A stretch of 55,063 nucleotides of DNA from an uncultured Bradyrhizobium sp. (lineage in GTDB: Bacteria > Pseudomonadota > Alphaproteobacteria > Rhizobiales > Xanthobacteraceae). The DNA lies in the NCBI RefSeq assembly GCF_936928535.1, contig NZ_CAKZHY010000017.1, positions 1 through 55,063 on the forward strand. Reading direction: 5' to 3'. Positions 1 through 55,063 of the stretch are shown in pieces (position 1 is the first letter of the stretch; the number at the start of each line of letters is the position of its first letter). The position numbers were made by a program, and so were the translations under genes. The notes under the pieces are model-generated. The model saw only the letters and a program-made list of their open reading frames with translations, searched no databases and had not been told where the DNA came from.

Positions 1-82
1 CCGTCTCGACGGCCAGCTCATGGTCGTCCTCGACGTCGATCGCGTCCTCGAGCTCAAGACTGAAGTGCAAATGGCTGCCTGA
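1..82 (+). CDS. cheW: CheW-like chemotaxis coupling protein, C-terminal fragment
   Basis: The window opens inside a reading frame (first complete codon at base 2) that ends at TGA 80-82. The 26 visible residues include LMVVLDVDRVLEL, which matches the last beta strand of CheW domains. CheW couples chemoreceptors to the CheA kinase in the cytoplasm. The gene is cut by the window edge. It sits 35 bases before cheY in the same direction, so it is likely in the same operon. It could instead be the CheW-like tail of CheA, but the short basic-acidic ending suits a free CheW. Confidence 0.6.
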   Translation, partial: RLDGQLMVVLDVDRVLELKTEVQMAA

Positions 83-117
83 ACTTTCACGAAAGACATT
101 TTAGCCGGAGATCCAAG

Positions 118-507
118 ATGAAGACCTGTTTGGTGGTTGACGATTCCAGCATCGTGCGCAAGGTCGCGCGCCGCATCGTCGAAGCGCTGGGCTTCCAAGT
201 CATTGAAGCGGAAGACGGCGTCGAGGCACTGGTTCATTGCAAGAAGGCTATGCCGGAGGCCGTCCTGCTGGACTGGAATATGCCCGTCATGGACGGCTTC
301 CAGTTCCTGGGCACGCTGCGCCGCATGCCCGGCGGCGAAGAGCCCAAGGTGGTGTTCTGCACCACCGAGAACGGCATCGACCACATCACGAAGGCGATGG
401 GTGGCGGCGCCAACGAGTACATCATGAAGCCGTTCGACAAGGACATCGTGTTGGCGAAGTTCCAGGAAGTCGGGCTGGTCGCGCGCGAAGAAGAGACCGC
501 GGCCTGA
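118..507 (+). CDS. cheY: CheY-type single-domain response regulator
   Basis: A 129-residue receiver domain with nothing else attached. The acidic pocket (D9, D10), phospho-acceptor D52 in LLDWNMP, T82/T83 and K104 in IMKPF are all present, so it should accept phosphate from CheA and act on the flagellar motor or on a phosphate sink. GGAG seven bases before the ATG supports the start. It lies between a CheW end and cheR, the usual chemotaxis order in rhizobia. The LDWNMP form (Trp after the Asp) is common in alphaproteobacterial CheY proteins of such clusters. Whether it is the motor-binding CheY cannot be told from sequence. Confidence 0.93.
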   Translation: MKTCLVVDDSSIVRKVARRIVEALGFQVIEAEDGVEALVHCKKAMPEAVLLDWNMPVMDGFQFLGTLRRMPGGEEPKVVFCTTENGIDHITKAMGGGANEYIMKPFDKDIVLAKFQEVGLVAREEETAA

Positions 508-540
508 AATCCACCCGTTAGTAGCGTCAAGAGGTGTCCT

Positions 541-1422
541 GTGAACTCGCCTGACTACGAGTATCTGCGTAAGCTGCTGAAAGAGCGCTCCGGCCTCGAC
601 CTGTCCGCGGACAAGCAATATCTGCTCGAAAGCCGCCTGCTGCCGCTGGCGCGCAAGGCCGGCCTGTCCGGTATCCCCGATCTCGTGCAGAAGCTGCAAG
701 GCGGCTCGAGCGCGCTGATCACCAGCGTGGTCGAAGCCATGACCACGAACGAGACCTTCTTCTTCCGCGACAAGGTCCCGTTCGATCATTTCCGCGACAC
801 CATCATGCCCGAGGTCCTCAAGGCCCGCGCGGCTCGCCGCAGCGTACGGATCTGGTGCGCCGCAGGCTCAACAGGGCAGGAGCCCTATTCGCTCGCCATG
901 GCCCTGAAGGAAATGGGTGGGGCGCTGACCGGCTGGCGCGTCGAGATCATCGCGACCGACCTCTCGCAGGAGGTGCTGGAGAAGGCCAAGTCGGGCGTCT
1001 ACAGCCAGTTCGAGGTGCAGCGCGGCCTGCCGATCCAGATGCTGATGAAATATTTCAAGCAGACTGGCGAGACCTGGCAGATTAACCCCGAGCTGCGGGC
1101 GATGATCCAGCATCGCCAGCTCAATCTGCTGCAGGATTTTTCCCATCTCGGCACGTTCGACGTCATCTTCTGCCGCAACGTCCTGATCTATTTCGATCAG
1201 GACACCAAGATCAACATCTTCAACCGCCTTGCCCGCCAGATCGAGCCCGACGGCTTCATGGTGCTCGGCGCCGCGGAGACCGTGGTCGGGCTGACCGATA
1301 CGTTCAAGCCGGTCGCCGATCGCCGCGGCCTCTACAGACCGAACGATCCGCGTGCCGCAGCGGCAAGGCCGGCGGTCGATGGTGTGGCAGCGCCCCGCGT
1401 CGCGGCCATGGCGGGACGATAG
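541..1422 (+). CDS. cheR: CheR protein-glutamate O-methyltransferase
   Basis: A 293-residue protein with the two CheR parts: an N-terminal helical domain (about residues 1-75) and a SAM-dependent methyltransferase domain. Visible motifs are TTNETFFFRD, the SAM-binding loop IWCAAGSTGQEPYS and the catalytic-region FDVIFCRNVLIYFD. It would methylate glutamates on chemoreceptors for adaptation. The start is GTG at 541, preceded by AGAGG six bases upstream. It follows cheY by 33 bases and is followed after two bases by the PilZ-like gene, so the run is one operon. The last 30 residues are an Ala/Arg-rich tail of unknown use. Confidence 0.95.
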   Translation: MNSPDYEYLRKLLKERSGLDLSADKQYLLESRLLPLARKAGLSGIPDLVQKLQGGSSALITSVVEAMTTNETFFFRDKVPFDHFRDTIMPEVLKARAARRSVRIWCAAGSTGQEPYSLAMALKEMGGALTGWRVEIIATDLSQEVLEKAKSGVYSQFEVQRGLPIQMLMKYFKQTGETWQINPELRAMIQHRQLNLLQDFSHLGTFDVIFCRNVLIYFDQDTKINIFNRLARQIEPDGFMVLGAAETVVGLTDTFKPVADRRGLYRPNDPRAAAARPAVDGVAAPRVAAMAGR

Positions 1423-1424
1423 GC

Positions 1425-1742
1425 ATGGCCGAAGAGGGCAAGGGCGCAGAGCGCGTCACGTTCAGTCGTGGTTATGATGTCTGCATCATGGCCATCGACG
1501 GCACGTGGCGCCGCGACTGTACGCTCAATGCGATTTCGGACACCGACGCCATCCTCACGGTCGAGGGCTCGATCCAGGGCTTGAACCTGAAGGAGTTCTT
1601 CCTGCTGCTGTCGTCGACCGGCCTTGCCTACCGTCGCTGCGAGCTGGTGCGCGTCAACGGCGCCGAGATGGACATCCAGTTCCTGCGCGGCAAGAACCGC
1701 AAGAAGCGCGGCCCCGCCGGCGGCCATGACGCGGCGGCGTGA
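1425..1742 (+). CDS. PilZ-like small protein linked to cheR
   Basis: 105 residues starting two bases after the cheR stop, so probably translated from the same message. The central beta-rich stretch looks like a PilZ domain, the family that binds cyclic di-GMP. However, the usual RxxxR motif is not clear and the second motif (D/N)xSxxG reads NAISDTDA, with Ala in place of Gly. Binding is therefore doubtful, and it may be a structural or protein-binding PilZ variant. The C-terminus is basic (GKNRKKRG). Its place in a chemotaxis operon suggests a link between motility and c-di-GMP signalling, but that is inference. Confidence 0.75.
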   Translation: MAEEGKGAERVTFSRGYDVCIMAIDGTWRRDCTLNAISDTDAILTVEGSIQGLNLKEFFLLLSSTGLAYRRCELVRVNGAEMDIQFLRGKNRKKRGPAGGHDAAA

Positions 1743-1884
1743 TCGCCACGCGCATCGTGCGGCCCTTGCCGGCAGATTGCTTCACATTTTCTGAAAACAT
1801 CCGAACGAATTCGCTGGCGCAGCTTTACGTGGCCTAAGCGCGTGCGATGTATCAATAAGCAGGTCGCAATTTCAGGGTCAGGCC

Positions 1885-2388
1885 ATGCCAAGAAGCTCTC
1901 TCTCCCCCATGTCGTCAAACCTGCCCGATGGTGCCGAGCGGCGCGCGCTTCAGCTCCTGGTGGTCGATGACGACGCCACGCAGCGCAGCCTGATCACGGT
2001 CGCTGCCAAGCAGGCCGGCCATGAAGTGGCCGTTGCTCCGTCGGTTGCGGAAGCCATCGAAAAGCTGCGTGCCGCGCGCTTCGACTGCGTGACGCTCGAC
2101 CTCGTGCTGGAAGACGGTGACGGCATCGACGTGCTGCGCGAGATGGCCGCGGCGAAATTCACCGGCTCGGTGATCGTGATCAGTGGCATGGACGGCAAGC
2201 GCCGCAGCGCCGCGCGCAGCTTCGCTCGCTCCGTCGGGATCGAGCTTCAAAGCCTGCCGAAGCCGCTCGATCTTGCTGCCCTGCGCATCAGCCTGGCCAA
2301 TCTCGGTAAGACCGCGATGGGACTGCCCACGATCCATACCTGGGGCGGCGTTGCGACCGACGCCATCGTGGAACGGCACCGCGCCTGA
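1885..2388 (+). CDS. Response regulator receiver protein
   Basis: 167 residues: a receiver domain (about 23-145) with DDD at 28-30, phospho-acceptor D72 (VTLDLVLEDGDG) and K126 in LPKPL, followed by about 25 residues with no recognisable output domain. AGGG lies before ATG 1885; the later in-frame ATG at 1909 has no ribosome site, so the first is kept. It would act by protein contact or as a phosphate sink. No kinase is adjacent; it lies 142 bases downstream of the chemotaxis genes in the same direction and may serve them or another kinase. Confidence 0.88.
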   Translation: MPRSSLSPMSSNLPDGAERRALQLLVVDDDATQRSLITVAAKQAGHEVAVAPSVAEAIEKLRAARFDCVTLDLVLEDGDGIDVLREMAAAKFTGSVIVISGMDGKRRSAARSFARSVGIELQSLPKPLDLAALRISLANLGKTAMGLPTIHTWGGVATDAIVERHRA

Positions 2389-2442
2389 GGCGCGGCGCTG
2401 CCATGCGGTCGGCTGCGGCAAATCGGCCGCATCTGTTGCCGC

Positions 2443-2760
2443 CTACGCGGGATTGCCAAATTCCGACAGCTTTTTCAGGGCGTGACCGAGCTCTGCCCGG
2501 CAGGCATTGAGGGCCGCGCTCGCCGTGGCAAAACGGGGTGTGACATCGTCGAGCACCACGATCTCGCTGGAACCCGGATCGGCGCTCAAGCTAGCGCTAT
2601 CGTCGTCAGTCTCCATGTCTTCCGAGGTCATGGCAGCGTCGATCAGACGCATGCTGATCTCGATGCGCGCGATCAGGGAGCGAAGTTCAGCCGCAATCAA
2701 CTGACGGCTGTCCGTATCAGCCATTGCGACGAGCGGGGGTGTGCCGGCGTAATTTAGCAT
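2443..2760 (-). CDS. Small hypothetical protein, acidic, helical
   Basis: 105 residues, MLNYAG... to ...SEFGNPA. I chose ATG 2760 because ACGGAGAAT stands just before it; the frame runs 30 bases further to 2790 without a better site. The protein has two probable helices (about 18-40 and 78-100) around an acidic linker (EDMETDDDSAS). No known domain is recognised. It is convergent with the preceding response regulator and divergent from the FixJ-like gene. The function is unknown. Confidence 0.65.
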   Translation of the reverse strand: MLNYAGTPPLVAMADTDSRQLIAAELRSLIARIEISMRLIDAAMTSEDMETDDDSASLSADPGSSEIVVLDDVTPRFATASAALNACRAELGHALKKLSEFGNPA

Positions 2761-2924
2761 GGATATTCTCCGTCCCCCGCAATAAGGCACCTCAGCGCTA
2801 CTTGTGCGTTAAGTTCATGTCCCGTACAAATGCGGGTGGGCCGAATCTGCGCCGAAAGCCATAAACGTCAGGCGCGGACGCGAGTCCTTGAATGCCGGCG
2901 TGGCTTGGCGAATGGACGTGGCAC

Positions 2925-3560
2925 ATGGTCGAACAAAGCTCCCGTGGTGAGATCTTCGTGGTCGATGACGACCCTGCTGTTCGCGACACCTTGTCGATGG
3001 TGTTGAAGGCGGCGGGCTATGAGGTGATCTGTTTTGCGGACGGTGCGGCACTGCTGTCCGTTGCACGAAACCGGACACCGGCTGCGATCTTGCTCGACGT
3101 GCACATTCCCGGAAAGTCGGGCCTCGACATTCTGAAGGAGCTGCACGGCGAGGACTATCCGGCTCCGATCTTCATGATCTCCGGGCAGGGTGACATCGCG
3201 ATGGCGGTGGGGGCGATCAAGAGCGGCGCGCTGGATTTCATCGAGAAGCCGTTTCGCGGCAGCGAGATCGTGGGCCGGCTGGACGAGGCGATCGGCGCTT
3301 ATGCACGCAGGCAGGCAGAGAACGCCTCGCCGAAATTCGGCTCACTGCATTTCCCCGGACGCGAGCCGCTGACCCGCAGGGAGCGCGAAGTGCTCGAGCA
3401 ATTCGCTGCCGGCGCTTCCAACAAGGAAGCCGGCCGCACGCTCGGCATCAGCCCGCGTACCATCGAGGATCACCGCGCCAACATCATGAAGAAGCTCGGC
3501 GCCCGCAATGCCGCCGACCTGATCCGCATCGTGATGACCGCAGCCCAGCGCGCGTCGTAG
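2925..3560 (+). CDS. FixJ/NarL-type response regulator
   Basis: From ATG 2925 the protein has 211 residues: an N-terminal receiver (DDD at 14-16, phospho-acceptor D58 in LLDVHIPG, K in IEKPF) and a C-terminal LuxR-type helix-turn-helix (LTRREREVLEQFAAG ... SPRTIEDHRANIMKKLG). This is the FixJ subfamily layout of DNA-binding regulators activated by a PAS histidine kinase. The frame opens at ATG 2892, but the added 11 residues are not part of the receiver fold, so the later start is preferred; neither has a strong ribosome site. The cognate kinase may be the hybrid kinase downstream, on the opposite strand. Confidence 0.88.
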   Translation: MVEQSSRGEIFVVDDDPAVRDTLSMVLKAAGYEVICFADGAALLSVARNRTPAAILLDVHIPGKSGLDILKELHGEDYPAPIFMISGQGDIAMAVGAIKSGALDFIEKPFRGSEIVGRLDEAIGAYARRQAENASPKFGSLHFPGREPLTRREREVLEQFAAGASNKEAGRTLGISPRTIEDHRANIMKKLGARNAADLIRIVMTAAQRAS

Positions 3561-3573
3561 GCATTGTCTCTCT

Positions 3574-3703
3574 TGCCCCGGACGCAGCGCGTCACGCAGT
3601 GATGCGCTGCAGAGCCGGGGCCCATTTCTCCGGTTTCAAATCTCGCAATTCTGGGTCCCGGCTCTGTACAGCAGCGCTCTCGCGCTGCAGTGCGTCCGGG
3701 ACA
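3574..3703. repeat. Long imperfect palindrome between convergent genes
   Basis: The left arm starts GCCCCGGACGCAGCGCG and ends AGAGCCGGGGCCCA. The right arm, TGGGTCCCGGCTCTG to TGCGTCCGGGA, is nearly its reverse complement, with a short AT-richer centre. It lies between two convergent genes and could fold into a long stem-loop that ends transcription from both sides. The form matches intergenic palindromes common in Bradyrhizobium and Rhodopseudomonas. Confidence 0.75.
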
Positions 3704-3715
3704 TGAGAGCGCTTC

Positions 3716-6700
3716 TCACCCACTCAGCGCCCTGCGGATGATCCGCGCCAGGTCCGATTTCCGATAAGGCTTCGCCAGCAGCAGCACGCCTGAATCCAGC
3801 CGGCCGTGATGGATGATCGCGTTCTCGGTATAGCCTGACGTGTAGACCACCTTGAGATCGGGCCGGGTCTTCAGCACCTCGTCGGCGAGCTGCCGTCCGT
3901 TCATCTTGCCGGGCATGATCACGTCGGTGAACAGCAGATCGAACCGCTTGCCCCTGGCGACGATCGCGAGCGCCTCCGCGGCATTGGCCGCCTGCAGGGT
4001 GACGTAGCCCAGCGAATGCAATTGGGCCAGCACATAGTCGCGCACCAGCCGGTCGTCCTCGACCACCAGGATGATCTCGTGCCCGCCCTCGATCGAAGCA
4101 GGCGTCACGCCTTCGCTGACCGCCGCCGGTATCTTGCCCGGCGGCAAGTACATCTTGATCGTGGTGCCGTGGCCTTCCTCGCTGTAGATCTTGATGTGGC
4201 CCGCGGACTGCTTGATGAAGCCGTAGACCATCGAGAGGCCGAGGCCGGTGCCCTTGCCCGGTCCCTTCGAGGTGAAGAAGGGATCGAATACGCGCGCCAG
4301 CATGTGGGACGGAATGCCACTGCCGGTGTCGCTCACCGCGATCAGCACGTAGTGACCGGGCGGGACGTCGTTGGCGCTGGCATAGACCTCGTCGAGATAG
4401 GCAGCGCCCGTCTCCACGATCAACTTGCCCCCGCCGGGCATCGCGTCGCGCGCGTTGAGCGCGAGGTTGAGGATCGCCGTGGTGAGCTGGTTCGGGTCGA
4501 CGACCGCGACGCAGCTCTCGTCCTCGAACACGGATTCGATCTGGATCTGCTCGCCCAGCGTCGGCCGTAACAGCTTCGCAGTGTCGATGACCAGCGAATT
4601 GATGTCGGTCTCGCGCGGCTGCAGCGGCTGCTTGCGGGCAAAGGCGAGCAGGTGCTGGGTCAGCTCGGCGCCGCGGCCGGCAGCCTCGTCGATCATCTTC
4701 GTGATCGCCGCAAGCCCCGGATCCTTGGCCACCGCGTCGGCCAGGATTTCGATCGTCCCGGTGATGACGGTGAGGATGTTGTTGAAATCGTGCGCCACGC
4801 CGCCGGTGAGCTGGCCGACCGCCTCCATCTTTTCGGCGTGGCGAACCCGCTCCTCCGCGGCGATCTTGTCGGTGAGATCGCGGTAGAACGAATTCAGAAA
4901 GACGCCGTCGCGTTGCCGGAGCGCGGTGGCGCTCAGCTCGGCCGTGAATTCCTTGCCGTCGCGCCGCTGCACCAGGAGTTCGCGCCGGGGGCTGGGTAGC
5001 GTTTGTTCCCCGGAATCAAGAAAGACCTGGAGTCTGGCCAAGATCCCTTCCCGTTCGCTGGGGGCAATGAAGAGATCCAGTGCATTCTTGCCGATTGCCT
5101 CTTCACGCGGCCAACCGAAGAGCTTCTCGGCCTGCGAGTTCCAGATCAGGATGGTACCGATCTGGTCTGTCTGGGTGAAAGCGTCGATCGCGGTCTCGAC
5201 GATATTGCGCGCCAGTTGCTCGTTGTCGCGAAGCGATTCGGCAGCCAGCCTCGCCTCGGTCATGTCGCGTCCGACGAAGAAGTACCGCCTGGCCTGATCC
5301 GACCAGTTGCCGAGCCAGGACAGCCAGACCTCGCGGCCGCTCTTGTGGAAGCAGCGCGTGTCGGCGAGCTTCGGATGTCCGCCGCGCCGAAGCTCGCGCA
5401 TCTCCTCGCGGGATTGCTCGAGATGCGCGGGATGGATGAAATCGACGCCGCTGCGCCCGATCATCTCGTCGGGCGGGTAACCGAGAATGGTCTCGCTGCT
5501 CGGGCTCATCTGCACGATATAGCCGCGCGAGTTCATGATCATGATCAGATCCTGCGAGGTGTCGAACAGCTGCCGTCGCTCCTCCAGCTGCTGCTGCAGC
5601 GCCCGCTCCGCGCGGCGCGCGTCGGTCAGGCTGCGCGCGGACCCCGAGGCGCCGATGACCTCGCCCGACGGTGCCCTGATCGGCGACAGGCCGAGTGAGA
5701 TCTCGACCGGCGTGCCGTCCTTGCGCAGCCGGACCGTCTCGAAGCGTTCGACCGTCTCGCCCCTCGAGATCAGCGCCAGATAGTCCCTGCCCTGCTCTCG
5801 GCGGTCGGGCGGGACAATGATCGAGGTGGGCTTCCCGATCGCTTCGTTCGCCTGATATCCATAGAGCCGTTCGGCGGCAGGATTCCAGCCGGTGATGATG
5901 GCATCGAGGGATTGCATCACGATCGCATCGTCGGATGATTCCACGGCGGCGCTGAACAGGAGCTCGCGCGTCGCATGATGGCTTCGTGCGGCCTCGGTGC
6001 GCCGATGCTCCTGGACCTCGCGTTCGAGAGCGGCTGCCTTCGCGCGCGTTTCCTCGACCATCTGGGCAAAGGCGCGCGCCAGCGCGCCGGTCTCGCCGCT
6101 CGCGTCGACCGGAATGTCCGCCGGCCGCCCGTTGCCGATAGCTTCCACCGCCGTGGTCAGGCGGGTGATCGGGCGCGTCAATGAGCGTGCGAGCAGCACC
6201 GCGAGTGAAGCTGCGGCGAACACCGCAAGCATGCCGACCAGCAAGGAGGTTTTCTGAATCGCGGCCGGCACGCGGCCGAAGACGGCCGGCGGAATCGTCT
6301 CGATGATTCCAATCCAATCCGCATTCGCGAGCAGCGCCGGCGCAAGTGCCGCGCCGCTCGGCCGGCCGGTGGAATCGGTGGTGAGCTGCGCGGACACGTC
6401 CCGCGTGCCGACCAGGGCTGCAAAGAAGGGAAAATCATTGCGCCAATTGCCAGGGTGGCCACGCAATGAACCGAACTCCCGTGCGGGGTCGGGATGAACG
6501 AGATAGTCGCCGCGCGCGTTCACGACGTAGATCGCGCCCCCAGAGCTCGTCGTCGAGCGGATGCGGTCGAGCGCCGGACGCATGTCGACATTGGCGATGA
6601 TGATGCCGAACGGCTTGCCGTCAGATGTGAACAGTGGCGTCCCGACCCGGAGGGTCGGAATGTGCAACTCCGTGGTCCCGCCGCGGTGCGTCGCCAGATC

Positions 6701-7312
6701 GATTGGCGAAACATAGATCTCGCCAGGCGCGAGCCGGATGGTTTCCTGGAAGTAGGATCGCTCGATCTTGTGCTCCAGCTCGCTGTTGGGAACGATCCGC
6801 GCTGTTCCGTTCGGGCCGGAACGATCGACGCGGACCAGCTCGCGCTGATCGTCGTCAAGACCGATGATCCGAAACTGCCCGTAGCTGGGCTTGGCCTCGA
6901 TCTCGGCCGCGAGCCGTGCCGCGATGCGATCGCGCCAGGTTTGCTCGGACACGCCGTCGAGCGCGTCGATACCGCCACCGACGTGAGCACGGATCAGGCC
7001 GTTGATGGCCGCGGCGGAGCGGTAGCCGGTCAAATCGCCGCGCACTCCGGCAACGTAGGATTCGAGATTATTGGCCAAGAGGCGCGTCTGGGCTTCGACG
7101 CGCTCCAGCACGCGCGGAATGACCGCCTGCGTGATGCTGCGGTAGCCCAGCCAGCCGACCGCAGCCACCGTAACCGCCACCAGCAGGATCATCGCGGCGG
7201 CCAGTCGGGTTGCCAGCGTCATGGAGATCCTTGCAGGACTCCCTGGATGATCGAGCCTGTTCTGGCCTTGAGCGGCGGAGGTGCTCCCATCACCGGCGGC
7301 TGGCGCTGACAT
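3716..7312 (-). CDS. Membrane hybrid sensor histidine kinase (Cache-HAMP-PAS3-HisKA-HATPase-REC)
   Basis: 1198 residues. Order: membrane helix (about 38-57), extracytoplasmic Cache-type sensor (60-350), second helix (355-376), HAMP (376-430), three PAS domains (about 450-815), HisKA with phosphorylated His 841 (GGVAHDFNN), HATPase with N box (LNLALNARDAMPGGG), G1 (VSDTGSGI) and G2 (GTGLGLSMVYGF), and a receiver with D1130. All catalytic residues are present. ATG 7312 overlaps the end of the upstream receiver gene by 23 bases and has GAGGGG before it. ATG 7222 (MTLATRL, with AAGGA) is an alternative that removes a 30-residue polar leader. It would sense an external small molecule and pass phosphate through its own receiver to the neighbouring receiver or another partner. 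Confidence 0.92.
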   Translation of the reverse strand: MSAPAAGDGSTSAAQGQNRLDHPGSPARISMTLATRLAAAMILLVAVTVAAVGWLGYRSITQAVIPRVLERVEAQTRLLANNLESYVAGVRGDLTGYRSAAAINGLIRAHVGGGIDALDGVSEQTWRDRIAARLAAEIEAKPSYGQFRIIGLDDDQRELVRVDRSGPNGTARIVPNSELEHKIERSYFQETIRLAPGEIYVSPIDLATHRGGTTELHIPTLRVGTPLFTSDGKPFGIIIANVDMRPALDRIRSTTSSGGAIYVVNARGDYLVHPDPAREFGSLRGHPGNWRNDFPFFAALVGTRDVSAQLTTDSTGRPSGAALAPALLANADWIGIIETIPPAVFGRVPAAIQKTSLLVGMLAVFAAASLAVLLARSLTRPITRLTTAVEAIGNGRPADIPVDASGETGALARAFAQMVEETRAKAAALEREVQEHRRTEAARSHHATRELLFSAAVESSDDAIVMQSLDAIITGWNPAAERLYGYQANEAIGKPTSIIVPPDRREQGRDYLALISRGETVERFETVRLRKDGTPVEISLGLSPIRAPSGEVIGASGSARSLTDARRAERALQQQLEERRQLFDTSQDLIMIMNSRGYIVQMSPSSETILGYPPDEMIGRSGVDFIHPAHLEQSREEMRELRRGGHPKLADTRCFHKSGREVWLSWLGNWSDQARRYFFVGRDMTEARLAAESLRDNEQLARNIVETAIDAFTQTDQIGTILIWNSQAEKLFGWPREEAIGKNALDLFIAPSEREGILARLQVFLDSGEQTLPSPRRELLVQRRDGKEFTAELSATALRQRDGVFLNSFYRDLTDKIAAEERVRHAEKMEAVGQLTGGVAHDFNNILTVITGTIEILADAVAKDPGLAAITKMIDEAAGRGAELTQHLLAFARKQPLQPRETDINSLVIDTAKLLRPTLGEQIQIESVFEDESCVAVVDPNQLTTAILNLALNARDAMPGGGKLIVETGAAYLDEVYASANDVPPGHYVLIAVSDTGSGIPSHMLARVFDPFFTSKGPGKGTGLGLSMVYGFIKQSAGHIKIYSEEGHGTTIKMYLPPGKIPAAVSEGVTPASIEGGHEIILVVEDDRLVRDYVLAQLHSLGYVTLQAANAAEALAIVARGKRFDLLFTDVIMPGKMNGRQLADEVLKTRPDLKVVYTSGYTENAIIHHGRLDSGVLLLAKPYRKSDLARIIRRALSG

Positions 7313-7709
7313 CGGACCCCTCAGACTCGCCCGCCTTCAGGCAATTGTCGACCGCCGCCAGCAGCGCGTCGGCCCGAAACGGCTTCTGCAAGCTCGCGAC
7401 GGCGCCAAGCTTGGTCGCCATCTTCAGGAAATCCGGCTCGGCATAGGCATCCGGCGTGATCGAGCGGCCGGAAATGACGATGATCGGAATGGTCGGCTGC
7501 AGAGCCCGGACGTGGCGCATCGTCTCCAGCCCGTCCATGCCCGGCATGTAGATGTCGAGGAACAGCAGGTCGAACTGGTTGTCGTCGAACAAAGCAAGCC
7601 CTTTGCGACCGTCGCCCGCGACCGTCACGCGGTGACCGGCCCGCTCCAGCAGCAGCCGGATTGTCAACTGAACGGCGGGGTCGTCATCCACGATCAGGAT
7701 GTTGGCCAC
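7290..7709 (-). CDS. Single-domain response regulator coupled to the hybrid kinase
   Basis: 139 residues from GTG 7709 (VANILIVDDDP), which has GGAGG nine bases upstream. The open frame extends to 7964, but the extra 85 residues have no receiver character and lie in the divergent promoter region, so the GTG is preferred. The receiver has the DDD triad, phospho-acceptor in FLDIYMPGMDG and K in LQKPF. Its 3' end overlaps the kinase start, suggesting translational coupling and a kinase-regulator pair. With no output domain it may act as a phosphorelay intermediate or by protein contact. Confidence 0.85.
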   Translation of the reverse strand: MANILIVDDDPAVQLTIRLLLERAGHRVTVAGDGRKGLALFDDNQFDLLFLDIYMPGMDGLETMRHVRALQPTIPIIVISGRSITPDAYAEPDFLKMATKLGAVASLQKPFRADALLAAVDNCLKAGESEGSDVSASRR

Positions 7710-7859
7710 CTCTAAAGCCCTCCGGGGGCGGCCAGGAAAGCTCCCAGCGTCCCAAATCAAAGCCTGAAATGCGAAATTGTTGCGCGGATCGGGGCCGTCC
7801 TGCAAGCACTTCACAGTTCCTCGCCATGGTGAGGCCCGATATTGCATCGCACGAGAACA

Positions 7860-7879
7860 TATGCACCTCTGCGTGCATA
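7860..7879. promoter_or_regulatory. Inverted repeat in a divergent promoter region
   Basis: TATGCAC and GTGCATA form a perfect 7-base inverted repeat around a 6-base centre. It stands 90 bases before the dehydratase start, between two divergently transcribed genes. It could be an operator for a sugar-acid-responsive regulator, but no regulator gene is adjacent. The function is inferred from position only. Confidence 0.35.
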
Positions 7880-7969
7880 GCAGGGGCCCGGTTCGCGCGC
7901 CGCAGGACGCCTTGCGAGGGATAGATGGCCTGTGAGAAGAGCAGGCAGATTTCTCGACGGACAAGGATC

Positions 7970-9706
<1,737 letters not shown>

Positions 9707-9710
9707 CCTA

Positions 9711-9814
9711 TCGTCGTTCCGGGGCGATGCGAAGCATCGAACCCGGAACCTCGAGATTCTCAGGTGCGCAATTGCGCACCGTGGTTCGCGCTATCGCGCG
9801 CCCCGGAATGACGA
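9711..9814. repeat. Palindromic intergenic repeat (CCCCGGAATGAC family)
   Basis: The ends TCGTCGTTCCGGGGCG (9711) and CGCCCCGGAATGACGA (9799) are inverted with one mismatch, and the interior holds smaller hairpins such as GGTGCGCAATTGCGCACC. A second copy lies at 50051-50155. Here it separates the dehydratase from the RraA gene, so it would be part of a joint transcript if they are co-transcribed. Confidence 0.75.
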
Positions 9815-9829
9815 CAGAGAGAGAAAAAA

Positions 9830-10549
9830 ATGTCCAAACTTTCCGAAGCCACCCGCACCAAGCTCAAATCCGTCTCCACGGCGACCGTCGCCACCGCGCT
9901 GTTCAAGCGCGGCCTGCGCATCCAGATGATCCAGGATGTGCATCCCGTCGGTCCGGACCAGCCGACCATGGTCGGCGAGGCCTTCACGCTGCGCTACATG
10001 CCGGCGCGCGAGGATCTCAACACCATCGATGTCTTTAAGGACCGTTCGCATCCGCAGCGCAAGGCAGTCGAGGACTGCCCATCCGGTGCCGTGCTGGTGA
10101 TGGACAGCCGCAAGGACGCGCGCGCGGCCTCGGCTGGCGCGATCCTGGTGACGCGGTTGATGAAGCGCGGTGTCGCCGGCGTCGTCACCGATGGCGGCTT
10201 TCGCGACTCCGCCGAGATCGCCAAGCTCGGCATTCCCGCTTACCATCACCGCCCGAGTGCGCCGACCAATCTGACGCTGCATCAGGCGATCGAGATCAAC
10301 GTTCCCATCGGCTGCGGTGACGCGCCGGTGTTTCCCGGCGACGTCATCTTGGGCGACGCCGACGGCGTCATCGTGATCCCGGCGCATCTTGCCGACGAGA
10401 TCGCCAACGAGACTTTCGAGATGACCGCGTTCGAGGATTTCGTCACAGAGGAAGTCGGCAAGGGCCGCGGCATCTTCGGCCTCTATCCCGCGACCGATCC
10501 GCAAACGCTCACCGATTTCGCGGCGTGGCGGAAGAAGAACGGAAGGTAG
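9830..10549 (+). CDS. RraA family protein (HMG/oxaloacetate-type aldolase or RNase regulator fold)
   Basis: 239 residues. The fold is recognised from GVAGVVTDGGFRDSAEI, which carries the Arg-Asp pair that binds metal and substrate in 4-hydroxy-4-methyl-2-oxoglutarate aldolases, and from GDVILGDADGVIVIP near the end. RNase E inhibition is typical only of the shorter enterobacterial RraA, so an aldolase or lyase role on a keto-acid is more likely. It follows the sugar-acid dehydratase after 123 bases that contain a palindromic repeat. AGAGAGAG lies before the ATG. Together the two genes could convert a sugar acid to a 2-keto-3-deoxy acid and then cleave it. Confidence 0.85.
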   Translation: MSKLSEATRTKLKSVSTATVATALFKRGLRIQMIQDVHPVGPDQPTMVGEAFTLRYMPAREDLNTIDVFKDRSHPQRKAVEDCPSGAVLVMDSRKDARAASAGAILVTRLMKRGVAGVVTDGGFRDSAEIAKLGIPAYHHRPSAPTNLTLHQAIEINVPIGCGDAPVFPGDVILGDADGVIVIPAHLADEIANETFEMTAFEDFVTEEVGKGRGIFGLYPATDPQTLTDFAAWRKKNGR

Positions 10550-10587
10550 GCGACGGCCCCAAGCACAACCGCCTGCGCCGGGCTGCC

Positions 10588-10677
10588 GTAGGGTGGGCAA
10601 AGGCGCATTTGCGCCGTGCCCACCTTCTGTTCGAAACGGCATGAGATCGTGGGCACGCTACGCTTTGCCCACCCTAC
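10588..10677. repeat. Palindromic repeat with perfect 15-base ends (GTAGGGTGGGCAAAG)
   Basis: GTAGGGTGGGCAAAG at 10588-10602 and its exact reverse complement at 10663-10677 bound a 90-base element. A related, partly eroded copy begins at 21126. It lies between convergent genes and may act as a terminator. Confidence 0.8.
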
Positions 10678-10693
10678 AAGACTGTCGGTGTCG

Positions 10694-12799
10694 CTACACC
10701 CCGGCCTCCACCAGTCCCGTCGCCCACAGCGCAAACGCATAGACGATCGCGACTTCATCGAGCCGGTCGAACCGGCCGGAGGCACCGCCGTGGCCGGCAC
10801 CCATGTTGGTGCGGAGCAGCACCGGGCCGCCGCCACTCATGGTCGCGCGCAGGCGGGCGATCCATTTGGCGGGCTCCCAATAGGTGACGCGCGGATCAGT
10901 CAATCCGCCCATCGCCAGGATCGCCGGATAGTCCTTCGCCGCGACGTTGTCGTAGGGCGAGTAGGACAGGATGGTGCGGAAATCCTTTTCGCTCTCGATC
11001 GGGTTGCCCCATTCGGGCCATTCCGGCGGCGTCAGCGGCAGCGTGTCGTCGAGCATGGTGTTGAGGACGTCGACGAACGGCACTTCGGCGACGATGCCGG
11101 CGAACAGCTCACCGGCGCGGTTGGCGACCGCGCCCATCAGCATGCCGCCGGCCGAGCCGCCATGGCCGACGATGCGCTTTGCGCTGGTGTATTTCGCGTC
11201 GATCAGCGCACGAGCGCTGGCGGCAAAATCGTCGAATGAGTTCGTCTTCTTCTCGCGTTTGCCGTCGAGATACCAGCCCCAGCCCTTGTCGGCGCCGCCG
11301 CGAATATGCGCGATGGCGTAGACGAAGCCGCGATCGACCAGCGACAGTCGGTTGGCGTTGAACGAGGCCGGCATCGCCATGCCGTAGGAGCCGTAACCGT
11401 AGAGCAGCAGCGGCGCCGCGCCGTCGAGCGTCAAGCCGCGACGATAGAGGATCGAGACCGGCACCTCGGCGCCGTCCTGCGCCTTTGCCATGATGCGCGT
11501 GGTGACGTAGTCGGCCGGGTTGTGGCCTGACGGAATCTCCTGGCGCTTGCGCAGCGTGCGCGTCCGCTTCGCCATGTCGTAATCATAGACCTCCGACGGA
11601 GTCGTCATCGACGAATAGGCAAAGCGCAAATTCGTCGTGTCGAATTCGTAGGAGCCCATCGTATCCAGCGAATAGGCGGCCTCGTCGAAGGCGATGGCGT
11701 GCTCGTCCCTGGTGGCGAGGTCGCGGATCACGATCGAGGGCAGCGCATTGGCGCGCTCCAGCCGCACCAGATGGCCGGCATAGAGATCGAGGTCGATGAT
11801 ATAGATGCCCGGGCGATAGGGGATCAGGTCGCGCCAGTTCTTGCGCTCGGGTGCGCCAAGCGGCGCCGTCACGATCTTGAAGTCGATGGCATCATCCGCG
11901 TTGGTGAGGATCAAGAGCTCGTCGCCGCGATCGGCGAGCGAATATTGCACGCCCTCTTCGCGCGCCGCGACCAGGCGCGGCGGCGCCTCGGGGGCGGAAA
12001 GATCGATCAGTCGCTGCTCCGACGTCTCGTGATCGCCGCCGGCGATCACGCAGAAGCGTCCGCTGGTGCTCTCGTGCAGATGGGTGAACCAGCCGGAATC
12101 CTGCTCCTCATAAACCAGCGTGTCGTCCGCCTGTACGGTGCCGAGCCTGTGGCGCCACACCTGCATGGGCCGGTGATTGTCGTCGAGCTTCACATAGAAG
12201 AAGCTCCTGCCGTCCGCGGCCCAGACCACGCCACCGTCGGTCTCCTCGACGATGTCGTCGAGATCCCTCCCGCTCGCCCAGTCACGGACGCGGATCGTGA
12301 AATACTCCGAACCCTTGGTGTCGGCGCTCCAGGCCTGCAGCTTGTGATCGTTCGAGTGACGGCTGCCGCCGAACTTGAAATATTTGTGGTCCTTGGCCAG
12401 CGCATCGCCGTCGAGCACGATATGCTCAACGCCGCCATCGCGCGGCATGCGGCCGAACAGCTCGTGCTGCCCGCCTTCGCGAAACCTGCGAAAATAGGCG
12501 AACGGCCCGTCCGGCGACGGCACGCTGGAATCGTCCTCCTTGATGCGTCCGCGCATCTCGCGCACCAGCGTCTTCTGCAAGCCTGAGGTATGGCCGAGCA
12601 GGCTCTCGGTGTAGCCGTTCTCCTCGTCCAGATATTTGCGAATGTCCGGATCAAGCACCTTCGGGTCGCGCAGCACCTCCTGCCATTTCGCATCCTTCAG
12701 CCAGGCATAGTCGTCGGTGACGGTGATGCCGTGCCGGGTAAAGGAATGCGGCCGGCGCGGTGCGACGGGGGATCTTGAAGATGTCTTGGCCTGGGTCAC
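10694..12799 (-). CDS. S9 family peptidase (oligopeptidase B / prolyl oligopeptidase type)
   Basis: 701 residues from GTG 12799 with GAGG just upstream. The open frame goes on to 13057, but that part translates an intergenic repeat, so it is excluded. An N-terminal beta-propeller (about 60-420) precedes an alpha/beta-hydrolase domain with the nucleophile in GHGGSAGGMLMG, Asp in GLTDPRVTYWEP and His in NMGAGHGG. YGYGSYG before the nucleophile is typical of the family. No signal peptide is seen, so it should be cytoplasmic and cut short peptides, probably after basic residues in the oligopeptidase B manner. It is transcribed alone. Confidence 0.92.
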   Translation of the reverse strand: MTQAKTSSRSPVAPRRPHSFTRHGITVTDDYAWLKDAKWQEVLRDPKVLDPDIRKYLDEENGYTESLLGHTSGLQKTLVREMRGRIKEDDSSVPSPDGPFAYFRRFREGGQHELFGRMPRDGGVEHIVLDGDALAKDHKYFKFGGSRHSNDHKLQAWSADTKGSEYFTIRVRDWASGRDLDDIVEETDGGVVWAADGRSFFYVKLDDNHRPMQVWRHRLGTVQADDTLVYEEQDSGWFTHLHESTSGRFCVIAGGDHETSEQRLIDLSAPEAPPRLVAAREEGVQYSLADRGDELLILTNADDAIDFKIVTAPLGAPERKNWRDLIPYRPGIYIIDLDLYAGHLVRLERANALPSIVIRDLATRDEHAIAFDEAAYSLDTMGSYEFDTTNLRFAYSSMTTPSEVYDYDMAKRTRTLRKRQEIPSGHNPADYVTTRIMAKAQDGAEVPVSILYRRGLTLDGAAPLLLYGYGSYGMAMPASFNANRLSLVDRGFVYAIAHIRGGADKGWGWYLDGKREKKTNSFDDFAASARALIDAKYTSAKRIVGHGGSAGGMLMGAVANRAGELFAGIVAEVPFVDVLNTMLDDTLPLTPPEWPEWGNPIESEKDFRTILSYSPYDNVAAKDYPAILAMGGLTDPRVTYWEPAKWIARLRATMSGGGPVLLRTNMGAGHGGASGRFDRLDEVAIVYAFALWATGLVEAGV

Positions 12800-13125
12800 T
12801 CGATCCTCGTTATCTCGTACTTGCGCAGCGCCCTTTCTTAACCTCGCCCCGCTTGCGGGGAGAGGTCGGATTGCGTCGAAGATGCAATCCGGGTGAGGGG
12901 GTAAAGGTCTCTCTACGATCTCATGTGTGGAGAGAGGCCCCTCACCCCAACCCTCTCCCCGTAAGAACGGGGAGAGGGGGAGGAAAGAGCGCGCCGTGTT
13001 CACGTGCACCACCTTATATCGTCCCGATTCCACGAATTGCCAGCGCCCCTGCTTCACGTCGCCGGGTTGTTGATCCGCCCCTGGTGTGCTCTAGGGAGCG
13101 ATCGTCCCGCCGCTGGTCCAGCCTG
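12800..13125. other. Divergent intergenic region, mostly a repeat
   Basis: These 326 bases lie between the peptidase and the acyltransferase genes. They hold the inverted-repeat element at 12841-12982 and, beyond it, about 140 bases that should include the promoter of the acyltransferase gene. No small gene or RNA gene is evident. Confidence 0.6.
12841..12982. repeat. Intergenic inverted-repeat element (ACCTCGCCCC...GGGGAGAGGG)
   Basis: It contains nested hairpins: CCCCGC/GCGGGG at 12847-12860, GGATTGC/GCAATCC at 12868-12890, GTGAGGGG (12893) pairing with CCCCTCAC (12938), and a final CTCTCCCCGT/ACGGGGAGAG hairpin. The first 30 bases are exactly the reverse complement of 34031-34060 for their core, showing a second copy in the opposite orientation. 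It looks like a non-coding mobile or REP-like element. Confidence 0.8.
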
Positions 13126-14562
13126 ATGCTGTTCAATTCCTACCCGTTCATCCTGCTGTTCCTGCCGCTGGTGCTGGCCGGCTACTTCTGGCTGGGGCGG
13201 CGCAGCAATCTGGCCCCGGTGATCTGGCTGGCGCTGGCCTCGCTGGCCTTCTACGCCATCGGCAACTGGCAGTTTGTGGCCTTGCTGCTGCTGTCGATCG
13301 CCTTCAATTTTGGCATCGGCCATCTCCTCATCGTGGCAAAGCTCGGGCCCTCGCAACGGAGGGCTGCGCTCGCGCTCGGCGTTGCCGGCGATCTCCTCGT
13401 GCTCGGGATCTTCAAATATGCCGGCTTTGCAACCGAGAATATCAACGCGCTGGCCGGCACGCACTTTGCGGTCCACATCCTGTTGCCGGTCGGTATCTCC
13501 TTCTACACCTTCACGCAGATTGCGTTCCTGGTGGATGCGTATCGCGGGCAGGTCGCGGCCTACGCGCTGCCGCACTACGCGCTGTTCGTGACCTACTTCC
13601 CGCATCTGATCGCGGGTCCGATCCTTCACCACAAGGACATGATCCCGCAATTCGAGCGGGAACAGACGAAACATCCCGACGCACATCTGATCCTGTGCGG
13701 TGTCATCATCTTCGCGATCGGGCTGTTCAAGAAAACCTGTCTTGCCGACGGCATCCAGCCGCTGGTCGCGCTCGCCTTCGAGGCGCGTTTCCCGAGCTTC
13801 GATCAGGCCTGGCTTGGCGCGCTGGCTTACACCTTCCAGCTCTATTTCGATTTCTCCGGCTATTCCGACATGGCGATCGGCATATCGCTGATGTTCGGCA
13901 TTTTCCTGCCCGTGAATTTCAACTCGCCTTATAAGGCAACCAGCATCGTCGAGTTCTGGCGTCGCTGGCACATGACGCTGTCGCAGTTCTTGCGCGACTA
14001 TCTCTACATCCCGCTCGGCGGCAACAGGCGTGGCCGGTTGCTGCGCTACGTCAATCTGCTGATCACGATGCTGCTCGGCGGACTCTGGCACGGCGCGGCC
14101 TGGACGTTCGTGGCGTGGGGTGCGCTGCACGGCGCCTATCTCTGCGTCAATCACGCTTTCAATGCGCTGGTGCCGAACATGCCGTCGGCGCTTGCGCGTC
14201 CCGCCCGCATTGCGGGAGCCGCGCTGACGTTCCTTGCCGTCGTCGTCGCCTGGGTGTTCTTCCGCGCGCAAAGCGTGGCGTGGGCGCTGCGGGTCCTCCA
14301 CGCCATGGCGGATCCCTCTGATATCGTGTTCGGCCGCGAGGAGATCGCTGCGATGGTGCTGATCGCCATCTATGCCGCGCTGGTGTGGCTGGCGCCGAAC
14401 ACGCAAGGCATCATGGGCTATGATCACGGCAATCGCCGCGTCGGCGAGACCCTGCGGGCAGGGCGCATGCGGCCGCTGCTGCTCTACGCGGTCTCGCTGG
14501 TGCTCGCGTTCGGCATTCTGGGCATCCAGAGCCACAGCGAATTCATCTATTTCCGGTTCTGA
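13126..14562 (+). CDS. MBOAT family membrane O-acyltransferase (AlgI-like)
   Basis: 478 residues, starting MLFNSYPFILLFLPL, the usual AlgI/MBOAT beginning; the frame is open for 366 bases upstream but that is repeat sequence. At least ten membrane helices are visible. The catalytic His is in GGLWHGAAWTF; VEFWRRWHMTLSQFLRDYLYIPLGG and FDFSGYSDMA are family signatures. It would move an acyl group (usually acetyl) across the inner membrane onto an exported polysaccharide or other substrate. The stop overlaps the start of the next gene (TGATG), so the two proteins are made together and probably work as a pair, as AlgI works with AlgJ/AlgX. Confidence 0.93.
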   Translation: MLFNSYPFILLFLPLVLAGYFWLGRRSNLAPVIWLALASLAFYAIGNWQFVALLLLSIAFNFGIGHLLIVAKLGPSQRRAALALGVAGDLLVLGIFKYAGFATENINALAGTHFAVHILLPVGISFYTFTQIAFLVDAYRGQVAAYALPHYALFVTYFPHLIAGPILHHKDMIPQFEREQTKHPDAHLILCGVIIFAIGLFKKTCLADGIQPLVALAFEARFPSFDQAWLGALAYTFQLYFDFSGYSDMAIGISLMFGIFLPVNFNSPYKATSIVEFWRRWHMTLSQFLRDYLYIPLGGNRRGRLLRYVNLLITMLLGGLWHGAAWTFVAWGALHGAYLCVNHAFNALVPNMPSALARPARIAGAALTFLAVVVAWVFFRAQSVAWALRVLHAMADPSDIVFGREEIAAMVLIAIYAALVWLAPNTQGIMGYDHGNRRVGETLRAGRMRPLLLYAVSLVLAFGILGIQSHSEFIYFRF

Positions 14563-15665
14563 TGCGCGGGCCTTTCACTCCTCTGAAGCGCCTTCTGCTC
14601 GCGAGCATTGTCTGCGTGCTGGGCGCAGCCGCGCTCGTCTATGTCATCGATCCCTTGCAGCTGTTTCGTCCTTCGCGCCTCGCCTTTTATTCCGATGACA
14701 CCCGCGTACAGAATGCCGGGCTGATCCGCAGCCAGTCGTTCGACACCGTCTTCATGGGCACCTCGCTGGCGATTCACTTCCGCCAGAGCGAGATCGACCG
14801 CGTGCTCGGCGTGCATTCGCTGAAGCTGGCGATGACCGGATCCAATTCGCGCCAGCAGAGCTTCGTGCTGGAGCAGGCGATCGATCGCGGCGCCCGACGG
14901 GTGATCTGGGAGATGGATGATTTCATCTTCGTCGATGCCGCCGACATCGAGTCCGATCCCTATCTGTCCGTCGACCTCTACCGCAAAACGGCGAAAGGCA
15001 TCGCGTCCTATCTGTTCAGCGCGGCGATGGCGAAGGAAGCCCTGTTCACGCTGTTGCGCTCGACCCCGCTGCTGGGCGAGCCGCTGACACGGGCGACGCC
15101 TTATCTGCCCGTCAAGTTCGCGCTATCAGATGTCGACGACATCTATGCCTTGCCGCGAAATTTCGACGTCGCGCGGGACTACAACGCGAGCAAGGCGCGA
15201 GCGTCGTTTGCCTACATCACTGCGCCCTCGCGCAGCCGCTTCCTCGGCGAAGGCTATGGCTATGACGCCATGGTCAGGCATTTCGAGCAGGATGCCGTCG
15301 GCCTGATCACGCGCCATCCGGACGTGACGTTCGACATCTACCTGCCGCCATACTCGATCCTGCAATTCGTCGCGATGCGCGATGCCTCGCCCGAGACGTT
15401 GAAGATCGTGATGGATCTCACCGCGGTCATTGCGCAGCGCCTGACGCAGCTTCCGAACGTGCGCCTGCACGATTTCCGCGCCATCAAGGCGGTGACGCAC
15501 GATCTAGCCAATTACGGCGACGTCATCCACCATTCGCCGGTGGTGGATGCGAAGGTGCTGCGGTGGTTGGCGAGTGGGCAATATCGCGTCGACCCGAGCA
15601 AGCCGCTCGCGTCGCTGGACGAGCTGAAGGCGCAGGTGCAGGCGTATCGGGTGCCGCAGCCTTAG
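14562..15665 (+). CDS. SGNH-like periplasmic partner of the acyltransferase
   Basis: 367 residues, overlapping the acyltransferase stop by one base. An N-terminal membrane anchor (about 9-29) puts the rest in the periplasm. VFMGTSLAIHF looks like the nucleophile block of an SGNH/AlgX-type fold (Gly-Thr-Ser) and NYGDVIHHSPVVDAKVL near 320 resembles the Asp-x-x-His block. No strong similarity to a named enzyme is recognised. Context suggests it takes the acyl group from the membrane protein and places it on a glycan. The glycan is unknown, since no polysaccharide genes are nearby. Confidence 0.75.
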   Translation: MRGPFTPLKRLLLASIVCVLGAAALVYVIDPLQLFRPSRLAFYSDDTRVQNAGLIRSQSFDTVFMGTSLAIHFRQSEIDRVLGVHSLKLAMTGSNSRQQSFVLEQAIDRGARRVIWEMDDFIFVDAADIESDPYLSVDLYRKTAKGIASYLFSAAMAKEALFTLLRSTPLLGEPLTRATPYLPVKFALSDVDDIYALPRNFDVARDYNASKARASFAYITAPSRSRFLGEGYGYDAMVRHFEQDAVGLITRHPDVTFDIYLPPYSILQFVAMRDASPETLKIVMDLTAVIAQRLTQLPNVRLHDFRAIKAVTHDLANYGDVIHHSPVVDAKVLRWLASGQYRVDPSKPLASLDELKAQVQAYRVPQP

Positions 15666-15679
15666 CCAAACACTCCGCC

Positions 15680-15832
15680 GTCGTCCCGGACAAGCGAAGC
15701 GCAGATCCGGGATCCATAATCACAGGGAGGACTTTGGCGAAGACTCGCAGTGAAAATATCTACGCGCGGTACTGCGATCTCGGGTTTGTCGATAGACCAC
15801 GCAGTATGGGTCCCGGCGTTCGCCGGGACGAC
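15680..15832. repeat. Intergenic repeat with GTCGTCCCGG inverted ends
   Basis: GTCGTCCCGG at 15680-15689 and CCGGGACGAC at 15823-15832 are exact inverted ends of a 153-base stretch. A hairpin TCCCGGCGTTCGCCGGGA lies at the right end. It separates convergent genes and may stop transcription from both sides. Confidence 0.65.
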
Positions 15833-15858
15833 ATCGGTGATTGTAGCTGCGCCAGCTC

Positions 15859-17046
15859 TTACACCGCCACCTGCTCGCCGAGATACGACACCGCGGCTTC
15901 GAGCCCGCCCTTGCCGTGCGGGATCTTCAGCGCGTTGAGGCCGACCTCGATGACCCCCAGGGTGCCGAGCAGCATCGGCGCGTTGACATGGCCCATATGG
16001 GCGATGCGGAAGGCCTGGCCGGAGAGATCGCCGATGCCGGTGCCGAGCACGACGCCGCATTTCTCCTTGCAATAGCGCTGCAGCACCGCGGGATCGTGGC
16101 CGGTGGTCATGGTCACCGTGGTCACGGTGTTGGAGCGCTCATGCGGTTCGGCGACGTTGAAGCCGAGCACCTGGCCCTCGGTCCATGCGCCGACTGCGCG
16201 GCGCGTGGCCTCGCCGAGCAGGCTGTGGCGGCGGAAGGCGTTCTCCAGCCCTTCCTCGTGGATCATGTCGATCGCCTTGCGCAGCGCGAACAGCAGATGC
16301 ACCGGCGCGGTGCCGGCATATTTGCGGTAGTTCTCGGTGCCCTCGCGCTCGCTCCAGCTCCAATAGGGCGTCGACATGTTGGCCTTCTTGTGCACCTCCT
16401 GCGCGCGTGCGCCGGCCGCGACGAAGCCGAGGCCGGGCGGCGTCATCAGGCCCTTCTGCGAGCCGGACATCGCGACGTCGACGCCCCATTTGTCCATCTC
16501 GAACGGCATGCAGCCGAGCGAGGCCACGGTGTCGACCATGTACAGCGCCGGATGGCCGGCCGCCTTGATCGCCTTGCCGATCGCCTCGATGTCGTTCTGC
16601 ACGCCGGAGGCCGTATCGATCTGGACGACGACGACGGCCTTGATCTTGTGTTCGGTGTCGCGGCGCAGCCGCTCCTCGACCTCATGCGGCCGCACCGCGC
16701 GGCGCCAGTCGCCCTTGAGCACCTCGACTTCGGCGCCCATCAGGGCTGCCGCATTGCCCCAGCCGATCGCGAAGCGTCCGCTCTCCAGCACCAGCACCTT
16801 GTCGCCGCGCGACAGCACGTTGCTCAAAGCGGCTTCCCAGGCGCCATGGCCGTTGGCGATGTAGATGTAGGACTTGCCTTTGGTTGCGAACAGACTGGAG
16901 ATGTCTTGGAGAAGGCTTTCAGTCAGCTCCAGCATCTCCTTGGAGTAGATGTCGATCGCCGGACGATGCATCGCCTGGAGCACCGCGTCGGGCATCGTGG
17001 TGGGTCCGGGGATGGCCAGAAATTCCCGGCCCGCGCGAACGGTCAT
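15859..17046 (-). CDS. Class V aminotransferase (serine-glyoxylate / alanine-glyoxylate type)
   Basis: 395 residues from ATG 17046 with AAGGA eight bases upstream; an open extension to 17133 has no such site. IPGPTTMPDAVLQAM, NGHGAWEAALSN, the Asp of VDTVASLG (residue 172) and the PLP lysine K198 in MSGSQKGLMTPPG identify the SGAT/AGT group. It transfers the amino group of serine (or alanine) to glyoxylate with pyridoxal phosphate, giving hydroxypyruvate and glycine. That reaction belongs to the serine cycle or to photorespiration-like glyoxylate handling. No serine-cycle neighbours are present here, so the physiological role is open. Confidence 0.92.
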   Translation of the reverse strand: MTVRAGREFLAIPGPTTMPDAVLQAMHRPAIDIYSKEMLELTESLLQDISSLFATKGKSYIYIANGHGAWEAALSNVLSRGDKVLVLESGRFAIGWGNAAALMGAEVEVLKGDWRRAVRPHEVEERLRRDTEHKIKAVVVVQIDTASGVQNDIEAIGKAIKAAGHPALYMVDTVASLGCMPFEMDKWGVDVAMSGSQKGLMTPPGLGFVAAGARAQEVHKKANMSTPYWSWSEREGTENYRKYAGTAPVHLLFALRKAIDMIHEEGLENAFRRHSLLGEATRRAVGAWTEGQVLGFNVAEPHERSNTVTTVTMTTGHDPAVLQRYCKEKCGVVLGTGIGDLSGQAFRIAHMGHVNAPMLLGTLGVIEVGLNALKIPHGKGGLEAAVSYLGEQVAV

Positions 17047-17151
17047 TGCTATCTTCCTTGTGTCGTGAAGACTGTCTGGTGGGTCACTGGCTGGTTGTTC
17101 TACGCGGCCAGGCGGCCCGAGAAAAGCGCGCAAAACGCAGGTCTGGGGCTC

Positions 17152-17877
17152 TCATCGCTTGGTCTCGCGGCAGCCGGCGGCCTCGGCCTCCTCGACCGAG
17201 CAGAACCAGCGGGTGCCCTTGCTGATCTTCATCTTGATCTGGGCGTACCAGCGGCTGGTTGGCTGGTGGTAGATGCACTCGCCTGACGAGTTGACGTTGC
17301 CCTTGATGGTGCAGTCCGGCGACGGCGCGACCGGGCCGGAGGCCGAGGCGAGCAGCACCGCATGGGCGCCCTCGGGCGGCTTGGTGGCGCCCAGGATCGC
17401 GGTCTTCTTGTTGCGCACGCGCCAGTCCCAGGGCGCGATGAAGGCGCCTTGCCACATCCCGGCTTTGGCCTCACGCGCGGCAGCCTCGTCGGGCACGTAG
17501 TCCTTGGAGAGGCGGGTATAGGCCAGCGCCCAGCCGCTGCGCACCAGCCATTTCTGGATGTCCTCGCCGCCGACCTCGCAGCGCGCCACGGTGCGGCCAC
17601 GTCGGTCGATCGAGCGGGCATGGCAGACCCAATTCTTGCCCTCCGCGTGTTTGGCGAGTTCGTCGCGCGCGGCGACGCCGCAGGTCCAGCGTTCGCTCTT
17701 GGTGTTGAGGCAGAGCTGATCGAGCGAGGGCGCGTCGATGCCGCCGAGCCGGATCCGCGTCGTGCCGATCAGAACGGAATCGCCGTCGCGGACCTTTGCG
17801 GTGCCGGTGATATCGGCGGCCAGCGCCAGCGAGGGCAAGCTGAGCAAAGACAGCGCAATCAGGAATTTTCGTAACAT
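17152..17877 (-). CDS. Exported SNase-like protein with C-terminal Cys-rich module
   Basis: 241 residues from ATG 17877, chosen because it gives a clean signal peptide (MLRKFLIALS...ALALAAD). Residues about 22-145 are a staphylococcal-nuclease-like domain: RDGDSVLI (Ca site Asp), IRLGGIDAPS and DRRGRTVARC. Compared with S. aureus nuclease, R43, D48 and R95 fit Arg35, Asp40 and Arg87, but Ser51 stands where catalytic Glu43 should be. The C-terminal 55 residues (IKGNVNSSGECIYHQP ... WFCSVEEAEAAGCR) form a small Cys-containing module found after such domains in envelope proteins. It may be a binder rather than a nuclease. The frame continues to 17919, without a better start. Confidence 0.82.
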   Translation of the reverse strand: MLRKFLIALSLLSLPSLALAADITGTAKVRDGDSVLIGTTRIRLGGIDAPSLDQLCLNTKSERWTCGVAARDELAKHAEGKNWVCHARSIDRRGRTVARCEVGGEDIQKWLVRSGWALAYTRLSKDYVPDEAAAREAKAGMWQGAFIAPWDWRVRNKKTAILGATKPPEGAHAVLLASASGPVAPSPDCTIKGNVNSSGECIYHQPTSRWYAQIKMKISKGTRWFCSVEEAEAAGCRETKR

Positions 17878-18038
17878 GCCGGTCCGCGTTATCTGGGAAC
17901 ACATTGATAAGCCGCGCAATTGTGGTCGGCTTTGGGCTATCAGGCCAGCATATGCCGAACAAAGAGGCTTTCAACTTCCCGTCATTGGCGGGCGAGTGGC
18001 GAGCAGGGAGTGGCGAATAGCGCGCACTGCACCATTGG

Positions 18039-19769
18039 CTATTCGCCATTCACAATTCGCCTGCGCGCCACCGCCAGTCCCATCAGCACGAACGCCGACG
18101 TCACTTCCGGGCCGCCGACCAGGATCCGCGTCGGGGTCTTCATCTTGTTCCATTCATAGGCGCGGAACGGACCGCGGCGGCCGCCTTCGCCGACGGCGCG
18201 AGTGATCACGTTCAGCGCCGGCGCGAAGGCGCGCGGGTCTGCACCGAGATGACCGAGCGCGATCAGCGCCAGCGCGGCGTCGAACACGTTCATCTCCGCG
18301 GCCATCAGCTCGCCCTTGACGTAGGAGAGCACGCGGTGGCGGATGAAATCGAAATCGCCGTCGGGATCGATCGCTGCCTGCGCTGCCAGCGGCAACGCCA
18401 GGAAGGCCGCATAGCAGCGGCCGAAATAGGCGCTGTAGAGCTCCGGCAGATAGTAGATGTGCGAGCGCGGATTGGCGAAAGCGCCGCTCGCAGCGAGGCG
18501 CTTCTGGAAGCCGATGATGCGATGCACGGTCGCAAGCCGCGCCGGCGTCTCCAGGATCTTCCAGCGCGCAAGGTTGCGAAAGCTCACCTCGAGAATGTCG
18601 AGATTGAGTGTCGGGTCGAGATCGTTGCCGTAGGGACGCTCGCCCCTGAGGTTATCGATCCAGGTCGCGACTCCGCCTTCGTAGTCGATGTTGTCGTTGA
18701 GCGGCACCGTCACGCGCGGCTCGTTGACGCCGGCCTGCACCTGGTAGCCCGCGTAGAAATCCAGCAGCGGCTGGTCGATGATCGCATCAAGGCAGCCGGC
18801 CTGCGTCGCAGCAGAGATCGAGCACGCCGTGGTGTCACAGTCCGGTACATAGACGCCGAAGCCGAGGTCCTGCTTGATCTGGGCGAAATAGCGCGAGAAG
18901 CGCGGATGCGGCGCCGGCGCGAGCGCCGTGATGACATTGAAGCGTGCGCCGTCTGCGCCTTGCACTTCCTCGCGGCTGATATTGACGCAGAAATCGACCA
19001 TGTCGGCGATGGCGCGCTCGGCCGCGATCTTGTCATCAGGCGAAGCGAGCCCGGTCTCGATGTAGCTCAGCAACGCCTCGATGAAGAAGGCATCGTAATA
19101 GGCCGAGCGGTGGCGGATCTGCACCGGCTCCCACATCGGCTCGGCAATCCCGCGCCAGGGCGGATTGACGACGGCGCGCGCGGGCGAGCGCGCAATGAAG
19201 ACGCGGGCGAGGTTGAACAGCAGCGAGGAGTTCTTGTAGCCCCGCGCATTCAATCCCGTCAGCGCCATGGTCAGCTCGCGCCCGCGGAAATCAGGATCGC
19301 CGATCAGGTTAAAGGCGGCATAGGTCGGCAGGAAGCCATGCTTGCCGTAAGAGCCGAGCAGATGCTGTGCGCAATCGCGGATCACGGCGTCGATCTGCGC
19401 CGGCGCCGGCATCGCGCCGACGAATGCGGTCGGCGGCGGCTTTGGATGGTCGAGCGCGATGGTGTCGACGAGTTCGGCCACGGGCGCGCCGACCGCGGTC
19501 CAGTCGGGCTCGGCATCGTCGCGGGCGCGGACCAGAGCCTCGCGCAGACGGGCCAGTTTCCCTTCGTCGCGCAGCTCGGGCAAGCCGGCCCGCCGCAGCA
19601 GCATCCGCAATGCGGGATTGCCGAGCGCGGTCTTGTAAAACTTGGCCAGATGCGGATCGCCGCCGACCGGAATGGACAATACAGGATCGCAGACGTCGTA
19701 AAGCGAGGGGCCGTCCTTGCGGGCCGTCAGCGCCCGGCACGCGGCACCTGCGAAATAATGAAAGCTCAT
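18039..19769 (-). CDS. Helical-barrel protein with DxDTT motif, class II terpene-cyclase-like
   Basis: 576 residues from ATG 19769; the frame stays open to 19970, but a palindromic Crp-type site lies inside that extension and the added residues look non-coding. The protein is rich in paired helices with Tyr/Trp-containing loops, as in alpha/alpha barrels of prenyltransferases and squalene cyclases. VPDCDTTACSISAATQAG (D310-C-D312-T-T, bases 18828-18842) resembles the DxDD/DxDTT acid motif of class II terpene cyclases, with the general-acid Asp kept. No isoprenoid genes adjoin it and no signal peptide is seen. The assignment rests on motif and composition only; an alternative is a glycoside-processing helical barrel. 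Confidence 0.72.
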   Translation of the reverse strand: MSFHYFAGAACRALTARKDGPSLYDVCDPVLSIPVGGDPHLAKFYKTALGNPALRMLLRRAGLPELRDEGKLARLREALVRARDDAEPDWTAVGAPVAELVDTIALDHPKPPPTAFVGAMPAPAQIDAVIRDCAQHLLGSYGKHGFLPTYAAFNLIGDPDFRGRELTMALTGLNARGYKNSSLLFNLARVFIARSPARAVVNPPWRGIAEPMWEPVQIRHRSAYYDAFFIEALLSYIETGLASPDDKIAAERAIADMVDFCVNISREEVQGADGARFNVITALAPAPHPRFSRYFAQIKQDLGFGVYVPDCDTTACSISAATQAGCLDAIIDQPLLDFYAGYQVQAGVNEPRVTVPLNDNIDYEGGVATWIDNLRGERPYGNDLDPTLNLDILEVSFRNLARWKILETPARLATVHRIIGFQKRLAASGAFANPRSHIYYLPELYSAYFGRCYAAFLALPLAAQAAIDPDGDFDFIRHRVLSYVKGELMAAEMNVFDAALALIALGHLGADPRAFAPALNVITRAVGEGGRRGPFRAYEWNKMKTPTRILVGGPEVTSAFVLMGLAVARRRIVNGE

Positions 19770-20179
19770 GAAATACCTGGTCGCGGGGGACTTATCCGGA
19801 GGCAGGTCGATGACCCGCCCCCGCAAGTCGTTGAAAAAGCTACCCGGATTCGCAGGAAATTCAAATGTGACTGACGTCACATAAAAACTCGGCACGAGGG
19901 CTGCATGACCGACCTCCGGAAGGCTACGGAGGTACCTGAAAAAGAGGAATCTCACGCGACGAATTAGCAAATATATTCAGTGGCTTATATCTAATTTCGG
20001 GCGATCTATTGCCGGGCCGGCGATCTCAGGTTAAAGGTTTGTTTGCTGCGGCGCCGCAAATTGCGCGCAATTCGGGGGCACTCCCCCGGCCGATCCCGCA
20101 AACCTAAAGACGCCATCGCGCTACTCAAACAGTGTGCGCGCGCTTGGCAGGTCTTTGGCACTGACAGGAATGAACCGAG
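19770..20179. other. Long divergent intergenic region with a Crp-type site
   Basis: These 410 bases separate the DxDTT gene and the first pseudocaspase gene. They contain the palindrome at 19865-19882, an AT-rich dip around 19960-20000 that is unusual for this genome, and a CGGGGG/CCCCCG hairpin at 20073-20088 upstream of the pseudocaspase gene. No coding sequence or structural RNA is recognised. Confidence 0.6.
19865..19882. promoter_or_regulatory. Candidate Crp/cAMP-receptor site (ATGTGA-N6-TCACAT)
   Basis: ATGTGACTGACGTCACAT is a palindrome with perfect 6-base arms and fits the TGTGA-N6-TCACA pattern exactly. It is 96 bases before the DxDTT gene start. A Crp/Fnr-family gene at 41570 and a nucleotidyl cyclase at 36577 make a cAMP-type regulator plausible. 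It is a sequence match, not a demonstrated site. Confidence 0.6.
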
Positions 20180-21028
20180 ATGAATGTAAGGCAGCTCGAC
20201 ATTTCCAGACGTTCGATTGCGCTCGCCGCGGCCCTCATCGGCACGGTGTCGCTGGCGATCGGCGCCCATGCTGCCCTCAACATGCGTTCGCTCGACGCCG
20301 CCAAGGCGGTTTCGACCGACCAGATCACTGATACGGTCGGCCAGACCTCGCGTCTCGCGCTCGTCATCGGCAATGGTCATTATCCCGACGCCAGCGCGCC
20401 GCTGACGCAGTCGATCAACGACGCGCGCGCGCTCTCCTCCAGCTTGCGCAAGAACGGTTTTGACGTCGACATGGTGGAGGACGCGAGCAAGGACGACATG
20501 GTCCGCGCCGTCAACCGCCTGAAGTCGCGTATCAAGCGCGACACCACCGTCCTGCTGTTCTTCGGCGGCTATGGTGTGCAGGCCGGCCGCGAAAGCTACA
20601 TGCTGCCCGTCGATGCCGTGATCTGGAAGGAAAGCGACGTCCGTCGCCAGGGCGTCTCGATCGAAGGCGTGCTCGAGATGATGAAGGAGAAGGGCGCCAA
20701 GGCCAAGCTCGTCGTCGTCGATGCCTCGCGCCGCAATCCTTACGAGCGCCGCTTCCGCTCTTACTCGCACGGCCTCGCGCCGATCGGCACGCCCGACAAT
20801 GCGCTGATCCTGTCGTCCGCTTCGCCCGGCAAGGTCGTCGACGACGGCAAGGGCGAGCACTCGACGCTGGTCACCGAGCTGCTCAACAACCTCAATGCGC
20901 AGGGCACCGCGGAAAGCGTTTTCAACAAGACCCGCGTCGCCATCGCCCGCGCCTCCGAAGGCGATCAGGTCCCGACGGTGTCGTCCTCGCTGCTCGAGGA
21001 CGTGCATTTCGATCAGGCCGGCGGCTAG
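20180..21028 (+). CDS. Caspase-fold protein without the His/Cys dyad (pseudocaspase 1)
   Basis: 282 residues. A signal or membrane segment (about 11-32) is followed by a peptidase C14 (caspase) domain: RLALVIGNGHYPD, NDARALSSSLRKNGFDV, LLFFGGYGVQ and VVVDASRRNPYERRFRS. In active bacterial members the last two read SGHG and DACRNNP. Here Tyr131 replaces the catalytic His and Ser183 replaces the catalytic Cys, so cysteine-protease activity is very unlikely. It would be periplasmic or membrane-tethered. It stands convergent with an orphan HlyD-type adaptor gene. A longer paralog with the same two losses is at 47326-48855. Confidence 0.9.
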   Translation: MNVRQLDISRRSIALAAALIGTVSLAIGAHAALNMRSLDAAKAVSTDQITDTVGQTSRLALVIGNGHYPDASAPLTQSINDARALSSSLRKNGFDVDMVEDASKDDMVRAVNRLKSRIKRDTTVLLFFGGYGVQAGRESYMLPVDAVIWKESDVRRQGVSIEGVLEMMKEKGAKAKLVVVDASRRNPYERRFRSYSHGLAPIGTPDNALILSSASPGKVVDDGKGEHSTLVTELLNNLNAQGTAESVFNKTRVAIARASEGDQVPTVSSSLLEDVHFDQAGG

Positions 21029-21048
21029 TTGATTTGTAGGTTTTGCAA

Positions 21049-21099
21049 GGTGGATTAGCCCGCGGCTGCGCGAAGCGCAGTCCGCCGGCGTAATCCACC
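21049..21099. repeat. Short palindromic repeat (GGTGGATTA ends)
   Basis: GGTGGATTA at 21049-21057 and TAATCCACC at 21091-21099 are exact inverted ends, with a GCGCGAAGCGC-type inner hairpin. It lies just after the pseudocaspase 1 stop and could terminate its message. Confidence 0.7.
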
Positions 21100-21125
21100 G
21101 CTTTTCTCTCAACACGAATAGTCTC

Positions 21126-21250
21126 GTAGGATGGGCAAAGGCGCAACGCGCCGTGCCCACGATCTTTCCAAGCGTTCGATAGAAGACGTGGGCACGCTTC
21201 CGCCGTCGCTCTCTGGATTGCTCCGTCGCAAGAGCTCCTCGCAATGACGG
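21126..21250. repeat. Eroded GTAGGGTGGGC repeat joined to a second repeat type
   Basis: GTAGGATGGGCAAAGGCGC at 21126 matches the left half of the element at 10588, but the right end is lost after GTGGGCACGCTTCC. It runs straight into TCTGGATTGCTCCGTCGCAAG...CAATGACGG, which resembles another dispersed Bradyrhizobium repeat. The result is a composite of broken elements. Confidence 0.55.
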
Positions 21251-21259
21251 CGGCGAGGC

Positions 21260-22150
21260 CTACTTCGCCGCTTCAGCAGCCATTACCGGGCGCACCGGAT
21301 CGCCCTCGCGCAAGAGCGCGCCGGCGCGGGCGACGACGATATCGCCTTCGTTGAGGCCGTCGCGGACCTCGATATTGCCGCCCGACATCAGCCCGATCTC
21401 GACGCGCTTGGTCTCGACGCGGTTACGGCGGATCACCTGCACCACGGTGCCCGCGGAGGTATATTGCACCGCTGTCAGCGGCACTGCGACGTTGCAGCTC
21501 TGCCCGGTCTTGATCAGCGCGCGGCCGCTCGCGTTGATCAGCAGCCGCTTCTGTGAAGAGATGCCGACATAGACCATGCCCTGCTGGATGTTCGGCTCGA
21601 CGGTCGGACCGATGCGGCGCACCTTGCCGTCGAGATCGCCGGCACCGGCAATGCGCACGGTCACAGGCTGGCCGACCGCCAGCTTTCGCACGTCGTTGGT
21701 CGCGACCAGGCCGACGAGGTCGTATTCGCTGCGCGCCACGATCGTGAACAGCGCCTCCCCCTTGGCCGAGGCGAGGTTGCCGATCTGTGCCGTCGAGGTG
21801 GCGATGACGCCCGCCACGGGCGCGGTGACCTGAAGCGTGCCGCCTTCGGGCAGCGCCAGCCGCGCCAGCACCTGGCCGGCCGTCGTGGTGTCGCCGGCCT
21901 CGGCCAGCACGTCCGTCACCTTCAGCCCGGGACGCTCGGGCCGCACGGACGTTTCCTCGCGCGCGATGATCGAGCCGGTGGCCTCGACGATGTCGGAGAA
22001 GCAGGATTTAGCCGCCTTCAGCACCGTGACCGCCGGTCCCTTGGGGGCATCGTCGTCGGCGGCTCCAGCCGGATATGAGGCGAAAACGAGCACTCCGGCG
22101 ACGGCTGCGGGACACAGGCTTCGGACGACGGCGCGGGGCAATGGGTGCAT
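21260..22150 (-). CDS. HlyD/RND-type periplasmic adaptor without adjacent pump
   Basis: 296 residues from ATG 22150, chosen because it starts the signal peptide (MHPLPRAVVRS ... SYPAGAA). A lipoyl/beta-barrel adaptor: KVTDVLAEAGDTTTAGQVLARL, then LQVTAPVAGVIATS, and a C-terminal membrane-proximal part ending IEVRDGLNEGDIVVARAGA. Two Cys are conserved with the paralog at 45428-46357: one in SCFSDIVEATG and one in QSCNVAVP, perhaps forming a disulfide. No RND or ABC transporter gene is next to it, so it may serve a distant pump or, given its neighbour, the pseudocaspase. The long central coiled-coil hairpin of typical adaptors is absent. Confidence 0.85.
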   Translation of the reverse strand: MHPLPRAVVRSLCPAAVAGVLVFASYPAGAADDDAPKGPAVTVLKAAKSCFSDIVEATGSIIAREETSVRPERPGLKVTDVLAEAGDTTTAGQVLARLALPEGGTLQVTAPVAGVIATSTAQIGNLASAKGEALFTIVARSEYDLVGLVATNDVRKLAVGQPVTVRIAGAGDLDGKVRRIGPTVEPNIQQGMVYVGISSQKRLLINASGRALIKTGQSCNVAVPLTAVQYTSAGTVVQVIRRNRVETKRVEIGLMSGGNIEVRDGLNEGDIVVARAGALLREGDPVRPVMAAEAAK

Positions 22151-22433
22151 TGGAAATTCCACGGGGGCTATGTCTCCAATCGATAGCAGATGGTAGAGTT
22201 GCGGACTAGGATAGCGTTGCCCCAAGGCAAGATGCCGGGCCGCCGGCTGCCGCGGCAACGCCTGGATTAGTCGCGGAAATGGAAATGCGGTTCGCCGCCC
22301 ACCGGCGGGGCGGCGGTGTCGCTGAGGCCGTGGGTGCGGCGATCACGGTCTTCTCATCTGCTGGACCGGCTGTATGGAGCTACAGTCTGGAACAGCGTGG
22401 CGTGGCGGTCGCACAGCTCATGGTTGAGGTGGG
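22151..22433. other. Divergent intergenic region, no gene seen
   Basis: These 283 bases lie between divergent genes. A GTTGCC...GGCAAC pairing occurs around 22219-22260. A short minus-strand frame ending at 22270 has no start codon and is not called. Promoters for both neighbours are expected here but none can be placed with confidence. Confidence 0.4.
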
Positions 22434-23045
22434 ATGCAACGGTTCGTTTGCGAGCAGAACATCGTTCACTTCGAGCGGCTGCTCAGCGAGACGGCTGACG
22501 CAACGGTTCAGCAGACCGTGCGTGGTCTGCTGGCATCGGCGAAGCGTGAGTTGGCGCTGCTGAACTCGGCTGCATCAGGTGCCGATACGACGCCCTTCGA
22601 ACAGCGCCGGCGCCACCAGACCGACACCGCGACGATCCGGCAGCAATTCCAGCCGGAGTTCGACAGCTCACCGCATCCCTATATGCTGCTGGACCCCGGA
22701 CCGGGCCTGTCGATTGTCGACATCAACGCTGCCTATGCAGCGGCGACCTTCATCAGCCGGTTCGACGTCGTCGGCCGGTCTCTGTTCGAGATATTCCCTG
22801 ACAATCCCGACGATCCGCTCGCCGATGGTGTCAGCAATCTCTACAGCAGCCTGAGGATCGTCGGCGAAACCGGACGCGCCCACGCCATGAAGGTGCAGCG
22901 CTACGACATCCGGGATCCCGACGGCACTTTCGTCGAGCGCCATTGGCAGCCCATCAACTCGCCGATCCACGACGCTGTGGGCCATCTGGTCTACCTGCTG
23001 CACCACGTCGAAGACGTCACTGCCGAGGTCGCACTGCGTCCGTAG
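22434..23045 (+). CDS. PAS-domain protein, no output domain
   Basis: 203 residues; GAGGTGGG precedes ATG 22434. Residues 1-45 form a helical segment (FERLLSETADATVQQTVRGLL). Residues about 75-195 are a PAS domain: PHPYMLLDPGPGLSIVDINAAY, then VVGRSLFEIFPDNPDDP and ending HWQPINSPIHDAVGHLVYLLHHVEDVT. There is no kinase, cyclase or DNA-binding part, so it should work as a sensor adaptor bound to a separate partner. No kinase gene is adjacent. Confidence 0.82.
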   Translation: MQRFVCEQNIVHFERLLSETADATVQQTVRGLLASAKRELALLNSAASGADTTPFEQRRRHQTDTATIRQQFQPEFDSSPHPYMLLDPGPGLSIVDINAAYAAATFISRFDVVGRSLFEIFPDNPDDPLADGVSNLYSSLRIVGETGRAHAMKVQRYDIRDPDGTFVERHWQPINSPIHDAVGHLVYLLHHVEDVTAEVALRP

Positions 23046-23052
23046 CGACCGC

Positions 23053-23223
23053 TCAGGTTCGGCGGTCGCCCAGCAGCTTGCCGGTGGATCGGTCGATGAA
23101 ATGCAGACGCATACAGGCCGGACAGGTCACCGGCAGGTGCGTTCGGTCGTCCGGCTCATCGCCGAGCCGATGCTGCACATTCATGCCGGTCTGGGGGCAC
23201 TTGAAGACAATATGACGGTCCAT
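23053..23223 (-). CDS. Small zinc-ribbon-like protein
   Basis: 56 residues, MDRHIVFKCPQTG ... LLGDRRT. It has Cys9 and a CPAC motif near residue 34, with nearby His residues, suggesting a small metal-binding fold. It is convergent with the PAS gene: the stop lies eight bases beyond that gene's end. Codon use fits the genome and the frame is complete from ATG 23223. Function is unknown. Confidence 0.65.
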   Translation of the reverse strand: MDRHIVFKCPQTGMNVQHRLGDEPDDRTHLPVTCPACMRLHFIDRSTGKLLGDRRT

Positions 23224-23296
23224 TGGCGCTGATATGACGCCAGCGCGGACATTGCGAAATTCCGGATGTTTACTTAGGTCGTCCGCCCGATCCCGC

Positions 23297-24412
23297 TCAG
23301 GGCAGGGTTAAGAACTCCACCCAGTTCGGCTTCTTCCCGGTGGGGTAGGATTTCAGCTTGCTGAGCGCGCCGCTGCTCTGGTCGATGGCATAGACCGCCA
23401 TGCCGCCGGAGAGCTCGCCGACGGCGGCGATGTAGCGGCCGGTCGGATCGATGTTGAAGCCGCGCGGCTGCTTCTCGGTCGGTACGCTGCCGATCGTGGT
23501 CAGCTTGCCTGATGATGCGTCGACCTTGTAGGCGGTGAGCGTGTTGGTGGTGCGCTCGGAGGCGTAGAGGAAACGGCCGTCCGGGGTGATGTGGATGTCG
23601 GCCGCCCAAGGTTTTCCCGAAAAGCCCTCCGGCAGCGCCGTCGTGCGCTGGATCTCGCTCCATGCGCCACTTTTGGCCTCATAGCTGTAGGCTGCGACGT
23701 CGCCGTTCAGCTCATGGACGAGATAGACGAACTTGCCGCCCGGGCTGAACACGAAGTGGCGCGGCCCTGACTTCTCGGGCGTCTTGACCGCTGGCGCATC
23801 GCCCGGTGTCAGCGTGCCCGCAGCGGCATCGAATGCAAAGCGCAGCACCTGGTCCGAACCGAGATTGGTCGCGAACACGAAGCGATTATCCGGCGAAGGC
23901 AGGAACGCGTGTGCGTTCAGCCCGGTCGGGATCACCTGCTTGGCCTCGCCGACGACCCCATTTGCCCCAAGCGGATTCAGCGCAACCTTGTTGCCGCCAT
24001 AGGAAGCGCTGAACAGCACCTTGCCGTCGCGGTCGGTGGCGATGTTGGCCATGCTGTCGGCGAGCGGTCCGTTGCCGATATGGCTGAGCTGGCCCGTCTT
24101 CTGGTCGATCGCAAAGCTCACCGCCTGGAACGGCTGCGAGCGGACACCGGCGATCAGCACGCGATGATCAGGCGTGATCGCGAGCGGCGTCGAGGCGCCG
24201 GGCTTTTCGACGCCGGTGAAGCCGGCGGTCTGCACCGGTGTCATCTCGCCGTTGTCACCGAGCTTGAACACGCTGATGTCGTTGCTGTCGGCATTGCCGA
24301 TATAGGCGAAGGTGTCGGCCATGCCGGTGCGAGCTCCCAGGACGAGGGCTAGAGCAGTGAAGAGCGTGGTGGCGATCGCAGCGCGGTGTGCGATACGTGT
24401 GGGTTTGTTCAA
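23297..24412 (-). CDS. Exported beta-propeller protein (lactonase/YncE-like)
   Basis: 371 residues starting at TTG 24412, which has a perfect AGGAGG six bases upstream. A signal peptide (to about residue 32) is followed by seven repeats of the type FAYIGNADSNDISVFKLG ... GEMTPV, as in 6-phosphogluconolactonase-family and YncE-like propellers. An export signal argues against the cytoplasmic sugar lactonase role. It more likely binds or hydrolyses an external lactone, or binds another envelope component. It is transcribed alone. Confidence 0.85.
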   Translation of the reverse strand: MNKPTRIAHRAAIATTLFTALALVLGARTGMADTFAYIGNADSNDISVFKLGDNGEMTPVQTAGFTGVEKPGASTPLAITPDHRVLIAGVRSQPFQAVSFAIDQKTGQLSHIGNGPLADSMANIATDRDGKVLFSASYGGNKVALNPLGANGVVGEAKQVIPTGLNAHAFLPSPDNRFVFATNLGSDQVLRFAFDAAAGTLTPGDAPAVKTPEKSGPRHFVFSPGGKFVYLVHELNGDVAAYSYEAKSGAWSEIQRTTALPEGFSGKPWAADIHITPDGRFLYASERTTNTLTAYKVDASSGKLTTIGSVPTEKQPRGFNIDPTGRYIAAVGELSGGMAVYAIDQSSGALSKLKSYPTGKKPNWVEFLTLP

Positions 24413-24536
24413 GGGCGTCCTCCTGCCGATGTGGCAATGTCGTTTTTCGGCGGAGGATAGCGGCTCGGGTTTCGTCGCACCAAAATCCAGATGGGATTGA
24501 TCGATGCCGAAATCGTATCGTTCTCGCAGACCGCCG

Positions 24537-24674
24537 CTAACGCACCGACGCCGTCAGGTCGCGCGAGGGTAGACGCGGGCCGGTCACATGGTCGGGCGGC
24601 CCGAGCACGCTCCACACGGCGACCGCCACGATGGCGGAGGTCAGGATGGTCCAGGCGACGAGTTGCTTCCGCAT
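24537..24674 (-). CDS. Possible small single-span membrane protein
   Basis: 45 residues: a membrane helix (about 5-25, VAWTILTSAIVAVAVW) followed by a short polar tail (PSRDLTASVR). No clear ribosome site stands before ATG 24674, so this is a tentative call. It lies upstream of the propeller gene in the same direction, after a gap. Confidence 0.4.
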   Translation of the reverse strand: MRKQLVAWTILTSAIVAVAVWSVLGPPDHVTGPRLPSRDLTASVR

Positions 24675-24816
24675 CAGGCCAAATCCGTCGATCCCGAGAT
24701 CGGTGCACACTGGCCATCGTGCACCGCAAAAAGCGGCGACCCTATGAACTCGTTCACATCAGAACAGCGCTCGTGCCAAATTCCGAACCATTGCCTTCTG
24801 TGTGCATTGACCCGGC

Positions 24817-25008
24817 ATGCCCCGCGAAAACGACCTCGAAGGAAAGCCCGACATGGGCGGTAAGCACGGCGGCCAGGCCGGCCAGCCCAAGTCGCCGTCG
24901 CGTCCGCGTGAAGGCGGACACGATGAAGACGTCGTGGCAAAGCGCCACACCGGTCAAGCCGATCAAACCGGCCACAAGGTCTCGCCGACCAACATACGAA
25001 AGCGCTAA
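24817..25008 (+). CDS. Small hydrophilic hypothetical protein
   Basis: 63 residues rich in Gly, Lys, Gln, Pro and His (GGKHGGQAGQPKSPS, HTGQADQTGH). It would be disordered and resembles small stress-associated proteins in composition only. No ribosome site is evident and the opposite strand is also open, so the call is uncertain. Confidence 0.4.
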   Translation: MPRENDLEGKPDMGGKHGGQAGQPKSPSRPREGGHDEDVVAKRHTGQADQTGHKVSPTNIRKR

Positions 25009-25153
25009 GCTTCGCCTGCTCTTGTTCTTTCTCTTGCGCAGGCCGCCGGCCCCGTCACGGGATCGCCGGGGAACGGCAGTCTCCTCCCGCCGTTAGCCCG
25101 GGCTCGCAGGTGGAAGGACGCCAAAACGAAGGCTGCCAAACGGAGGCTGTAAA

Positions 25154-25276
25154 GTGTTTTGGATTTATTGGGACACCGCCTGGTCGCTCATCGTCAGTGG
25201 CATCATGTTCGCCACCATTGTCACCCATCCCGACGCCGAGTTCGTCGAGGTCCAGGCCGCAAGGCGGGTGAAATGA
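25154..25276 (+). CDS. Small membrane protein, 40 residues
   Basis: GTG 25154 with GGAGG seven bases upstream starts MFWIYWDTAWSLIVSGIMFA ... ARRVK. One membrane helix (about 2-24) rich in aromatic residues is followed by a short soluble tail. The good ribosome site and the helix support a real small protein. No family is recognised. Confidence 0.5.
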   Translation: MFWIYWDTAWSLIVSGIMFATIVTHPDAEFVEVQAARRVK

Positions 25277-25378
25277 ACGGCATGGCCTGAGGTCGCCAGC
25301 CCCTTCAGGATCTGAAGCGCGACGTCGACCGCTTTGTCGGCGATCTCCGGGCGGCCCAGTTGCCGGACGAGAGTTCGG

Positions 25379-25395
25379 CGTTAACCACCGTTAAC
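25379..25395. promoter_or_regulatory. CtrA-like box: CGTTAAC repeated at 10 bases
   Basis: CGTTAACCACCGTTAAC holds TTAA-N6-TTAAC. The known CtrA pattern in alphaproteobacteria is TTAA-N7-TTAAC with TTAACC as the half site, so this is one base short. It lies 85 bases before the L,D-transpeptidase start, which would fit cell-cycle control of wall growth. Confidence 0.35.
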
Positions 25396-25479
25396 GGTTC
25401 CGGTCTGGCCGGAAATCGCTTTGAAGTTTCTTAAATTTTGCTGGGTACCTCTCGCTGGTCGCGTGATCCGGGGAGAGAC

Positions 25480-26328
25480 ATGGCTAAGCGGGCCAAACGT
25501 GGAAAGGCCGAGACCCTCGCACTCCCCATGGCCGGGCGAGTTGCAATCGGCGCGGTAGCCGTCGCCGCGTTGGGGTACGGCTTGCTGTCGCACCAGGAGA
25601 GCCTTCAGCCGACCCGGAAGCCGCCCGCGCACCAAGCCCTCGCATCGTCAACGCCCGTCTATGTGGCGACGCCAGTTCACGCATCAGCATCAGCGTCAAC
25701 TCCGGCTCCAGCTCCAGTTCCGATTCCGATTCCGGCTCCGGCGCCTGTGGTCGAACCGCCTAAAGCCGCTGAAGGCCCCGGCGCATTGGTTCGGCAGGTG
25801 GTCGACTACACCAGCCATCAGACGCCGGGCACCGTGATCGTCGATACCAAGAACACATTCCTCTATCTGGTTCTGAACGACACGCAGGCCCTGCGCTACG
25901 GCATCGGTGTCGGCCGCGAAGGTTTCACATGGTCCGGCGAACAGACCGTGGCCCGCAAGACGGAATGGCCGGATTGGCGGCCGCCTCCAGAGATGCTCGT
26001 GCGTCAGCCTTATCTGCCGCGGTTCATGGCAGGCGGTCCCACCAACCCGCTCGGCGCGCGGGCGATGTATCTCGGCGAGACCGAATTCAGGATCCACGGC
26101 ACCAACAAGCCCGATACGATCGGCAAGCGGGTCTCGTCCGGCTGCATCCGCCTGACCAATGACGACGTCACCGACCTCTATGAGCGGGTGAAAGTCGGAG
26201 CGAAGGTGATCGTGCTTCCGGCAAGCGCTACCCGCCGACCGTCCGACCCGGCATCGTCGTCGAACCGGCCCGCGGCAAACGAGGCACAGATGTCGTCATC
26301 CGGCCCGAAGGTCGCCGAGGTCCAGTAG
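25480..26328 (+). CDS. L,D-transpeptidase (YkuD/ErfK type)
   Basis: 282 residues from ATG 25480, preceded by GGGGAGAG; an open extension to 25438 is not needed. A basic start and membrane segment (about 17-35) are followed by a Pro/Ala/Ser-rich linker and the YkuD domain (about 105-250). The catalytic block is complete: HGTNKPDTIGK followed by SSGCIRLTNDDV with the Cys nucleophile. It would cross-link peptidoglycan or tether proteins to it in the periplasm. The linker coding region is a run of near-repeated codons (GCxCCxGxTCC). It stands alone between small genes and the GMC oxidoreductase, with which it is convergent. Confidence 0.92.
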   Translation: MAKRAKRGKAETLALPMAGRVAIGAVAVAALGYGLLSHQESLQPTRKPPAHQALASSTPVYVATPVHASASASTPAPAPVPIPIPAPAPVVEPPKAAEGPGALVRQVVDYTSHQTPGTVIVDTKNTFLYLVLNDTQALRYGIGVGREGFTWSGEQTVARKTEWPDWRPPPEMLVRQPYLPRFMAGGPTNPLGARAMYLGETEFRIHGTNKPDTIGKRVSSGCIRLTNDDVTDLYERVKVGAKVIVLPASATRRPSDPASSSNRPAANEAQMSSSGPKVAEVQ

Positions 26329-26334
26329 TTCGCA

Positions 26335-28032
26335 TCACTGCATCATCGCGGCGGCGATCTTCTCTGCCGACATCAGCACCGGAAAATTGGTGTTGGCGCA
26401 CGGCACCACCGGGAAGATCGAGGCGTCGACGACGCGCAAGCCCTGAATGCCCTTGACCCGGCCTTGCGTGTCGACGACGGCCATCGGATCGTCGGCCCGG
26501 CCCATGCGACATGAGCAGGAGGCGTGCCACACGCCGATGGTAGCCTTGCGCACGAAGGCTTCGAGTGCCTCGTCGTTGTTGATCACGTCATCGAAGGTGA
26601 AGCCCTCGACCACGAAATTGTCGATCAGATAGTGGCGCAGTGCCGCGGGACCGTCCATCATGGTCGCGGCGATCCTGGTCAGGATCTTGTTCGGGGTATT
26701 GACCACGCCGATCTTGCGGACCTTGTCGGTATAGGCGGCCGGGAACGGCTTGTCCGTCACCTTCTTCACGATGTCGCTCATCTGGATCGCCGCCATCTTG
26801 CGGAAGCCGCTCATCAGGCGGTCGAGGTCGCGACGGTCGGACAACAGATTGAACTCGACGATCGGTTCAGCCGTGGGATCGCGCGAGGCGAGCTTGACCT
26901 GCCCGGTCTCGGAATAGGTCTTGTTGACGAAGGTGAGGAGCGAGCCGATCTGCGCGCCGACCGCGTGCCAGGCCGATTTTGAGAGCACGACGACGAACAT
27001 GTCGCCCTTCGGAACGCCTTCAAGCCCGGACGAGTAGCGCAGCCCGAGCTGCATGTGCCGCCGCGTGTGCTCGTTCATGCGCGCCCCGCGACGGACGAAG
27101 GACGACAGCGAAATCGAGGGATGATCCATCAGGCGTTGGCCGACGCCTGCGAGCCCCATCAGCACCGGAATGCCCATGTCCTTGAGATGGCCGACCGGCC
27201 CGATGCCGGCGCGCAGGAGATGCGCGGGCGAATGGATCGCGCCCGAGGAGAGAATGATCTCGCGTCCGCGGAATTCCTGCTCGCGTCCATCGATCACGGC
27301 CTTCACGCCGACGCATTGCGTGCCTTCGAAGATCAGCTCCCTGACCTGCGTGTTGGTGGAGATCGTGAGGTTGTCGCGCTTGCGGGTGTCGCGATCGAGA
27401 TAGCCCATCGCGGCCGAGACGCGCTGCTCGGCCTGGTTGGAATGCGTCACCGCGAAATAGCCGTCGACGAACTCGCCGTTCTGGTCCGGCAGATATTGAT
27501 GGCCGGCCTCCTGGAAAGCATCGGCGAACGCCTGCGAGTGCTTGGTCCAGTGCTCCCTGGGAATTCTCCGCACGGGAATGCGACCGTCCTTGCCGTGATA
27601 CGGCCCGTCGAAATCGAGATCGCGCTCGACCTTCTTGAAGAAGGGCAGCACGTCATTCCAACTCCAGCCCTCGGCGCCGCGCGTCTGCCACTCGTCATAA
27701 TCGGTCGGTGCGCCGCGATTGGCCATCTGGCCGTTGATCGACGAGCCGCCGCCCAGCACGCGCGCCTGCTCGTATTTGCGCAAGGGCGGACGGGCTTCGT
27801 TCGGATTGTTGTGGCTGACGACCTGGGTCGTGACCTTGAGCTCGGTCCAGTGAAACCGCGGATCGAAATAGGCGGTGCCCGGATAGCTGTCCTTGATTTC
27901 GGCCGGCTCGTTGCCTGGTGGGGTGTCCTGTCCGGCTTCGCACAGCAGGACCTTGTTGGCGCTCCTGGCGGAGAGCCGGTGGGCCAGCACGGACCCTGCC
28001 GAGCCGCCGCCCACGATGATGTAGTCGTACAC
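26335..28032 (-). CDS. GMC family FAD oxidoreductase (choline-dehydrogenase-like)
   Basis: 565 residues from GTG 28032 (VYDYIIVGGGSAGSVLAHRL), which places the FAD-binding GxGxxG at the very start as usual; an ATG at 28104 would add 24 residues. ARVLGGGSSINGQMANRG is the GMC signature. Active-site candidates are His in GVWHASCSCRMG and Asn in CANTNFPVLMSAEKIA. It would oxidise an alcohol to an aldehyde. Lack of betaine genes nearby argues against a specific choline role. Substrate is unknown. Confidence 0.88.
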   Translation of the reverse strand: MYDYIIVGGGSAGSVLAHRLSARSANKVLLCEAGQDTPPGNEPAEIKDSYPGTAYFDPRFHWTELKVTTQVVSHNNPNEARPPLRKYEQARVLGGGSSINGQMANRGAPTDYDEWQTRGAEGWSWNDVLPFFKKVERDLDFDGPYHGKDGRIPVRRIPREHWTKHSQAFADAFQEAGHQYLPDQNGEFVDGYFAVTHSNQAEQRVSAAMGYLDRDTRKRDNLTISTNTQVRELIFEGTQCVGVKAVIDGREQEFRGREIILSSGAIHSPAHLLRAGIGPVGHLKDMGIPVLMGLAGVGQRLMDHPSISLSSFVRRGARMNEHTRRHMQLGLRYSSGLEGVPKGDMFVVVLSKSAWHAVGAQIGSLLTFVNKTYSETGQVKLASRDPTAEPIVEFNLLSDRRDLDRLMSGFRKMAAIQMSDIVKKVTDKPFPAAYTDKVRKIGVVNTPNKILTRIAATMMDGPAALRHYLIDNFVVEGFTFDDVINNDEALEAFVRKATIGVWHASCSCRMGRADDPMAVVDTQGRVKGIQGLRVVDASIFPVVPCANTNFPVLMSAEKIAAAMMQ

Positions 28033-28129
28033 GATTGCCGTTTCCCCTTGTTCTTGTGACAAGAGGGTAGCGTGGTTTGAGGCGGAGGTCACGCGCCGGC
28101 CCATGCAGCCGGCGAGTTGCGTCAGGACG

Positions 28130-28390
28130 TTATTGCAGGACCTTGGGCATCACGACGACGACATCCACCTGCTTGTTCAGCACGCGCGATGCGACGGCGG
28201 CGATGAGCGGCGAGTAGCTGTCCTCGATGTCGGAGGCGACATCCTCGTTCCTGGCGAAGGCGTAGAGCATCGTGCCCTCGATCTCGTCGAAGCGGATGCC
28301 GGCAAAGACGTGATCGAACGCCTCGGCGCCGACAATGCCTGCCATCAGCGCCTGAATGGCCTGGTCCTGAACGCGTGTGAGCTTCATCAT
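28130..28390 (-). CDS. Small hypothetical protein
   Basis: 86 residues, MMKLTRVQDQAIQAL ... VVMPKVLQ, starting with two Met codons (28390 or 28387) and no clear ribosome site. A predicted mixed helix/strand soluble protein, with an acidic middle. It is upstream of nothing obvious on the same strand; the GMC gene starts about 100 bases further up. No family is recognised. Confidence 0.55.
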   Translation of the reverse strand: MMKLTRVQDQAIQALMAGIVGAEAFDHVFAGIRFDEIEGTMLYAFARNEDVASDIEDSYSPLIAAVASRVLNKQVDVVVVMPKVLQ

Positions 28391-28480
28391 GACGATGAGA
28401 TATGGCAGCGCCGCGCGAATACAAGATGCGGCCCGGCAGCCCGGCAGTATTCGGCCGAGGCCCCGTTGCTCCGATCAATC

Positions 28481-28840
28481 TCACGTCATGCTGCCGGGCA
28501 TGAAGCAGCGGATGTTGGCGCGGCCGTTGACATAATAGGGCCAGACGATGGTGCGGCCGACGCGGTTCGGCTCGGTGATGACGGTGTCATTGGGCACGTC
28601 GATCCAATCGCCCTGGATCCTGACGCGATAGTGCCCGTCATGCGATTCCCAATCGACGTCGTCGAGCGCCGTGCCGTCGGCGTCCGCACAGCAGGGGCCG
28701 CCTCCCTTGCTGTGCAGGCTTTCGAACCAGCCCTTGAGGGGTGAGTTCGCATAGCGGCCGTCGTCGCGCGCCTGTGCGGCAAAGCCGATCAATGCAGCGG
28801 TCGCTATGAGTGGGATCATCCTGGAGGTCACGATCGCCAT
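28481..28840 (-). CDS. Small exported hypothetical protein
   Basis: 119 residues from ATG 28840 with GAGG five bases upstream. A signal peptide (MAIVTSRMIPLIATAALIGF) is followed by a compact domain with GGPCCADADG and a C-terminal IRCFMPG; the three Cys may form a disulfide. The stretch WESHDGHYRVRI suggests a small beta-sheet. No domain is recognised. The open frame to 29014 is longer but lacks a site and includes the hairpin below. Confidence 0.7.
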   Translation of the reverse strand: MAIVTSRMIPLIATAALIGFAAQARDDGRYANSPLKGWFESLHSKGGGPCCADADGTALDDVDWESHDGHYRVRIQGDWIDVPNDTVITEPNRVGRTIVWPYYVNGRANIRCFMPGSMT

Positions 28841-28872
28841 GTCGCCTCGCTCGATGTGGTCACGCGCAACCG

Positions 28873-28897
28873 ATCGCAGGCGGCAGTCGCCTGCGAT
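28873..28897. promoter_or_regulatory. Perfect 10-base-pair hairpin upstream of a small gene
   Basis: ATCGCAGGCG and CGCCTGCGAT flank a 5-base loop. It stands 33 bases upstream of the small exported protein gene and 146 bases after the GGDEF-EAL gene. It could be a terminator for the latter (no T-run is seen) or a leader structure of the former. Confidence 0.5.
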
Positions 28898-29042
28898 GCG
28901 CGTGATGCAACGTTGACTGGTGCCCGCCGGCCGAAAGTTCCCGGCCGTCTCGGCAGCGCGATAACTGCGAGATGCGAGGTTTGATCCAATTTTTCGGAAA
29001 GGCGATGCAGTCATCGCCGCAATGGCAGGTGAGCGGTCGGCC

Positions 29043-31706
29043 TCAGGCCGCGACCGCCTGTTTCGACAGCAATTGCTTCAGCTTCGCCGCCGGTATGGCC
29101 GGGCTGAACAGCCAGCCCTGCATCTGGCTGCATCCGAGCTGCCGCAGCACCTCGCGCTGCGCCTCGGTCTCGACCCCTTCGGCGGTCGTCGCCATGTGGC
29201 GGGCGGCGGCCATGTGCACCACGGCCTGCACGATCGGCGAGGAATCCTCGGACTGGCCGATGTCGCTGATGAAGCTGCGGTCGATCTTGATCTTGTCGAA
29301 GGGGAAGCGGTGCAGATAGCTCAGCGACGAATAGCCGGTGCCGAAATCGTCGAGCGCGATGCGCACGCCGAGCTCGCGCAGCTGCTGCAGGATGGTCAAC
29401 GCCTCCTCGTCGTCGCGAATGAGGACGGTCTCGGTGATCTCGAGCTCGAGCCGTCCCGGCGCCAGGCCCGACTCGGCGAGCGCGGAGGCAACTTTCAGCG
29501 CCAGTGTCTTGGAGCGGAATTGCACCGGGGAGACGTTGACCGCGATGTGGATGTCGCCGGGCCATGAGGCGGCTTCGGTGCAGGCCTGCCTCAAGACCCA
29601 TTCGCCGATCTCGCCGATCAGGCCGGTGTCCTCGGCGACTGGAATGAAATCCGCGGGCGAGACCATGCCGCGCTCCGGATGGCGCCAGCGCAGCAGCGCT
29701 TCGCAGCCGGTCACGACATTGGCGGAGAGATCGACCAGCGGCTGGTAGTGCACCTCGAATTCGCGGCGAGCCAGCGCCTGGCGCAAATCGAGCTCGAGCT
29801 GGCGGCGCTGCCGCGCCTTGGCGTCGTATTCGGGCACGAAGATGCGGAACGTGCCGCGCCCTTCCGACTTCGCCGCATACATTGCGAGATCGGCGCGCTT
29901 GAGCAGGTCGTCGATGGCCTCGCCATGGTCGGGCGCGATCGCGATGCCGATGCTGGCATCGGTCGTGATCTCCTGCCCCTTGCAATCGACCGGTGCGCGC
30001 AGCGACTTCAGGATCTGTTCGGCCAGTGCAGACAGCTCGGCCTGGTCTGATGTGGCGGCCTTGACGATCGCGAACTCGTCGCCGCCGAGCCGCGCCACCA
30101 GGTCGTTGCCGCTAACGCAGGCGCGCAGGCGGTTTGCGACCTGGCGCAGCAATTCGTCGCCGACCTCATGTCCGAGCGAATCGTTGACGCCCTTGAACTC
30201 GTCGACATCGATATAGAGGATTGCAAATGGCTTGCCGTGGCTGAGCTCCGCGACGCGGCGTTCCAGATGGCCGCGCATCAGCACGCGGTTGGGCAGGTCG
30301 GTCAGCGCATCGTAATGCGCCATATGTGCGATGCGCTCGTCGGCGCGGATGCGCTCGGTGACGTCGTTGTGGGTCGCGAGCCAGCCGCCGGCAGCGCCCG
30401 GCTGGTTCTTGATTTCGATCAGGCGGCCATCGGAGGTCTCGACGATGCTGCTCTGCGTCTGTCCGACCTGGCTCAGGATCTTGTCGCAATAGGCGTCGAC
30501 GTCGCCTTCGAACGAACCGGTTTCGGCGCGATGCTGGATCACGTCGCGGAAATCGACGCCGGGTTTCACCACTGCGGTCGAGAGCCCGTACATGTCGATG
30601 TAGCGGCGGTTGCAGACGATGAGCCGCTCGTCCTGGTCGAACATCAAGAGGCCCTGCGTCATCGTGTTCATGGCGGTGTCGAGCCGCTGCTTCTCGAGCG
30701 AGACGCGGTTGGTGACCTGGCGGAAGATCAGGAACAGCGTGAGCACGAGCAGGCCGATCGAGACCACGGCCACGGTGACGAAGAACTTGGTCTGCGTGCG
30801 CCAGGTTGCCAGCGTCGCGTCCAAGGATTTGGTGGCGACCACGACCAAGGGCTCGCCGGTCAGCATGCGCGAGGCGACGATGCGGTCCTTGCCGTCCACG
30901 GGGCTCGCGAGCTGCGTCGTCACGAAGGCACGTTCGAACACGGACCGCTGCGCGGGCGAGCCGGTGCGGTAGTTCTGTCCGATCATGCCGTCGACATGCG
31001 GAAAGCGCGCGAGCAGCTGGCCATTCTGGTGATGCATCGCGATCGAGGATTCCTCGCCGAGGCCGGCCGAGGCGAAGAAGGATTCGAGTTGCTCCGGCGT
31101 GATCGCCCGTGACACCACGCCAAGGAACTCGCCATGCGGTCCGGACACGCGCCGGCCGAACACGATCGCCGGACCCTTGCCGAACCGGCCGGGCACGACC
31201 TCGATCTCTTCCTGCAGGGCCGGGTCGTTCTTGAGCCTGATGAAATAGCCGCGATCGGACACGGAAATATCGGCGACGGGCCAGCGCTTCGACGAATTGA
31301 TCAGCCGCCCTTCGGAATCGAACACGTTGGCGCCGGCAATGTCGGACCAGCCGCTCGCCTTGGTGCGCAGCACCTCGTGCATGGCGAGCGTCGCCATCTC
31401 GCTGCGGAATACCTCGGGGGACTCGATGCCATGGCTTTCGAGTTCGGCGATGATGCTCTTCTGGAGCACCGCGAAATCGGCGAACTCGCGGTCGAAATGG
31501 CGGGCCAGCAGACGGACGGAGCTTTCCAGGCTTTCACGGCCGCTCGCGATGGCGTTCTGGCGGAAGCGGTCAACCGTGAGGGCGGTGCCGATGGCCGTCG
31601 CCGCCATCAGCACGAAGCCGCCGATAATCAACCACGTCAGCGGCGCGCCCCGCCATTGGCGAAGCAGCACGCGCAGTCGCGCGGTCCATCGGATTGATGC
31701 GCCCAT
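29043..31706 (-). CDS. Membrane GGDEF-EAL cyclic di-GMP enzyme with Cache and PAS sensors
   Basis: 887 residues; GGGGAGA precedes ATG 31706. Membrane helix (about 23-44), extracytoplasmic Cache-type sensor (50-300), helix (308-332), PAS (340-450), GGDEF with intact LGGDEFAI, and EAL with CEALLRWRHP, NVSPVQF, EITET, DDFGTGYSSL and AEGVET all kept. Both synthesis and breakdown of c-di-GMP are therefore possible; the RxxD inhibitory site before GGDEF is not evident. The sensor suggests control by an external ligand. It is a single gene with no obvious partner. Confidence 0.95.
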   Translation of the reverse strand: MGASIRWTARLRVLLRQWRGAPLTWLIIGGFVLMAATAIGTALTVDRFRQNAIASGRESLESSVRLLARHFDREFADFAVLQKSIIAELESHGIESPEVFRSEMATLAMHEVLRTKASGWSDIAGANVFDSEGRLINSSKRWPVADISVSDRGYFIRLKNDPALQEEIEVVPGRFGKGPAIVFGRRVSGPHGEFLGVVSRAITPEQLESFFASAGLGEESSIAMHHQNGQLLARFPHVDGMIGQNYRTGSPAQRSVFERAFVTTQLASPVDGKDRIVASRMLTGEPLVVVATKSLDATLATWRTQTKFFVTVAVVSIGLLVLTLFLIFRQVTNRVSLEKQRLDTAMNTMTQGLLMFDQDERLIVCNRRYIDMYGLSTAVVKPGVDFRDVIQHRAETGSFEGDVDAYCDKILSQVGQTQSSIVETSDGRLIEIKNQPGAAGGWLATHNDVTERIRADERIAHMAHYDALTDLPNRVLMRGHLERRVAELSHGKPFAILYIDVDEFKGVNDSLGHEVGDELLRQVANRLRACVSGNDLVARLGGDEFAIVKAATSDQAELSALAEQILKSLRAPVDCKGQEITTDASIGIAIAPDHGEAIDDLLKRADLAMYAAKSEGRGTFRIFVPEYDAKARQRRQLELDLRQALARREFEVHYQPLVDLSANVVTGCEALLRWRHPERGMVSPADFIPVAEDTGLIGEIGEWVLRQACTEAASWPGDIHIAVNVSPVQFRSKTLALKVASALAESGLAPGRLELEITETVLIRDDEEALTILQQLRELGVRIALDDFGTGYSSLSYLHRFPFDKIKIDRSFISDIGQSEDSSPIVQAVVHMAAARHMATTAEGVETEAQREVLRQLGCSQMQGWLFSPAIPAAKLKQLLSKQAVAA

Positions 31707-31841
31707 CCAACTCTCCCCTGGGATGGATGATGCGCCAAAAACGACAAGACCCCGTTACCATTGAGGGTTAGGGAACTATGAATCGGAACAAAATCAGGGA
31801 GTTGGCGCCGCGGCTATGGTGATGACGCTCCAGGGCTACCA

Positions 31842-32540
31842 TCACTCCCGCTTCACTTCCCATTTCAGGGCTTCGGCATTCTTCTTCGCGAAGACATCAG
31901 GCACGTCGAACTTCCCGGTCTTGAGATCATACCGACACATCCAGCTCCCCAGTCCCTTCATGACGGTGTTTTTCGGATGCTTGTCGTATTCGCCGCCGAG
32001 CCCGATGACGAGGTAGCGGTTGTCGGGCCAGTCCACGCCGAGCCAGCGATAGGCCTCTTCCGTCCCCTTCAGGAGATTGGCCGAGATGTGGAAGTCGAGC
32101 TTGGCAAAGTGCTTGGTCTCGGGGCGGCCGTAGAAATAGGCCCAGGCGAGATCGCTGAGGGATTTCCTGGTGGCGCTTACGAAGGCGCCGTTCTCGACAT
32201 GGTAGAGAAACAGATCCTGCTCGCCCGAGCCGGTCTTCTGCATCCGCACCAGCCATTGCGAATCGTTGGTGAAGCGGAAGCCGGCGCCGTAACCCTGCTC
32301 GGGCTTCAGCTCCGTCATCTGGTCGCCCTTGCGCGCCCAGACCTGCCATTTGACGTCCCAATCGCCGGCATCCTTCATATACTGCTCGAGCTTGGTGGTG
32401 CCATCAGGCGAGGTGAAGGCGAGATCGGTATCGTCGGTGAGGACGAAGCCCGGCGGTGGGCCGGAGGCGGCAAGCGCCGGGCTTGCTGCGAGCGTCAGGG
32501 CAAGCGCCAGCCATGGCGCGGCGCGGCAATATGCGATCAT
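31842..32540 (-). CDS. Exported hypothetical protein
   Basis: 232 residues with a clean signal peptide (MIAYCRAAPWLALALTLAAS, cut near ALA-AS). The mature part is mainly beta with several Trp and Tyr (WDVKWQVWARKGDQ, WAYFYGRPETKHF, DVFAKKNAEALKWEVKRE). No family is recognised. AGGGAA stands before ATG 32540. It is divergent from the LysM gene, from which 178 bases separate it. Confidence 0.75.
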   Translation of the reverse strand: MIAYCRAAPWLALALTLAASPALAASGPPPGFVLTDDTDLAFTSPDGTTKLEQYMKDAGDWDVKWQVWARKGDQMTELKPEQGYGAGFRFTNDSQWLVRMQKTGSGEQDLFLYHVENGAFVSATRKSLSDLAWAYFYGRPETKHFAKLDFHISANLLKGTEEAYRWLGVDWPDNRYLVIGLGGEYDKHPKNTVMKGLGSWMCRYDLKTGKFDVPDVFAKKNAEALKWEVKRE

Positions 32541-32718
32541 GGGGAAATTCCCTAAAATATATCAGTCGGAAATGGCCGCGAAGCGGCCTCGCTGGTTTGA
32601 CGCCGATAGGGCCGGCCCGGTTCATCCCTTCGACCGTCTTGCTGCGGCCAGCAAAACGGCGCACTTTGGGCTCGGCTGATTTGCGACCCAGAGATTTTCG
32701 ATCAAGGTTTGAGGACTG

Positions 32719-33846
32719 ATGATTACCGCTTCCAAGGCCTTCATCGCGTTCTGTCTGCTTGTTGTGGTCGGCACCGTCTTGGTGATCGGCCCGACCGAGC
32801 TGCGCCACATGCTGCCGGGCCAGACGAAGACCGAAATGGCCGCGGTCGCCAAGCCCGAAGCGAAGGCGGAGGTGAAGGCCGAGGCCAAGAACGAACCGAA
32901 GAACGAACCGAAGATCGGCCCCAAAGTCGAGCCGAAGACCGAGGCCAAGCCGCAGCCGAAAGCTGACGAACAGAAGCTCGCCGCGGTTGCACCCGCGCCG
33001 TCCGCCTCGCCTGCAACGGCCGATGCGCCCAAAGATGCGTCCAAGGATGGGTCCAAGGATGCACCCAAGCCAGGCGCGCTCGCCGAGACCCAGAAGCAGG
33101 TCGCGGCGCTGGCGGATGTCGCGCCGGCCAAGCCGCAGCCTTCAGTTGCTGACAGTGGTCCCCGTTTCGACGTCGCCCGCGTCGACGATCACGGCGAGGC
33201 CGCCGTGATCGCCGGCCAGGCTGCGCCGGGCGCCAAGGTCGAGCTGCTCCGCGACGGCCAGCCGCTCGACAGCGTGGTGGCCGATGCGTCGGGCCAGTTC
33301 GTGATGACCCCGCCAAAACTTCCCGCCGGCAGCTATGAGCTGGCACTGCGTGCCAGGGCGCCCGACGGCACCGTCACGCAATCCAGCCGCACCATGCCGG
33401 TGACGGTCGCTGAAGCCGCACCGCCGCCGCCGGCGCGTGTCGCGGCTGTCGCGAAGCCCGAGGCAAAGCCGCAAGCAACAAAACCTGACGACAAGTCGGA
33501 TGTTGTCGCCTCCCTTCCGGCGCCGCGTCTCGCCTCGACACCGGAGCGGTCAGCGGTTCGACCGCGCATGATGGGAACGCCGAAGCCGAAGTCGATGGCG
33601 AGGGTGCCGGCGGCAACTGCGACCGTCGCAGCCGCCTCGCCGGCGGACGTGCTCGGCGCGAGCCCGGCGGAAGCAGGCGGCAGCCGCGTGGTCTCACGCG
33701 GCGACAGCCTCTGGGCGCTGAGCCGTCTCGCCTATGGCGACGGCGCCCGCTACGCGGTGATCTTCAATGCCAACCGCGAAAAGATCCGCAATCCGAATCT
33801 GATCTATCCCGGCCAGACCGTCGTGGTGCCGCAAAAGGCGCAGTAG
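32719..33846 (+). CDS. LysM-domain envelope protein with Lys/Glu/Pro-rich linker
   Basis: 375 residues; GAGG stands four bases before the ATG. Order: membrane anchor (about 7-24), a low-complexity Lys-Pro-Glu-Ala segment (35-90) with repeats such as EPKNEPKIGPKVEPK, an Ig-like domain (about 148-235, RVDDHGEAAVIAGQAAPGAKV), a second Ala/Pro-rich linker, and a C-terminal LysM domain (VSRGDSLWALSRLAYG ... NLIYPGQTVVVP). It is probably anchored in the inner membrane and reaches peptidoglycan. Many rhizobial genomes carry such proteins. The precise role is unknown. Confidence 0.88.
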   Translation: MITASKAFIAFCLLVVVGTVLVIGPTELRHMLPGQTKTEMAAVAKPEAKAEVKAEAKNEPKNEPKIGPKVEPKTEAKPQPKADEQKLAAVAPAPSASPATADAPKDASKDGSKDAPKPGALAETQKQVAALADVAPAKPQPSVADSGPRFDVARVDDHGEAAVIAGQAAPGAKVELLRDGQPLDSVVADASGQFVMTPPKLPAGSYELALRARAPDGTVTQSSRTMPVTVAEAAPPPPARVAAVAKPEAKPQATKPDDKSDVVASLPAPRLASTPERSAVRPRMMGTPKPKSMARVPAATATVAAASPADVLGASPAEAGGSRVVSRGDSLWALSRLAYGDGARYAVIFNANREKIRNPNLIYPGQTVVVPQKAQ

Positions 33847-34156
33847 GGCGCGGCGGTCGATCGTCTCCCTCGCCCCGTTCTTACGGGGAGAGGCGTAGGC
33901 GGCCTTCGGCCGCCGTTCTCAAAAAAGAACGCCGATGCGAAGCATCGGCTATGGTGAGGGGCTCTCTCCGCGAGCGTCGGTTGATCGATAGACCTGTACC
34001 CCCTCACCCGGAACGCATCTGCCGATGCGTTCCGACCTCTCCCCGCAAGCGGGGCGAGGTAAGAACCACGCTTCGACCGTCTCGTCGCGGAACATTTGGT
34101 TCCGCGGCGCGTCTTCTCCCTACGACGCGATGCGTGTTTGGCGGGAGGTCAACGCG
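33847..34156. other. Intergenic region filled by a repeat
   Basis: These 310 bases lie between two genes in the same direction. Most is the inverted-repeat element at 33868-34060. The last 90 bases should contain the promoter and ribosome site (GGGAGG at 34143) of the next gene. A reading frame opens at 34025 but begins inside the repeat. Confidence 0.6.
33868..34060. repeat. Second copy of the ACCTCGCCCC element, opposite orientation
   Basis: It runs from CCTCGCCCCGTTCTTACGGG at 33869 to GCAAGCGGGGCGAGGT at 34060; the right end is the exact reverse complement of the left end of the copy at 12841. Inner hairpins include GGCGGCCTTCGGCCGCC and GCCGATGCGAAGCATCGGC. The middle differs from the other copy, so arms are conserved and centres vary. 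Confidence 0.78.
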
Positions 34157-35455
34157 GTGGTCAGGTCAGTGGTCTTGTCGAGATCGCGCTTGGGACTGGC
34201 GCTCGCCGGCGCAGTGCTGGCGCTTCTGACAGTGCTGCTGCCTGATACGGCCCATGCCCAGTTCGGATTGCGCGGCGGTCCGCTTGGCGTTGCCCGTTTC
34301 GCCGTCGGCCATGTCATCGGCTTGTCGCGGCTGCGCCATGCCCGCATGGCGGTGCGCGGCAGCCGCTATCGCTCTGCCGCCATGCGCCCGCAGGATCCGC
34401 GCGGTGCCGAGCGCAGCCAGCTTGCCAATCCCTATGTCCTGCGTGCTGCGCTCACTGCGCAAGCTGCGCTGTCGGGCTGGCACGGCGGCCGCCGTCCGCA
34501 GGGTTGGTGGCGTCATCCCGATGGAAGCTATGGCTGGATCGGTCCGGTGTTCTGGCCATTCGCGCATGACGATCTCACCACCGCAATCATCTTTGGCGAT
34601 ACGACCAGCCTCTCGCTCTATGGCTATGGCGATATCTATGCCGCGATCTTCGCGCCTTACGCGGCGCCGGAGCTTGCCGCCTACACCACGCCGCACGGCC
34701 GCCCTGCGCGCCGCGTCCCGACGGTCGAAGCCGTCTGCGACAGCAGCGACACCGGCGGCCTGCCGGTCGACCGCATCGCGAGCGCCGTGCAGCCGAACGA
34801 GATGCAGCGCACCGCCCTCGATGATCTCAGCGCCGCCTGGACCGCAGCGCGCGACAGCATCCGTGCCTCGTGCCCGGCGCAGGCACCCGCAACCGCGGCC
34901 GAACGCCTCGGCGTGATGCAGGCGCGCCTCGATGCGATGATCAAGGCCAGTGACGCGCTGGCGGCGCCGCTCGCCAAATTCACCGACCTTCTCGATGACG
35001 GCCAGAAAGCAAGGCTCCAGTCGCTCGCGAGCGAACGCCGCGCGGCGCTTGCCGCGGCCCAGCACAAGGACGCGCAGGCGGCCCAGGCGACCTCGGTCTG
35101 TGATCCCAACACCGATCCCCGCTATGACGTGCAGGCCCAGCGCCAGTATGAGCAATTCGTGCAGCAGCAATGGCCCGCCGACGACATTGCGGGCACGCTG
35201 AAGCTCGACGACACCGGACGCGCCCGCCTCGACGTGCTCCAGGACACCACGCTGCGCACCATGCGGACGCTGAGCTCCTGCCCGATGAAGCCGGAAGCGA
35301 CACCGCAGGCCCGCCTCGCCGCCGTGAAGACGCGGCTGCAGACGATGCAGCAAGCAGTCAGGGGCGTTGCCGACGCGCTCGACGATTTCGAGGCGGACCT
35401 GAGCGACGAGCAGAAGGCCGCGTTTGAGGCGATGGGGCCGAAGCGGGGGACGTGA
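34157..35455 (+). CDS. Exported Spy/LTXXQ-type protein
   Basis: 432 residues from GTG 34157, picked because GGGAGG lies eight bases upstream and it directly starts the signal peptide (VVRSVVLSRSRLGLALAGAV). The open frame from 34025 begins in a repeat. Two helical modules, about 225-330 and 335-425, carry LTXXQ-like motifs (LLDDGQKARL, LSDEQKAAFEAM), as in Spy/CpxP periplasmic chaperones. The middle (WWRHPDGSYGWIGPVFWPF) is Trp/Tyr-rich. It may assist folding or sense envelope stress. Its TGA abuts the stop of the next convergent gene (TGATCA). Confidence 0.82.
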   Translation: MVRSVVLSRSRLGLALAGAVLALLTVLLPDTAHAQFGLRGGPLGVARFAVGHVIGLSRLRHARMAVRGSRYRSAAMRPQDPRGAERSQLANPYVLRAALTAQAALSGWHGGRRPQGWWRHPDGSYGWIGPVFWPFAHDDLTTAIIFGDTTSLSLYGYGDIYAAIFAPYAAPELAAYTTPHGRPARRVPTVEAVCDSSDTGGLPVDRIASAVQPNEMQRTALDDLSAAWTAARDSIRASCPAQAPATAAERLGVMQARLDAMIKASDALAAPLAKFTDLLDDGQKARLQSLASERRAALAAAQHKDAQAAQATSVCDPNTDPRYDVQAQRQYEQFVQQQWPADDIAGTLKLDDTGRARLDVLQDTTLRTMRTLSSCPMKPEATPQARLAAVKTRLQTMQQAVRGVADALDDFEADLSDEQKAAFEAMGPKRGT

Positions 35456-36322
35456 TCACCCGCACGCCCAGTCGAACTTCATTTCCCCGAAGTCGAGCTG
35501 CGCGTTGCCGCCGCCAAAATTGTAGCCGCCGAAATATTCCTCGAACTCGATATAGAACGGGCTCATCTCGGGCACGGCCTGGCAGGGCCGCATCGTGCCA
35601 CCGAGATGGTTCTGCGCGTGGTCCTTGCCCCAATCGTGCAGGCGGAAATTTGCGCGGCTGACGACACCATCGACATAGTAGTAATAGGGCTGATAGCCGG
35701 TCGGCGGCCCCTGCTTCACATGCGTATCCCGCGGGCCCTTGCCGGCGTTGGGATCGCTGGTGCGGGCCGTCAGCACGATGGCGCGATTTTCAGAGAGATC
35801 GGTGCGCGGCCTGCTCGGCAGCAGCTTCCTGGCGTAAGGGGCTGCGGATTCATGGAACGCGCTGGCGCCGCCGACATCGAGCCAGCGCGGCCGCTCCGCA
35901 GTCGCAAGCGCAAGCGGCGCCGGCGGCGTTGCGAAGGCGCCGTCATATTCGGCTTTGGTCAGCAAGATCGCGGCATATTCGTAATCGAGGATGTCGGTCA
36001 TGCGCGACAGGCGCGGATGCGAGGCGCGCGCCGCCACCACCTCGCGGATCTCAGGATCATCAGGCGCGCCGCCGTCATTGTGATCGGGTGCGGTCGCAAA
36101 GAACGACACCGCGACGATGTCTTCGCCATGCACGCGATAATCCTCCGGCAGCAGAAGCGTGAAGCCGTGCATCAGCGGATAGCCGGTGACGGGATCGATC
36201 GGCCATTCTTCGCTGCTGATGCCCGGCGGCAGGCCAAACACCCAACCATGATCGCGGGCGCGATCATTGGGGCGGTCCTGCATCTGCAAATCATAGGCAC
36301 GCGAAGGCAAGGCAAACACCAC
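35456..36322 (-). CDS. Hypothetical protein
   Basis: 288 residues from GTG 36322, with GGGAG eight bases upstream. No signal peptide or membrane segment. Aromatic- and acid-rich near the C-terminus (FYIEFEEYFGGYNFGGG). No family is recognised. Its stop codon directly abuts the stop of the convergent Spy-like gene. Confidence 0.68.
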   Translation of the reverse strand: MVFALPSRAYDLQMQDRPNDRARDHGWVFGLPPGISSEEWPIDPVTGYPLMHGFTLLLPEDYRVHGEDIVAVSFFATAPDHNDGGAPDDPEIREVVAARASHPRLSRMTDILDYEYAAILLTKAEYDGAFATPPAPLALATAERPRWLDVGGASAFHESAAPYARKLLPSRPRTDLSENRAIVLTARTSDPNAGKGPRDTHVKQGPPTGYQPYYYYVDGVVSRANFRLHDWGKDHAQNHLGGTMRPCQAVPEMSPFYIEFEEYFGGYNFGGGNAQLDFGEMKFDWACG

Positions 36323-36344
36323 AGGCCGTCTCCCATCCGAACTT

Positions 36345-36364
36345 AGGCCTCGTCGTTGAGGCCT
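36345..36364. promoter_or_regulatory. Inverted repeat AGGCCTC-N6-GAGGCCT
   Basis: Perfect 7-base arms around a 6-base centre, 23 bases upstream of the hypothetical gene on the minus strand. It may be an operator or a leader hairpin. The rest of the 254-base gap to the cyclase gene holds no gene. Confidence 0.35.
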
Positions 36365-36576
36365 GGGTTAGTCGCGGGAAGCAGCGATGTGGTTCGGCGG
36401 AGAGTGACAGCATGTCCAGTGAGGTCAGGCGCAAAGCCCGATGATGCCATTATGCCAGTGTTTTGCCCGACGGGTCAAAGCGAATTTCGTAAAATCAGCA
36501 AATGCAGGACATCCGCCCCCGAGCTCAGGGCCTTGCCTACTGTGCATGGGGTTGTTTTCGAGTTTTGTCGCGACGA

Positions 36577-39024
36577 CTAGCCGCGCCGCCGCGCGGCGGT
36601 CGCGTCGACGATGTTGTCGACGTCCTCGCGCCAGCTCAGGATCTCCATCGCCAGCACCGGGTGATTGAAGCCCTTGAGCTGGAGATCGTCGAGCGCGCGG
36701 GCCTCGACGTGAGGCTCGACCATGCCGTAGACGCGGCGGCTGACCACGATCTGGTTGGCGTGGGCCTCGCTGCACAGGCGCGAGGCGAGGTTGGTGACGC
36801 TGCCGATCGCGGCGTATTCCAGCCGCTGCTCGAAGCCGACCTGGCCGAGCGTGGCATAGCCGAGCGCGATGCCGATGCCGAACCCCAGGCTATGCCCGCG
36901 ATTGCGCCAGCGCTCGGTCAAGGGGCCGATCGTGTCGCGCATCTCCACCGCCATCTTCACGGCGCGCGCGGTGTGGTCCTCGAACTGGATCGGCGCATTG
37001 AACAGGATCATCACGCCGTCGCCGGCGTATTTGTCCAGCGTGCCCTCATATTTGAAGATCAGCTTGCCGAGCGCGGCGTGATATTCGCGCAGCACGTTCA
37101 TCGCCTCTTCCGGCTCGGTGGCTTCCGTGAACGCGGTGAAGCCGCGCAAATCGCAGAACACCACGGTGACCTCGCGGCGCTGGCTGGTGAGCAGCCCCTC
37201 GGGGCTGTCGGATGACGCGATCAGCTGCGCTACCTGCGGCGCGAGGAAACGCTCGAGCTTGCGGATGCGCTCGATCTCGCCGAGCTGGGTCGCGACGCGC
37301 TCTTCGAGCGATCTGTTCCAGTCCTTGAGTTGCTCGGTCTGCTGCTTGAGCTTGTCGGCCTGGGCGCGCACGGTCTCGTTCGCGGTCTCCAGCGCGTGGC
37401 TCTTGTGGTCGACCTCGGTGAACAGGCGCGCATTGCGCATGGCCAGCACCGCCTGGTTGGCGAAGGTGCGCATCAGGCCGGTGAGGCTGCCGGCGAATTC
37501 GCCGCTGGCGCGGCGCAGCACGACCAGCGCGCCAAGCGTGCCCTGCTGGTCGACCAGCGGCACCACCAGCACGGAGTGGAAGCCGGCATCGACCGCGACG
37601 TCGCGCAGCGGCTGCTCGGTAGCCTGCGCGAGATCGGCAATCGCGATCGGCTCACCGCGTGCGGCGGCATCGCTCAGGATGTTCTGACCTTCGTCGATGG
37701 TAACATGGGCGCCGGTGACCGATTGGTCGATGCCGTCTGCCTCGACCAGGTTGAAGCGGCGGGCCTCGGCCTCATAGCCGTAGATCAACACCGCATCGGC
37801 GTGGCTGATCTCCAATGCGCGGGCGGCGATCGTAGGCAGCACGGCGTTGAGATCGAGCGAGGACGACACCGCGCGGCCGACCTCTTCCAGCACCTTCAGC
37901 TCGTTGATCGACTGGGCGAGGTCGCGGGTCCGCGCCTCGACCTTGGTCTCGAGGTCCGTGTAGGTCTCCTGGAGCTGGCCGGCCATGCGGTTGAACTGGC
38001 CGGCGAGCTCCTCCAGCTCGTCCGAGGTGTGCACGTCGATGCGGTGGCTGAAGTCGCCCTCGCCGAGCTTGTGCGCGCCATCGCGCAGTGCGGTAATCGG
38101 AATGATCATGCGGCGCGCCAGCAGCGTGCCGGCAAGGATCGCGACCAAAAGCCCCATGCCGATCAAAAGCGCGATGCGGACGAGCTGGTCGCGGATCGGC
38201 GTCAGGGCCTGCGTGGTCGGTTGCTCGAACATGACAGTCCAGCCGAGCTTCGGCACCGCGCTCGCAGCTGACAACACCGAATGCCCGTTGACGTCGGTGC
38301 CCGATGTCTCCGCCTCGCGGCCGGGCGCGATCGCGGCCGCGACTTGCGGCAGTTTCGACACGTCCGTGCCGACATCGGGCCCCTTCGACGATGTCGCCAG
38401 CACGCGGCCGCGCGGATCGACCACATAGGCGAAGGCGGCCTTGCCGACCTGGTTGTCCGACAGGAAGTCGGAGAGAAAGCCGAGATCGACCTCGGCCACG
38501 GTGACGCCGGCATTGAAACCGGAATGCGCCACCGAGATCGACATCGTCGGCCTCTCATCGACGAAACTGGCCGGCGAGTAGCTCACCCCGCGCGCCACCG
38601 TTTCGGTGAAGCGCATGTCGCGGGAGAGGTCGGCATTGTTGCCGGTCGTGGTCGACTGGCGCGAGACGCGCAGCACCTCGCGGCCGTCGCCATTGAGCTG
38701 GTACAGCTGGGTGACGACTGACACCTGCTGCAAGAGCTGGGCGTAGTCGGTGCGACGCTTCTCGATCGTGTCCCGGCTGGCCGTCGTAACCCAGCTGATC
38801 TGGCGCTCGAGCTCCGAGATCGACTGCTCCATGCGGCGGGCGACCGCCTGGGCCTTGTCCTCGAGCCCGCCTGTCAGCTGGGTCCTGGTGGCGCGATAGG
38901 AGATCCAGGTCTCCATCGCGCCGTTGACCGCGAGCACGAACACGACGAGGCCGACGAGGGAGACGACATATTTGGCGAACAGGCCCTCGCGCAGAAACCA
39001 GGTCTTGTCTTTCGCTCCCGCCAT
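36577..39024 (-). CDS. Membrane class III adenylate/guanylate cyclase (Cache-HAMP-GAF-CHD)
   Basis: 815 residues; GAGAGGA precedes ATG 39024. Membrane helix (about 18-38), extracytoplasmic Cache sensor (40-285), helix (290-310), HAMP (310-365), GAF (about 385-535), coiled coil (540-600) and a class III cyclase domain (615-800). Metal Asps are in VVFCDLRGFTAF and DKYAGDGVMILFNAP; substrate Lys is in GTLDKYAGD. The transition-state Asn is in VTNLASRL, but the residue seven before it, usually Thr or Asp for ATP, is Ala (EYAAIGSVTN). It probably makes cAMP in response to an external signal. A Crp-type regulator gene lies 2.5 kb downstream of its 5' end. Confidence 0.92.
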   Translation of the reverse strand: MAGAKDKTWFLREGLFAKYVVSLVGLVVFVLAVNGAMETWISYRATRTQLTGGLEDKAQAVARRMEQSISELERQISWVTTASRDTIEKRRTDYAQLLQQVSVVTQLYQLNGDGREVLRVSRQSTTTGNNADLSRDMRFTETVARGVSYSPASFVDERPTMSISVAHSGFNAGVTVAEVDLGFLSDFLSDNQVGKAAFAYVVDPRGRVLATSSKGPDVGTDVSKLPQVAAAIAPGREAETSGTDVNGHSVLSAASAVPKLGWTVMFEQPTTQALTPIRDQLVRIALLIGMGLLVAILAGTLLARRMIIPITALRDGAHKLGEGDFSHRIDVHTSDELEELAGQFNRMAGQLQETYTDLETKVEARTRDLAQSINELKVLEEVGRAVSSSLDLNAVLPTIAARALEISHADAVLIYGYEAEARRFNLVEADGIDQSVTGAHVTIDEGQNILSDAAARGEPIAIADLAQATEQPLRDVAVDAGFHSVLVVPLVDQQGTLGALVVLRRASGEFAGSLTGLMRTFANQAVLAMRNARLFTEVDHKSHALETANETVRAQADKLKQQTEQLKDWNRSLEERVATQLGEIERIRKLERFLAPQVAQLIASSDSPEGLLTSQRREVTVVFCDLRGFTAFTEATEPEEAMNVLREYHAALGKLIFKYEGTLDKYAGDGVMILFNAPIQFEDHTARAVKMAVEMRDTIGPLTERWRNRGHSLGFGIGIALGYATLGQVGFEQRLEYAAIGSVTNLASRLCSEAHANQIVVSRRVYGMVEPHVEARALDDLQLKGFNHPVLAMEILSWREDVDNIVDATAARRRG

Positions 39025-39279
39025 CCGGATCCTCTCGCGCCGCGACCGACGCCGGCGCTAAGGGCCGTAGGGGCCCTATGGCCTTCTACCACAATTTGGA
39101 TGTTTGGACCGGCAAGGGGCAAGGAACGGGCCCGTGTGGTTACCCCTTGGGGAATGCCGGGACGGCCGACAGGGCGGTGAATTGTCGCAGCCGGCAGGCA
39201 TCCTCCTCCGATCGGATGAAGAAGCGGACGAGGCCGGGGTGTAAGGCTGCGCGCGGAGTTCGACGCCTTGGTCCGCCTA

Positions 39280-41334
39280 TCACCGATTAAACAGCTGTCG
39301 CATCACGTCGTTCATCGGCTGGCTGTCCTGCTGTGCCTGAGGCGGATCCTGGGTCGGCGGCGCGGGCGAGGCCTGCGGCGCCGGCGTGGTCGGGCTGCCC
39401 GGCAGGCTGCGGCTTCGGCCGGTGCCGTTTGCCGCCCCATTCGAGAGCCCTTGCTGGATCAGATTGCCGATCGCCTCGCCCAGCTGACCGCCGAGCAAAT
39501 TGTTCTGCCCCTGCCCCTGCCCCGGCTGCTGGACTTGCGGATTGGCAGTGCCGGCCGCATTGCTGCCGCCCGGGGCGGCGCCGCCGAGACCGAAGCTGTT
39601 CAGGATATTGCCGAGCCCGGCGCCGTCAGGGCCGAACAGGCCCTTGCCCATCTCGCGCAGCTTGGCATAGGCGGCCTCCGGATTGTCGAGCATGCCGGCC
39701 ATGTCAGGGTAGATCCGCGGCTGCGACCACGCGCCCGTGATCATCACGGGAATGCCGAAGCCGACCGGTTCGGAGGTGCGCCCCTGGCCTTCCGTCGTCA
39801 TCACCAGCTTCGGCTCGACGCGAAAGCCCATCATCTTGGTGTCAAGCGCAATGGTGCCCGCGCCGGTGACGCGCACCAGCGGCCCGATCAAATTGAGATC
39901 GGTCGTCACCGCCTGGCCCTTGTCGATGCGGAACGAGGCCGACAGTTGCGACAGATCCGTGCTCTGCTCCTGGCCGGCGCTCTGGTTATCCTGCCAGCCC
40001 GACAGCGTGCCCGAGGTCAGCGAGCGGATCATCTGGGCGACGTTGATGCCGCGGATGGCCCCGTCCTGGAAATTGACGAAGGCGGTCCCTTGCATGTTGG
40101 CCATCAGCGCGCGCTGGCTGGTGCCTGCGCTGCGCAGCGCGAGCTTGGCTTGCAGCTTGCCGTCGATCCGGTCGAATTCGGCAAGGCCCTGCAGCAGCGG
40201 CAGCGCGCGCACGCCGACCAGGTCGGAATGCATCGCAAAGCTCGGCGCGCCGCTGGTTGCATCGAGGATCACTTCGCCCGAGACCTGGCCGCCATAGGCG
40301 CCGAGATTGGCAGTGCCGGCCTTCAGGATGCCGCCAGCAAGCTTGGCGTCGAGCGCCAGCGGCGCAAGACGGGCCTCACCGATGACGGCTTCATTGGCCG
40401 AGATCCTGATCTGCGCGTCGACATAATTGAGCCCGGACACGTCGATCGGTGCATCGCTCCAGGGTTGGCCGGCCACGCCGTCAGCCGATTTCGCCAGCGG
40501 GATTGCGAGCCGCTGGAAGTCGAGGTCGAGCTTCACCAGCGGCTTGCTCGCGGTATCGACCGAAGCCCAGCCGTTGAAGGCACCATCGCCGAGCGTGCCG
40601 TTGACGCCGTTGATCATCACGACTGGGCCGCTCATCCGCAGCTCGGCATGGCCTGCGAGCTGCGACTTCAGCACGTCGGGCATGTCGACGGCGAAATCCA
40701 CCGGCACGGTCTGCCGCTCGATCGGCGGCGCCGGGGTGGTCGCCTTGATGTCGAATTTGGTCGGGTGTTCGCCCACCCGCGCGGTTCCGGCGATACTGAC
40801 CTTGCGGTCCTTGCCGGCGACGACGTCCGCATTGATTGCGCTGATGCGGCCTTCGATACGATCGCGTGCGCGCGCGAATGCGACTTCGCCATTGGTGATC
40901 CTGACGCGATCGATGATGGCGCCGTCCATGTCGACGGCGAGCGGCTTTTGCGAGGTGTCGGTGTTGGGCAGGCGCTCGCGCAGCAGCGGCTGGTACAGCA
41001 CGGGATGGGCGACGACGATCTCGCTGATCTCGGGATGACCCGACCACACGCTTGCGAGCGACATGTCGGCCTGTACGGTTTCGATCGTCACGCGCGTAAT
41101 GCCGCTGCGGTCCTTGGGATCGGCAAGTGTGAGGTCGTTCAGCGTGACGTTCAGCGTCGGCCACAGGCTGATCTTCGCGGTTCCGTCGATCGACAGGCGA
41201 TATCCGGTCGCCTGCTCGACGCGCGAGGCAATCGTCGCGGTCAAAAAGCCCGAGGGAACCCCGATCACCAGCAGGAGAACGATCACGGTGATGATCGCGG
41301 CCACCGCCGCGCCGGCGAATTTCACTGCTCTCAT
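39280..41334 (-). CDS. AsmA family inner-membrane protein
   Basis: 684 residues. An N-terminal membrane helix (about 7-29, AAVAAIITVIVLLLVIGVPSG) is followed by the AsmA N-terminal block (ATGYRLSIDGTAKISLWPTLNVTLNDLTLAD) and a long beta-rich periplasmic domain, ending in the AsmA_2-type region (GVPVMITGAW-like GIPVMITGAW at 530) and a Gln/Pro-rich tail. Members act in outer membrane lipid transport or assembly. It is divergent from the Crp-type gene and may share its promoter region. Confidence 0.9.
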   Translation of the reverse strand: MRAVKFAGAAVAAIITVIVLLLVIGVPSGFLTATIASRVEQATGYRLSIDGTAKISLWPTLNVTLNDLTLADPKDRSGITRVTIETVQADMSLASVWSGHPEISEIVVAHPVLYQPLLRERLPNTDTSQKPLAVDMDGAIIDRVRITNGEVAFARARDRIEGRISAINADVVAGKDRKVSIAGTARVGEHPTKFDIKATTPAPPIERQTVPVDFAVDMPDVLKSQLAGHAELRMSGPVVMINGVNGTLGDGAFNGWASVDTASKPLVKLDLDFQRLAIPLAKSADGVAGQPWSDAPIDVSGLNYVDAQIRISANEAVIGEARLAPLALDAKLAGGILKAGTANLGAYGGQVSGEVILDATSGAPSFAMHSDLVGVRALPLLQGLAEFDRIDGKLQAKLALRSAGTSQRALMANMQGTAFVNFQDGAIRGINVAQMIRSLTSGTLSGWQDNQSAGQEQSTDLSQLSASFRIDKGQAVTTDLNLIGPLVRVTGAGTIALDTKMMGFRVEPKLVMTTEGQGRTSEPVGFGIPVMITGAWSQPRIYPDMAGMLDNPEAAYAKLREMGKGLFGPDGAGLGNILNSFGLGGAAPGGSNAAGTANPQVQQPGQGQGQNNLLGGQLGEAIGNLIQQGLSNGAANGTGRSRSLPGSPTTPAPQASPAPPTQDPPQAQQDSQPMNDVMRQLFNR

Positions 41335-41462
41335 GTCGACTTTCCAACGACGGACGGGCGGCGGCGCATCAGGCGGATGACCCGTCCTTTACGCCTGAGT
41401 TTATCCCGGGACGGGAAGCCGCTCCAAGCGACTAAAAATAATCGGGAGGTGCTGCAAAGTTA

Positions 41463-41478
41463 TGTGACTTATGACACA
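41463..41478. promoter_or_regulatory. Candidate Crp site upstream of the Crp gene (TGTGAC-N4-GACACA)
   Basis: TGTGACTTATGACACA is a near-palindrome; against TGTGA-N6-TCACA it differs by one base (ACACA). It stands 92 bases before the Crp/Fnr gene and 129 before the divergent AsmA gene. It would fit autoregulation, a common feature of Crp-family genes. Confidence 0.5.
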
Positions 41479-41569
41479 CTTCTTCGGCGCGGTTTTACGC
41501 GATTCTGACGTCGGTGCTTCCAAGCGATTTGCCCAGGAAATTGTCGAGTAAATTCACAAGGACGTTGAA

Positions 41570-42244
41570 ATGAGCAAGCAGGCCGAATTTGCGGTCATTC
41601 TGAAAATGAATGCCATGTTCGCCGACCTCGGTACGGACGAGCTTCACCGGCTGTCCAACCTCTGCCACACCCAACATCTGGCGAACGGTGAGGTGTTGTT
41701 CCAGAAGGGTGACCCCGGTGATGCGCTGTTCGGCGTGCGCCGCGGCCAGGTCCGCATCGAGACCGGCGCCTCCGACGGCAGCCGGCTGACGCTGAATTTC
41801 ATGGGCCCGGGCGATCTGTTCGGCGAGGTCGCGGTGCTGGACGGCCAGAGTCGCACGGCGGATGCGACCGCGGGCGAAGTCAGCGAATTATTCGTGCTGC
41901 GGCGCGAAGATTTCCTCGCCTTTCTCGAGCGCGAGCCGAAGGTCGCGATCAAGATCATCGCGCTCCTGTGCCAGCGTATCCGCTGGCAAAGCGAACGCAT
42001 GGAAGAGTCGATGCTGCAGCCGCTGCCGGTGCGGCTGGCGCGACGGCTCTGCGCGCTTGCCGCCGATTTCGGCTCCGAGGTGCACATCTCGCAGGAACAG
42101 CTCGGTGTCTTCGTCGGCGCAGCGCGCGAGAGCGTCAACCGCCAGCTTCAGGCCTGGCGCAAGGAAGCCATCCTGGATCTGCAGCGCGGGCGCATCCTGC
42201 TCAGGAACATGACCAAGCTGACGGCGATCGCGCGGAACGAGTAG
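41570..42244 (+). CDS. Crp/Fnr family transcription regulator
   Basis: 224 residues. A cyclic-nucleotide-binding beta barrel (about 12-125) with the phosphate-binding cassette GDLFGEVAVLDGQSRTADATA (Glu and Arg kept), the dimer helix (130-150), and a C-terminal winged helix with ISQEQLGVFVGAARESVNRQL. No Cys cluster of FNR type is present, so cyclic nucleotide rather than oxygen sensing is likely. It is closest in style to the cAMP-responsive group. Candidate sites are at 19865, 41463 and 49102. Confidence 0.92.
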   Translation: MSKQAEFAVILKMNAMFADLGTDELHRLSNLCHTQHLANGEVLFQKGDPGDALFGVRRGQVRIETGASDGSRLTLNFMGPGDLFGEVAVLDGQSRTADATAGEVSELFVLRREDFLAFLEREPKVAIKIIALLCQRIRWQSERMEESMLQPLPVRLARRLCALAADFGSEVHISQEQLGVFVGAARESVNRQLQAWRKEAILDLQRGRILLRNMTKLTAIARNE

Positions 42245-42278
42245 GGCGTAGCGACGCCGCTCCTCGCCGGCGCCGCGG

Positions 42279-45200
42279 CTACTCGGCGGCCGGATGCACG
42301 ACGCTCTTGGGCATCGGTGGGGCTTCCACCGGCGCAGCGCTGTGCTGGTCGTCCGTCTCTGCATCCGCGCTGTGCACGATCAGCCGCTTGCCGAAACGCC
42401 AGATCAGCGCGCCGATATCGTCCATCACCATGAACATCGCGGGCACGAACACCAGCGACAGGATGGTCGAAAAGATCAGGCCGCCGATCACCGCGAGCGC
42501 CATCGGCGAGCGGAACTCGCCGCCGGCGCCGACCGCGAGCGCGCTCGGCATCATGCCGGCGGCCATCGCGATCGTGGTCATCACGATCGGGCGGGCGCGC
42601 TTCATGCCGGCGTCGATCATCGCCTCGTCGCGCGGCTTGCCGGCGTGAATGGATTCGATGGCGAACTCCACCAGCATGATCGCGTTCTTGGTAACGATGC
42701 CCATCAGCATCAGGATGCCGATCCAGACCGGCGTCGTGAGCTGCTTGCCGGTGACCAGCAGCGCCGCGATCGCGCCGCCGATCGACAGCGGCAACGAGAA
42801 CAGGATAGTGATCGGCTGCAGGAAGGTGCCGAACAGCAGCACCAGCACCGCATAGACCATCATCAGACCGGCCGTGATCGCGGTGGCAAAGCCGTCGGAG
42901 AGCTCGTTGAGGCTTTCGGCATCGCCCGAGGGCGAGACCTTCACGCCCTTCGGCAGGCTCTTCATGACCGGCAGTTCGTAGATCTTCTTGGTGGCATCGC
43001 CGAGCGCCGCGGAGCCGACGAGATCGGCGGCGACGGTGGCTTGCCGCTCGCGATCATAACGGTTGATGCTGGTCGGGCCCTGGTCGAGCTTGACGTCGGC
43101 GATGACCGCGAGCGGCACGCCGCCCTTCTCGCCGTGCTCGCCGAGCGGCACGCGCAGTTGCTCCAGCGTCTTCAGATTACCGCGGGCGGCATCCTCGAGC
43201 TGCACGCGGATCGGCACCAGGCGGTCGCCGACGTCGAACTTGGCGAGCGCCGGACCGACGTCGCCGATGGTGGCGACACGGATCGTCTGCGACAGGCTTT
43301 CGGTCGAGACGCCGAGCCGCGCGGCGAGGTCGGCGCGCGGCTCGATGCGCAGCTCGGGACGTTCCAGCGAGGTTTCCGAGATCACGTCGGAGATGGTCGG
43401 AATCCGCTTCATCTGCGTCGCGAGCTCGCTGGCGACGTTGTTGACGATGTTGGGGTCGACGCCGGTCACGACCAGCGAGATCGCGCGCAAGCCGTTCTCG
43501 TCCAGGAACCAGAAGCGGATGTCGGGAACGTTCTCCAGCTCCTGGCTGATCGAGAATTCGAGCTCGCGCTGGGTGATCTTGCGGTCGTTCTTGGGGGTGT
43601 AATTGATGATCAGGGAGGCGCGCCGGACCTCCTGCGTGCCCGGTGGCACGCGGCCGCCGTCGACGAAGATGCTCTTCACCTCGGGTCGCTGGCGCAGGCG
43701 CGCGACGATGTCCTCGGTGACCTTCTCGGTATAGGCGAGCTGCGTGCCCGGCGGCAGTTCGAGAGCCAGCAGCGAGCGGGCGCTGTCCTGCGCAGGCAGG
43801 AAGCCCTGCGGCAGCAGCGTGATGCTCCAGATCGAGGCCGCGAAGATGCCGAAGCCGATCAGCACGGTGATGAAATAGTGCTTCACCGACCACGAGACGA
43901 GGCCGTGATAGGTCCGCAGGATGCGGCCGGGCGGCGGCTCTTCGTGGTTGCCGTGCTTGAGGAAGTAGGCCGCCAGCATCGGCGTGACGAAGCGCGCCGC
44001 GAGCAGCGAGAAGAACACCTGCACCGAGACGGTGATGCCGAATTGCTTGAAGAACTGGCCGGCGATACCAGACATGAAGCTCGCGGGCGCGAAGATCGCG
44101 ATGATGGTCAGCGAGATCGCGATCACGGCGAGGCCGATCTCGTCGGCGGCTTCCAGCGCGGCACGATAGGGCGATTTGCCCATGTTCATGTGCCGCACGA
44201 TGTTCTCGATCTCGACGATGGCATCGTCAACCAGGATGCCCGTCGACAGCGTGATGGCGAGGAAGCTGACGAGGTTGAGCGAGAAGCCGAGGATGTCCAT
44301 CGCCCAGAACGCCGGGAAGATCGACAGCGGCAGCGATACCGCGGCGATGATGGTGGCGCGCAGGTCGCGCAGGAACAGCAGCACGATGACGACGGCGAGG
44401 ATGGCGCCTTCGAACAAGGTCGAGATCGCCGCTTCGTAATTGCCGTTGGTGTATTCGACCGAGGTATCGATCAGCTTGAGGTCGACATCGGGATAGGCGG
44501 CCTTGAGCGCGTCGATGCGCTTCTGCACGGCTTCGGCGACCTTGACGTCGCTGGCGCCCTTGGAGCGCTTGATGCCGAGCGCGACCACCGGCTCGCCGTT
44601 GAAGCGGGCGAAGGTGCGGCGATCGGCGATGGTGTCGGTCACGGTGCCGAGATCGTCGAGACGGACCTCGCCGCCGCCGAACAGCGGGACCATCGTGCCG
44701 GCGAGGTCGCTGAGCGTTTTGGCGCCGGCCAGCGTCCGGATCGCCTGATCGTTCTTGCCGATCTCGGCGCGACCGCCGGCAACGTCGACATTGGTGCCGC
44801 GCAGGCTCTGGCTGACATTGACGGCCGTCAGCCCCATCGCCTGCAAGCGATCGGGGTCGAGCGAGACCAGGATCTCGCGCTCGACACCGCCGATGCGCTC
44901 GACCTGGGCGACGCCGCGCACGCCTTGCAGCGCGCGCTTGACCACGTCGTCGACGAAATAGGACAGCTGCTCCGGCGTCTTGCCGGGCGAGATCGCGGCA
45001 TAGGTGACGATCGGCAGGCCGATCACGTCGACACGCTGGATCAGCGGCTCGGTGACGTTCTGCGGCAGGTTCGAGCGCACGCGCGTCACCGCGTCCTTGA
45101 CGTCATTGAGCGCGCGATCGGTGTTGGTCTCCAGCGCGAACTGGATGGTGGTGACCGACACGCCGTCGGTGATCGAGGAGGTGATGTGCCTGACACCCTC

Positions 45201-45428
45201 GACGCCGGAGACGGCGTCTTCAACCGTCTTGGTGACCTGGGATTCGAGCTCCGCCGGCGCCGCGCCGAATTGCGAGACTGCGACCGAGATCACCGGAATG
45301 TCCGCCGAAGGCAGCCGGGTGATGGCGAGCTTGGTGAAGGAGGTCCAGCCGAGGATCAAAAGGATGATCGAGAACACCACCGACGGCAGTGGATTGCGGA
45401 TCGACCATGCCGAGATATTGAGAGCCAT
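42279..45428 (-). CDS. RND family multidrug/solute efflux permease
   Basis: 1049 residues with the 12-helix, two-loop RND plan: helix 1 near 12-30, large loops about 35-335 and 560-870. Proton-relay Asp pair is in GILVDDAIVEIENIV and the Lys in MGIVTKNAIMLVEFA; FxGxxx-type and GxFxPxxD-like GFLPAQDSA are family marks. It belongs to the MdtB/MexF-like HAE-1 group. It begins on the last base of the adaptor gene stop (TAATG), so the pair is one operon. No outer-membrane channel gene is present nearby, so it would use a TolC-like protein made elsewhere. Confidence 0.94.
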   Translation of the reverse strand: MALNISAWSIRNPLPSVVFSIILLILGWTSFTKLAITRLPSADIPVISVAVSQFGAAPAELESQVTKTVEDAVSGVEGVRHITSSITDGVSVTTIQFALETNTDRALNDVKDAVTRVRSNLPQNVTEPLIQRVDVIGLPIVTYAAISPGKTPEQLSYFVDDVVKRALQGVRGVAQVERIGGVEREILVSLDPDRLQAMGLTAVNVSQSLRGTNVDVAGGRAEIGKNDQAIRTLAGAKTLSDLAGTMVPLFGGGEVRLDDLGTVTDTIADRRTFARFNGEPVVALGIKRSKGASDVKVAEAVQKRIDALKAAYPDVDLKLIDTSVEYTNGNYEAAISTLFEGAILAVVIVLLFLRDLRATIIAAVSLPLSIFPAFWAMDILGFSLNLVSFLAITLSTGILVDDAIVEIENIVRHMNMGKSPYRAALEAADEIGLAVIAISLTIIAIFAPASFMSGIAGQFFKQFGITVSVQVFFSLLAARFVTPMLAAYFLKHGNHEEPPPGRILRTYHGLVSWSVKHYFITVLIGFGIFAASIWSITLLPQGFLPAQDSARSLLALELPPGTQLAYTEKVTEDIVARLRQRPEVKSIFVDGGRVPPGTQEVRRASLIINYTPKNDRKITQRELEFSISQELENVPDIRFWFLDENGLRAISLVVTGVDPNIVNNVASELATQMKRIPTISDVISETSLERPELRIEPRADLAARLGVSTESLSQTIRVATIGDVGPALAKFDVGDRLVPIRVQLEDAARGNLKTLEQLRVPLGEHGEKGGVPLAVIADVKLDQGPTSINRYDRERQATVAADLVGSAALGDATKKIYELPVMKSLPKGVKVSPSGDAESLNELSDGFATAITAGLMMVYAVLVLLFGTFLQPITILFSLPLSIGGAIAALLVTGKQLTTPVWIGILMLMGIVTKNAIMLVEFAIESIHAGKPRDEAMIDAGMKRARPIVMTTIAMAAGMMPSALAVGAGGEFRSPMALAVIGGLIFSTILSLVFVPAMFMVMDDIGALIWRFGKRLIVHSADAETDDQHSAAPVEAPPMPKSVVHPAAE

Positions 45429-46357
45429 TAGCGTACCCGCGTGCGATCGAGTTCATCGGCGAACATGGTCTTGATCTGGTCGCCGTCATGCAGCGAAGAG
45501 CCGGCGTCGGCGACGACGATCTCGCCGACCTCGACCCCTTCGAGGATTTCCGTTTGGCTGTCGGATGTCAGCCCGACGCGCACCCGTCGTGTCTCGATGA
45601 CGTTGCCTTTGACCACCTGGACGGTGAGATGGTCGATCGCGGTCTTGGGAACCGCGACGCCGCAACTTCGCTTGGCATCGATCGAGGCGCGGGCAAACAC
45701 GCCGACCTTCAGCGAAGGATTATTGGTGACGCTGATGCGGACGCGGCCGAGCTGCGTGGCGCGGTCGATCTCGGGTGCAACCAGGCGGACCCGGCCGATC
45801 AAATCGGCGGCGTCGTCGCGGCTGATCCGCACCGTCGCACCGGGGCTGAGCTTGGGCATGTGCACGGCCGGAACCTGCGCATCCAGCTCGATCTCGCCGT
45901 TGACGGCGATGCGGAACATCGGTCCCGCTTGCGGCGAGGCCGGCGCGCCGACGATGGTGCGGACTTCCGTGATGAGACCCGGCGCAGGCGCCTTCAGCGA
46001 GATCGGACCCTGAGACCCCGGCCGTTGCGGCTGGCCCGGCATCTGCGGCGGCGCGGTCAGCCGCGCCAGCTCCTGGTTGTCGGTGACGACGGCGCCCTCG
46101 GTGACGAACAGGTCGGTGACCTTCGATCCTTCCTGGTCGACCATGACCACGGCCTCACGTCGCGGCACGAAGAAGCCGGTCACCCGCACGAGATCCGAGA
46201 AGCAGGCATTGGTCGACTTCGTCACGATGACCAGCGCCTCGCCCGGCGTTTCCTTCGCCTCGGGGCGGTGCCGATGCTCGAACCAGTAATAGCCGACGCC
46301 GAGCGCAACGATGAACGCCACGGTTCCTGCAGGCTTGAGATATTCGGAGATGTTCAT
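45428..46357 (-). CDS. HlyD/RND periplasmic adaptor for the adjacent pump
   Basis: 309 residues. Membrane or signal helix (about 9-26), then VIVTKSTNACFSDLVRVTG, a lipoyl-type block (KVTDLFVTEGAVVTDNQELARL ... LKAPAPGLITEV) and a beta-barrel part with SCGVAVPKTAID. The CFSD and SCxVAVP Cys are shared with the orphan adaptor at 21260-22150, so the two are paralogs. It overlaps the pump gene by one base. It links the RND permease to an outer-membrane channel. Confidence 0.9.
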   Translation of the reverse strand: MNISEYLKPAGTVAFIVALGVGYYWFEHRHRPEAKETPGEALVIVTKSTNACFSDLVRVTGFFVPRREAVVMVDQEGSKVTDLFVTEGAVVTDNQELARLTAPPQMPGQPQRPGSQGPISLKAPAPGLITEVRTIVGAPASPQAGPMFRIAVNGEIELDAQVPAVHMPKLSPGATVRISRDDAADLIGRVRLVAPEIDRATQLGRVRISVTNNPSLKVGVFARASIDAKRSCGVAVPKTAIDHLTVQVVKGNVIETRRVRVGLTSDSQTEILEGVEVGEIVVADAGSSLHDGDQIKTMFADELDRTRVR

Positions 46358-46415
46358 CGCCGGATCATCCTGGCCTGGCTCGAGGTTGTCGGGAGCGATT
46401 CCCTGAAACGAAGCG

Positions 46416-46439
46416 GCGTCCCGCAGGGCTGCGGGACGC
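46416..46439 (-). terminator. Strong hairpin between ompA-like and adaptor genes
   Basis: GCGTCCCGC and GCGGGACGC make a perfect 9-base stem with a 6-base loop, 61 bases beyond the OmpA-like stop on the minus strand. Only a weak T-rich stretch follows. It may end the OmpA-like transcript, making the pump operon separate. Confidence 0.5.
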
Positions 46440-46500
46440 GCGCTGGACGCAAGACCTTACACCACATCACAACTTGTCACTTCAACGGATTACGTCGTGG

Positions 46501-47172
46501 TCACTTCGATGCGGTGGTCTTGTTTTCCATGTTGACGACCTGCACGCGGCGGTTCGCCTCGGCCATCGGCTGGCTCGGATCCTTCAGCTTGCTCTTGCCA
46601 TAGCCGACTGTGACGAGGTCGGTTGCGGCAATGCTGTACTTCTCGACGAGATAGCGCTTGATCGAATCCGCGCGGCGTTCCGACAGGTCCTGATTGTAGC
46701 TCTCGCCGCCGGCGGCGTCGGTGTGCCCTGCGACCACGAAGGTCGAGCCCTTGAGGTCGGGGCTGCTCAGCGCGCGGCCGAGCGCCTGCACCGACGGCAG
46801 CGACTTGGCGCTGATATCGGCCGAGTTGTAGTCGAAGGTGATTTCGAGATCGATATTCGGCTTGTCCTTGGCGGCGGTTGCGATCTCCTCGCGCTCGGTC
46901 GAGGAGAGCGAGCGGGTGGCGCGGCCGCGGACCGACTGGATCAATTTGGTTTCCGTCGCATTCGGGACGGGATCCGCCTGGGGGCCGATCGAAAGGCCGC
47001 GCGTCAGGGGCTTTTTCGGCGGCGGCGCCAGGGCACGGACGATCTCGTCCTCGGTGACGTTCTTGCTGTTGCCATCGTCGCCGGCGAAGGCGGGCGGGGG
47101 TGTCAGCGACAGGGCGACGCCGACGGTGATGACGGAGAGGAGTGCGGTCAGTCCCTTTGCAGCCAATCTCAT
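46501..47172 (-). CDS. OmpA-family outer membrane-associated protein
   Basis: 223 residues from ATG 47172, with AGGAGGG eight bases upstream. Signal peptide (to about residue 30, PPPAFAGDD), a charged linker (50-110), and an OmpA C-terminal peptidoglycan-binding domain (about 115-215): ITFDYNSADIS, VVAGHTDAAGGESYNQDLSERRADSIKRYL and VGYGKSKLKDP, with the Asp and Arg that hold diaminopimelate. No beta barrel is present, so it is likely periplasmic or a lipoprotein-like anchor. It lies between the pseudocaspase-TPR gene and the pump operon on the same strand. Confidence 0.9.
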   Translation of the reverse strand: MRLAAKGLTALLSVITVGVALSLTPPPAFAGDDGNSKNVTEDEIVRALAPPPKKPLTRGLSIGPQADPVPNATETKLIQSVRGRATRSLSSTEREEIATAAKDKPNIDLEITFDYNSADISAKSLPSVQALGRALSSPDLKGSTFVVAGHTDAAGGESYNQDLSERRADSIKRYLVEKYSIAATDLVTVGYGKSKLKDPSQPMAEANRRVQVVNMENKTTASK

Positions 47173-47253
47173 TGTCAGTCCCTCCTGTGCGAGCCCGCGC
47201 GGCTCCGAAATTCTCGGCGACAGGCCCCAAGGCAGGGCCTCCGGCATCCGTTC

Positions 47254-47277
47254 AATTAGTCTTGTAATTAGTCTTGG
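47254..47277. promoter_or_regulatory. Tandem 12-base repeat before the OmpA-like gene
   Basis: AATTAGTCTTGT is followed at once by AATTAGTCTTGG, two copies with an 11-base identity, centred about 93 bases upstream of the OmpA-like start. It is AT-rich in a GC-rich genome. Such direct repeats are typical of OmpR/PhoB-type response regulators, but no binding protein is known. Confidence 0.45.
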
Positions 47278-47325
47278 TAGGACGCCCTGGGTTCGAGGCG
47301 CCGTCCGCCTGAAATCAAAAAAATA

Positions 47326-48855
47326 TCAACGCACTCCGTAACTTGCGAATTCCTGCACAATGTTCGGATCCATCGCCTTGGCATTGGCGATGTCGAGCGA
47401 GCCTTCCTGCGCCGAGCCGTTGCGCTGCTTGGCCACGCCGCGGCCGTAGAGCGAGGAGGTCAGGCGCGGGTTGATCCGCAAGGCAGCGTCGAAATCGGCA
47501 ATGGCGTTCTTCACCGCCCCCGATTTGAGGTTCACCAGCCCGCGGCTATCCAGCGCATCGACGAAATTCGGCCGCAGCCGCAGCGCCTCGTTGCAATCCT
47601 TGAGCGCGCCCTGGAGGTCGCCCACCACGGTCCGGGTCCAGCAACGATTGTTCAGGGCCTCGACGTCCTTCGCATTGATCCTGAGCGTGTCGTCGAAATC
47701 CTTGATGGCAAGGGTGTAGGCGCCCTTGCTGGCATAGACCTGGCCACGCCGGTACAGCGCGTTCACGTCGTCAGGATTGGCGGCGATCTTGGCCGTCAGG
47801 CCCTTGATGGTGGGGTCTTCCGCCAGCGCGGCCGCGCTCGGCCCGCCATCTGCGTTCGGCGCAGGAGCGGTCTCGGCCGGTTTCGCCGGCGGTGGTGGTG
47901 GCGGCAGTGCGGCTTCCACCTGTGGCTTCGGCGGTGGCGGCGGTGCTGGGGGCGCCGGCGGCGCGGGCGGATTGTTCGCAGCCACGGGCGCCGGTGGTGG
48001 GGCCGGCGGAGCCGGAGGTGCCGGAGGCGGGTTGGTCGCGACCGCAGGCGGGGGTGCGGGGGGCGCCGGCGGCGGTGTCGTTGCCGTCGGTCGCGAGCCG
48101 CTAGCGCCCGGAATGAACGAGAAATCCTCCGCAAGCGAGGACGAGATCCACGGCACCTGCTCGCCGCGCGAGGCGCGGGTGACGCCCATCTTGGTGCGGT
48201 TCAGCGTTTCCTCCGCCATCAGGTCGGGGACGCGGATTTCCTTGAGCAGCTCCTGGACGAACAGGCTGTGGTCGCCGCCGGCATCCGACACGACGGACGC
48301 CAGTGCGGCCGAATACATCACCAGCGTGCCGTTCGGCGCGATCACAGGGGTCAGGCCCGCCGAGAAGCTGCGGAACCGGCGCTCGAACGGATTGCGCCTG
48401 GAAGCGTCGATCAGCGCGATCTTGACGCCGGCGCCACGGGTGTTGAGCTCGCCCAGGATTGCCTCGATGCTGAACCCGTCGCGGCGGACGTCGGATTCGG
48501 TCCAGATCTGCGCATCGACCGGGATCATGTAGCTCTGGCGCGCCGACTGGATGCCGAACCCGCTGTAGAACAGCAGCGCCACCGAGCCCGGCTTGATCTT
48601 GCTGTAGAGCTTGTCGAAGGCGCGGCGCATGCCGTCGCCGGTCAGGTTCTCGCCGACCTCCACCGCAAAGCCGTCGCGCTTGAGCTCGTCGGCGACGTCA
48701 CGGACGTCGTTGATCGGCTCCTTCAGCGGGCTGTCGGCGTCAGGGTATTTGGCATTGCCGATCACCAGCGCGAAGCGGTCGCCGGCCGCATGCGACGGCG
48801 CGGTCGGAGCGAACAAGACAAGCAAAGGCAGCAGAAAAAGGAAGCGAGTTTTCAT
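47326..48855 (-). CDS. Caspase-fold protein without the His/Cys dyad, with TPR domain (pseudocaspase 2)
   Basis: 509 residues. Signal peptide (to about 24), caspase (C14) domain (25-250), a Pro/Ala-rich linker (255-345, runs of PPAPPAPPP) and three or four TPR repeats (350-500, e.g. DVNALYRRGQVYASKGAYTLA). The expected SGHG reads SGFG (Phe100 for His) and DACRNNP reads DASRRNP (Ser152 for Cys), so peptidase activity is very unlikely. The TPRs suggest a protein-binding scaffold in the periplasm. It is upstream of the OmpA-like gene on the same strand, and paralogous to 20180-21028 in the caspase part. Confidence 0.9.
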   Translation of the reverse strand: MKTRFLFLLPLLVLFAPTAPSHAAGDRFALVIGNAKYPDADSPLKEPINDVRDVADELKRDGFAVEVGENLTGDGMRRAFDKLYSKIKPGSVALLFYSGFGIQSARQSYMIPVDAQIWTESDVRRDGFSIEAILGELNTRGAGVKIALIDASRRNPFERRFRSFSAGLTPVIAPNGTLVMYSAALASVVSDAGGDHSLFVQELLKEIRVPDLMAEETLNRTKMGVTRASRGEQVPWISSSLAEDFSFIPGASGSRPTATTPPPAPPAPPPAVATNPPPAPPAPPAPPPAPVAANNPPAPPAPPAPPPPPKPQVEAALPPPPPPAKPAETAPAPNADGGPSAAALAEDPTIKGLTAKIAANPDDVNALYRRGQVYASKGAYTLAIKDFDDTLRINAKDVEALNNRCWTRTVVGDLQGALKDCNEALRLRPNFVDALDSRGLVNLKSGAVKNAIADFDAALRINPRLTSSLYGRGVAKQRNGSAQEGSLDIANAKAMDPNIVQEFASYGVR

Positions 48856-49222
48856 AATCAGCGCGGTCCAGCCAAAAAGGCGCCGTTCCCAGCTTGCGCC
48901 GCGGCGACCTTAACTTACGCAAAGTGCATTATCAAACCGGGGAGTGGGGGCGTCAACCGCTTGGAGATTCGGCACTATCGCGACAATTGACCGCGACGCG
49001 CGGGCCGGTTGTGAGAAGAATAGTTCGGCGGTCACGGCATCACTCGACGCGGTCTCGTTCAGGGGTTCCGATCGCCATGTTAGGCCGACACTCGCGACGA
49101 AAATGTGATTGGTCTCACATTGCTAGTCGGCTTTGCTGCAACCGCGAGGTTTGACCTTTGCCGCCGGCGATGGCTTGGTGCGCCAAGGTCCACTCAGAAA
49201 AGTAAAAGCCGGGATCAACGCA
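48856..49222. other. Divergent intergenic region with a Crp-type site
   Basis: These 367 bases separate pseudocaspase 2 and the lactonase-like gene. They hold the palindrome at 49102-49121. A reading frame is open from 49133 in the lactonase-like phase but with no sign of coding before 49223. No RNA gene is recognised. Confidence 0.55.
49102..49121. promoter_or_regulatory. Candidate Crp site (AATGTGA-N6-TCACATT)
   Basis: AATGTGATTGGTCTCACATT has perfect 7-base arms and matches the classical Crp consensus TGTGA-N6-TCACA. It stands 101 bases before the lactonase-like gene start. It is the best of three such sites in the window. Confidence 0.65.
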
Positions 49223-50041
49223 ATGAGCAAAGTCGAGGGAAACGCCTACGAAATCTACGCCCTGCGCTATGCGACGATGTCGCCGCGCACCCCCAGCATG
49301 AATTTTCTGGCGCCCGACCCGCATGACAGCGCGGCGCAGGACCTCGACTATTTCGTTTGGCTGATCCGCGGGCAGGGCCGCGATATCCTGGTCGATACCG
49401 GCTTCAATGCCGAGGAGGCCAGCTTGCGTGCGCGCAAGCTGACGCTCAATCCGGTCGATGCGCTGGAGCGCTTTGGCGTCGCCGCATCCACTATCCGCGA
49501 CATTATCGTGACGCATTTGCATTACGATCATGCCGGCAATCTCGATCGTTTCCCGAACGCGCGCTTCCATCTCCAGGAGCGCGAGATGGCTTACGCAACG
49601 GGTCGCTGCATGTGTAACGGACTGCTGCGCCATCCGTTCTCGGTCGAGCACGTCACCCAGATGGTGCGCCATGTCTATGGCGAGCGCGTCACCTTCTATG
49701 CTGGCGATGGCGAGGTCGCGCCCGGCGTGACCGTGCACCGTGTCGGCGGCCATTCCGACGGCTTGCAGGTGGTCAAGGTCGAGACCGCGCGCGGTCCGGT
49801 GGTGCTGGCGTCCGATGCCGCGCATTATTACGCCAATCTGCAGCGCCGCAGCCCGTTTCCGATCGTCTACAATGTCGGTGACATGGCGGTGGGTTGGGAG
49901 ACGATCGAGCGCCTCGCCGGCCATCCCGATCGCTACATCCCCGGCCATGACCCTGTTGTGACGGAAATCTATCCGCGCGCGAGCGACAAGGTCGACGCCT
50001 GGGCGCTGCACCTGCCGCCGACGCGGTCGTTTGCGAAGTGA
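49223..50041 (+). CDS. Metallo-beta-lactamase-fold hydrolase, AHL-lactonase type
   Basis: 272 residues from ATG 49223, preceded by GGGAT. The metal motif is complete: THLHYDHAGN, the His of VGGHSDG, Asp of LASDAAHYY and His of IPGHDP, so two metals can be held. The overall pattern (GFNAEEA, LHYDHAGNLDRFPNARFHLQ) matches the N-acyl homoserine lactonase family. It could open the lactone ring of quorum-sensing signals, but this family also includes esterases and other lactonases. No signal peptide is present. A Crp-type site lies upstream; a repeat follows downstream. Confidence 0.87.
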   Translation: MSKVEGNAYEIYALRYATMSPRTPSMNFLAPDPHDSAAQDLDYFVWLIRGQGRDILVDTGFNAEEASLRARKLTLNPVDALERFGVAASTIRDIIVTHLHYDHAGNLDRFPNARFHLQEREMAYATGRCMCNGLLRHPFSVEHVTQMVRHVYGERVTFYAGDGEVAPGVTVHRVGGHSDGLQVVKVETARGPVVLASDAAHYYANLQRRSPFPIVYNVGDMAVGWETIERLAGHPDRYIPGHDPVVTEIYPRASDKVDAWALHLPPTRSFAK

Positions 50042-50050
50042 CGACGAAGC

Positions 50051-50155
50051 CGTCATTCCGGGATGCGCCGAAGGCGCAGGCCCGGACTCCATCGCGCCTC
50101 TGGTTTCGTGGATGAATGGATTCCGGGTTCGCGCTACGCGCGCCCCGGAATGACA
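50051..50155. repeat. Palindromic intergenic repeat, second CCCCGGAATGAC copy
   Basis: CGTCATTCCGGG at 50051 and CGCCCCGGAATGAC at 50141-50154 are inverted ends like those at 9711-9814. It separates convergent genes and may end transcription from both. Confidence 0.75.
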
Positions 50156-50162
50156 GGAGTGG

Positions 50163-50705
50163 CTAATACGCCTGCTTCGCGTCCGCCTCTTCGCTGGTCT
50201 GGATCAAGTCGAGGCTCTCCTCGATCTTGCCGAGCAGCGCTGACAGCTGTTTGCGCTCCAGTGCGGAGAGGCAGGCGAGGATCTCGTCTTCCCGCCGCAG
50301 CAATTGCGGGAACAGCTCCTCGTAGAGCGCGCGGCCCTTGCTCGTCAGTCGCAGGCGGAATTCGCGGCGGTCGGCTGCGTTCTCGACCCGCTCGATGAGG
50401 CCGTCATGCAACAGCGTCGTCACCGCCCGGCTGATCGTCGATTTGTGCGTGCGGGTGCATTGCGAGATGTATTGCGCGCTGCAGGCATCGTTGCGGAAGC
50501 CGAGCGTGGCGATCACGCGCCAGGCCGGAATGTCGAGGCCGTGACGCTCCTGATATTCGACCGCGAGCGCGGAGCTGACCTCCGCCGCGAGCCGGTTGAG
50601 GCGGAACGGCACGAACTTGAACAGATCGAGCCGCGATCTCGGCCGTGGTGAAGCCTCATTAGCTTCCTTTGTCTTCAGCGCGATATCGCTGGATGTCCTC
50701 GCCAA
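50163..50705 (-). CDS. MarR family repressor, divergent from the aromatic operon
   Basis: 180 residues starting at TTG 50705, with GGAG nine bases upstream. Winged-helix DNA-binding core: GLDIPAWRVIATLGF, AQYISQCTRTHKSTISRAVTTLLHDGLIERV and the wing ENAADRREFRLRLTSKG. MarR proteins usually bind a phenolic or CoA ligand and release DNA. It faces the FAD monooxygenase operon across 110 bases, so it likely represses that operon and itself. The ligand would be homogentisate or a related aromatic acid, by inference. Confidence 0.9.
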   Translation of the reverse strand: MARTSSDIALKTKEANEASPRPRSRLDLFKFVPFRLNRLAAEVSSALAVEYQERHGLDIPAWRVIATLGFRNDACSAQYISQCTRTHKSTISRAVTTLLHDGLIERVENAADRREFRLRLTSKGRALYEELFPQLLRREDEILACLSALERKQLSALLGKIEESLDLIQTSEEADAKQAY

Positions 50706-50753
50706 GGAGAGTGCTCCGAATTCCAGTTGACGGCCGGCCGGCCCCGGTCCAAA

Positions 50754-50773
50754 ATAGTTGCACGTGAGACTAT
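50754..50773. promoter_or_regulatory. Candidate MarR operator (ATAGT...CACGTG...ACTAT)
   Basis: ATAGTTGCACGTGAGACTAT is a palindrome with 16 of 20 bases symmetric, in the divergent region between the MarR gene (49 bases away) and the FAD monooxygenase gene (43 bases away). MarR dimers bind sites of this length and symmetry. Confidence 0.6.
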
Positions 50774-50815
50774 CTAGCAGATCAGTGCTCTCCTGACCAG
50801 AGCCGAGGTTAGTGT

Positions 50816-52444
50816 ATGGCGAACGCCAATACGCATCAGGCCAAGACCCAGTTCGGCTATCGCCGCCACCCCGATCAGGATCGCCCCGGCCAAAATCCGG
50901 CCGAGCACCCGGTCGTGGTCGTCGGCGCCGGCCCGGTCGGGCTGTCGCTCGCCATTGATCTTGCCCAGCGCGGCCAGCGCGTCGTCCTTCTGGATGACGC
51001 CGACCGCATCGGCGAAGGCTCGCGCGCGATCTGCTTCTCGAAGCGTTCGCTGGAATATTGGGACCGGCTCGGCGTCGCCGACCGCATGGTCGACAAGGGC
51101 GTGGTGTGGAGCGTCGGGCGCATCTTCCATGGTGAGTCCCAGCTCTATCAGTTCAATCTGCTGCCGGAGGACGGGCACAAGCGGCCGGCCTTCATCAATC
51201 TCCAGCAATATTACGCTGAGGCTTATCTGGTCGATCGCATCAGCGTTCTGCCTGCTATCGACCTGCGCTGGCGCAACAAGGTGACGGCGCTCGAACAACG
51301 CAATGATTCCGTCCTGCTGACGATCGAGACGCCTGACGGCGCCTATCGCCTGCAGGCGCAATATGTCGCCGCCTGCGACGGCGCGCGCTCATCGTTGCGG
51401 CAGATGGTCGGTGCCGACTTCGCCGGTCAGGTGTTCGAGGACCAGTTCCTGATCGCCGACGTCAAGATGACCGCGGAATTCCCGACCGAGCGCTGGTTCT
51501 GGTTCGATCCGCCGTTTCATGCCGGACGCTCGGCGCTGCTGCACCGGCAGCCCGACGATGTCTGGCGCATCGACCTCCAGCTCAACCGCTATGCCGATCC
51601 CGTGGTCGAGAAGAAGCCTGAAAACGTGCGGCCGCGGATCGCGCGCATGCTCGGACACGACAAGTTCGAGTTCGAATGGATCTCGCTCTACAAGTTCCAA
51701 TGCCGCCGGATGGACCGCTTCATCCATGGCCGGGTGATCTTTGCCGGCGATTCCGCGCATCAGGTCTCGCCCTTTGGCGCGCGTGGCGCGAATTCGGGAC
51801 TTGAAGACGCCGAGAATCTCTCATGGAAGCTCGATCGGGTGCTGCGCGGCACCTCGCCCGCGGGCCTGCTCGAAAGCTACCATGTCGAGCGGAGCCTTGC
51901 TGCCGACGAGAACATCCGCGAGTCCACGCGTTCGACCGACTTCATGGCGCCCAACTCGCATCAGGAGGCGCGGCTGCGCAAGGCGGTGCTGTCGCTGGCC
52001 AAGGAGACCGAGTTCGGCAAGCGCATGGTCAATGGCGGCCGGCTGTCGGTGCCCTGCAGTTACGACACGCCGCTGTCGTCGCGCGACGCGGATGCCTGGC
52101 GCGGCGGACCGTCGCCGGGCTGTTCCATGCTGGATGCACCTGTGGCGAGCCGCGCGGGCGAGCAGGCCTATCTGACGGATGCGTTCCGCAAGGGTGGAAC
52201 GGACTTCACCCTGCTCTCGTTCAGCAATGGCGCGGCGATCGATGCGCCCGACGGCGTCAAGGATATCCGCATCGGCGGCGAGGGCGGGCTCGCCGATCCC
52301 CAGGGCCTCGTCGCAAAGCGCTATGATGCCGAGCCTGATACTGCCTATTTGCTCAGGCCCGACGGCTACGTGGCGGCCCGCTTCCGTCATCCGACGCGCG
52401 AGGCGATTGCCGCCGCGCTGTCGCGGGCTCAGGGCTTGAATTGA
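50816..52444 (+). CDS. FAD-dependent aromatic monooxygenase (class A flavin hydroxylase)
   Basis: 542 residues; GAGG seven bases before ATG 50816. FAD GxGxxG is in VVVGAGPVGLSLAIDLAQRG, the DG motif in AACDGARSSLR, and the GD motif in IFAGDSAHQVSPFGARGANSG. C-terminal part (about 400-540) is a thioredoxin-like domain as in MhpA-type hydroxylases. It uses NAD(P)H and O2 to add a hydroxyl group to an aromatic acid. As first gene of an operon ending in hmgA it may make homogentisate, for example from 3-hydroxyphenylacetate; that is inference. MhpA-like annotation (3-hydroxyphenylpropionate) is the usual default. Confidence 0.9.
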   Translation: MANANTHQAKTQFGYRRHPDQDRPGQNPAEHPVVVVGAGPVGLSLAIDLAQRGQRVVLLDDADRIGEGSRAICFSKRSLEYWDRLGVADRMVDKGVVWSVGRIFHGESQLYQFNLLPEDGHKRPAFINLQQYYAEAYLVDRISVLPAIDLRWRNKVTALEQRNDSVLLTIETPDGAYRLQAQYVAACDGARSSLRQMVGADFAGQVFEDQFLIADVKMTAEFPTERWFWFDPPFHAGRSALLHRQPDDVWRIDLQLNRYADPVVEKKPENVRPRIARMLGHDKFEFEWISLYKFQCRRMDRFIHGRVIFAGDSAHQVSPFGARGANSGLEDAENLSWKLDRVLRGTSPAGLLESYHVERSLAADENIRESTRSTDFMAPNSHQEARLRKAVLSLAKETEFGKRMVNGGRLSVPCSYDTPLSSRDADAWRGGPSPGCSMLDAPVASRAGEQAYLTDAFRKGGTDFTLLSFSNGAAIDAPDGVKDIRIGGEGGLADPQGLVAKRYDAEPDTAYLLRPDGYVAARFRHPTREAIAAALSRAQGLN

Positions 52445-52452
52445 GGATTCGC

Positions 52453-52677
52453 ATGGCATTGTCCACCAGCTCCAACTTTGCGCGGCCCGACGACGCTTTC
52501 CGCGCCGTCGTCGAAGCGCATCGCGGCCTTACCGAAGAGCAGAGCGCCGATTTCGATGCGGCGCTGGTGCTGATTCTCGCCAACCATATCGGCGACATCG
52601 AGGTGCTGCGGGAGGCGCTCGTGCTGGCGAAACGCCGCATGATCGACGGCCAGCAGCAACAACAGCAACAACAATAA
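52453..52677 (+). CDS. DUF2783-type small protein with polyglutamine tail
   Basis: 74 residues from ATG 52453, with GAGG just upstream; an in-frame TTG at 52441 overlaps the previous stop and is rejected. A helical body (AHRGLTEEQSADFDAALVLILANHIGD) of the DUF2783 type ends in eight Gln. It lies eight bases after the monooxygenase and 23 before the hydrolase gene, in the same operon. Its function is unknown; similar small proteins accompany flavin hydroxylases in related bacteria, perhaps as stability partners. Confidence 0.82.
   Translation: MALSTSSNFARPDDAFRAVVEAHRGLTEEQSADFDAALVLILANHIGDIEVLREALVLAKRRMIDGQQQQQQQQ
52652..52675 (+). repeat. CAG/CAA triplet run coding polyglutamine
   Basis: Eight Gln codons in a row, mixing CAG and CAA, at the 3' end of the small operon gene. 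Such runs can expand or contract by slippage; the mix of codons would slow it. Confidence 0.85.
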
Positions 52678-52700
52678 CCACCGAGTTGAAGGACGAATTG

Positions 52701-53657
52701 ATGGCGAAGAACTTCGCATCCACCGGCGATCTCGCCGAAAAGAAGATCACTTTCTCGGAGATCGGCACCGATCTCTACGCCTTCACTGCCGAGGGCGATC
52801 CGAACACGGCCGTCATCGTCGGCGACGACGGCTGTCTCGTGTTCGATGCGCAGGCGACACCTGCGATGGCGAACAAGGTGATCGAGCGCGTGCGCAAAGT
52901 CACCGACAAGCCGATCAAATATGTCGTGCTGTCGCATTATCACGCCGTCCGCGTACTGGGCGCCTCCGCCTACAAGGCGCAAGGCATCGTGGCCTCGCAG
53001 GAGACCTATCGGCTCATCGAAGAGCGCGGCCAGCAGGATTGGGACTCCGAATACGGGCGCTTCCCGCGCCTGTTCCAGGACGCCGCCAGCATTCCCGGCC
53101 TGACCTGGCCGACGCTGACCTTCGAAGGCGAGATGTCGATCTACCTCGGCAAGCGCGAAGTGCGGCTGATGCAACTTGGCGCCGGCCACACCTCCGGCGA
53201 CATCGTCGCCTGGGTGCCGGATGCCGAAGTGATGTTCTCCGGCGATCTCATCGAATATCACTCGGCCTGCTATTGCGGCGATGCGCATTTGCGGGAATGG
53301 CCGCTGACGCTGAACGAGATCCGCAACTTCAATCCCAAGGCAATCGCGCCGGGCCGCGGCGATGCGCTGAAGGGCACCGCCACCGTGCGCGAAGCGATCG
53401 CGATGACGCGCGACTTCGTCACCTCGCTCTATGGCGCCGCCGAGATCTCGGTCGCCAAGGGCCGCACGCTGAAGGAATCGATGGCAGCGACCCGCGAAGT
53501 GATGGATCCGAAATTCCACAGTTTTGCGATTTACGAGCACTGCCTGCCGTTCAACGTGTCGCGTGCCTATGACGAAGCTTCGGGCATCGACGATCCCGTG
53601 ATCTGGACCGACAAGCGCGACCAGGAAATGTGGGCTGCCTTGCAAGGAGGAGGATAG
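52701..53657 (+). CDS. Metallo-beta-lactamase-fold protein with altered metal motif
   Basis: 318 residues from ATG 52701, with AAGGA seven bases upstream. The fold is clear ([53 protein letters not shown]). But the usual HxHxDH reads H79-Y-H81-A-V-R84, so the second-metal ligands Asp and His are missing; His of GAGHTSGD and Asp of FSGDLIEY remain. One metal could still bind. Within the homogentisate operon it may hydrolyse a pathway lactone or thioester, or have another role. It ends two bases before the hmgA start. Confidence 0.88.
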
Positions 53658-53659
53658 TC

Positions 53660-55006
53660 ATGAACATCAATACCTCGCCTGATCAGATCATCCGCAGTTC
53701 GGCCCAGGTGACGCCGGGATACATGTCCGGCTTCGGCAACAGTTTCGAGACCGAAGCGCTGCCCGGCGCGCTGCCGATCGGGCGCAACTCGCCGCAGCGC
53801 TGCGCCTATGGCCTCTATGCCGAGCAGCTCTCCGGCTCGCCCTTCACCGCGCCGCGCGGCACCAACGAGCGGTCCTGGCTCTATCGCATCCGCCCGTCCG
53901 TGAAACATTCGGGTCGCTTCGAGAAGGTCGATGCCGGCCTGTGGCGCTCGGCACCGTGCCACGAATACGATCTGCCGATTGCGCAGCTGCGCTGGGACCC
54001 GACACCGCTGCCGAAGGAGGAGGTCACCTTCCTTCAGGGCGTGCAGACCATGACGACGGCAGGTGATGTCAACACCCAAGCGGGTATGGCAGCGCATGTC
54101 TATCTCGTCACCAAATCCATGGTGGACCAGCATTTCTACAATGCCGACGGCGAACTGATGTTCGTGCTGCAGCAGGGCGTCTTGCGCGTTGTCACCGAGT
54201 TCGGCCGCATCGATGCCGAGCCGGGCGAGATCGTGGTGATCCCGCGCGGTGTCAAATTCCGCGTCGAGATTCCTGATGGTCCGGCACGCGGCTATCTCTG
54301 CGAAAACTATGGCGGCGCCTTCACGCTGCCGGAGCGCGGTCCGATCGGCGCCAATTGTCTTGCCAATGCGCGCGACTTCCTCACGCCGGTTGCGAACTAT
54401 GAGGACAAGGACACGCCGACCGAGCTCTATGTGAAATGGGGCGGGTCGCTTTTCAAGACGACATTGCCGCATTCGCCGATCGACGTCGTCGCCTGGCACG
54501 GCAATTACGCGCCTTACAAATACGATCTGCGCAGCTTCTCTCCGGTCGGCGCGATCGGTTTCGACCATCCCGATCCGTCGATCTTCACGGTGCTGACCTC
54601 GCCCTCGGAGACCGCAGGCACCGCGAATATCGACTTCGTCATCTTCCCCGAGCGCTGGATGGTCGCCGACAACACCTTCCGTCCGCCCTGGTATCACATG
54701 AACATCATGAGCGAGTTCATGGGCCTGATCTACGGCGTCTACGATGCCAAGCCGCAAGGCTTTGTGCCCGGTGGCATGAGCCTGCACAATTGCATGCTGC
54801 CGCACGGCCCCGATCGCGACGCCTTCGAGCATGCCAGCAATGGCGAGCTGAAGCCGGTGAAGCTCACCGGTACCATGGCCTTCATGTTCGAGACCCGCTA
54901 CCCGCAGCGCGTCACCGCGCACGCCGCAAAGGCGTCGACGTTGCAGGACGATTACGCGGATTGCTGGAACGGGCTGGAAAAGCGGTTCGACCCGAACCGG
55001 CCGTAG
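53660..55006 (+). CDS. hmgA: Homogentisate 1,2-dioxygenase
   Basis: 448 residues from ATG 53660 with GGAGGAGG directly upstream. Opening [20 protein letters not shown] and the block [20 protein letters not shown] are family signatures; the iron ligands His and Glu lie in that block and the second His in [11 protein letters not shown]. It cleaves the ring of homogentisate to maleylacetoacetate with Fe(II) and O2, the key step of phenylalanine/tyrosine and phenylacetate-type breakdown. It is the last gene visible of the MarR-controlled operon; maiA/fahA are not in the window. Length is normal for the family. Confidence 0.96.
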
Positions 55007-55010
55007 AGCT

Positions 55011-55063
55011 TTCTTCCCCTCTCCCCTTGTGGGAGAGGGTGGCTCGCCGCGCAGCGGCGAGAC
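55011..55063. repeat. Partial intergenic repeat after hmgA, cut by window end
   Basis: CCCTCTCCC and GGGAGAGGG (55017-55039) form a perfect 9-base stem with a 5-base loop, followed by GCTCGCCGCGCAGCGGCGAG, another hairpin. It resembles the end of the element at 12841 and 33868. It may stop transcription of the hmgA operon. Confidence 0.6.

Follow-up and report, generated by a model that had tools for sequence, protein, structure and literature searches.

Gene organisation at the locus

The window, i.e. the whole stretch of 55,063 nucleotides that was analysed, contains on its minus strand an open reading frame at positions 18039..19769, which runs from the ATG at 19769 to 18042, is closed by the stop codon at 18041-18039 and encodes a protein of 576 residues (P0002). 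This focal gene is likely ths, the gene of the tetrahymanol synthase (Ths). A preliminary description of this DNA, which gave no strand, had drawn attention to the peptide PDCDTTACS in a helical protein of this length; it is present there and extends from P309 to S317.

Downstream of the focal gene lies a conserved neighbour, a staphylococcal-nuclease-like gene (17152..17919, minus strand, assigned with Pfam); 93 of the 97 loci compared contain it, with some of the loci being truncated. Next comes a gene for a class V aminotransferase (15859-17133), likewise a conserved downstream neighbour, whose product resembles the L-aspartate--glyoxylate aminotransferase BhcA with a score of 328 bits, under the cut-off of 650. 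On the other side, the upstream region is shared with a divergent caspase-domain gene (20180..21028, plus strand, PF00656). This gene lies at most 2.2 kb away in all 97 loci (some from one genome), including 80 of 80 named ones. Among 20 more distant loci, 14 also have it near the focal gene, three of these on the far side of hpnP. A second caspase-domain protein, which also possesses TPR repeats, is encoded at 47326-48855. Furthermore, the window contains genes for an adenylyl/guanylyl cyclase with Cache, HAMP and GAF domains (36580-39024, minus strand) and for an AsmA protein (39283-41334, minus strand), with a Crp-family regulator beside both. As the preliminary description had stated, no isoprenoid genes adjoin: no isoprenoid-pathway neighbour was detected among the window genes scanned with Pfam.

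A Crp-type site before the gene had also been described, and this observation extends to the relatives. The palindrome TGTGACGTCAGTCACA (19881-19866, minus strand) is located at -112 from the ATG, and 69 of 80 named loci carry a motif TGTGA-N6-TCACA with at most one mismatch at a distance of 109-192 bases upstream of the gene. It is perfect in 21 loci, and 44 different spacers occur among the 69, while shuffled upstream regions contained such a palindrome in a mean of 0.71 and a maximum of 6 of 80 cases. Of 20 more distant loci, four also carry it. The Crp-family regulator mentioned above (41570..42244, plus strand; cNMP_binding and HTH_Crp_2 domains) is a candidate reader of the palindrome; together with a class III nucleotide cyclase, it is encoded 17-22 kb from the focal gene. 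Judged from the sequence, a Crp-type regulator, putatively this one, probably controls expression of the focal gene from the conserved site. The palindrome could serve either gene, because the upstream region is common to the focal gene and the divergent caspase-domain gene.

Distribution of the family

The own genome (7.5 Mb, G000) showed a single match to the focal gene. At E <= 1e-3, 2189 homologues were obtained with P0002 and 2186 with a second query. Among public species genomes, the best 80 of 249 relatives comprised 78 titled Bradyrhizobium, one titled Bradyrhizobiaceae bacterium and one titled Frankia sp. Within the own family, 78 of 248 genomes carry the gene, and these are spread over 12 of 47 genera. 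Phylum-wide, 10 of 398 genomes carry it, all of the own family, and a profile of close members identified it in 7 of 299 phylum genomes; no match outside the own family was obtained among these 398 and 299 genomes, none of which is known as belonging to the Methylococcales. Named homologues include those of Rhodopseudomonas, Rhodoplanes, Tardiphaga and Rhodovulum sp. PH10, and further homologues were found in metagenome-assembled genomes named, among others, Verrucomicrobia, Dongiaceae and Microvirga. The plasmid collection contained no match to the focal gene, and among viral contigs one locus (L002, 75% identical) was detected.

Two entries deserve a separate comment. The contig titled Frankia sp. 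RB7 (L023) carries a 93% identical copy in a Bradyrhizobium-like gene order, and this assembly is probably mislabelled or contaminated. In G615 (C1:4651023-4652745), the focal gene is present in two pieces in different frames, as is the squalene-hopene cyclase (SHC) gene of the same genome, which is probably due to sequencing errors.

A profile of 80 diverse members (A2) also detected the gene in another family of the phylum, where six of the 125 genomes searched carry it; all six belong to genus g279 (G789, G792, G799, G800, G805 and G809; loci L222-L227). Their proteins are 30-32% identical to P0002. This second family was reached via G102, and it may consist of ammonia oxidisers, because G102 carries three AMO/pMMO-type genes. 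SHC is present in all six g279 carriers, yet also in 10 of 10 tested relatives without the focal gene, and in two neighbourhoods of the second family (L228, L229) none of the scanned proteins was a hopanoid gene product.

Predicted fold of P0002

Sequence comparisons gave no link to known cyclases. P0002 matched no model of Pfam or NCBIfam at E <= 1, including any HAD or class I partner domain, and a Pfam search with 80 family members at E <= 10 yielded six scattered weak families only. In the PDB, phmmer returned one designed protein (E 0.2) and the profile search returned nothing. HHalign comparisons to 11 SHC and three CPS sequences gave no signal (probability 1.8 for SHC and 0.3 for the Bradyrhizobium CPS, with shallow profiles on both sides). 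Since homology is not detectable at the sequence level, it is only claimed in the following that the protein folds and works like a class II cyclase, and not that it descends from one.

In the structure prediction, the fold check proposed in the preliminary description gave an alpha/alpha barrel of the class II terpene-cyclase type (beta domain). According to secondary structure and structural matches, the predicted barrel comprises residues 118-576 (18042..19418, minus strand), and a helical N-terminal part (residues 1-117; 19419..19769, minus strand) lies outside of it; the five best structural matches begin at residues 115-117. By a hand count of helices, a small insert (residues 145-222; 19104..19337, minus strand) is located between the first outer and the first inner helix, where SHC carries its gamma domain.

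The best structural matches were DxDTT-type drimenol synthases, which use FPP, although TM-scores to AsDMS were low (0.39-0.47). Alpha/alpha barrels also occur in enzymes acting on sugars or polysaccharides, and in such a protein the DxDTT motif would be coincidental. This is very improbable for P0002: the best terpene cyclases were ahead by up to 7 Z units, all 15 Foldseek matches at E <= 1e-3 were terpene or triterpene cyclases, and the genes that co-occur with the focal gene are hopanoid genes (see below).

Proposed acid motif and further conserved residues

The proposed general-acid motif is DCDTT (D310-T314; 18842-18828, minus strand) with D312 as the middle Asp. The bare motif is weak evidence, because 0.4% of shuffles of P0002 contain a DxDTT by chance (probability 0.004), and the case for it therefore rests on conservation. 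The conservation set consisted of 241 proteins, i.e. the query and 240 homologues with 57-92% identity to it (the best 120 of 2189 with P0002 and the best 120 of 2186 with the second query, E <= 1e-3). D310, D312 and T313 are identical in 241 of 241 proteins and T314 in 239, while position 311 is free (C, F, W or G). All six g279 homologues possess the motif as PDTDTT. The middle Asp, which had been described as kept, is the same in all close and distant members compared.

Other positions are also invariant in all 241 proteins, namely H437, Y439, Y440, K542, K544 and R548. H437, Y439 and Y440 belong to a HIYY motif (H437-Y440; 18450..18461, minus strand) just before the fourth inner helix. In the g279 proteins this motif reads xKYY, so that Y439 and Y440 are kept in 6 of 6; R548 stays and K542 and K544 are replaced by Arg. 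According to PMC12365925, AsDMS cannot do without D331, D333 and Y427 in catalysis, and it needs Y426 to bind the head group. Given these roles and the position of the Tyr pair at the start of the fourth helix, Y439 and Y440 are candidates for counterparts of Y426 and Y427 by analogy. A SHC-type QW pattern, sought with a loose expression, gave one chance-like match.

Motif placement was done by hand counting on the predicted secondary structure, without a residue-level structural alignment. The inner helices were taken to comprise residues 223-238, 311-323, 386-398, 442-457, 495-508 and 554-573. DCDTT opens the second of these six helices, presumably the place of DxDD in SHC, a second Asp motif opens the third and the YY pair (439-440) the fourth. 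The second Asp motif, DLDPT (D383-T387; 18609..18623, minus strand), raises the question whether Ths, with the same class II fold, could use Asp383 or Asp385 as the acid instead of Asp312. NDLDPT starts an inner helix and, with D383 and D385, is invariant in each of the 240 close homologues in which these positions are covered; moreover, when forced to align the two, HHalign places NDLDPT and not DCDTT over the DxDDTA of SHC, though without significance. On the other hand, all six g279 homologues (30-32% identity) have NEICPG in place of NDLDPT and keep DxDTT, and by the hand count NDLDPT belongs to the third inner helix, whereas DxDD of SHC belongs to the second. An acid in NDLDPT is accordingly most improbable. 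The role of Asp312 as the candidate acid is strengthened, because the distant homologues keep DxDTT.

Probable link to hopanoid metabolism

Of the 78 genomes that carry the focal gene, 76 also have SHC, and among the near-complete genomes all 67 do. Three genomes counted among the 76 (G591, G481 and G577) showed only a SHC-like gene with 36-37% identity; they also possess an HpnP-type gene. If these assemblies are complete, Ths would depend there on this second, SHC-like cyclase. HpnP-type genes (E <= 1e-100) occur in 77 of the 78 focal genomes versus 48 of 170 others (Fisher p 2e-29, a value which ignores shared descent). As minor support for this co-occurrence, the match lists of the focal gene and HpnP (120 and 117 entries) have 8 contig sizes in common, with a mean of 0.88 and a maximum of 4 in shifted controls.

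In the Rhodoplanes group (genus g221: G447, G472, G492, G523 and G406), 4 of 5 genomes possess a radical SAM gene directly upstream of the focal gene on the same strand, with approximately 175-205 bases between the matches. Its product contains B12-binding, radical SAM and DUF4070 domains, which are also the domains of HpnP and HpnP-like proteins according to PMC10697835, and in JGI annotations some homologues of this product carry the name hopanoid C-2 methylase. Against NCBIfam, it gave sub-threshold models only. In the own genome, a 63% identical relative is located on C97, with SHC at a distance of about 9 kb. For true HpnP a limit of about 55% similarity is given in PMC12583986, with other radical SAM proteins below 34%. 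Because of the relative near SHC and because it passes this reported limit, the neighbour is read as HpnP. A single contig of G524 carries the focal gene together with shc and hpnP within 45 kb. In the focal genomes outside these Rhodoplanes-group cases, hpnP is not adjacent to the focal gene.

A gene for an AsmA-type envelope protein follows the focal gene in three loci of the Rhodoplanes group (L127, L128 and L129), which would suit a non-catalytic protein with a cyclase-like barrel that binds or transports hopanoids. Such a function is very improbable: homologues with as little as 30% identity still share the acid motif and many polar residues unchanged, which would be needless for a mere binder, and ths is reported as a synthase gene (PMC11005386, PMC12583986).

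Probable identity with the tetrahymanol synthase

The gene of the bacterial tetrahymanol synthase has reportedly been known since 2015 (Banta, Wei and Welander). The assignment of ths as the gene for the synthase in the two reports just mentioned cites this study (Banta et al. 2015). Diploptene is given as the substrate of Ths (PMC11005386), and the bacterial enzyme is described as carrying out a ring expansion on the SHC product (PMC8172173). Both ths and tetrahymanol have been reported in Bradyrhizobium, Rhodopseudomonas and Rhodoplanes (PMC12583986), and homologues of the focal gene bear all three of these names. With its 12 genera of the own family, the named metagenome-assembled genomes and the second family, the focal family is wider than the three ths genera. 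For methanotrophs, MEALZ_1626 of Methylotuvimicrobium alcaliphilum served as the ths query (PMC8590665).

Chromosomal position was considered as well. In B. diazoefficiens USDA110, ths is reported as blr0371 and shc as blr3004, both rightward on the same strand. With the genome size and gene number of this strain, their separation is 31.7% of the genome. In ten single-contig genomes (four of six named genomes searched for SHC, in which both genes share one large contig, and six others), the distance between the focal gene and shc was 25-37% of the genome in 10 of 10 cases and 31.7% in B. barranii 1S5. The distance thus fits blr0371, whereas the strand relative to shc differs from blr0371 in 6 of 10 genomes, where the two genes are on opposite strands. 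Position lends weak support to this identity, because the strand fits in only 4 of 10 (G690, G691, G693 and G214). The assignment as Ths rests on the genus distribution, the co-occurrence with SHC and hpnP, and the adjacency of hpnP in the Rhodoplanes group, all of which point to ths; like the focal gene, Ths is found in these genera and is tied to SHC.

The class II cyclase put forward in the preliminary description is supported by the predicted barrel, the invariant DxDT and the best match to drimenol synthases. The other part of that proposal, that the protein is a new orphan enzyme cyclising FPP, GGPP or squalene, is not supported, because the genera, the co-occurrence with SHC and hpnP and the hpnP adjacency point to ths. 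A class II terpene cyclase other than Ths that takes an open-chain substrate, for example FPP or GGPP, is nevertheless the alternative with the most in its favour. The nearest structures use FPP, and the invariant K542, K544 and R548 (Arg, Arg and Arg in the distant homologues) could bind a diphosphate. The hopanoid context indicated by SHC, HpnP and the adjacent hpnP stands against it, as does the lack of a recognised HAD or class I partner domain in P0002, and we consider it unlikely.

Besides Ths, three known enzymes come closest to P0002. In AsDMS, a HAD domain and a terpene-cyclase beta domain are fused in one protein (PMC9128629, PMC12365925), whereas P0002 has no recognised HAD; the identity of the two is about 14% over the aligned residues, and the proposed substrates differ. 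SHC carries a large gamma domain and a DxDDTA motif, while P0002 has DCDTTA, an insert of only 78 residues and no detectable sequence homology to SHC. The squalene-tetrahymanol cyclase (THC) of ciliates forms the same end product, tetrahymanol, but acts directly on squalene, and the ciliate and bacterial enzymes are called convergent in the review PMC8172173. No published fold or active site of bacterial Ths was found in a limited literature search, and its mechanism was described there no further than "ring expansion". A "THS" is named, without data, among the DXDD class II enzymes in PMC11610947, which may be the ciliate enzyme. If the focal gene is ths, the gene is already known, and the predicted fold and the candidate acid would be new within the limits of this search.

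Proposed mechanism and implications

Diploptene is formed by SHC. We propose, with a probability of roughly 75%, that the focal gene is ths and that its product is a class II barrel, as modelled, in which Asp312 of DCDTT would protonate diploptene for ring expansion. Asp312 would re-protonate the C22=C29 double bond of diploptene, which would yield the hopanyl cation. A carbon shift in ring E would then convert the five-membered into a six-membered ring and give the gammaceranyl cation, and quenching of this cation by water would lead to tetrahymanol. Class II chemistry would in this case be applied to a closed pentacycle and not to an open chain.

With somewhat less confidence, we consider it fairly probable that Ths represents a class II branch not recognisable by sequence, in which the DxDTT acid is reused on a cyclised pentacycle. 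Bacterial gammacerane-type lipids would then arise via two class II cyclases in series, and Bradyrhizobium would regulate the second of them through the Crp-type site. Gammacerane, a fossil marker in wide use, derives from tetrahymanol and is read as a sign of water-column stratification or high salinity (PMC8102298). If the proposal is true, the mechanism of Ths could be tested with a few point mutants, ths would become recognisable by a structural signature, and the class II cyclases would include an enzyme whose action follows cyclisation. From the conserved Crp-type site, moreover, one could predict when Bradyrhizobium makes its tetrahymanol.
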